A DNA stretch of 34,519 nucleotides. It comes from Spirochaetaceae bacterium. GTDB taxonomy: Bacteria > Spirochaetota > Spirochaetia > B11-G9. The DNA is taken from contig DAOWEB010000027.1 of assembly GCA_030638735.1 (NCBI GenBank), forward strand, positions 1 through 34,519, given 5' to 3'. The notes below the pieces were generated by a model that saw nothing but the letters and a program-made list of their open reading frames with translations, made no database searches and had not been told where the DNA came from. This document shows positions 1 through 34,519 of the stretch, piece by piece; the stretch's first letter is position 1, and each line of letters begins with the position of its first letter. The position numbers and the translations under genes are program-made.

Positions 1-360
1 GAAAAAGAACTTTGGACTAATGCGGGTATTATTCCTTCCGGCACATGGTACAAGGAAGCAGGTCAGGGTATGGGTGCGGTTATAACTATGGCCAATGATC
101 TTGAGGGTTACACTCTGTCTGACCGGGGGACTTTTTTGGCAATGATGGACAAGATAGATCTGGTTGTTCTTGTAGAAGGGGACAGTAAGCTTTTTAATCC
201 ATATGGGATAATAGCTGTGAATCCGGCTCTTCATGAACATGCAAATTATGAAGGGGCTATGAGTCTGATCACCTTTCTTACTTCAAGAAAAGGTCAGGGT
301 ATTATTGGAAAATTCAGAAAAAACGGGGAACAGCTGTTCTACCCTGATGTAATTAAGTAA
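1..360 (+). CDS. tupA: Tungstate ABC transporter substrate-binding protein, 3' part
   Basis: The reading frame is open from base 1 to the TAA at 358-360, so this is the C-terminal 119 codons of a gene that starts before the window. The protein would bind tungstate outside the membrane and deliver it to TupB/TupC. The visible part carries the family-typical segment GYTLSDRGTFLA and a helical region ending in LTSRKGQGIIGKF, as in TupA-type oxyanion-binding proteins. The signal peptide and N-lobe are outside the window. It is followed after 19 bases by tupB, and cofactor genes lie downstream, which supports tungstate (or molybdate) as ligand. Tungstate rather than molybdate is a family inference and is not shown directly. 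Confidence 0.85.
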   Translation, partial: EKELWTNAGIIPSGTWYKEAGQGMGAVITMANDLEGYTLSDRGTFLAMMDKIDLVVLVEGDSKLFNPYGIIAVNPALHEHANYEGAMSLITFLTSRKGQGIIGKFRKNGEQLFYPDVIK

Positions 361-379
361 TAGGGAGACTGATAGTCTA

Positions 380-1057
380 ATGGTTTTTACAAAGGCTCTT
401 GCCTTAATTTTTTCTGCTGATAAAGAGGTTATTTTTATATCTATGACTTCTCTTAGTATGGCTGTAACATCAACTATTATTGCAGCGGTTCCTGCACTTC
501 TCCTGGGAACAGCATTGAGCATAAAAAAGTTTCCGGGGAAATCTCTTATTATAATTATTCTTAACAGCCTTATGGCTATGCCCACAGTTGTAATTGGACT
601 TTTAATCTATTCTATGATCTCAAGATCCGGCCCTCTGGGACAATTTGGTCTTCTATTTACACCCGGAGCAATAATTATAGGACAAAGTGTTTTATCTTTT
701 CCAATTATTACTTCTCTGGTCTACAGTGCTCTTTCCAAAATTGATACTGAACTGCCCGAAACTCTGGATACTTTTGGAACAGGTAAATTTACAAAACTAT
801 ATATGATTTTCAGGGAATCGAGAATTGCTGTACTATCTGCAATTCTTTCCGGCTTCGGAAGGGTTATTGGAGAGGTTGGTGTTTCCATGATGCTTGGGGG
901 GAATATTCGCTGGTTTACAAGAACAATTACCACAACGATTGCATTAGAAACAAGTAAAGGAGAATTTGAACTTGCCCTGGCACTGGGGCTAATACTTATA
1001 TTCATCTCTTTTATTGTAAATTCTCTTCTTCATCTGGGAGTAAAAAGTCATGCATGA
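380..1057 (+). CDS. tupB: Tungstate ABC transporter permease
   Basis: A 225-residue integral membrane protein with about five or six hydrophobic segments. A central loop has the ABC-permease EAA-type motif (around ETLDTFGTGKFTK, then SGFGRVIGEVGVSMMLGGNI), which docks on the ATPase. Length and the conserved GRVIGEVG stretch match TupB-type permeases. The ATG lies 12 bases after a GGGAG ribosome site. The 3' end overlaps the tupC start by 8 bases, indicating translational coupling. Role: the membrane channel for tungstate import. Confidence 0.88.
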   Translation: MVFTKALALIFSADKEVIFISMTSLSMAVTSTIIAAVPALLLGTALSIKKFPGKSLIIIILNSLMAMPTVVIGLLIYSMISRSGPLGQFGLLFTPGAIIIGQSVLSFPIITSLVYSALSKIDTELPETLDTFGTGKFTKLYMIFRESRIAVLSAILSGFGRVIGEVGVSMMLGGNIRWFTRTITTTIALETSKGEFELALALGLILIFISFIVNSLLHLGVKSHA

Positions 1058-2039
1058 TTCTTTTATAACCATGAATAAACTGGGGTTTTCCTACGATTGT
1101 AATGAAGCCTTATCCATAGATTCGCTTTCCATAGAAAAAGGGATTACTTCTGTTTTTTTGGGTTCCAACGGATCAGGAAAAACTACTATTTTAAAAATCC
1201 TGAGCGGTCTTATTAGTCCGTCCCGGGGCTCAATTAACAGGACTTATTCAGAACTTATAAAAGATACGATAATGGTGCATCAGATTCCCTGGCTTTTTTC
1301 TGGTTCTGTTAAATACAATATTGATTTCGTTTTGAAAAATAAAAAAGTACAAGCAAAGGAACGTACAGTAATTATAAGGGAAGTTCTTAAACAGGCCGAC
1401 TTACTGCACCTTCTAAACAGAAAAACTTCAGATCTTTCCGGAGGAGAAAAACACCGCCTGGCGATTGCAAGAGCTATAGCTGTGGAGCCTGAAATTCTTA
1501 TACTGGATGAACCTTTTGCTCATATTGATATTGAATCAAGAAAACTAATTGAAAAACTTATCTGTATACGATCAGATTCAGGCAAAACAACTATATTAAG
1601 TACTCACAATCTTTCATCTGCTTATAGACTGGCTGACAGAATAATCTATCTTGAAAATGGTAAAATTAAAGAACCGGAATATAATTTTTTAAAGGGTTTC
1701 GTTTCCAGGAGAGATGATCATTTCTGCAGTTTTTCGGCAGGGTCTAAAAACAGAGAAGTTACAATATTGGCGCCTGCATCGGATGATAATTATAAGGCAG
1801 CTGTTATTCCATACAGAGATATTTTCCTGTCAGAGGATAAAATAAAATCCAGTGCACAAAATCAGCTTAGTGGAATAATTACAAATTTAACAAAAAAAGG
1901 CAGCCAGTATTTTGTAACTATTGACTGTGGTATAGATATAAAAGCAGTTATTACAGATCAATCTGTTAATGAGTTTCAGCTTACAGAAAAAAAGGAGATT
2001 TACATTAATTTCAAGGCAACAGCCGTAAGGCTATACTAG
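1050..2039 (+). CDS. tupC: Tungstate ABC transporter ATP-binding protein with C-terminal TOBE-like domain
   Basis: A 329-residue ABC ATPase. Walker A GSNGSGKTT is at residues 38-46, Q-loop near 78, signature LSGGE at 129-133, Walker B ILILDEP at 149-155 and switch His (STH) near 190. Residues after about 265 form a small beta-rich domain (LSGIITNLTKKGSQYFVTIDC) resembling the TOBE oxyanion-binding domain of ModC/TupC proteins. That domain could sense intracellular tungstate and cause trans-inhibition; this is known for related transporters and inferred here. The gene overlaps tupB by 8 bases. An unusual hairpin follows before moeA. Confidence 0.88.
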   Translation: MHDSFITMNKLGFSYDCNEALSIDSLSIEKGITSVFLGSNGSGKTTILKILSGLISPSRGSINRTYSELIKDTIMVHQIPWLFSGSVKYNIDFVLKNKKVQAKERTVIIREVLKQADLLHLLNRKTSDLSGGEKHRLAIARAIAVEPEILILDEPFAHIDIESRKLIEKLICIRSDSGKTTILSTHNLSSAYRLADRIIYLENGKIKEPEYNFLKGFVSRRDDHFCSFSAGSKNREVTILAPASDDNYKAAVIPYRDIFLSEDKIKSSAQNQLSGIITNLTKKGSQYFVTIDCGIDIKAVITDQSVNEFQLTEKKEIYINFKATAVRLY

Positions 2040-2046
2040 AAGAATG

Positions 2047-2127
2047 AAGGAGAAACGGAGGATGGAGACGGGAGTACGGAAGAATTCAGGATCTTCCTTT
2101 CTCCAGTTTTCGGTCTCCAGTCTCCTT
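2047..2127. repeat. Long imperfect inverted repeat between tupC and moeA
   Basis: The 99-base gap folds back on itself. AAGGAGA (2047-2053) pairs with TCTCCTT (2121-2127). GGAG (2057-2060) pairs with CTCC (2115-2118). GGAG (2071-2074) pairs with CTCC (2101-2104). GGAAGA (2078-2083) pairs with TCTTCC (2092-2097) around an 8-base loop. One arm is almost all purine and the other almost all pyrimidine. No T-run follows, so it is not a standard terminator. It could be an mRNA stability or processing element, or a dispersed palindromic repeat such as REP or MITE; other copies would decide. Confidence 0.75.
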
Positions 2128-2162
2128 TATATAACTGAATGAGTAAAAAGAAAGAGGTTACT

Positions 2163-3329
2163 ATGATAAAAATAGATGAGGCAATGAAAATTATCAGGGA
2201 TCAAAAAATTGTATGGCCTGTAGAAAAGGTTGCACTTATAGAGGCCCTTGGAAGAATTATGGTAAAAGGAATGACAAGCCCACTTGATTCTCCCCCTTTT
2301 GCAAAAGCAGCTATGGATGGTTTTGCAATAGATTCCAAAGATAATTCCAGTAAGTATAAAATACTTGAAATTATAGGAGCTGGTGATACTCCTACAAAAA
2401 AAATAAAAGAAGGAACCTGTTCAAAAATTATGACTGGTGCAATGATGCCGGCTGGAGCAGATAAAATAATAAGAGTTGAATTTGCTGATGAACAAAACGG
2501 ATTTGCACTACCTCATACACCTGAACCCACAGGGAATGTCATTGCAAAAGCAGAAAATTTAAAAGCTGGTGATATTGTTTTAACTCCATGCAGACTGGAA
2601 GCCAAAGAAATTGGAATAATTGCAAGTTTAGGATTTCCGAAAGTGGAAGTATCTAAAAGGCCTGTTATTGGAGTTCTTACTACTGGTTCAGAATTAAAAA
2701 ACCCGGGAGAAAAACTGGCTCCCGGTCAAATATATAACAGTAATGGATTACAGATGTCTGCTCAAATTATATCAGCAGGTTGTATTCCAAAATATTATGG
2801 AATAATAGTAGACGATAGAAAATCATTATCTGATGCTGTGGCAAAGGCATTTAGGGAATGTGATATTGTCCTTCTTTCCGGAGGGGTTTCCAAAGGTGAC
2901 TATGATTATGTTCCGGAAGTACTTGAAGATAATGGTATGAAAACTCTTTTTCACAGAGTTGCAATTAAACCTGGACGCCCCCTGTTATTTGGAAGGAAAG
3001 ATGATATTTTTGTTTTTGGTCTTCCGGGAAATCCTGTCTCCACCTTTGTTACTTTTGAAGTATTTGTCAAAACACTTATTTTTCACATGGCGGGTATGGA
3101 ATATAAACCGACTCTATATAAAGGAAAATTATCCAGAAAAGTAAAACGCCGTGATACAGAAAGAACAGAATTCCATCCTGTAATTATTCGTGGAGAGAGT
3201 GTTGAGCCTATTAAATATCTTGGGTCATCTCATTTGAATGCTATGGCTGAAGCCAATGGAATGATGACCATACCTAATGGCATTGCAGAATACAAAGAAG
3301 GAGAAACTGTAAGTGTTAGATCAATTTAA
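2163..3329 (+). CDS. moeA: Molybdopterin molybdenumtransferase (metal insertion) MoeA
   Basis: A 388-residue cytosolic enzyme that inserts tungstate or molybdate into adenylylated molybdopterin. Motifs: SPPFAKAAMDGFA (residues 43-55, the MoeA substrate signature), TTGSEL (173-178) and LSGGVSKGDYDYV (238-250), which is the MPT-binding fold shared with MogA, then FGLPGNPVSTFVTFE. Length is close to the usual ~400. The frame opens at an ATG at 2139, but that codon sits just after the hairpin with no ribosome site. The ATG at 2163 has AGAGG five bases upstream and starts at the conserved IKIDEAM, so I prefer it. The 3' end overlaps moaA by 17 bases. Confidence 0.92.
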   Translation: MIKIDEAMKIIRDQKIVWPVEKVALIEALGRIMVKGMTSPLDSPPFAKAAMDGFAIDSKDNSSKYKILEIIGAGDTPTKKIKEGTCSKIMTGAMMPAGADKIIRVEFADEQNGFALPHTPEPTGNVIAKAENLKAGDIVLTPCRLEAKEIGIIASLGFPKVEVSKRPVIGVLTTGSELKNPGEKLAPGQIYNSNGLQMSAQIISAGCIPKYYGIIVDDRKSLSDAVAKAFRECDIVLLSGGVSKGDYDYVPEVLEDNGMKTLFHRVAIKPGRPLLFGRKDDIFVFGLPGNPVSTFVTFEVFVKTLIFHMAGMEYKPTLYKGKLSRKVKRRDTERTEFHPVIIRGESVEPIKYLGSSHLNAMAEANGMMTIPNGIAEYKEGETVSVRSI

Positions 3330-4113
3330 CAGGGAGATCCACTACCTTAGAATTTCTGTAACTGATAAGTGTAATCTTCGATGTACATACTGTATGCCGG
3401 AAGAGGGTGTTCCTTTTAAACCACATAGTGAAATAATGAGCTTTGAAGAAATTGTAAGAGTTGTAGAGGCAGCAGCAGAGCTTGGAATAGATAAGATACG
3501 CCTGACAGGAGGGGAACCTCTGGTAAGAAGAGATGTTGTAGAACTTGTCCGAATGATAAAAGCTGTTAAAGGAATTGAACATCTGGGAATGACAACAAAT
3601 GGAGTTCTTTTAGATAAACTTGCCCAGCCCCTTCGGGATGCAGGGATGGACAGTGTAAATATTTCCATGGATACACTAAACCCGGAAAGATATAAAAAAA
3701 TAACCAGAATTGGTGATATCTCCTATACACTAAAAGGAATTGATGCAGCTATTGCAGCTGGCTTCGAGTCGATAAAAATAAATGTAGTAGTTATGGATAA
3801 TACTCCGAATAGTGAAATTAAGGATATGCAGAATTTTTGTAACGAGAAAAGTCTGACACTTCAATTGATAAATCATTATGATCTTTCCCATGAGAAAAAA
3901 AATACCTATAAATTTGACAGGCCTCCCAAGTGTGCAATTTGTAATAGGATAAGACTTACTGCTGATGGAGTTTTAAAGCCATGCCTCCATTCCAATCAGG
4001 AGATTCCAGTTAATCCTACAGATATTATCTCTTCACTTAAAGAGACTATTTTAGATAAGCCGGAAAACGGATCAGTTTGTACAAACAGAAATATGATTGA
4101 GATAGGAGGATAG
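3313..4113 (+). CDS. moaA: Compact GTP 3',8-cyclase-like radical SAM protein (MoaA)
   Basis: First enzyme of pyranopterin cofactor synthesis: converts GTP to 3',8-cyclo-GTP using two 4Fe-4S clusters and SAM. Start is GTG with AAGGAG nine bases before it. The SAM cluster motif is C20-x3-C24-x2-C27 and TGGEPL follows near 65. The C-terminal cluster motif CAICNRIRLTADGVLKPC keeps the CxxC-x13-C spacing and both GTP-binding arginines of NRIR. The protein ends in IGG, the conserved C-terminal double glycine. It has only 266 residues against about 320-340 usually. The shortening lies between the barrel and the second cluster, and in the tail after that cluster. It looks intact, not frameshifted. 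Confidence 0.85.
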   Translation: MLDQFNREIHYLRISVTDKCNLRCTYCMPEEGVPFKPHSEIMSFEEIVRVVEAAAELGIDKIRLTGGEPLVRRDVVELVRMIKAVKGIEHLGMTTNGVLLDKLAQPLRDAGMDSVNISMDTLNPERYKKITRIGDISYTLKGIDAAIAAGFESIKINVVVMDNTPNSEIKDMQNFCNEKSLTLQLINHYDLSHEKKNTYKFDRPPKCAICNRIRLTADGVLKPCLHSNQEIPVNPTDIISSLKETILDKPENGSVCTNRNMIEIGG

Positions 4114-4114
4114 G

Positions 4115-4564
4115 ATGGAATTTTCACATTTGGATAAAGAGGGAAATGCAGTAATGGTTGATGTTTCTTCAAAACCTATGGTACGAAGAACAGCCCGGGC
4201 CGCAGGAAAGATCTTTATGAGCCCTGAAACTATAAAACTAATTAAAGAAAAACTGATAAAAAAAGGGGATGTTTTAACCGTTGCAAAAATTGCAGGAATT
4301 ACAGCCGGTAAAAAAACATCAGATCTTATTCCCCTTTGTCATAATATTTCCATTGATCAGATAAGTGTAGAATTGGAAATAAAAGAAAAATTTATACTCA
4401 TTACTGCAGGTTCTGTCTGCACAGATAAGACAGGTATAGAAATGGAAGCACTGACAGCTGTTTCTGTAGCTGCTCTTACTGTTTATGATATGTGCAAAGC
4501 TGTGGATAAAAAAATGAAAATAGGAGATATCATACTTCTTAAAAAGACAAAGGAGACAATATGA
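4115..4564 (+). CDS. moaC: Cyclic pyranopterin monophosphate synthase MoaC
   Basis: A 149-residue enzyme that converts the MoaA product into cyclic pyranopterin monophosphate. Conserved motifs: MVDVSSKPMVRRTARA (14-29), DLIPLCHN (70-77) and CTDKTGIEMEALTAVSVAALT (102-122, with the catalytic Lys/Asp region). Length is slightly short of the usual 155-165 but all blocks are present. AGGAGG lies five bases before the ATG. It starts one base after the moaA stop and its TGA overlaps the next ATG (ATGA), so it is tightly coupled in the operon. Confidence 0.94.
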   Translation: MEFSHLDKEGNAVMVDVSSKPMVRRTARAAGKIFMSPETIKLIKEKLIKKGDVLTVAKIAGITAGKKTSDLIPLCHNISIDQISVELEIKEKFILITAGSVCTDKTGIEMEALTAVSVAALTVYDMCKAVDKKMKIGDIILLKKTKETI

Positions 4565-5001
4565 AAAAAATATTCAAAATCCTGTCTTTAAATATATCAG
4601 AGGAAAAAGGGGAACAGAAAATTCCTGTTAAAAAGGCAGTCCTGAAAATAGATCATGGTATAGTTGGTGATGCACATGCCGGGAACTGGCACAGACAGAT
4701 TTCTCTTCTTGCGAATGAGGATATTGAATCTATGCGAGGGAATGGAATTGACCTTGATTATGGCGACTTTGCAGAAAATATAACAACAGAGGGAGTTATT
4801 TTACATGAACTACCTATAGGAACAAGACTAAATATGGGCAACACAGTTCTTGAAATAACACAAATAGGAAAAGAATGTCATCACGGATGTGCAATATATG
4901 CAGCTGTTGGTGATTGTGTAATGCCAAGAAGAGGTATCTTTGCAAAAGTAATTGAACAGGGAGAAATTAGCAATGAAAGCAGCTGTTATTACAATATCTG
5001 A
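4561..5001 (+). CDS. MOSC-domain protein
   Basis: A 146-residue protein matching the MOSC domain found in Moco sulfurase C-termini and in YiiM/YuaD-type proteins. Visible blocks are GIVGDAHAGNWHRQISLL, GDFAENITTEG, LPIGTRL, a GKECHHGC cysteine/histidine cluster and MPRRGIFAKV. MOSC proteins bind or modify the metal cofactor or carry sulfur on a conserved Cys; the exact reaction of stand-alone members is mostly unknown. It overlaps moaC by 4 bases and mogA by 29 bases. In other bacteria the two domains are sometimes fused, and the overlap here fits a shared job. Confidence 0.85.
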   Translation: MKKIFKILSLNISEEKGEQKIPVKKAVLKIDHGIVGDAHAGNWHRQISLLANEDIESMRGNGIDLDYGDFAENITTEGVILHELPIGTRLNMGNTVLEITQIGKECHHGCAIYAAVGDCVMPRRGIFAKVIEQGEISNESSCYYNI

Positions 5002-5440
5002 CAGAGCATCTAAAGGTATATATGAAGACCTTTCCGGACCGGAAATTGAAAAAATATTAAAGGAACTGGTTCCTTCCTGTCAAATTAGACGTACAATTGT
5101 TCCGGATGAAGAGAAAGATATTCTAAAGGCTCTTAAATTATTTGAAGGATATGACTTTATACTAACAACAGGGGGGACAGGCATAGGCCCAAGAGATATA
5201 ACACCAAATGTAACTGAAAAATACTGTGACCGGGAGCTTCCTGGTATCTCAGAAACACTTCGAGCAGAATCTCTGAAAGAGACAAACTCTGCAATGCTGT
5301 CCAGAGGATATTCAGGCATGAAAGATAATACAATTATTGTCAATTTTCCTGGTTCAGTTAAAGCGGTAAGACTTTGTACAAGTGTAATTGCACCAGTAAT
5401 GGTACATGCAGTAAAAATGATTTTAGGTGAAGGTCATTAA
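4973..5440 (+). CDS. mogA: Molybdopterin adenylyltransferase (MogA/MoaB family)
   Basis: A 155-residue enzyme that adenylylates molybdopterin before MoeA inserts the metal. It carries VITISDRAS (5-13), LTTGGTGIGPRDITP (64-78) and NFPGSVKAV, all diagnostic of the MogA/MoaB/Cnx1G fold. The frame extends upstream to a TTG at 4952. The ATG at 4973 begins exactly at the conserved KAAVITISD and has GGGAG nine bases before it, so I use it. MogA versus MoaB cannot be settled by reading. Last gene of the cofactor operon; no clear terminator follows. Confidence 0.9.
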   Translation: MKAAVITISDRASKGIYEDLSGPEIEKILKELVPSCQIRRTIVPDEEKDILKALKLFEGYDFILTTGGTGIGPRDITPNVTEKYCDRELPGISETLRAESLKETNSAMLSRGYSGMKDNTIIVNFPGSVKAVRLCTSVIAPVMVHAVKMILGEGH

Positions 5441-5454
5441 TATAAAAATTTTAG

Positions 5455-5471
5455 TGTTAATTTCATTAACA
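5455..5471. promoter_or_regulatory. Perfect 7-bp inverted repeat upstream of the exported-protein gene
   Basis: TGTTAAT and ATTAACA flank the trinucleotide TTC, 44 bases before the ATG at 5515. TACAAT (5477-5482) just downstream could be a -10 box but no convincing -35 is seen. It could be an operator or a weak hairpin ending the cofactor operon. Confidence 0.4.
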
Positions 5472-5514
5472 TGGGGTACAATTGGGGTAGTGATTTCTAT
5501 TCAGGAGGGTTTTT

Positions 5515-6057
5515 ATGAAAAAACTGATTTTATTTGGAATTATTATTTTAATGGTTATTCCGGGAGCTTTTGCTCAGTTTAGAATCGATCTGGCAATTGA
5601 TGTACCTGTAAAAATTGGTATTACCGTATCTGACTTTGAAGGTGGATCGACAGATGAATCTATCGATGTATTGGAATTCGGTACATTCCCTGTTCCTGAA
5701 GCACTGTTTGCTTACCAGACATCCCTTGGGCCTGTAAAAATAGGTGGTGGATTACGGGTTTTTTCTCTAATTCTTGAAAGTATAGCCTGGCCCCATATCT
5801 ATACAGAACTTACTTTATCTCCGATTCCCATTGTTATCAATGCAGGAATTGGCGGTGGTGGTTTCATGATGTTTGGACTTTTCAATGATATGAATACAGC
5901 AAACCTATTTATACCGGATATGCATATTGCATATAAATTTGGAGATACCTTCAGACTGGGAATTGGAGCTATGGGGTTTGTAGGCAGTGAAATAGGTCCG
6001 GATGCAAATCCATATATGATCTATCTGACTGGTCGTTTTTCTCTTATCTTCGATTAA
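5515..6057 (+). CDS. Small exported protein, probably outer-membrane or periplasmic beta protein
   Basis: A 180-residue protein with a clear signal peptide: MKK, a hydrophobic run, and a cleavage site after GAFA near residue 20. The mature part is rich in alternating hydrophobic/polar strands, glycine and aromatic residues (IGGGLRVF, FRLGIGAMGF, IYLTGRFSLIF), as in small spirochaete beta-barrel surface proteins. I do not recognise the family and assign no function. It has a strong ribosome site (AGGAGG) and its own spacer, so it may be a separate transcription unit. A 12-bp hairpin follows. Confidence 0.8.
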   Translation: MKKLILFGIIILMVIPGAFAQFRIDLAIDVPVKIGITVSDFEGGSTDESIDVLEFGTFPVPEALFAYQTSLGPVKIGGGLRVFSLILESIAWPHIYTELTLSPIPIVINAGIGGGGFMMFGLFNDMNTANLFIPDMHIAYKFGDTFRLGIGAMGFVGSEIGPDANPYMIYLTGRFSLIFD

Positions 6058-6065
6058 TAAATGAA

Positions 6066-6100
6066 TTAGAACCAATCTTTAATAATATGATTGGTTCTAA
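6066..6100 (+). terminator. 12-bp hairpin after the exported-protein gene
   Basis: TTAGAACCAATC (6066-6077) and GATTGGTTCTAA (6089-6100) are perfect complements around an 11-base loop, 8 bases after the stop codon. Only a short T-run follows, so termination may be weak, or the hairpin may protect the mRNA 3' end. Confidence 0.6.
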
Positions 6101-6109
6101 ATAGAGCTA

Positions 6110-6222
6110 TTTGCGATGTACAACATTTTCTACTTTAAAAAGTACCTCTTCTCTAATTGAAGGCTGATACACTACGCAAAATAGCCTTCAAATCCTAAAA
6201 ACAAGACACATCGCAAAAGGCT
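6110..6222. other. Self-complementary spacer with alternative pairings upstream of the LysR gene
   Basis: TTTGCGATGT (6110-6119) pairs perfectly with ACATCGCAAA (6208-6217), enclosing TTGAAGGCT (6157-6165), which pairs with AGCCTTCAA (6183-6191), and a small TACTTT/AAAGTA stem (6131-6144). A second copy of AAGGCTGA (6217-6224) could compete for AGCCTT, and CGCAAA at 6175-6180 could compete for TTTGCG. Mutually exclusive pairings like these occur in leader RNAs that switch, but also in simple palindromic repeats. I match it to no known riboswitch. Confidence 0.5.
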
Positions 6223-6268
6223 GAAATATATTATTGATTAAATTTCTCAGGCAGTATACTTTGATTGT

Positions 6269-7138
6269 ATGAGTTTATCTTCATTACAACTGGATGCATT
6301 TCTGGCAGCGGCAAAATCTCTAAATTTTTCAAGAGCTGCGGAATCTTTGTTTATTACCCAGTCAGCACTTTCCCAGCGAATTAAAAATCTGGAATTAACT
6401 ATGGGGGCAACTTTATTCATACGGGATCCCACACAGATAAAGATAACAGAAATTGGGGAAAAATTACTTGGATATTGTCAGACAAAAGATTCAATGGAAG
6501 ATGAATTATTATTTAACCTTACCTCTAAAGAGGATGGAGAGCTTGCAGGAATTATAAGAATAGGCGCTTTCTCGTCAGTTCTTCGATCTGTAGTAATTCC
6601 CTCTATGAGTTCTCTTTTGCGTAAAAATCCAAAAATTCAATGTGATTTCATTCATGAGGAGACCCCTGCTCTCCCTTCCTTACTGGACAGATCAGAATGC
6701 GACTTTATAATACTGGATTATCCTATGGATTCCTCTTCAATAGAAAAACATCTTCTGGGTTATGAAGAGTATATTGTAATAGAAAGTCAGGAGTATAGTT
6801 GCCCTGAAAATATTTATCTTGATAACTCTCCTGATGATACAGCAACAGAGCAGTTTATTACTGCCCAGGATGAAACAGCTCCAAAATATGAAAGACGTTT
6901 TATGGGTGAAACATATGGAATAATTGCAGGTGTAGAGGCAGGTCTTGGAAGGTCGGTAATGCCCGTACATCTTCTGTCAGGAAGACCTCATTTAAAAAAA
7001 GTTGAGGGTTTTAAACTTTATAAAAGAGAAATAACCCTCCATTATAAAAAACAGAGCTATTATTCCTTGCTTCATAAACAAGCTGTTGAACAATTGACTG
7101 ACAGATGTGGAAAATATCTTGGTTCTCAAACAGAGTAA
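6269..7138 (+). CDS. LysR-family regulator, ArgP-like
   Basis: A 289-residue LysR-type transcription factor. The N-terminal winged helix-turn-helix covers roughly residues 4-63 (LDAFLAAAKSLNFSRAAESLFITQSALSQRIKNLE). The ITQSALSQRIKNLE recognition helix resembles ArgP/IciA. An effector-binding domain occupies roughly 95-280. The next gene in the same direction is argG, so arginine or lysine metabolism is a reasonable guess for its target. LysR genes are usually divergent from their target; here both point the same way, so direct control of argG is not certain. No good ribosome site precedes the ATG. Confidence 0.85.
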   Translation: MSLSSLQLDAFLAAAKSLNFSRAAESLFITQSALSQRIKNLELTMGATLFIRDPTQIKITEIGEKLLGYCQTKDSMEDELLFNLTSKEDGELAGIIRIGAFSSVLRSVVIPSMSSLLRKNPKIQCDFIHEETPALPSLLDRSECDFIILDYPMDSSSIEKHLLGYEEYIVIESQEYSCPENIYLDNSPDDTATEQFITAQDETAPKYERRFMGETYGIIAGVEAGLGRSVMPVHLLSGRPHLKKVEGFKLYKREITLHYKKQSYYSLLHKQAVEQLTDRCGKYLGSQTE

Positions 7139-7174
7139 TTAACTTAATTGATATCCTTATAAATTAAGTTAATT
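7137..7174. terminator. Perfect 13-bp inverted repeat between the LysR gene and argG
   Basis: AATTAACTTAATT (7137-7149, overlapping the LysR stop codon) and AATTAAGTTAATT (7162-7174) are exact complements around a 12-base loop, followed by TTACTT. It may be a bidirectional AT-rich terminator or a dyad operator for argG. No TTGACA/TATAAT pair is clear in the remaining leader. Confidence 0.5.
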
Positions 7175-7232
7175 TTACTTAAATGCTAAATTTTGATACT
7201 AATTCACTACACACATTAAAAGAGAGGAAATT

Positions 7233-8462
7233 ATGGAAAATAATAAGGTTATATTAGCATACAGCGGAGGTCTTGATACCTCAATTATACTTCATTGGCT
7301 TATGGAAAAAAAATATGATGTAATTGCATATATTGCAGATGTGGGACAGGAAGAGGACTTTGATGCTGCAAAAGAGAAAGCTCTGAAAATTGGAGCAAGT
7401 AAGGTATATGTTGAGGATCTTAAGGAAGAATTTGTAACAGATTATATTTTTCCCGTTTTTAAAGCAAATGCCCTGTATGAAGGAAGATATTTGCTTGGAA
7501 CAGCTGTAGCCCGACCACTTATAGCAAAAAGACAGATTGAAATAGCTGCTATAGAAAACGCAGCATATGTAGCCCACGGAGCAACAGGAAAGGGTAATGA
7601 TCAGGTAAGATTTGAACTGTCATGTTATGCACTTAACCCTCAGATAAAAATTATTTCCCCATGGAAAGACAGGGTTTTTCTTGACCAGTTTAAGGGAAGA
7701 ACAGACCTTATTAACTATGCTGAAAAATATAATATTCCAATAAGTTCTACTCCAAAAAAACCATACAGTGAAGATGATAATCTTTTACACATCAGCCATG
7801 AGGCAGGCTTTCTGGAAGACCCTGCTGCCGAAGCAACAGAAGATGTTTATTCTAAAACAGTATCTCCTGAAAAAGCACCTGATAAAGTAACTAAAATTGC
7901 AATTACATTTAAAAACGGCATTCCCGTAAAGGTAGAGAATACAGATACAGGTGAATTTAAAACGAAACCTTTGGAACTGTTTAATATGTTAAATGAACTG
8001 GGCAGTACCAATGGCATTGGAAGATTGGATATGGTGGAAAACAGGTTTGTAGGAATTAAATCCAGGGGAATTTATGAAACTCCCGGAGGAACAATACTCC
8101 ATGAGGCCCATATGGATATTGAAGGTATTGCAATGGATAGAGAGGTTATGAGACTTCGTGATATGCTCAGTGCAAAATTCTCCGAAATTGTTTATAATGG
8201 ATTCTGGTTCAGCCCGGAAATGGATTTTTTAATGTCTGCTATTAACACCAGCCAGGAAGTGATTGACGGTACTGTTTATCTTAAACTTTATAAAGGAACA
8301 GTTATGGCTATTGGAAGAGAAAGCAGCAGCTCCCTTTACAATCAGGATCTTTCCAGCATGGACATTGAAGGCGGATTTAATCAGGAAGATTCAAGGGGAT
8401 TTATAAAAATTCATTCTGTAAGATTAATGGCTCATCACGCTATTATGAATAAAAAAGCTTAA
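7233..8462 (+). CDS. argG: Argininosuccinate synthase
   Basis: A 409-residue cytosolic enzyme that joins citrulline and aspartate with ATP in arginine synthesis. The ATP-pyrophosphatase P-loop AYSGGLDTS is at residues 9-17. Conserved blocks include [34 protein letters not shown] and the late [21 protein letters not shown]. Length is normal. GAGAGG lies six bases before the ATG. No other arg gene is in the window. Confidence 0.97.
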
Positions 8463-8493
8463 TACTTCCAGTTTTTATAAAGGAGGCAGAGTT

Positions 8494-8916
8494 ATGACAA
8501 AGAAAAAAGTAATTTTTATATGCATTCATAACTCTGCCAGAAGTCAAATGGCAGAAGCCTGGTTAAAACACCTGGCAGGTGATAAATACGAGGTATACAG
8601 CGCCGGACTTGAACCTGGAAAACTAAACCCCACTGTAGTACAAGCCATGAGTCTTGAGGGTATTGATATTTCCAAAAATGAAACAAACTCTGTAAATGAG
8701 TTTATTGACGGTCATATAAAATTTGATTACGTAATTACAGTTTGCGATGAGACTTCAGCAGAGAAATGTCCGTTCTTCCCGGGACAGGTAAACAGACTCC
8801 ATTGGGGTTTTAAAGATCCTTCTGCAATTCCAGGGAACTCTGATAATAAGTTAAAAGAAACAATTATTATTAGAAATAAGATAAAGGATCGTATAGAACA
8901 GTTTCTTAAATTGTAA
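8494..8916 (+). CDS. arsC: Arsenate reductase, thioredoxin-coupled low-Mr phosphatase fold
   Basis: A 140-residue protein of the low-molecular-weight tyrosine phosphatase fold. The P-loop C10-x5-R16 (CIHNSARSQMAEAW) matches ArsC-type rather than classical phosphatase motifs. Two further cysteines, C84 and C92 (VCDETSAEKC), sit where thioredoxin-coupled arsenate reductases have their redox-relay pair, one residue further apart than in the plasmid pI258 enzyme. The general-acid Asp is in FKDPS. A strong AAGGAGG site precedes the ATG. It lies 31 bases after argG; a thioredoxin-like gene is about 500 bases away on the other strand. No arsenite pump or ArsR gene is visible, so a different phosphatase role remains possible. 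Confidence 0.82.
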   Translation: MTKKKVIFICIHNSARSQMAEAWLKHLAGDKYEVYSAGLEPGKLNPTVVQAMSLEGIDISKNETNSVNEFIDGHIKFDYVITVCDETSAEKCPFFPGQVNRLHWGFKDPSAIPGNSDNKLKETIIIRNKIKDRIEQFLKL

Positions 8917-8966
8917 AATTAATTAAAATTTTTAATATGCATTAATTAGTTACCGAAAAGTATACT

Positions 8967-9407
8967 ATGGCAGGAATAAATCAATTACAGGAAGAAACTC
9001 TTCAAACTTCCAGTGAACCACTCCTTAATGCAATCCGGGACCTGTTTTTTTCCTATTTTGATCACCCATGGTTAATAAATATTATTGATGAATTGCCGGA
9101 AAATATGGGAAACATAGGATCAATTCGTACATTTCTGGCACTTGCTTCCATACATCCAATAAAGGAAAGTATAGTTCTAAATGGAATAACCGGACTTAAA
9201 ACATTGGTAAGAATTATTAATATCTGGTTAATTCCTGAAAGTACTGATATTTTTGGAGTTTCCCCTTTTACAGCAAAAAAAACTTTATCAAATCGTACAT
9301 TTAGGAAATGTATAGCATATACACTTCCTACCAATACAATGAATCTTTCAATTTTGATAGAAGAATTAGAAAGAGAGATAATTAGAGAATGCCTGTTACT
9401 TAATTAA
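8967..9407 (+). CDS. Hypothetical protein, 146 aa
   Basis: An open frame of 146 codons with no similarity I recognise. It has no signal peptide and no long membrane segment; it is largely helical with a leucine/isoleucine-rich middle. No Shine-Dalgarno site is visible before the ATG at 8967, and TATACT lies directly against it, so the true start could be the internal ATG at about residue 47. Its stop codon overlaps the stop of the convergent thioredoxin gene by 4 bases. The frame fills the gap and codon use resembles its neighbours, so I think it is real. Confidence 0.55.
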   Translation: MAGINQLQEETLQTSSEPLLNAIRDLFFSYFDHPWLINIIDELPENMGNIGSIRTFLALASIHPIKESIVLNGITGLKTLVRIINIWLIPESTDIFGVSPFTAKKTLSNRTFRKCIAYTLPTNTMNLSILIEELEREIIRECLLLN

Positions 9408-9790
9408 TCAAGCATGCTTACTATCTGTGATTCCCCTATTGCACCTGCCATAAATTCTTTGATTATTCCACCCTCAACCAAAACAATTGAGGGGGTTCCA
9501 AGTATCCCAAGCTTTCGGGCAGTATCCATATCCTTTGTAATATTTATACTGAAAACATTTTTATGTTTTTTTGATAATCCTCTAAGGACAGGTGTAAGTG
9601 TTTTACAGGCACGACAATTGGAACTGTAAAAATACATTAATACTTTGGAACCATTTTTTACCATACGTCCATGGGCACCTATAAGATCAGGAACATTTTT
9701 CCCCTTCTTCATCTTCATTTTTAATCCCATAAAAAACTGTAAAAGAAAAAATGCAGCTACAAACCCTAAAATTATATATACAAATATCAT
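9404..9790 (-). CDS. Membrane-anchored thioredoxin-like protein
   Basis: A 128-residue protein with one N-terminal membrane helix (about residues 2-22), a basic linker (KMKMKKGK) and a thioredoxin domain. The redox motif is C59-R-A-C62 and the cis-proline is P100 in GTPSIV. The active site reads CRAC rather than CGPC, as in atypical thioredoxins. Topology is uncertain: positive residues after the helix suggest a cytosolic domain. Its ATG overlaps the stop of the MFS gene by 4 bases, so the two are co-translated. It might serve the nearby ArsC-type enzyme, but that gene is convergent and not in the same operon. Confidence 0.85.
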   Translation of the reverse strand: MIFVYIILGFVAAFFLLQFFMGLKMKMKKGKNVPDLIGAHGRMVKNGSKVLMYFYSSNCRACKTLTPVLRGLSKKHKNVFSINITKDMDTARKLGILGTPSIVLVEGGIIKEFMAGAIGESQIVSMLD

Positions 9791-11025
9791 TTTTTACCTA
9801 CCTTGAATCTTGAACATTCTATTTTTGCAGAAAAAATAAATCCTAAACTAATTAACACACTTGCAGTTATAAATACAGGAGTAAAACCTATTGTGGTTAT
9901 TAAAACTCCTGCTGCTATAGGGAATATTATAGTTGAAATACTTCCCGCACCACTTATTCCTGTATAAACGGCTCTGTTTTCATTGTTGGAAATTTCAAGA
10001 AGTATCCCGGGAATGGCAATCTCTTTAGTTGCAAGCACCAGTCCTGATAATGGAAAAAGTAACATAAACAAGGTATGATTATTCTGAAAAAGTAATGCAG
10101 CAATGGGTAAAAGAGCTCCGGAAATTATATGAATGGCAAGGATCCCCTTATATCTCTGCCCTTTTGACAGGAATTTAAACAGGATATTTACAACTATCAT
10201 TCCTCCAACCTGTAATAATAGATAATTCCCAATATCTGTTCCGGAAAGTCCAAAATTTTTCTTTGCCAGAGCTATAAGAAAAGGAATAACTGCAATTCCC
10301 AGACTTGTAGTATTTACTGTATACAGATAATTTCTTAGATTTTTATCACCTTTAAGAGCAATACCAAACATCTTGAATCGTTCTTTTTGACTAAGAGTTT
10401 TGGAATAAATCGATATTTTTTCTTTTATAGCCCAAAAACCGGCCGTACCTACAAGAAGAAGTCCTCCCGCAAGAATAAACAGAATACTGTAATTTGAAGG
10501 ATAGGAATAAACACTTAATATTTTACGGGCTAATAAAGCAGAAGCCAATACAGCCGTACTTGCAAGGGATTGCTTGAGAATAAAAAAACTTTTCCGGGAA
10601 TCAATATTGATCGATTTCCCAAGTATATCGTTATAAGCAATTCCGGCAAATGCGCCTGAAAAAGAAAATATGGTCATTAATAGAAGTATAAAACCAATTA
10701 CATAGTTCCCTTCCAGTCCACCTGCAAAGGAAAGAAGATATCCCAGAATGAGCAATGCTCCTACCCTTAAATTAATTCCAATTAGAAGGTATTTTTTTGT
10801 CCGTTCTTTATGCGTAAGAAAGGATGCACAAAATATCTGCATGAATCCTGTACCACCAACCATTATGGCCGTGAGGATTCCCAAATGAAAAGATGAACCT
10901 CCTGCCTCAATAAGCATAGTGGGTATTACTGTATTTATATTAACAAAATTCTTGGTAAGGGCAAGAAAAACTGCATGCCAAACCAGGGAGTTAAAGTTTC
11001 TTTGAGAATAATCTTTGTTAGTCAT
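9787..11025 (-). CDS. Major facilitator superfamily transporter
   Basis: A 412-residue protein with about twelve hydrophobic segments, fitting an MFS permease. A basic cytosolic loop (THKERTKKY, between segments 2 and 3) matches the usual MFS loop position, and a second loop with KEKISIYSKTLSQKERFK lies mid-protein. The substrate is unknown. The frame extends upstream to a TTG at 11064, but that stretch overlaps a palindrome; the ATG at 11025 starts a normal cytosolic N-terminus and is preferred. First gene of a two-gene operon with the membrane thioredoxin. Confidence 0.85.
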   Translation of the reverse strand: MTNKDYSQRNFNSLVWHAVFLALTKNFVNINTVIPTMLIEAGGSSFHLGILTAIMVGGTGFMQIFCASFLTHKERTKKYLLIGINLRVGALLILGYLLSFAGGLEGNYVIGFILLLMTIFSFSGAFAGIAYNDILGKSINIDSRKSFFILKQSLASTAVLASALLARKILSVYSYPSNYSILFILAGGLLLVGTAGFWAIKEKISIYSKTLSQKERFKMFGIALKGDKNLRNYLYTVNTTSLGIAVIPFLIALAKKNFGLSGTDIGNYLLLQVGGMIVVNILFKFLSKGQRYKGILAIHIISGALLPIAALLFQNNHTLFMLLFPLSGLVLATKEIAIPGILLEISNNENRAVYTGISGAGSISTIIFPIAAGVLITTIGFTPVFITASVLISLGFIFSAKIECSRFKVGKK

Positions 11026-11047
11026 AGTTATCAGGACTCTACTATTA

Positions 11048-11097
11048 ATATTGATTAATATCAATATCGTGATAATTATATATATACATAATTATCA
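11048..11097. promoter_or_regulatory. Tandem palindromes upstream of the MFS gene
   Basis: Two perfect dyads lie side by side: ATATTGAT/ATCAATAT (11048-11067, 4-base gap) and TGATAATTAT/ATAATTATCA (11070-11097, 8-base gap). They sit 23-72 bases before the MFS start, where a repressor would act. The second has GATAAT half-sites reminiscent of iron or other metal-regulator boxes, but its spacing is not that of a Fur box. The regulator is unknown. Confidence 0.5.
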
Positions 11098-11167
11098 TAT
11101 ACAAGATTGATAAACTTTATCCCTTATTAAAACAATAACCACAATTGTCAGACAGAGGCCAGATTAA

Positions 11168-11209
11168 GGGAGCAAAAGCCTGGGCACACCTGCTTTTTCT
11201 ACAAGCTCC
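11168..11209. other. Hairpin-forming segment in the 11.1 kb spacer
   Basis: GGAGC (11169-11173) pairs with GCTCC (11205-11209) and the adjoining AAAAGC (11174-11179) pairs with GCTTTT (11192-11197), leaving a 7-base bulge. On the plus strand the inner stem runs into TTTTTCT, so it could be part of a terminator or a small RNA. It is more GC-rich than the rest of the spacer. I recognise no RNA family. Confidence 0.35.
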
Positions 11210-11220
11210 TGATTAAATAT

Positions 11221-11245
11221 CTGATGAGGATATAAACCTCATCAG
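11221..11245 (-). terminator. Hairpin at the end of the Gfo/Idh operon
   Basis: CTGATGAGG (11221-11229) and CCTCATCAG (11237-11245) are perfect complements around a 7-base loop, 14 bases after the stop of the last gene of Unit B. The following T-run is weak in the minus direction (ATATTTAAT). Confidence 0.6.
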
Positions 11246-11259
11246 CCAAATCATATTAT

Positions 11260-12417
11260 TCATAATTTAATCCACATTTTAGATTTGGAACTTTCCACAA
11301 CCTTATCACAAAGTTTAACTTCCAACGCACCCTCTTTAAAAGTTGCAAAATCGGGTTTTCGTTCTGTAAAAAGATCAGGATGACGTACAAAAGAATAAAA
11401 TTCTTCATTAAACTTTTTTATAGCATCTGAAAAACCTTCATTATGTGATGCAGGCAGATCTGTATAATTGAAAGTCTGATTATTAATAACAGATGGATCC
11501 CTGAAGAATACTTCATTAGGTTTATCACGATATCCAATATTTAATTCATCCGGCACTTCAGAATTCCAGGAAATAGAACATTTCTCACCATAAATCTCAA
11601 AAGCCAAACGATTTTTCCGCCCCGCCGCCATCTGATTAACAATAAGATTACCTATTGTATTATCTCTAAATTCAAAAAGAATAACCGCCATATCTTCTGT
11701 ATCAATTGGAATACTTTCATACTCATTCTCTAAATCCATTTTACTGTTTGAAAAAGTAGAAATCTCTTTTTTGGGACGCTTCCTCTCAGGATGCAGAGTC
11801 TTCATTTCAGAAAATACTTTTACAATCTCTTTACCTGTTATAAACGAGATCATATCTATCCAATGGGTTCCTATATCTGCAAATGCTCTTGATTTTCCAC
11901 CACTACCTGATTCAAGGCGCCAGTTATAATCTGTTTCCAGAAGCAGCCAGTCCTGAAGATAAGATCCATGAACTGTAAAAAATCTCCCTAACTTACCTTG
12001 CTTTATCAGATCACGCGCATATCGAATTACTGGATAGAATCTAAGATTATAATGGACAGCTGTAACCAAAGCTCTATCAGATGCCAGACTTGCGAGTTCA
12101 TTCGCTTCACTTGTAGTAACTGCCAGAGGTTTTTCACAAACAACATGTTTACCTGCGAGAAGTGCCGCTTTTGCAATCCGATAATGGAGGTTATTGGGTA
12201 CACAAATATGCACTGATTGAATTTCAGGATCCTCTATCAAATCAGTATAATTATTATATCCCCTTGGAATAGATAGTTCCTTCACACTTTTTTCCAGCTG
12301 CTCACGATTCTGTTCAGCAACAGCCCAAACCTCCAGTCCGGGTACTCTGCGAATTCCTTCTATATGAGCTTTACCTATAAATCCTGTACCTATAACACCA
12401 ACCTTAATAATATTCAT
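11260..12417 (-). CDS. Gfo/Idh/MocA-family NAD(P)-dependent oxidoreductase
   Basis: A 385-residue sugar dehydrogenase of the Gfo/Idh/MocA family. The N-terminal Rossmann fold starts at VGVIGTGFIGKAH (GTGFIG at 10-15), followed by HICVPNNLHY and the catalytic-lysine motif CEKPLA near residue 95. A C-terminal dimer and substrate domain contains DIGTHWID. The frame extends upstream to 12531 but that part lies inside the preceding gene; the ATG at 12417 starts right at the Rossmann strand. Last gene of Unit B, 22 bases after an epimerase-like gene. Such pairs often oxidise a sugar C3-OH or inositol ring; the actual substrate is unknown. Confidence 0.9.
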   Translation of the reverse strand: MNIIKVGVIGTGFIGKAHIEGIRRVPGLEVWAVAEQNREQLEKSVKELSIPRGYNNYTDLIEDPEIQSVHICVPNNLHYRIAKAALLAGKHVVCEKPLAVTTSEANELASLASDRALVTAVHYNLRFYPVIRYARDLIKQGKLGRFFTVHGSYLQDWLLLETDYNWRLESGSGGKSRAFADIGTHWIDMISFITGKEIVKVFSEMKTLHPERKRPKKEISTFSNSKMDLENEYESIPIDTEDMAVILFEFRDNTIGNLIVNQMAAGRKNRLAFEIYGEKCSISWNSEVPDELNIGYRDKPNEVFFRDPSVINNQTFNYTDLPASHNEGFSDAIKKFNEEFYSFVRHPDLFTERKPDFATFKEGALEVKLCDKVVESSKSKMWIKL

Positions 12418-12439
12418 GTATATTCCATTCCTTGTAATT

Positions 12440-13393
12440 TTATAAAGAAAGAACAAAAGCCTCTCTTTCCCTGAAGTAACTAATTGATTTTTTAACAAGT
12501 TCATCCATAACAGCAGTATCGCAAAGTTCATTCATCAAAGTATAAGGGTTTGGATTAGGACCCAATGGTTCGGGGGTCACAAAATGACCGGGAGTGTTAA
12601 ATCCAATAAGATACAGAGCCATAATTACTGTATCAAAATCTATCATTCCAGAGCCTGGTGCATCCCTGTTACTGTCTGCTATATGCAGATTAACCAGCTG
12701 ATCCTTACATTTCATAATAGTTTCACCAATATGCGATTCCTCCAGGAGCATATGATATGTATCTGCATTTATATGGTTTATTGATTCACAATCTACAGCT
12801 TTGATATATTCCAATGCCTGATCAACAGAATTAATCAAACTGACCTCTGCTGACCTTATTGGTTCAATAGCAGCTTTTATACCAGAGGCTTTAAATGAAT
12901 CTGCACATTGACGGAGAGAGTTCACACTTCTGTGGAACTCAGAACAATCCAGAGCTTCAGGCCTTCCAACGGCGGATGGAACAACAATCATATATTCCCC
13001 GTCAACAGATTCAAGAAACTCAACTTCTCGCTTTATGTAATCTATACCACGTTGACGAATATAGGAATTATTGCTGGATAAATCATTTTCAGATCCAAAT
13101 AAACCACAGGTTCCGGATATCCTCATTTCATAGGTTGATATTAGTTTTTTAACATATTCAATAGACAAACCGGAAGATCTTGTATGATGATCACCTCTCA
13201 ATTCAAAAAACTTCAATCCTGATCTTCTCAACCTCTTTAGAGAAAAATCAATCGATTCAGTACCGAACATCCAGACACTCCATGAAAGATTCATAGTTTG
13301 TTCAAATTTTTCAGGAGATTTTTTCTTTGCCTTAATAAATGCATCTTTTATTCTAAGGCTTTTTATTTCATAATTTTGCACATTCGACTCCAC
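12440..13393 (-). CDS. TIM-barrel sugar isomerase/epimerase family protein
   Basis: A 317-residue protein of the AP-endonuclease-2 / xylose-isomerase-like barrel superfamily. The four expected metal ligands are visible: E177 (AIEPI), D211 (NADTYHM), H237 (HIADSNRDAPGSG) and E275 (TPEPLG). The HIADSNR-PG-G block resembles D-psicose/tagatose 3-epimerases. The N-terminal ~33 residues before the barrel are extra. The first codon is GTG, two bases after the permease stop, with no own ribosome site, so translation is likely coupled; an internal ATG at codon 34 is the alternative. Members act as epimerases, isomerases, dehydratases or 3-keto-glycoside lyases, so the reaction is open. Confidence 0.85.
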   Translation of the reverse strand: MESNVQNYEIKSLRIKDAFIKAKKKSPEKFEQTMNLSWSVWMFGTESIDFSLKRLRRSGLKFFELRGDHHTRSSGLSIEYVKKLISTYEMRISGTCGLFGSENDLSSNNSYIRQRGIDYIKREVEFLESVDGEYMIVVPSAVGRPEALDCSEFHRSVNSLRQCADSFKASGIKAAIEPIRSAEVSLINSVDQALEYIKAVDCESINHINADTYHMLLEESHIGETIMKCKDQLVNLHIADSNRDAPGSGMIDFDTVIMALYLIGFNTPGHFVTPEPLGPNPNPYTLMNELCDTAVMDELVKKSISYFREREAFVLSL

Positions 13394-13395
13394 AG

Positions 13396-14358
13396 TTAGT
13401 GAGCTTTTTTTATGGTACTGAACATACTTACTGCCAGAGCTGCAATTACAAGAACACCAAACACAATATCCTGAAAATATGGATTAACATTGAGCATATT
13501 AAGAACATTTGAGATGACTCCCATTAACAGAACTCCAAAAAAAGTTCCTATTACTTTGCCTTTACCGCCATTCATCGGGGCACCACCTATAACGACAGCT
13601 CCAATAGCTTTTAACTCAATTCCGGAACCGGTTGAAGGTTGGACCGCTCCTACTCTTGATAATAATAATGTAGCGGCCATTCCAACCATCAAACCACTGA
13701 TAGCAAAGAAAACCATTTTATTAAATTTTACATTAATACCGGAAAGATACGCTGCCTGAGAATTATTCCCGATTGCATATACTCTTCGCCCCAGACGGGT
13801 ATAAGCAAGAATAAAGTGAATAAAAAAATAACCTATAAGACTTATAATAAAAAGAAGCGGTATAAAACCAAAAAGACGTGTTGCTCCAATAATCTCAAAC
13901 TTACCGTAAATAGTCTGTATTGTACCTTCAGTCAATGCAAGGGCTATTCCTTTAAAGATTCCGACACTCGCCATTGAAATAATAAATGAAGGAGCATTGA
14001 ATGCTATTGAACATCCCCCGATGAAAAGGGAAGCCGTAACAGCAACTGACAAACCAATCATTATTGCAGGGAAAGAGGCCATATCAGTTTTCATCAACAT
14101 TGCCATAACACAAGCTGTCAGACCGATATTTGCGCCGACAGAAATATCAAAATTCCCCGATATAATCAGTATTGTAGCTCCTGCCGCTACAAGTCCGAGA
14201 ACAGATATCTGTTCAACAATATTTATCATATTTCTGGCCGAAAAATACTTTGGATTAATAATACCCGTAATAAGCGATAACACCAGTATTACAAAAAACA
14301 GAACAGCCCACTGTTCTCCAATCCATTTCATTTTATTAGTAAGAACAATCTTTTCCAC
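13396..14358 (-). CDS. RbsC-like sugar ABC transporter permease
   Basis: A membrane protein of about 320 residues with eight to ten hydrophobic segments, of the ribose/xylose/galactose permease family. Family blocks are visible: ISGNFDISVGANIGLTAC near the N-terminal third, RRVYAIGNNSQAAYLSGINV, and GIELKAIGAVVIGGAPMNGGKG near the C-terminus. The frame opens at a TTG (14367); GGGAG directly abuts that codon but lies nine bases before the GTG at 14358, which I prefer. It pairs with the RbsA-like ATPase upstream. The sugar is unknown. Confidence 0.9.
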   Translation of the reverse strand: MEKIVLTNKMKWIGEQWAVLFFVILVLSLITGIINPKYFSARNMINIVEQISVLGLVAAGATILIISGNFDISVGANIGLTACVMAMLMKTDMASFPAIMIGLSVAVTASLFIGGCSIAFNAPSFIISMASVGIFKGIALALTEGTIQTIYGKFEIIGATRLFGFIPLLFIISLIGYFFIHFILAYTRLGRRVYAIGNNSQAAYLSGINVKFNKMVFFAISGLMVGMAATLLLSRVGAVQPSTGSGIELKAIGAVVIGGAPMNGGKGKVIGTFFGVLLMGVISNVLNMLNVNPYFQDIVFGVLVIAALAVSMFSTIKKAH

Positions 14359-14378
14359 AGCATTCAACTCCCATATTT

Positions 14379-15866
14379 CTATTTGACACCTATAAAGTAT
14401 TCAATCAACTCTTCTTCCTTCACATTTTTACCCGGTAAAATATATGCCATTTTACCATTTCGCATAACACCTATTCTGTCACTCATAGATATAAGTTCCG
14501 GCATATCAGAAGAGATCATAATTATACATTTTCCTTCTCCTGCAAGCTGTACCATCAGTTTATATATTTCTTCTTTAGCACCAATATCAACACCCTTAGT
14601 CGGTTCATCAAAAATATATATATCTGATTTACTTAAGAGTAATCGTGCAATTACAGTTTTTTGCTGATTCCCGCCACTCAGACTTAATACACTTTGCTCC
14701 TGATCTGAAACTGCAATCTGAAGCTTTCTTATCATCTTCCCAACAATTAATATCTCATCTTTTTTCTTAATCATTCTTCTATTAAATACTTCATTGTAAA
14801 CAAGAATCACATTTTCCCTTACAGAACGATCCCCAAGCAGAGCAAATTGTTTTCGATCTTCTGTTATTAAACATATCCCGGCATTAATTGCCTGAGAGGG
14901 ATTTTTAATCTCTACATTCCTGCCTTTAATACAGAGTTCTCCGGAATCCTTTTTATCAATACCAAAAATAAGATTGATCAGTTCTGTTCGGCCGGCGCCT
15001 ACAAGGCCGCCGATTCCAAATATTTCACCCCTGTGAACCTGAAAAGAGACATCATCCACAACACCATGACGTGAGAAATTTTTTACTTCAATCATTACTT
15101 TACCTATTTGAACCGGGGCACGGTTAAAAAACAGCTCTGCATCCCGACCCACCATTTTCCTGATAACCTCTTCTACTGTTATCTCATCTGCCCTGTAAGT
15201 GCCTTCATAATGACCATCTTTCAGAATTGTAATCCTGTCTCCTATCTCAAAAACCTCTTCCAGATAGTGGGAGATATAGATTATTCCAATTCCCCTTTTT
15301 TTTAAATCTTTGATCATCTCCATCAATGCTTTGGTCTCTTCCTGCCCCAGCGAACTTGTAGGTTCATCCATGATAAGAACCTTTGCCTGCATATGAAATG
15401 CTTTTACTATCTGAAGAATTTGTTTCTGAGCTGCCGAAAGATCTTCCACAAGAAGTGTTTCATTTAAAGAGATACTTAACCGATCCATAATCTCACGTGC
15501 TTTTCTGTTCTGACTGTAGGTGTCTATTTTTCCAAACAAGCCAGTAATCTCATTTCCCAAAAAAATATTATCTGCAACAGTCAGTGTTTCTATCAACTCA
15601 ACATCCTGATACATTGTCGAAATGCCCAGACCCATAGACTCATCAGGAGTGAAATGGCTATATTCTTTACCCTCATAAAAAATTCGACCTGAATCAGGAC
15701 TGAGAGCACCGGACAGTATTTTTATAAATGTTGACTTTCCCGCCCCGTTTTCACCTACAAAACAATGGATTTCCCCGGATTTCAGATCAAATGAGAATTC
15801 ATCCAAAGCCTTTTGATGACCAAAAATCTTTGTTACACCTTCCACTCTTAATAATACTGACATCAT
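14379..15866 (-). CDS. RbsA-like sugar ABC transporter ATPase, two tandem domains
   Basis: About 495 residues with two ABC domains, as in RbsA/MglA/XylG. The first has Walker A GENGAGKST near residue 40, a divergent signature LSAAQKQ and Walker B VLIMDEPTSSL. The second has the degenerate P-loop GLVGAGRTE typical of this family, signature LSGGNQQK and IYIFDEPTKGVDIGAK. The frame starts at a GTG (15872), with in-frame ATGs at 15866 and 15863; AAGG lies five bases before 15866. It powers uptake with the permease and the RbsB-like protein. The gene follows an intrinsic terminator after rbsB, so it is probably made at a lower level than the binding protein. Confidence 0.93.
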   Translation of the reverse strand: MMSVLLRVEGVTKIFGHQKALDEFSFDLKSGEIHCFVGENGAGKSTFIKILSGALSPDSGRIFYEGKEYSHFTPDESMGLGISTMYQDVELIETLTVADNIFLGNEITGLFGKIDTYSQNRKAREIMDRLSISLNETLLVEDLSAAQKQILQIVKAFHMQAKVLIMDEPTSSLGQEETKALMEMIKDLKKRGIGIIYISHYLEEVFEIGDRITILKDGHYEGTYRADEITVEEVIRKMVGRDAELFFNRAPVQIGKVMIEVKNFSRHGVVDDVSFQVHRGEIFGIGGLVGAGRTELINLIFGIDKKDSGELCIKGRNVEIKNPSQAINAGICLITEDRKQFALLGDRSVRENVILVYNEVFNRRMIKKKDEILIVGKMIRKLQIAVSDQEQSVLSLSGGNQQKTVIARLLLSKSDIYIFDEPTKGVDIGAKEEIYKLMVQLAGEGKCIIMISSDMPELISMSDRIGVMRNGKMAYILPGKNVKEEELIEYFIGVK

Positions 15867-16020
15867 ATTCACCTTAATATCCGGAAGGAGATCATCTTAA
15901 AAAGAAGTCTCCAACCTGATTATTTTTTAGTAAACCCTATCAAACTATACGAAAAACTATGTAATTCATAAATGGTTATACTAATTTTCTTATTGATTGA
16001 AGCTTAACATCTATATCAGA

Positions 16021-16054
16021 AAAAAACCGGGATAGCACAATAATGTATCCCGGC
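16021..16054 (-). terminator. Intrinsic terminator between the binding-protein gene and the ATPase gene
   Basis: Read on the minus strand, CCGGGATA, an 11-base loop and TATCCCGG are followed directly by TTTTTT (stem 16027-16034 with 16046-16053). It lies 14 bases after the binding-protein stop codon and is the clearest terminator in the window. Confidence 0.9.
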
Positions 16055-16067
16055 TTTAAAAAACTAA

Positions 16068-17117
16068 TTAATAAAGGCCGTCATACTCAGGGAAAAACTC
16101 ATGAGTAAGAGTAAGCCACACAGGATCAGCATCCCATGGAACAACTTTTGTTTTATCATCAATTGTATCCATATTTACAGGCGTAATTGGAAGCATAATC
16201 TGCTGGTTTAATGTTGTATTGACACCTTTAATATAGGCATCGAGTGCTAAAAAGGAGATCATTCCTTCCCAACCTGGAGAAGAGGCGATAGAATATTTCA
16301 AACTTCCATCTTTGATTAAAGGGATACCAACGGGAGAACCATTTTGAGAAATTACTTTTATAGGATTATTAAGAATATTTCGACTGTTCAGCATACGAAT
16401 AACCGCAGCAGCCATGTCTTCATCTCCTACAAAGCGAAGGGAGAAAACAAGACCGGACTCTACAAGATTCTGAGCCTGGTCTACAGCTACACTTGGATTG
16501 TATTTTCCATCCCGTATTGCAACAATTTTATTCTTTCCAAGCTCTTTTACTTTTGACTCAAAAGTACTGCGGTACATCTGCACCGGAACATGTTCAAAAA
16601 TTCCTGTAACCATAGCTATGTTTTCGCCAGGGTATTCTGCAGCTATGTATTCGCCCCAATCCGTACCCATTGCCTTCCAATCAAAATCAACACAAGCGAC
16701 AATGTCATTGCTCTGTTTTAATACCTCTCCTACATTATCGGTTACAACAAGTGGAATTCCCGCATCCGCACATTTTTTTGCAGCGATATTTGCACCACTC
16801 TCATTGAATGTAAAGACACACATTCCATCAACACCCTGTGTAATGAGAGAATCGATATTAGCAATTTCTTTTTCGACATCATAGTCGGAATTCAAAACTA
16901 TAACTTTAATACCTGCCAGTCCTGCAGCATACACAAAACCGTCCACATCTTTCTTGTACCATGTATCTGGTCCAGGAGTGACATACCCATATACCAAATT
17001 ACCCTCAGATTTTTCGGAGTCACCACCTGCAAAGACCGTACCAATACCAACACTCATCATAAGCATCAGACACAGAATAAAAAATGCCGGTGCTTTTCGA
17101 AACCTAAATTTGTCCAT
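16068..17117 (-). CDS. RbsB-like periplasmic sugar-binding protein
   Basis: A 349-residue protein of the periplasmic-binding-protein type 1 (ribose/galactose) family. A signal peptide (basic MDKFRFRKAP, then a hydrophobic run) ends at TVFA near residue 30; there is no lipobox Cys, and the mature start is GGDSEKSEG. Binding-domain blocks include DVEKEIANIDSLITQGVDGMCV and PLVVTDNVGE. The frame extends to 17138, but GGGGAGG lies six bases before the ATG at 17117, so that is the start. It is expressed from the promoter at 17196-17224 and is probably the most abundant product of Unit B. The ligand is unknown. Confidence 0.92.
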   Translation of the reverse strand: MDKFRFRKAPAFFILCLMLMMSVGIGTVFAGGDSEKSEGNLVYGYVTPGPDTWYKKDVDGFVYAAGLAGIKVIVLNSDYDVEKEIANIDSLITQGVDGMCVFTFNESGANIAAKKCADAGIPLVVTDNVGEVLKQSNDIVACVDFDWKAMGTDWGEYIAAEYPGENIAMVTGIFEHVPVQMYRSTFESKVKELGKNKIVAIRDGKYNPSVAVDQAQNLVESGLVFSLRFVGDEDMAAAVIRMLNSRNILNNPIKVISQNGSPVGIPLIKDGSLKYSIASSPGWEGMISFLALDAYIKGVNTTLNQQIMLPITPVNMDTIDDKTKVVPWDADPVWLTLTHEFFPEYDGLY

Positions 17118-17161
17118 TTTGGACCTCCCCTTATTCATTGACTTTTACCACATCTATGGCA

Positions 17162-17190
17162 AGATATAGGTACAACTTATACCTATATCT
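17162..17190 (-). promoter_or_regulatory. Operator-like 11-bp palindrome downstream of the rbsB-like promoter
   Basis: AGATATAGGTA (17162-17172) and TACCTATATCT (17180-17190) are exact complements around CAACTTA. It begins six bases downstream of the -10 box, covering the expected transcription start and early leader, the position of a blocking repressor. No LacI-type gene is near; the only DeoR gene is 12 kb away and the motif differs from the element found beside it. Confidence 0.7.
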
Positions 17191-17195
17191 GCTTT

Positions 17196-17224
17196 ACTAT
17201 ACAATACTTTTTTTTTGAGTGCAA
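17196..17224 (-). promoter_or_regulatory. Sigma70-type promoter of the rbsB-like gene
   Basis: On the minus strand, -35 TTGCAC (17219-17224) and -10 TATAGT (17196-17201) are separated by exactly 17 bases, with an A-tract in the spacer. The start point would lie near 17189, giving a leader of about 70 bases. Confidence 0.75.
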
Positions 17225-17367
17225 GGGTAATGATAAAGAAAAGGAGAAAATATAGATTTTAGAACCACAAAACCGAATGGTCCAAAATTCTACTATCATA
17301 TAGAAGGGTATAAGATTCACTCATTTTAGATTTATCAGGATAAAATTTTACAGAACTATTCAATTTT

Positions 17368-18345
17368 TCAGCGTGGAATGAGATTGATACGCTGTTCATG
17401 AATATCAGATCTGTTGCATATAAACTCCGGTTCTATTCCTGAAAACACATCCAGAACAGCCTGTGCTGCCTGTGCTGCAATACGGGTTTTACTTTCATAA
17501 GTCAGTGCAGCAGAATGAGGAGTAAGAATAACATTACTCATACTCATTAGCTTATCATTTATTTCAGGAGGCTCATTTTCAAATACATCAAGACCTGCTC
17601 CTGCAATAAGACCTATATCCAGTGCTTCAGCAAGTGCATTCTGATCGACAATTCCTCCACGGGAAGTGTTAATTAAAAAGGAAGAGGTTTTCATACAGCT
17701 GAGAATCTCTTTATCTACAAGATGACGGGTACTTTCAGTTTCAGGAATATGCAGAGAAACAATATCCGCCATGGAAAATAATTCACCAGGACTTTTAACT
17801 GTTTCAATTTCTGCATGTTCAGTAATAAATGGATCGTACCCTATTATTTTCATTCCAAATGCTGTACGGCACATATGTGCAACCCTGGATCCAATATTCC
17901 CAATGCCCATTACTCCTAGAGTCTTTCCAAACAGATCTGATAATTTACCATTTCTCCGCTCCATCCAGTCTCCATTCCGTACAGCTTTATCCATGACAAC
18001 AAGATGCTTTGAAAGTGACAGCATAAGCATAACTGCATGCTCTGCAACAGATTCGGTATTCATTCCGGAAGTATTACAGACAATAATACCCATATTCCCA
18101 GCCGCTTCAACATCAACATTACTCGTTCCGACTCCGGTACGGGATATAACAAGAAGACGCGGTGAATTTTCAAGTACCCCCCTGGAAAGGGTGACATTTG
18201 TTCTTAAAATAACAGCATCAGCATCTTCAATACTCTCCGCCAATGTATGTTCTGACGAATCTTTCATAACTATAATATCTGCTCTTCCCTGCAGAAGATC
18301 CATTCCAGCCCTATCAAGAGGCTGAGTAATAAGTATTTTCTTCAT
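17368..18345 (-). CDS. D-2-hydroxyacid dehydrogenase (SerA/phosphoglycerate dehydrogenase-like)
   Basis: A 325-residue NAD-dependent dehydrogenase. The Rossmann motif GIGNIG is at 147-152. The catalytic triad is visible: R229 (INTSRGG), E258 (DVFENEPP) and H277 (TPHSAALT). It lacks the C-terminal ACT domain of biosynthetic SerA, consistent with a catabolic hydroxyacid dehydrogenase acting on, for example, glyoxylate/glycolate or a sugar-derived acid. Last gene of Unit A, 19 bases after the DapA-family gene. The ribosome site is poor, so coupling to the previous gene is likely. Confidence 0.9.
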   Translation of the reverse strand: MKKILITQPLDRAGMDLLQGRADIIVMKDSSEHTLAESIEDADAVILRTNVTLSRGVLENSPRLLVISRTGVGTSNVDVEAAGNMGIIVCNTSGMNTESVAEHAVMLMLSLSKHLVVMDKAVRNGDWMERRNGKLSDLFGKTLGVMGIGNIGSRVAHMCRTAFGMKIIGYDPFITEHAEIETVKSPGELFSMADIVSLHIPETESTRHLVDKEILSCMKTSSFLINTSRGGIVDQNALAEALDIGLIAGAGLDVFENEPPEINDKLMSMSNVILTPHSAALTYESKTRIAAQAAQAVLDVFSGIEPEFICNRSDIHEQRINLIPR

Positions 18346-18364
18346 CTTTTATTTCAATCTCCAA

Positions 18365-19276
18365 TTAAAAATAGCTGAAAAAATCTAATTCCGTTAAGGA
18401 TTCCTTCATCTTTTGTCTCTGTTTTTCATTAAATACAGCAAGGGGATGGCGTGGATTACCGCCATGAAAACCTGCAAGATCCATTGCAGCCTTAACAGCT
18501 GACACACCACCGCTGCCTGACACAGCTTTGTTCATCAAGTAGAGACTAGTATGCAGACTACGTGCCATATCAAGATTTCCAGCACATACAGCAGAGTAAA
18601 GATCACAACATATATTGGGAACGGCATTAGCAAGAGAAAGAACTCCACCAGTAGCCCCGGTTAATAACGCAGGAAAGAAAAATCCGGCCGATCCAGCCAG
18701 GATATGAAAAGCATCATTCCCGCCAGTTGCAGCCAAATAACTATTCATACCTGCTGGTGAACTGTCCTTCATTCCAACGATGTTTGGATGGTCGGCTAAT
18801 TCTGCTGTCACCAAGGGAGGAATCTGTACTCCACCTGCAAAACCGGGGGCATTATACAAAAGAATGGGGACAGTAACTGAATCCGCTATCTTAAGGTAAT
18901 AACGCAGCAGTGTTGCACCGTCAATACGTTTAGCGAAGTAATGAGGAGTAAGAATACTTACAAAATCAACTCCAGTATCAATAGCTTTTTTTGAAAACTC
19001 GATTGTTTCCAGGGTAGATTCACGTGCACAACCGGCCATAACGACTTTATCTGCTTTATATTTCTCAAATATCCTTAGGATATCCAACTGATCCTCATCA
19101 TTCATACCAGCCCATTCACCATTACTTCCCAGAGCCAGATAGCCTGTCAGTTTTGTATTTCCCAACTTTTCAAGATTATATTCAAGCCAGTCAGCCCTTA
19201 TTTTATCCTTATCAAAGGGAGTAACTACAGGTGCAAATACTCCTCTCAGCTTCTCTTTTACAGCTTTCTTATCCAT
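18365..19276 (-). CDS. DapA-family aldolase
   Basis: A 303-residue class I aldolase of the dihydrodipicolinate synthase / N-acetylneuraminate lyase family. The Schiff-base lysine is K170 (GMKDSS), the catalytic tyrosine Y141 (LLYNAPG) and the pyruvate-binding loop is GSNGE (50-54, in place of the usual GTTGE). In a sugar operon it is more likely a 2-keto-3-deoxy-acid or 4-hydroxy-2-oxoglutarate aldolase giving pyruvate and an aldehyde than a lysine-pathway enzyme. AAAGGAG lies ten bases upstream. The start overlaps the phosphatase gene by 8 bases. Confidence 0.88.
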   Translation of the reverse strand: MDKKAVKEKLRGVFAPVVTPFDKDKIRADWLEYNLEKLGNTKLTGYLALGSNGEWAGMNDEDQLDILRIFEKYKADKVVMAGCARESTLETIEFSKKAIDTGVDFVSILTPHYFAKRIDGATLLRYYLKIADSVTVPILLYNAPGFAGGVQIPPLVTAELADHPNIVGMKDSSPAGMNSYLAATGGNDAFHILAGSAGFFFPALLTGATGGVLSLANAVPNICCDLYSAVCAGNLDMARSLHTSLYLMNKAVSGSGGVSAVKAAMDLAGFHGGNPRHPLAVFNEKQRQKMKESLTELDFFSYF

Positions 19277-20030
19277 GTTTTACTATCTCCTTTAATATTT
19301 TCAATGTGATCTCCCCGGATGAAAGATCAATATGGCAGCCACCCAACCGGACAGCTTCTTCTTTGCCACGATTACCCAGAGATGTAACTCTTAAATCTGC
19401 TTCCGTTAAATCTTCATTCTGTGTGTACCTGTTTACTGTAACCAGACATTTTATCCCGGCAGACTTTGCAGCTCTTAACCCGTTCTGACTATCTTCTACA
19501 ACCAGACAGTTTTCCGGAGCCAGTCCAAGTCCAAGAAGGGCAAGCTGATATATTTCAGGATCAGGTTTTTTATTATTTACAACATCTCCTGCCAATATTA
19601 AGTTGAATCTGCTTTTCCTGGTTTTACCAAGCAGCATTTTCATAAGAGTATTTACTGCAAGTTCATTTGAAGTTGAGCACACAGCAAGTTTCAAATCAGC
19701 CTCAATAATCTCATCCAGAAGTCTTATAACTCCAGGTCTTGGAATTATATCTCCATGTTCCAGCATTTCCATAAAGATCTCTGTCTTTCTTTTATGTAAC
19801 TGTGGAATTATTTCCTCTATATCAAAATCTAACTGCCTTTTTAAGAAATCATACTTCATTCGTTCTTTACCGCCACCAACTTTCAAAAGCGATCCGTAAT
19901 AGTTCTCATCCCATTCAATATCAAGATCAAATTCCTTAAATGCCCTGTTAAAAGCTACACGATGCCCATCGCGTTCTGTATCTGCAAGAACGCCATCCTG
20001 ATCAAAAATAACTGCCTTTAATTCTGCCAT
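19269..20030 (-). CDS. HAD-superfamily phosphatase, CbbY-like
   Basis: A 253-residue HAD hydrolase. Nucleophile D10 and acid D12 are in FDQDGVLADTE. The cap start (DGHRVAFNRAF, then YYGSLLKVGGGKERM) closely follows CbbY, the xylulose-1,5-bisphosphate phosphatase of Rubisco organisms and plants. Later motifs are CSTSNE and KKPDPEIYQLAL...VVEDSQNGLRAA. There is no Rubisco here. It could remove a bisphosphate side product made by the kinase, or produce a free sugar. The frame extends upstream to 20087, but the ATG at 20030 has AAGGA seven bases before it and follows the aldolase stop by 10 bases. Confidence 0.88.
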   Translation of the reverse strand: MAELKAVIFDQDGVLADTERDGHRVAFNRAFKEFDLDIEWDENYYGSLLKVGGGKERMKYDFLKRQLDFDIEEIIPQLHKRKTEIFMEMLEHGDIIPRPGVIRLLDEIIEADLKLAVCSTSNELAVNTLMKMLLGKTRKSRFNLILAGDVVNNKKPDPEIYQLALLGLGLAPENCLVVEDSQNGLRAAKSAGIKCLVTVNRYTQNEDLTEADLRVTSLGNRGKEEAVRLGGCHIDLSSGEITLKILKEIVKHG

Positions 20031-20040
20031 ATTTTCTTCC

Positions 20041-20895
20041 TTATGCTTTATTCTCAGAACCGAATTTATCCATAAATCCGGAGACAACTGGGATAAGCTG
20101 TTCCTGCATGAAACCCATCACTTTAACTGGTTCTCCGCAGTTCGGATCACTTGCAAGAAACTCTTTTACAGAATCTAGAAATGCCTTTTTTAACCTGGTG
20201 GATATATTTACTTTACACCCCCCAAGGTCAATACATCTGTGAAAAATCTCATCTGATAAACCTGTTCCTCCGTGTATTGCAATAAGTGAATCAGTCTTAT
20301 CTGCTATTTCTTTGAGTATGTCAAATGAGACTCTGGGAGTACCCTTATAATACCCATGAGCCGTACCGATGGCGGGAGCCAGGATATCGATTCCAGTTTC
20401 TGCAGCAAAGGAAATAGCCTCCTGAGGGTTTGCCAGATTTGCCTCATTCTGATTCACATGAATATCATCCTCCACCCCCACAATAGCACCAATCTCACCC
20501 TCAACAGCTGCACCAAAGGGTATTGCCATTCTAACAGCTTCTGATGTCAACCGAAGGTTTACTTCCATAGGAAAGCTGGAAGCATCAATCATTACCGATG
20601 ACCATCCTGCCTTAAGACAGCTTCCAAGGATATTGAGATCTTTACAATGATCAAGATGAAGAGCTACCGGTACCGATACCTTGTCTGCTGCTGCCTTAAC
20701 TGCAGCATAGAGACATTCAGGTCCATATAACCTTACAGTCTTTACCGAAGTTTGAAGTATTACAGGTGAATTTTTCTTTTCTGCAGCTTTAATAACCGAT
20801 ACAGCAGAAAGGGGATCAAGAATATTAAATGCCCCCACCGCATAAGATCCCTTTCTGGCTTTTTTAAGCATTTCAATGGGGTTTACATAACTCAT
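20041..20895 (-). CDS. Class II fructose/tagatose-bisphosphate aldolase-like protein
   Basis: A 284-residue zinc aldolase of the GatY/KbaY/FbaA family. Visible motifs: HLDHCKD (80-86; catalytic D82, zinc ligand H83), VEGEIG (131-136), GTAHG (177-181, zinc H180), IHGGTGL (207-213, zinc H208) and KVNIST (228-233), the phosphate-binding end. It cleaves a ketose phosphate into DHAP and an aldehyde. The exact substrate is unknown; with the xylulokinase-like kinase just upstream, a ketose 1-phosphate is plausible. AAAAGGAG precedes the ATG. Two bases separate it from the kinase gene. Confidence 0.9.
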   Translation of the reverse strand: MSYVNPIEMLKKARKGSYAVGAFNILDPLSAVSVIKAAEKKNSPVILQTSVKTVRLYGPECLYAAVKAAADKVSVPVALHLDHCKDLNILGSCLKAGWSSVMIDASSFPMEVNLRLTSEAVRMAIPFGAAVEGEIGAIVGVEDDIHVNQNEANLANPQEAISFAAETGIDILAPAIGTAHGYYKGTPRVSFDILKEIADKTDSLIAIHGGTGLSDEIFHRCIDLGGCKVNISTRLKKAFLDSVKEFLASDPNCGEPVKVMGFMQEQLIPVVSGFMDKFGSENKA

Positions 20896-20897
20896 TT

Positions 20898-22433
20898 TTA
20901 TCTCCTTTTTGCAAGTTCACGGTATACCGGTTGTAATACTTCATAGAGACTATGATATATACTGTATAAATCTTCATACAAACTCTTTTTAGATTTATCG
21001 GGAAATGTTTCTGTTTCTTTTTTAAGAATTCCAAGTGCTTCATCTACACTACTCCAGATGCCTACTCCCACACCGGCTATTAGAGCTGAACCAAAGGCAC
21101 CACCTTCACCACTCCCGCTTACAGTTGTTACCGGACACTGAAATACATCTGCCTGAATCTGTCGCCACAGAGGACTTATTGAACCTCCACCTGACGTACG
21201 AATCTCTGAGATAGAACTTCCCATCATGGATATCAATTCATATACATCCTTAAGACTGTATACAACACCTTCCATAACAGACCTTGTAATATCAGAACGT
21301 GTATGCTGTAAACTCAAACCGATAAATGCCCCCCTTGCGGAGGTATCAATATACGGACACCTTTCTCCTATTAAATAGGGAAGAAACAGTAAGCTTTCAG
21401 ATCCGGCTTTTGCTCCTGCTGCGGTTTCTTCCATGATAGTATAAACATCTTTCCCTGTTTCGAGAGCTTTGAGTTTCTCACCTTCTGCAAATGTATCCCT
21501 AAACCAGCGATAAGCTCCCCCCGCATTCAGGGTTACCCCCATAGCATGCCAGGAAGATGATGTATTATTGCAAAAAACCTGCAGGAGGCCTTCATGGTTC
21601 TGAAAAAATCGTTCCATTCCCATTGCCACAATACCTGCCGTACCAATAGTTGTTCCAATAATACCGGTTTTTATAAGGCCCATCCCTGTGGTCTGAATAA
21701 CTGAATCTCCTCCGCCTCCGGCAACACTTAATCCTTCCTGTAATCCAGTTAAATCTGCAGTTTCTTTATTTATCCTGCCCGATATTTCAGTTGATTCATA
21801 ACAGGCCGGTATTATTCCGGAAGGAATATCAAGAATCGAAAGAAGTTCTTTAGACCAGACTCTTCTTTTCACATCAAAAAGACCCGTTCCTGAAGCATCT
21901 GAAACTTCAGTTACTTTTTCTCCGGTAAGCCGGTAGCGAATGTAATCCTTTGGGTTAAGAAAAAGACTCATTTTTTCAAATACAGAAGGTTCATTTTCCT
22001 TCAGCCAGAGAAGTTTACTGCCAGTATACCCCGGCAGCATCCTGTTATTTGTCAACTTAAGAAGAGCCTCAACACCTCCGGCTCTATCTGTAATTTCCCT
22101 GCATTGCTGTTCCGAACGCTGGTCATTCCATAATATTGCCGGCCGTAAAACCGATCCTCTTTTATCAAGTGCAACAAGTCCATGCATCTGTCCACTCAGT
22201 CCCACTCCTGCAATATCTTTGGAATTGATACTGTTCTCTCCCAACAATTGTTTAATTCCAAGAACTACAGCCTGCCACCAATGCTCAGGATTCTGCTCTG
22301 CCCAACCTGCCTTCGGAGTAGACAAGGAATACTCATTTATTACAGATTTGATAATTTTACCTGTATCATCAATGATAATACTTTTACACCCGGAGGTTCC
22401 AATATCCAGACCCAATAAATATCTTCCAGTCAT
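20898..22433 (-). CDS. FGGY-family carbohydrate kinase, xylulokinase-like
   Basis: A 511-residue kinase. The N-terminal ATPase motif LGLDIGTSGCKS is at 8-18. SGQMHGLVALD (near 84) and AILWNDQRS match the xylulokinase clade. The late motif RTSGGGSISPLWRQIQADV is the FGGY C-terminal signature. The adenine-loop region reads AGGGGDSVIQTTG instead of the usual GGGDNAA-type stretch, so the substrate may not be xylulose. The start overlaps the aldehyde dehydrogenase stop by 4 bases, with AAGGA upstream. Role: phosphorylates a ketose or polyol for the aldolase that follows. Confidence 0.9.
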   Translation of the reverse strand: MTGRYLLGLDIGTSGCKSIIIDDTGKIIKSVINEYSLSTPKAGWAEQNPEHWWQAVVLGIKQLLGENSINSKDIAGVGLSGQMHGLVALDKRGSVLRPAILWNDQRSEQQCREITDRAGGVEALLKLTNNRMLPGYTGSKLLWLKENEPSVFEKMSLFLNPKDYIRYRLTGEKVTEVSDASGTGLFDVKRRVWSKELLSILDIPSGIIPACYESTEISGRINKETADLTGLQEGLSVAGGGGDSVIQTTGMGLIKTGIIGTTIGTAGIVAMGMERFFQNHEGLLQVFCNNTSSSWHAMGVTLNAGGAYRWFRDTFAEGEKLKALETGKDVYTIMEETAAGAKAGSESLLFLPYLIGERCPYIDTSARGAFIGLSLQHTRSDITRSVMEGVVYSLKDVYELISMMGSSISEIRTSGGGSISPLWRQIQADVFQCPVTTVSGSGEGGAFGSALIAGVGVGIWSSVDEALGILKKETETFPDKSKKSLYEDLYSIYHSLYEVLQPVYRELAKRR

Positions 22434-23899
22434 TTCCTTAACTCTCTATTTTGATATTTAATACGTATATGCTTTGCCTTCAGGTATTCAAAAAGCCCTT
22501 CCGGTCCATGTTCATACCCATTACCGCTGTCTTTCCATCCTCCATAAGGAGCATTGATGGTGCCGGCATCAACATTATTTATGGCAACATTTCCGGAAAT
22601 AAGATTCCTTGCCAATGTATCAGCCTTTATCAAAGAATTTGTATAGGCATAACAGGCAAGACCAAAGGAAACATCATTTGCCAGAGCAATAGCTTCATCA
22701 AGAGTATCATAAGCCATTATTCCCACTACAGGCCCAAAAGTTTCTTCCTGCATTACAAGCATGGAATGATCAGCATCCGCAAGGATAGTTGGCTCAAAAA
22801 AGAACCCTTTACTAAAATTTTCAGGTCGCTTACCACCAATAACCAGCCTCGCCCCTTTTCCCAGCGCATCCCTAATATGCTGTTCCGATTTACAAACTCC
22901 ATCCTCACTGGCCATAGGTCCAAGATCACAGGAATTATCAATAAGTCCGTTACCAATAACCAGAGTTTTAGCTCTTGCCGCCATAGATTCGATGAAGCGT
23001 TCATAGATATTCCGCTGTACATAAATTCGATTAATTGCAATACATATCTGGCCCATATTCCGAAAAGAACGCCGTACAGCACCTGCTACAGCTGCCTCAA
23101 AATCGCTGTCACAACACACAATTAAAGGGCATTGCCCTCCCAGTTCAACAGAAACTTTTTTAAACGCTGATGCACACATCTGCACCAGCTTCTTTCCTAC
23201 TTCTGTAGAACCTGTAAACGCGACTTTCTTAATTCCAGGTGATTCGACCAGGATTTTCCCCACGTCACTCCCTGACCCAGGACATACATTTATTACTCCT
23301 GCCGGCAAACCGGCATCAACAAGACATTCAATAAATAAAATTGGAGAAAGTGGTGTTAAAGAAGGCGGTTTAACCACGAGAGTGCACCCAGCTGCGAGTG
23401 CACCACCTATCTTCCATGCCACCAGTTCAACGGGATAATTCCATGGCGAAATGGCTGCACATGGACCAACCGGATGATATATAACATGACTGTCAATTGC
23501 TCTATCTGAGTTGGCTATTATACGTCCATACACACGCTCGCCCTCTTCCGCGTAGTAACGCAGAATATCTGCTCCCTTCTGAACCTCACCAATTGCTTCT
23601 TTAACAGGTTTTCCCTGCTCCTCTGTCAAAATCAGAGCTATCTGCTCCTTGCGTTCTTCTACAATTTGAGAAGCTTTCCTTAAAATACGTCCCCGATCAG
23701 AGGGAGAATATTTTGACCATACCTTAAAAGCCTGTTCTGCAGATTTAACAGCATTATTTACATCATCAGCTGTTGCCCTGAATAGAGAAGCTATAACTTC
23801 TTCCGTAGCAGGGTTTTGGACTTCAAAACTTCCGACATCACCGGAATCAATCCATTTCCCATTTATAAGCATCTGCCGGCAGTATGGATCCTTGTTCAT
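22430..23899 (-). CDS. NAD(P)-dependent aldehyde dehydrogenase
   Basis: A 489-residue ALDH superfamily enzyme, closest by eye to succinate-semialdehyde/glycolaldehyde types. Catalytic residues: N154 (SPWNYP), K177 (VVKPPS), E252 (ELGGQCP) and C286 (NMGQICIA). In the pathway it probably oxidises the aldehyde released by one of the aldolases, such as glycolaldehyde, lactaldehyde or glyceraldehyde. It overlaps both neighbouring genes by 4 bases. Confidence 0.93.
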   Translation of the reverse strand: MNKDPYCRQMLINGKWIDSGDVGSFEVQNPATEEVIASLFRATADDVNNAVKSAEQAFKVWSKYSPSDRGRILRKASQIVEERKEQIALILTEEQGKPVKEAIGEVQKGADILRYYAEEGERVYGRIIANSDRAIDSHVIYHPVGPCAAISPWNYPVELVAWKIGGALAAGCTLVVKPPSLTPLSPILFIECLVDAGLPAGVINVCPGSGSDVGKILVESPGIKKVAFTGSTEVGKKLVQMCASAFKKVSVELGGQCPLIVCCDSDFEAAVAGAVRRSFRNMGQICIAINRIYVQRNIYERFIESMAARAKTLVIGNGLIDNSCDLGPMASEDGVCKSEQHIRDALGKGARLVIGGKRPENFSKGFFFEPTILADADHSMLVMQEETFGPVVGIMAYDTLDEAIALANDVSFGLACYAYTNSLIKADTLARNLISGNVAINNVDAGTINAPYGGWKDSGNGYEHGPEGLFEYLKAKHIRIKYQNRELRK

Positions 23900-24291
23900 T
23901 TGTCCTGATCCTCTTGAGAAACACTACATGTTACCCAAATTAGAACCAGCGGAATATTTCCTGTTTGCCGGGTAGTATGAAACTCACCTGGAGGTACATA
24001 CTGGGCATCCCCGGTATGAATGGGATATTCATCATCCCCCACCTGCATAACACCCGATCCCGATACAACGTAATAGACCTCTTCCAGATCATCATGGCTG
24101 TGACCAGTAGTCATACCTGTGGGGTAAATAATAGTTTGACCAAGTTTAAGTGAATGAGAAGGTGAAGTTTCAGGATCAATCATGAAATAAGTATCGCGAA
24201 GAATCGATTCCGGTCTGTTTTTTACCTGGAAACGAAGGGACCGCTTGTCATTATCCGGAGAACAATCATTGATATTGATTTTGAATTCCAT
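23896..24291 (-). CDS. Single-domain cupin
   Basis: A 131-residue cupin. Metal ligands: H64 and H66 (GHSHDDLEEVYYV), an acidic residue at 70/71 and H105 (PPGEFHTT). The TGHSH-x-x-x-EEVYYV block resembles cupin-type phosphoglucose isomerases, so sugar isomerase activity is possible, as is a ligand-binding or mutarotase-like role. GAGGAG lies five bases before the ATG, two bases after the PPC gene. Confidence 0.85.
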   Translation of the reverse strand: MEFKININDCSPDNDKRSLRFQVKNRPESILRDTYFMIDPETSPSHSLKLGQTIIYPTGMTTGHSHDDLEEVYYVVSGSGVMQVGDDEYPIHTGDAQYVPPGEFHTTRQTGNIPLVLIWVTCSVSQEDQDK

Positions 24292-24293
24292 TT

Positions 24294-24731
24294 CTACTCC
24301 TCACCATTAAGCAGACTAACCTGAAGCTTTTTATCATATTTTCGATGGAGTTTGAAATCATTGAATTTAATTATCAGGATTTCTCCTAAGTACAATATCT
24401 CAGAACCATCTTCCAGGTGTCCGCCATAAGCTTCATCTTCCCCACAGGTAAGCGCAACATGTAGATGTGGTTCTCCATTTGCAATCAAGCCATCTACAGA
24501 TACCAATTCCAGAGGTTTTTCCAAAGTAAAATAATTATTTAACGGTGGAAACTCTGTATGTGTAATATGATGCAGATTGGCATTTTTAAGAGTTCCTATA
24601 CCTGAAATAACTGCACCATTAATAATATTATGTTTTTTAATCGCCTCACGAACTGATTCAAGCATCATATCACCCGGCTCAAATCCTATTGCAATAAATT
24701 CATAATTTCCTGAATAATTAAAACTTTTCAC
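24294..24731 (-). CDS. PPC/DUF296-domain protein
   Basis: A 145-residue protein of the plants-and-prokaryotes-conserved (PPC, PF03479) domain. The core motif GEPHLHVALTCGEDEAYGGHL (about 90-110) includes the conserved histidines that bind a metal in crystal structures. Bacterial members are often called DNA-binding by analogy with plant AT-hook proteins, but this protein has no AT-hook, so an enzymatic or binding role is equally likely. GTG start with AAAGAGG six bases upstream. First gene after the internal promoter. Confidence 0.82.
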   Translation of the reverse strand: MKSFNYSGNYEFIAIGFEPGDMMLESVREAIKKHNIINGAVISGIGTLKNANLHHITHTEFPPLNNYFTLEKPLELVSVDGLIANGEPHLHVALTCGEDEAYGGHLEDGSEILYLGEILIIKFNDFKLHRKYDKKLQVSLLNGEE

Positions 24732-24763
24732 TTAATACCTCTTTTATAAACGGAAAATTTTAT

Positions 24764-24793
24764 CCTATAATGACAGCTGATCCTGCATGTCAA
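24764..24793 (-). promoter_or_regulatory. Putative internal sigma70 promoter before the PPC gene
   Basis: On the minus strand, -35 TTGACA (24788-24793) and -10 TATAGG (24764-24769) are 18 bases apart, right after the ADP-ribosylglycohydrolase gene ends. TGACA and TGTCA form a short dyad across the spacer. It would let the catabolic genes be transcribed apart from the transporter genes. Confidence 0.5.
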
Positions 24794-24796
24794 CTC

Positions 24797-25849
24797 TTAT
24801 AAATTATTTATAGCAGCTAAAATGCCTTCAGCATCTTCCTTCATAGTTCTTTTTGAATTTGTGTACGGGTTATTGACAGTTGCTTCTTCAACCTGCTCAA
24901 TCCATTTTTGAGATATGGCTCCAACTCCCCTTAATGCACCTGAAAGCCCCCCTGCAGAAGCAGCAAGGCAATCAGTATCACGGCCGAAATTCGATGATAC
25001 AATTACGCTCTCATTTGGATCACCATCTGTTGCCTTGAATACGGCTAAAGCTTTAACCACATTCTCATTTATCATCGAAATTGCGTATGGGTAGTTGACA
25101 TCACAATATATTTCATTTAGTTCTTTTCTTATCCCCATAGGGTCGGAATACCTGCCTACCAGTTCAAGCGCTTCCTCGATTAATATTCTTGGTGATTTAT
25201 GATTGCAGCTGGCATAAGGGATTTTGCTGCTTGCCCGCTTCAAAGCAGCTTCCAAAACTGAATCAACAGTAGCAGTGTCTTTAAGAGCTTCAATTATTGC
25301 AGCCCCATAGATCGCACCCCACTCAAACGATTCACTAAAGTGCGGCTGATATACACTTCCAATCTCATTGAGATCCAATTCTGCAGCTTCCGTATTTCCT
25401 GCATTAACCAGATAAACAGGATGAAATGAACGTGCTGTCACTACAAGATTCGGATATCGACAGAAACTTCCCAAAGCACGAGGCTCAACAAGCCCGGATT
25501 TGGCAATATAGAATATTTGAATATCATAGGGTTCACTTATATATTTCATTTTTTCAGGATCCAGAACTTTCAACCAGGTATCTACCAAATCTTTTGAACT
25601 AATCCTTCCTTTTTTCTCTATAATTGCTGTGCAAAGCAATTTTTGACGCTCTATTCCATCTTCCGTCGAGCCTGCCGGTCGATCCCAAACTCCTTCATAC
25701 TGAGCATGTACATAGGGATAAAGATCATCCATAACTCCATACACTTTTTTAATTTTTTCCAGACCCCAGCCTTCAACCAGAGCACCCATTGCTGAGCCGA
25801 TTCTTGATCCGGCAATACAACCATATATTCCTGAAAGTAATTCTGTCAT
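24797..25849 (-). CDS. ADP-ribosylglycohydrolase-family protein
   Basis: A 350-residue protein of the ADP-ribosylglycohydrolase (DraG/ARH, PF03747) fold: N-terminal GCIAGSRIGSAMGALVEGW, then STEDGIERQ (61-69) where the family has a TDD-type magnesium motif, and NFGRDTDCLAASAGGLSGALRG (287-308) where it has GGDTD. The first motif is altered (T-E-D), but T62, E63, D64, D291 and D293 could still bind metals. It lies between sugar permease genes and sugar-metabolic genes, 9 bases after MalG. An N- or O-glycosidase acting on a riboside or other imported glycoside is a better guess than protein de-ADP-ribosylation. Confidence 0.85.
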   Translation of the reverse strand: MTELLSGIYGCIAGSRIGSAMGALVEGWGLEKIKKVYGVMDDLYPYVHAQYEGVWDRPAGSTEDGIERQKLLCTAIIEKKGRISSKDLVDTWLKVLDPEKMKYISEPYDIQIFYIAKSGLVEPRALGSFCRYPNLVVTARSFHPVYLVNAGNTEAAELDLNEIGSVYQPHFSESFEWGAIYGAAIIEALKDTATVDSVLEAALKRASSKIPYASCNHKSPRILIEEALELVGRYSDPMGIRKELNEIYCDVNYPYAISMINENVVKALAVFKATDGDPNESVIVSSNFGRDTDCLAASAGGLSGALRGVGAISQKWIEQVEEATVNNPYTNSKRTMKEDAEGILAAINNL

Positions 25850-25858
25850 TTTTAGTAC

Positions 25859-26716
25859 CTATCCTTTTACCGACCCTGCAGTAACTCCAATCTGGAGATA
25901 TTTCTGAAAAACAAGATATACAACAAGAGGAATAAACATGGCAATCATGACTCCTGCAGTTAGTTTTACCATGTGGATACCATGTTCTCCTTTCATCATA
26001 GCAATACCCAGAGTGACAGTTCTCATACTATCCTTGACAAGCAGCAATAATGAGAAAGGAAGCTCACTCCACATAGTCCTGAATCCGATAATAGCCAGGG
26101 TAACCAGCATTGGTCTGCCAATGGGCAGCATAATCCTGAACATTATCTGATAGATGCTTGCTCCATCGATTTTCGCTGATTCCATCAGTTCCTTTGGTAC
26201 CGTCGCATAATAGGTGGACATGATATATGTACCAAAAAGGGAAAAATACGACACCCATACAAGTATGAGTCCCAGGTAATTGTTAACTAATCTCAGTTTT
26301 ATACAGATCAGGTATACCTGAGAAGCAATAATTATTTGTGGAAATATCATCATAAAAAGAACCAGCAGAAAGATCGGTATTCGACCTGGAAACCTTAATC
26401 TTCCGAAAGCAAAGCCAGCCATGCTGCAGATTACCAGATAAAAAATAAGGGCCAAAGGAACAACAATAATACTGTTTCTTAAGTAAATTGCCATTTTTGC
26501 CTTCGTAAATGCATATACATAGTTTTCCAGAGTAATATCTTTAACCATAGCAATGGGGGAATCAACAAATTCGCTCTCACTTTTCAATGAGGTATTTAAA
26601 CTGTATACAAGTGGGATCAGAGCAAGGAATACAAAAAACATCATAATAATATACATAGGTAGTTTTGTTTTTAACCACCCCAATAATTTCTGCCTATTCA
26701 ATGATCTATGAAACAT
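25859..26716 (-). CDS. MalG-type sugar ABC transporter permease
   Basis: A 285-residue membrane protein with six hydrophobic segments. The EAA motif is visible as ELMESAKIDGASIYQIMFRIMLPIGRPML, the ATPase docking loop of CUT1-family permeases. It overlaps the upstream permease by 11 bases. No ATPase gene is in Unit A; CUT1 systems often share one MsmK/UgpC-type ATPase encoded elsewhere. Confidence 0.93.
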   Translation of the reverse strand: MFHRSLNRQKLLGWLKTKLPMYIIMMFFVFLALIPLVYSLNTSLKSESEFVDSPIAMVKDITLENYVYAFTKAKMAIYLRNSIIVVPLALIFYLVICSMAGFAFGRLRFPGRIPIFLLVLFMMIFPQIIIASQVYLICIKLRLVNNYLGLILVWVSYFSLFGTYIMSTYYATVPKELMESAKIDGASIYQIMFRIMLPIGRPMLVTLAIIGFRTMWSELPFSLLLLVKDSMRTVTLGIAMMKGEHGIHMVKLTAGVMIAMFIPLVVYLVFQKYLQIGVTAGSVKG

Positions 26717-27623
26717 TAGATCCCTTCCTTACCAGATAAATTTGGGCAACTGCTATAAGAGAGCAAAAGAAAAAGAGGATCACTGCCCAGGCACTGGCAT
26801 AGCCCATATTCGAATACCTAAATCCATAGATATATATACCAAACTCCATAGTATACGAGGAAAACCCAGGACCTCCTCCGGTAAATGCATATAAGAATCC
26901 AAACATCCTTGCAAATACCTCTATAAATGAAAGTACAACCCAAAACTGAATACCAAATACCACCCCTGGAACCGTCACTGAAAAAAAGGAGCGCCACCAG
27001 CCTGCTCCGTCAATCCTTGCCGCATCATAGAGAACAGGGCTGATTCCACTCATGGCTGCCAGAAAATAAATACAACCGAATCCCAGCCTTGACCAAACTA
27101 CAAACATTGATCCGACAGTATGTATGACTGTTTTTGTGCTGCTGATCCACCTCACAGTCAGCATATCCAGTCCTGCAGATCTAAGGATGTTATTCAGCAC
27201 CCCATAATCACGAAAGAAAATATTCAGCAAAACTCCAAGTATTACATAACCCAGAATATTTGGAAGATAAATAATCGACCTAAAAACACTCCATCCCTTC
27301 AATCCATCCCGAAGAATCGCTGCAAGCAATACAGTTATAAACGCACTAATTGGAATATACAGGACAAGGATCAGAATATTTTTTAGTGAATACCAGAATA
27401 TTTCATCATGAATAATTTTCCTGAAGTTTTTAAGACCTACCCATACAGGTTTACCAAAGCCTTTCCACTCAGTAAAGGCATAGTAAAAGTTGGATAATAC
27501 CGGAACTATAATAAAAACAGAAAGCAATACCAATAAAGGAAGTATTAAAACATAAGCATCCCGGGTATCTGCCGACACATATTTATGATTGTGGCTAAAT
27601 CTTTTCATTGTTGAACTTACCAT
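26706..27623 (-). CDS. MalF-type sugar ABC transporter permease
   Basis: About 305 residues with six hydrophobic segments and the EAA-type loop LYDAARIDGAGWWRSFFSVTVPG. The frame opens at 27683, but that stretch is a 15-bp hairpin. In-frame ATGs at 27623 (MVSSTMK) and 27608 (MKRFSHNHK) are better; AAGGA lies just before the first, so the exact start is unsure. It forms a heterodimer with the MalG-type protein. Confidence 0.9.
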   Translation of the reverse strand: MVSSTMKRFSHNHKYVSADTRDAYVLILPLLVLLSVFIIVPVLSNFYYAFTEWKGFGKPVWVGLKNFRKIIHDEIFWYSLKNILILVLYIPISAFITVLLAAILRDGLKGWSVFRSIIYLPNILGYVILGVLLNIFFRDYGVLNNILRSAGLDMLTVRWISSTKTVIHTVGSMFVVWSRLGFGCIYFLAAMSGISPVLYDAARIDGAGWWRSFFSVTVPGVVFGIQFWVVLSFIEVFARMFGFLYAFTGGGPGFSSYTMEFGIYIYGFRYSNMGYASAWAVILFFFCSLIAVAQIYLVRKGSNVS

Positions 27624-27643
27624 ATCCTTGCTGTATAAGATAA

Positions 27644-27677
27644 ATGATATGCGAAGCAAAACTGCTTCACATATCAT
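27644..27677 (-). repeat. Hairpin between the Unit A binding-protein and permease genes
   Basis: ATGATATG-C-GAAGCA (27644-27658) and TGCTTC-A-CATATCAT (27663-27677) pair over 14 bp with one C/A mismatch and a 4-base loop. No T-run follows on the minus strand. It sits 21 bases after the binding-protein stop, the same place as the malE-malF intergenic hairpins that protect upstream mRNA and lower downstream expression. Role inferred. Confidence 0.75.
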
Positions 27678-27698
27678 AATCAATCAATTTCACCGGCT

Positions 27699-28997
27699 CT
27701 AGCGTGATGATTCCAAAATCGCCTGAACTTTCTTTATATACTCATCAACACTAAGTTCATGGGCATTGAAAATAAGAGAATCATAATCAATAGATTTCTG
27801 CCTAACCTCGGAAGTAATGTACCGCTTCAGGTCGGGTGTACTATTGGTTTTAAGATAACCGAGAATTTCCATAAGCTGAGGATAACCCAAACTACTAAGA
27901 TCAACATTGACATTGGGAACCATAGCACCGGTTTCATTAACAAGGATCTTAGGCCCCTCTCCGGAAGCATATGCTCTTAAATATTCAGCAGCAAGATCAA
28001 TATTTTCTGAATAGGAAAAAATACCATATCCTATACCTGCTAACTGATTCATCTGCCTGTCTTTATACTTTGCACCTGGATGATTGATATTAGGAAAATA
28101 ACCAATATTATCTTTACCCAGTGCATCAGCATAATCCTTCCAATGGGCAATGTCGGAAATCAAACCCAGATAAAGTGCGCCTTTCCCAGCCTTAAACTGG
28201 TCAACAGAATCCATAAAAATAGGCTGTCCTGCACCTCTGGGGTCCAGATACTCTTTAACACTAAGCTCATTAATCATCTCTATAATAGTCACAAACTCAG
28301 GATCACTAAAATTACTAATTCCGGTCCTAAATCCCTCAATACCTTCTTTTCCATAGAAATTCGTCGCAAGACTCCTCCGGAGCCATTCAGAACCATATGA
28401 AGGCGTATTCCCCCAAATAATTGGAGTGATACCGGAACTTTTCAGTTTTGCACATGCACTAAGAAAATCACTCCAATCTGTAGGGGGTTGATCTGCATTC
28501 AAACCAGCTTTTTCAAACAAAGCCTTATTGTAGTACCAACCTAATCCCTGCACTGTTAACGGAACAAGTTTTATACCTCCATTGAAATCATTATCAGTTG
28601 TACAGGAGAGCCAAACATCCTCAGATATTTCATCTCTCCATTCATCAATGTAAGAATCCAGGGACACAAGATAATCTGCAAATACCCACATTTTCGGATC
28701 AACTGCACCCATAGCTACATCAGGTCCTGATCCGGAAGCAACGGCAGCTCTAAGTATATCATAGTATTCATCATGTGGTTGAGCAACGTGTTCGATAATA
28801 ACATTTGGGTGTTCTTTAATAAAAAGATCATCGATAGCTTTCATAGCACTACCCATCTTCTCTTCACCATACTTGTAATCCCACACTACCAGGGTTACAA
28901 CTCCCTCCCCTTCCTTTTCTTTTTCACCTGCTGAGAACACATTTACTGGAATCATTATTACCAGTATAAGGATAATCAGCCCTTTAACTTTGTTCAT
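27699..28997 (-). CDS. CUT1-type extracellular sugar-binding protein
   Basis: A 432-residue solute-binding protein of the MalE/UgpB class. A signal peptide of about 22 residues (MNKVKG, hydrophobic run, VFSA) is followed by GEKEKEGEG with no lipobox Cys. Family blocks include VTLVVWDYKYGEE, GPDVAMGA, GWYYNKALFEKAGL-PPTDWSDF and the late PNVNVDLSS. GGAGG lies seven bases before the ATG. First gene of Unit A, expressed from the promoter near 29154-29183. The ligand is unknown; an oligosaccharide or glycoside is typical for this class. Confidence 0.93.
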   Translation of the reverse strand: MNKVKGLIILILVIMIPVNVFSAGEKEKEGEGVVTLVVWDYKYGEEKMGSAMKAIDDLFIKEHPNVIIEHVAQPHDEYYDILRAAVASGSGPDVAMGAVDPKMWVFADYLVSLDSYIDEWRDEISEDVWLSCTTDNDFNGGIKLVPLTVQGLGWYYNKALFEKAGLNADQPPTDWSDFLSACAKLKSSGITPIIWGNTPSYGSEWLRRSLATNFYGKEGIEGFRTGISNFSDPEFVTIIEMINELSVKEYLDPRGAGQPIFMDSVDQFKAGKGALYLGLISDIAHWKDYADALGKDNIGYFPNINHPGAKYKDRQMNQLAGIGYGIFSYSENIDLAAEYLRAYASGEGPKILVNETGAMVPNVNVDLSSLGYPQLMEILGYLKTNSTPDLKRYITSEVRQKSIDYDSLIFNAHELSVDEYIKKVQAILESSR

Positions 28998-29153
28998 ATA
29001 GAACCTCCAAAAGGATATTTTTTAACCAGACAACGTCCGGCATTATTACACGTGACTACTTAAACCAGTACAACCCGATTAAACATACTGCAAAACCATC
29101 CATTACAGTTGTTTCCTGTTTTCATCACAAACAAGCACACATTTATTATGTTC

Positions 29154-29183
29154 ATTATGTGCATTTATATTAAGTTTTGTCAA
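29154..29183 (-). promoter_or_regulatory. Sigma70-type promoter of the Unit A binding-protein gene
   Basis: On the minus strand, -35 TTGACA (29178-29183) is a perfect consensus and -10 CATAAT (29154-29159) lies 18 bases on. The leader would be about 150 bases. The -35 is inside the shared element, so a bound repressor would block polymerase. Confidence 0.6.
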
Positions 29184-29198
29184 TATATTTGTTTGTTT
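29175..29198 (-). promoter_or_regulatory. Shared element, copy A (candidate DeoR operator)
   Basis: Plus-strand TTTTGTCAATATATT followed by TGTTTGTTT. The same 15 + 9 bases, with one inserted A between them, occur at 33241-33265 upstream of the glycosidase-like gene. The TTTG/GTTTG repeats resemble direct-repeat half-sites of DeoR-family repressors. The DeoR gene starts 122 bases away. Confidence 0.65.
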
Positions 29199-29319
29199 TT
29201 TGGTATTATTTTCTATATTCTTAAGATATAAACATTTGATCTCCTGTATGACTTCTTGAAATAATATTAAAGAGGGAGTAATGTTAGAAAAAGAGATCCC
29301 TGAATATGAAGGATAAAAC

Positions 29320-30102
29320 ATGAGCAAGAAAAGCAATCGTATAAAGGAAATACTAACCTTCCTCCACAATCAGGGTGAAGTCTCTGTCAAAGAGCTTGCA
29401 CAATACCTGTTGACCTCTGAAATGACCATCAGAAGGGATTTGAACTTTTTAGAAGAAGAAAAGATTGTCAGAAGGATCCACGGGGGTGCAGTCTTAAACA
29501 GCTCCTATCTTATTAATACAGATATTCGTTACCTCTTCGGAGAAGAAATCGAGAAAAGTATTGAACAAAAGAACCTGATAGGTCATGCATCATCATTATT
29601 GATAAAAAATGATGAAACTATTGGGTTTGATATCGGTACTACCATTCCCTTTATTGCAAGAAATTTGAACAGAGACATCAGTATAACAGCTGTATGCACT
29701 ACTTTTGAGTGTGCAATAGAGTTATACAACAAGAAGAACATAAACCTCCTTATTACCGGTGGATTTCTGCACCGGGAATCAGATGTATTTCGAAGTGAAG
29801 AAGGTGTGCAAATTTTAAAGAAAACCCGTATGGACAAAGCATTTATATCCGCTGGTGGAATCGATGCTGACCTTGGCTTGACCTGTTACCATGAATTTCA
29901 TATAGAAATAAAAAAATTACTAATGGAATCCAGCAAACAAGTTATACTAATAGCAGATTCGAGTAAATTCGGACATGTCAAACCTTCCTATTTCGCAAAT
30001 CTCTCCGATATCGATACACTGATTACCGATAAAGGCATTCCGGATACTTACAGAAAACTAACAGTAGATCTGGGAATAGAGTTGATTATTGCCGGGGAGT
30101 GA
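29320..30102 (+). CDS. DeoR-family transcriptional repressor
   Basis: A 260-residue sugar-sensing repressor. The N-terminal helix-turn-helix (about 7-57) has the DeoR signature VSVKELAQYLLTSEMTIRRDLNFLEEEKIVRRIHGGAVL. The C-terminal phosphosugar-binding domain (about 75-235) includes FDIGTTIPFIARNL, LLITGGFLHRESDVF and ADSSKFGHVKPSYFA. Such proteins usually release DNA on binding a phosphorylated sugar intermediate. AAGGA lies six bases before the ATG. It is divergent from Unit A and convergent with the amidohydrolase gene, and probably controls both sides through the shared element. Confidence 0.92.
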   Translation: MSKKSNRIKEILTFLHNQGEVSVKELAQYLLTSEMTIRRDLNFLEEEKIVRRIHGGAVLNSSYLINTDIRYLFGEEIEKSIEQKNLIGHASSLLIKNDETIGFDIGTTIPFIARNLNRDISITAVCTTFECAIELYNKKNINLLITGGFLHRESDVFRSEEGVQILKKTRMDKAFISAGGIDADLGLTCYHEFHIEIKKLLMESSKQVILIADSSKFGHVKPSYFANLSDIDTLITDKGIPDTYRKLTVDLGIELIIAGE

Positions 30103-30183
30103 TATTCAATTTCTGAATTTATGTTTACTATTGTATACTTATGCAAGAGAGCCCAATCCCACACTCTAAAGACATATACTTTT

Positions 30184-30942
30184 TTACAATCCAAAGAGTT
30201 CTGCCATGTTCTTTCCTAAAACCCATTGTCTGTCTTCCTCTGGAAAATCTTCAAGAATGGCTTTCATCTTCGCTACTTCTGCATGCATCAGAGCAAAGGG
30301 AGTGTCACTCCCAAAACAAACCCTTTTGGCACCTAGAACCTTTATTGCTTTAAGCACGGCAACATCCCTTACCGCACTTGCAATCAGGATCATGTTTGGA
30401 CACTCCTGAGCAAATTCTATTGCTGCATTGCTCAAATCGGCAAATGCAGCACCACCCATATGGACTACAAGGATTCGGAGTTCCGGAAATCTCTTTGCTA
30501 TCTTGGCAGCACGGAATGGATGAGTATGTTCATAGGCATCCCCACCAATATGGAAGGCTAGAATACCCCTTAATTTAACAATCTCTTCAATCACCGGCAG
30601 TGAAAGGTCAGGATCATCTATGTAGAAAGAATTCTGTGCACCATTTAGCTTCACACCAGGAAACCCGTATTCAAGAATAGATCTCCTTACAGCATTTCTT
30701 GCATTTTCAATACCAAGATTAGGATCGGCCCATCCAAACCCCACAATTCTCTCAGGATACTTTTGCTGAGCTTCATATACATACTGGTTAGCCTTATCAA
30801 TTTCCCGAAGGTAGGGGGGTTGTAACCAGACAAGAGCTTTATCGACACCAGCCCTATCCATCCTTTGAATCAACTCATCATGAGTAATACTATTTCCACC
30901 TTCCGGAGTTGGAGAGATGTGACAATCGGCATCTAATATCAT
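30184..30942 (-). CDS. Amidohydrolase-family (PF04909) protein 1
   Basis: A 252-residue TIM-barrel protein of the amidohydrolase_2 / ACMSD-like family. The first metal motif is D4-A-D6-C-H8 (DxDxH form), then GFGWADPN, GVKLNGAQN, FHIGG, VVHMGG and CFGSDTPF, and a GKNMAELFGL C-terminus typical of the family. Members hydrolyse lactones or amides or decarboxylate. AGGAGG lies six bases before the ATG at 30942, so I use this rather than the upstream frame start at 30966. It follows the glycosidase-like gene by 74 bases, in the same direction. Confidence 0.87.
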   Translation of the reverse strand: MILDADCHISPTPEGGNSITHDELIQRMDRAGVDKALVWLQPPYLREIDKANQYVYEAQQKYPERIVGFGWADPNLGIENARNAVRRSILEYGFPGVKLNGAQNSFYIDDPDLSLPVIEEIVKLRGILAFHIGGDAYEHTHPFRAAKIAKRFPELRILVVHMGGAAFADLSNAAIEFAQECPNMILIASAVRDVAVLKAIKVLGAKRVCFGSDTPFALMHAEVAKMKAILEDFPEEDRQWVLGKNMAELFGL

Positions 30943-31016
30943 CTGAAACCTCCTGCAATATTTCATGCTTTTGTATCTTCTATAAAACTAAAAAACTCAC
31001 AAAATATTTCAATTAT

Positions 31017-33152
31017 CTACAAGTCTTTCGATTCAACCAGGCAGTTTCTGCTGAAACTTCCTTTGATTTCCTGATCGTTTCCCCTTATAATGAATCCCTT
31101 TGCCGGGAGAATATCTCCATCCACTATTTTGTAATTAATTATTCCAAAGTTCACAATAATAGAAGTTCCGTTTGCATAGCTCGTCATCTGCACACTATAG
31201 TCATCACTCAAAACCTTGTGCTCTACAAGTTCAACAGTGGCCGTCTCCCGATGTAAACTCGATATAATTTCATACGTGGTAATAAACAGAGGTTTCATTG
31301 TCGGCCAATGCTCTGTTGTAATAACCCAATAAGAGGGATTCCCCTGAATCAGATCAGCAAGGAAATGATCTACATGATCTTCCCGGCCATACGGCATTCC
31401 GTGCTGCCAGTGGCAAACTACAGCATCATGATAGACTAAAGGGAATAACGGGATCCGAACACCAAAGTCATATGCAATTACCGGATTATAGAAACCTACG
31501 GATTCCCCCGGAAGCCCTTCAAAATAATCACTCTCAAGAACAGCCCAATCGTTACCGAATTCAGCACCAACCACAAGCCCCCTGTCTCTAAGAGATTTTA
31601 ACAAATGCTTACGATTTGCTACATCCTGCTCCCTTGTCATTGGATGATCCAGACTATAACACTCAATAGGAGGATTTGCTGCTATTGTATCGAGATAATG
31701 TGCATTTGGCTCCAATTCTCTTTGAATCAAGTCTAAATTATAATCAGCAAACTCAATGGCTTTGCTTGAACAAGTTATGACAACAGGACCTCCTGCCCAC
31801 ATACCTCCTTCAACAGGACTACCGTCACTGTTTCTCGTAACAACCCTCTCAACCTCTGTTATTAGAGGAGAATTGAGGAAAAAATCCTGATAATTATCAT
31901 CCAGAGCAATCACATATCCAAGTTTCACTGCTTCATCGCAAACTTCCCTAAGACCCTGCAGACCACCAGCTGATTCGTGAGGCGGCCAAATATCAGGATG
32001 CATATTGCAGAATCCATTTCTCTGCCATCCTTCAATTGAAATTAATGCACGATCAACACCCATGTTCCACAGCTCTGAGACAACTTCCTTTGCAGATTCA
32101 AAAGAAGTCAATACATTATTGTATCCATCAAGTACCGGATCATCCCAACTACGAAATTCAGGTTTATTAATCCGGTTGTAAGCAATAAATATCTTTACAT
32201 TCGGTGCGCCAATTAATTTCTCTACATTAGGATTTTCTGATATTTTTTCCTCCAGGGATTTATAGCGACCAACTTCCCTGGCATATTCACGGTATCGCTT
32301 TGCCATATCCACATATGTCCCCTCTAAAATAAGTTCAATGGTGCACTTCCGTGCAAAGCTGAATTCACCATGAGATGATCTCCAAACAGGTGTCAAAGCT
32401 GAAATTCTGGCACCTCTCCCTACCTCACGGGGTTCACCATGAGGACCGGTTTTTTTAATTTCTCCTTTTACAGAATTACAAACAACCTTCAATGAAGCAT
32501 CCTCAAATGTATGAACATTAATGAAAATTCCAGAACTTTTCCCATTTTCACACTTATAAGCTCCATACCAGGGCATACTAATACAATTAGGAGCTCCACC
32601 CCCAAATGGAAGAATCTGAGTAATATCTACAATATTTGCCCAAAGGTTATGCATATACCGCATAAAACCACCCTTCAATGTTGATGGAACAATACATCCA
32701 TAACCCTTTGGCACTACAAGATATCCATCCTCTTTGGCAGAAAGAAGATGGACCAGACAGCTTGGATATAATAACTCGATAAACTTATATCCAGGTGGAA
32801 GTATAAGAGATTCTATCCGGACATCCACCTTTGGAAGATTTTCGTGTACAGTCAGATTAACAAGAAGCTGGATATCGATAGAGCCATTATCACACCGGGC
32901 ATCTTTAAACTGAATAACTGCTGATTCTTCTGCAGAATGAGGTTTTTTTTGAACGTCTACTTTCCCTGGGTTTGTTCCGAGAGCAAAATCCAATATGCGC
33001 CCCTGATATTCAATTTTAATAAGGCCGGAATATTCCTGATACTGTGGTTTTCCCCATTCGAATCCATCTACCGGATCGCTAACCGTAAACTCACCTTTGT
33101 TCCCAATCTCAACTTTGATCCGTGAATTCTCTAATAACACTATCTGCTCCAT
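31017..33152 (-). CDS. Putative intracellular TIM-barrel glycosidase, unassigned family
   Basis: A 711-residue protein. The N-terminal ~280 residues look like a beta-sandwich and the middle (about 310-600) like a TIM barrel, with an ALISIEGWQRNG strand, ALDDNYQDFF, HYLDTIAANPP (D488) and VVGAEFGNDW (E531); the last two sit where retaining glycosidases of the GH101/DUF5696/DUF6259 type carry nucleophile and acid. The rest is a small beta domain. No signal peptide, so it would act inside the cell on an imported glycoside. AGGAGG lies 12 bases before the ATG at 33152; the frame itself extends to 33209. Family assignment is by resemblance only. Confidence 0.7.
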   Translation of the reverse strand: MEQIVLLENSRIKVEIGNKGEFTVSDPVDGFEWGKPQYQEYSGLIKIEYQGRILDFALGTNPGKVDVQKKPHSAEESAVIQFKDARCDNGSIDIQLLVNLTVHENLPKVDVRIESLILPPGYKFIELLYPSCLVHLLSAKEDGYLVVPKGYGCIVPSTLKGGFMRYMHNLWANIVDITQILPFGGGAPNCISMPWYGAYKCENGKSSGIFINVHTFEDASLKVVCNSVKGEIKKTGPHGEPREVGRGARISALTPVWRSSHGEFSFARKCTIELILEGTYVDMAKRYREYAREVGRYKSLEEKISENPNVEKLIGAPNVKIFIAYNRINKPEFRSWDDPVLDGYNNVLTSFESAKEVVSELWNMGVDRALISIEGWQRNGFCNMHPDIWPPHESAGGLQGLREVCDEAVKLGYVIALDDNYQDFFLNSPLITEVERVVTRNSDGSPVEGGMWAGGPVVITCSSKAIEFADYNLDLIQRELEPNAHYLDTIAANPPIECYSLDHPMTREQDVANRKHLLKSLRDRGLVVGAEFGNDWAVLESDYFEGLPGESVGFYNPVIAYDFGVRIPLFPLVYHDAVVCHWQHGMPYGREDHVDHFLADLIQGNPSYWVITTEHWPTMKPLFITTYEIISSLHRETATVELVEHKVLSDDYSVQMTSYANGTSIIVNFGIINYKIVDGDILPAKGFIIRGNDQEIKGSFSRNCLVESKDL

Positions 33153-33240
33153 ATTTTTGTCTTGCCTCCTACAGTACAAATCCAACAAAATTTCTAACAT
33201 TTTGACCATTACTTACATCATAATCACACATTTTATCATA

Positions 33241-33265
33241 TTTTGTCAATATATTATGTTTGTTT
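33241..33265 (-). promoter_or_regulatory. Shared element, copy B (candidate DeoR operator)
   Basis: Plus-strand TTTTGTCAATATATT, one A, then TGTTTGTTT: the same bases as copy A at 29175-29198. It overlaps a minus-strand TTGACA -35 box of the glycosidase-like gene, 89 bases before its start codon. The matching placement in two promoters supports a common regulator. Confidence 0.65.
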
Positions 33266-33377
33266 GTTCTATATCATCCTTCAGAAACACAATCATTAGC
33301 AGATTGAAGCTGCAACATATATGCTGATTGATACTAACTTGCAAGCACTCTCTATTACAGAAAAGAAAAATTCTTAT

Positions 33378-33416
33378 AGTGAATTCCATTTTTCCAGGGT
33401 ATTCAAACAATTCACT
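33378..33416 (-). terminator. Possible terminator after amidohydrolase 2
   Basis: AGTGAATT (33378-33385) and AATTCACT (33409-33416) are exact complements with a 23-base loop. On the minus strand a T-rich stretch (ATTTTTCTTTTCTG) follows six bases later. It lies 40 bases after the stop codon. Confidence 0.4.
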
Positions 33417-33456
33417 GGGTTTGCACCACCTGTTTACAGAAAGAATTACACACTGT

Positions 33457-34470
33457 TTACGATAAAAGATTTTGATATGTTTCCATAAGGAGATTTTTCA
33501 TATTACCTCCCATAATTCTGTTTGTATTTAGTTCATTCCTAAGTAATGAAGCTTCCAGTTCGTGAATAAGAGATTTAAGCCCACCAAAATTCCAGACCTG
33601 CAAGCCATATGGAAAATCACTGGCCCATGCAAGATTTTCAATAATTGAAGTTCCTTTATTGGAAAAGTACAACAGATCATTTCTTATATGTGTATCGTGT
33701 TTTGCACTCTCAACAAACATTATATTAGAATGGTTTTTACCAAGAAATAAGCTATCCTGATATACATCCTCAGCATCAATATAGGAAGCACCCCCTCCTC
33801 CCATATGAATTGCCAATAATTTTGAATTTTCAAACTTTTCTGCAAGAAAACGCAATCCCGATACTGAAGTATATTTAGTATCAGCTCCAAATTGAAATGC
33901 AGGGACCGCCTTTTTTTTTATAATATGGGTTACAATCTCAACTACCTGCTCACTATTTATCATAAATCGGTTCTGAGCAGGATTTATTTTTATTATACCA
34001 AATCCAAAATGATCAACACAGATATCTACCATTTCTATTGCCAGATCTTTTCCAAGAGCAGCCGGGTCTGTCCATCCTGCAGGTATAATCCTTTCCATAT
34101 ATTTTATAGAAGAATCATAGATATATTTATTTGCAGCAAAAAGAGATTCAAAATTATGCTGCTCATCTTCTCCAAAATATTGTGTTACCGAAGGATTCTG
34201 CCAGGATAAACAGGATAAAGACATATCGATTTTTGACAAATCCATGCTGAAAACCAGCTCATCCATATCAGCTGGTTTTCCATGGAAGTATAAAAAATCC
34301 TGCTTTACTTTCTTTGCCATAGACTGACTCAGAAGATTGCTATTGCTGATATGAGTATCTGAATCTATAATTAATTTATCATTACTCGAAATTAAATAAT
34401 CAAGTTGACTGGAAATTCTAACTTTTGCCTGTTTTGCACCTTTGCGAGAGACCTTTTTAGTTTTCTCCAC
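33457..34470 (-). CDS. Amidohydrolase-family (PF04909) protein 2, uncertain N-terminus
   Basis: A 337-residue homologue of the amidohydrolase at 30184-30942: IIDSDTHIS metal motif, AGWTDPAALG, GIIKINPAQN, FQFGAD, AIHMGGGG and ASDFPYG correspond block by block. It is longer, with an insertion after the first motif. The start is doubtful: an in-frame TGA lies two codons before the GTG at 34470, no ribosome site is visible, and the first ~16 residues (including SRKGAKQAK) look like translated dispersed-repeat DNA. The gene may be 5'-truncated or start at a non-standard codon. It has a separate terminator and may not belong to the same transcript as the glycosidase-like gene. Confidence 0.75.
   Translation of the reverse strand: MEKTKKVSRKGAKQAKVRISSQLDYLISSNDKLIIDSDTHISNSNLLSQSMAKKVKQDFLYFHGKPADMDELVFSMDLSKIDMSLSCLSWQNPSVTQYFGEDEQHNFESLFAANKYIYDSSIKYMERIIPAGWTDPAALGKDLAIEMVDICVDHFGFGIIKINPAQNRFMINSEQVVEIVTHIIKKKAVPAFQFGADTKYTSVSGLRFLAEKFENSKLLAIHMGGGGASYIDAEDVYQDSLFLGKNHSNIMFVESAKHDTHIRNDLLYFSNKGTSIIENLAWASDFPYGLQVWNFGGLKSLIHELEASLLRNELNTNRIMGGNMKNLLMETYQNLLS
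34431..34470. repeat. Short TTTGCACC/TTTGCGAGAG repeat-like segment
   Basis: The stretch contains GTTTTGCACCTTTGCGAGAG. It resembles a GC-rich dispersed repeat (TTTGCGCCTTTGCGAGAG type) that I recall from many bacterial genomes. Here it overlaps the putative N-terminus of amidohydrolase 2. Identification is from memory of the motif; copy number in this genome is unknown. Confidence 0.35.
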
Positions 34471-34519
34471 TTGGGATCACGAATCCTTTCCGCCAGTAGC
34501 AGAAACTGCCTATTTCTCC

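Follow-up and report, generated by a model that had tools for sequence, protein, structure and literature searches.

The 34.5-kb stretch of spirochaete DNA analysed here (the window) contains two copies, S1 and S2, of a promoter/operator element that is common to two operons, a conclusion that is well supported. As judged from the sequence, a small local regulon probably has its promoter/operator regions at S1 and S2, with the DeoR-family protein encoded at 29320-30102 as the predicted binder. The features on which this reading draws are as follows.

29175-29198: S1 element, TTTTGTCAATATATT-TGTTTGTTT, between the ABC-transporter operon, which it precedes, and the divergent deoR gene (sequence)
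33241-33265: S2 element, TTTTGTCAATATATT-A-TGTTTGTTT, preceding the glycosidase-like gene (sequence)
29154-29183, minus strand: sigma-70-like promoter TTGACA-18-CATAAT (consensus score 11/12)
33220-33249, minus strand: sigma-70-like promoter TTGACA-18-GATTAT (10/12; TG before the -10)
29109-29134: dyad TTGTTT-n14-AAACAA, a short way downstream of the S1 promoter, a rival or additional candidate DeoR site
29320-30102, plus strand: DeoR-family regulator gene, 260 aa, HTH_DeoR and DeoRC domains (Pfam)
27699-28997, minus strand: gene for an extracellular sugar-binding protein, the first in the S1 operon (PF01547, E 1e-30)
17368-27683, minus strand: rest of the likely S1 operon (ORF order, small gaps, families)
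31017-33152, minus strand: glycosidase-like protein, DUF5696 / GH129-related, ATG 33152 behind AGGAGG (PF18952, E 8e-25; PF11308, E 6e-14)
30184-30966, minus strand: amidohydrolase (PF04909, E 5e-27)

The 15 bases of TTTTGTCAATATATT are the same at 29175-29189 and 33241-33255, and TGTTTGTTT comes directly after them in S1 (29190-29198) and after one extra A in S2 (33257-33265). The sites thus have 24 bases in common with one indel, as the preliminary description had reported, and they are placed equally relative to the -35 and -10 boxes. The minus-strand sequence of the two copies is AAACAAACA(T)AATATATTGACAAAA, an AT-rich run into a perfect -35 box. The claim that each copy overlaps a minus-strand TTGACA likewise holds: the -35 boxes (29183-29178 in S1 and 33249-33244 in S2) lie inside the element and are followed, after 18-bp spacers, by acceptable -10 boxes (CATAAT at 29159-29154 and GATTAT at 33225-33220), with GA next in both. 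These promoters are the top two promoter-like matches in an 18.5-kb scan of both strands, and no other match in that scan carries an exact TTGACA. Transcription is predicted to start near 29147 and 33213, which would give a leader of ∼150 nt to the binding-protein start at 28997 (GGAGG upstream) and one of ∼60 nt to the glycosidase start at 33152 (AGGAGG upstream); the start of a longer glycosidase ORF at 33209 is less likely and would leave almost no leader. The element itself contains no clear inverted or direct repeat, and no dyad is preserved between S1 and S2. The one-base indel and the missing preserved repeat or dyad are unlike a textbook operator.

The likeness of S1 and S2 as a whole is extremely unlikely to be due to chance. 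A window of this size does yield 15-base repeats by chance, and an exact one is unremarkable here because there are 11 repeated 15-mers in the window, although TTTTGTCAATATATT is the sole one among its intergenic regions. Local alignment of the S1 and S2 intergenic regions scores 48, a value reached by none of 2000 dinucleotide shuffles (mean 22.6, maximum 39); the corresponding Gumbel p is 5.7e-6, or ∼4e-4 after correction for the 66 intergenic pairs, and the second-best intergenic pair in the window scores 29. The earlier statement that chance identity is very unlikely therefore stands for the whole element and is slightly too strong for the 15-mer alone. The empirical control was a set of 137 intergenic regions, taken from 21 further contigs of the same genome and compared in 9316 pairs. 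Forty-nine pairs score at least 48, and most of the top pairs that we inspected belong to long, dispersed repeat families. S1 and S2 do not belong to such a family: the best match to their element elsewhere in the control sample scores 30. The genome has several dispersed intergenic families, of which CTCCTTCGGTTGCTGAGATCGTTCCTCATCGCTTCGCTCTTCCGG and GTACAGACGTAGCATGCTACGTC are examples, at more than ten of the loci read.

Both copies are rare sequences in the genome and beyond it. The 15-mer core carries no genome-wide signal, because 84 matches with up to two mismatches compare with 85 for the reversed control. The full element, in either register, has two copies in the genome, S1 and S2 alone, rather than many copies unrelated to sugar genes; one further match to the long element, with three mismatches, is at the chance level of the control. 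The genome is a 4.3-Mb draft in 431 contigs, ∼90% complete, so that one more full copy could be missed. Among the 390 genomes of the class that were scanned, the full element is absent from the other 389. Two copies in the genome and none in the rest of the class fit a local regulon and not a global one, and there is one element at each target promoter.

The genes at the two sites are those that the preliminary description had named, a binding-protein operon with the DeoR gene adjoining at S1 and the glycosidase-like gene at S2. The DeoR protein is complete, with an N-terminal helix-turn-helix (PF08220, E 8e-21, residues 7–62) and a C-terminal DeoRC sensor domain (PF00455, E 2e-43, residues 81–238). 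It reaches none of the cut-offs (at least 244 bits) of the named NCBIfam equivalogs AgaR, GlpR, DeoR and SrlR, the best score being 168 bits. Downstream of the binding protein, the likely S1 operon encodes two permeases, an ADP-ribosylglycohydrolase-like protein, a PCC-domain protein, a cupin, an aldehyde dehydrogenase, a XylB-like kinase, a class II aldolase, a HAD protein, a DHDPS-like protein and a hydroxyacid dehydrogenase (the permease, cupin, dehydrogenase and HAD names are from reading of the sequence). A strong 15-pair hairpin followed by a T-rich stretch (27677-27644, minus strand) lies between the binding-protein and first permease genes and is a probable transcript stabiliser or partial terminator. 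The amidohydrolase gene begins 50 bp after the glycosidase-like gene, and the two are probably co-transcribed. The locus looks accessory, since no relative of the DeoR protein within the genus exceeds 37% identity and the XylB-like kinase was not found in the family's other genomes (E <= 1e-100).

Relatives of the DeoR protein provide a parallel for this layout. In proteins 46–49% identical (L076, L077 and L079) the recognition helix SEMTIRRDL is kept. At two of these loci, L076 and L077, from two other genomes (G450 and G480; DeoR 48–49%), a strong element is common to the promoters of a ribose-type ABC operon and of deoR, with promoter-pair scores of 150 and 44, and contains TTGTTTATAATAGTTTCGAATGAACAA or a close variant. 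These loci are an independent parallel for an element repeated at sugar-ABC and deoR promoters, although the element sequence is another one: TTGTTTATAATAGTTTCGAATGAACAA is a dyad over the -10 box, whereas S1/S2 differ in sequence, symmetry and position, and the transporter here is of the binding-protein type. The L076/L077 element hints at TTGTT(T/C)AT as a half-site. In L076 (65-425 and 10583-10943), ∼100 bp of promoter are near-identical before the ABC operon and deoR, as if recently copied. The closest DeoR protein, at 57% identity (L043), lies among unrelated oxidoreductase genes, has the helix SPATVRRYL against SEMTIRRDL here, and has no S1/S2-like element upstream. A relative at 42% has a weak, marginal S2-like match upstream, with a score that 14 of 1000 shuffles reach. 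More distant relatives, at five loci and others, carry a TGTTATnTTTnTAACA-type palindrome close to the deoR start or the divergent gene, which is likely the operator of a distant DeoR subgroup.

DeoR is the best candidate for the protein that binds the element, because neither site has any other regulator gene beside it; the link from DeoR to the element is a prediction from sequence. We consider binding by another regulator, either global or encoded elsewhere, very unlikely, as the site of a global regulator should occur more than twice and no non-DeoR regulator gene adjoins S1 or S2. It is quite unlikely, too, that the element is simply a duplicated or convergent strong promoter, an AT-rich upstream element plus a consensus -35 with no operator function. 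The identical core does centre on TTGACA with AT-rich sequence upstream, as would be expected of any strong promoter, and in L076 an entire ∼100-bp promoter is duplicated. However, the two sites agree best outside the hexamers, the agreement reaches upstream into TGTTTGTTT, the spacers and -10 boxes diverge, and the genome's other promoters do not carry the element.

The dyad at 29109-29134 allows a further arrangement, possible though unlikely, in which DeoR controls the S1 operon through the dyad and the shared element is bound through TTGTTTGT alone or not at all. This dyad is the sole one in the window, where 0.2 are expected, and its half-site matches TTGTTTAT of the DeoR relatives with the same recognition helix. 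TTGTTT is enriched in the S1 region (4 against 0.84 expected, 3/500 shuffles), and both S1 and S2 contain TTGTTTGT, as does one arm of the dyad. Yet the glycosidase promoter is without such a dyad, one occurs in 19 of 100 shuffles, and the long shared element would go unexplained; in the S2 region TTGTTT has no clear excess (2 against 0.73). Together, the TTGTT(T/C)AT half-site and the presence of TTGTTTGT in S1, S2 and the dyad point to the TGTTTGTTT part as the likeliest DeoR contact and to the dyad as a possible extra or alternative site, with the caution that the half-site arguments are weak and were made after looking.

We thus favour control of both operons by DeoR through the shared element. 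The earlier description held that the element defines a DeoR regulon; its presence at two operon promoters, its rarity and the adjoining DeoR gene agree with this, while DeoR as the binder is our prediction. Sugar-phosphate intermediates are the effector class of the DeoR family. DeoR would cover the -35 box and the sequence upstream of it at both minus-strand promoters and, when the sugar is absent, keep RNA polymerase off them. A phosphorylated pathway intermediate would then bind the C-terminal domain and release DeoR. Such a switch would jointly control the ABC transporter and catabolic operon (28997 to ∼17368) and the glycosidase-like/amidohydrolase operon (33152 to 30184), operon extents being predicted, and deoR itself may be autoregulated via the divergent S1 region. 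This is probably a local sugar switch of an ordinary, well-known kind with a new sequence. A more unusual reading seems improbable, in which the operator would be asymmetric and tolerant of a one-base difference in spacing, and DeoR would control an as yet undescribed pathway leading from a GH129/DUF5696-like glycosidase into a kinase-aldolase route. As a regulatory principle the system would be ordinary; its use lies in tying an orphan glycosidase-like gene and the amidohydrolase to the transporter/catabolic operon, which helps to guess the substrate.

DeoR-family sugar regulators elsewhere are mostly local, each controlling one to several operons with a motif of its own (PMC3870299). The DeoR-type RhaR regulons of Rhizobium, Thermotogales and Chloroflexales resemble the arrangement described here in having the regulator gene beside an ABC/catabolic operon, few targets that include transport and kinase/aldolase genes, and a regulator-specific motif (PMC3870299). 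They differ in that RhaR motifs consist of a pair of imperfect direct repeats with a 10–11 bp periodicity (PMC3870299), a pattern that is not preserved between S1 and S2, and the gene content here is not that of a rhamnose pathway.

A search for an orthologous locus with the same gene neighbourhood, for use in footprinting, found none. Footprinting via the glycosidase-like gene failed: at E <= 1e-60 a search of the phylum's 392 other genomes yielded no homologue, and in other phyla its relatives reach 26–28% identity only. Homologues of the binding protein and permeases occur in six other genomes at 39–44% identity. At the three loci read (L048, L050 and L051) they lie beside a LacI-like regulator, as identified from reading of the sequence, and none carries the S1/S2 element. 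A paralogous transporter in the same genome likewise adjoins a LacI-like gene and has AT-rich look-alikes only. The contig ends where the window does (34400-34519), and close to this end the first ∼20 codons of the ORF at 33457-34470 (MEKTKKVSRKGAKQAKVR...) look like a dispersed repeat that is read through, and not like true protein.
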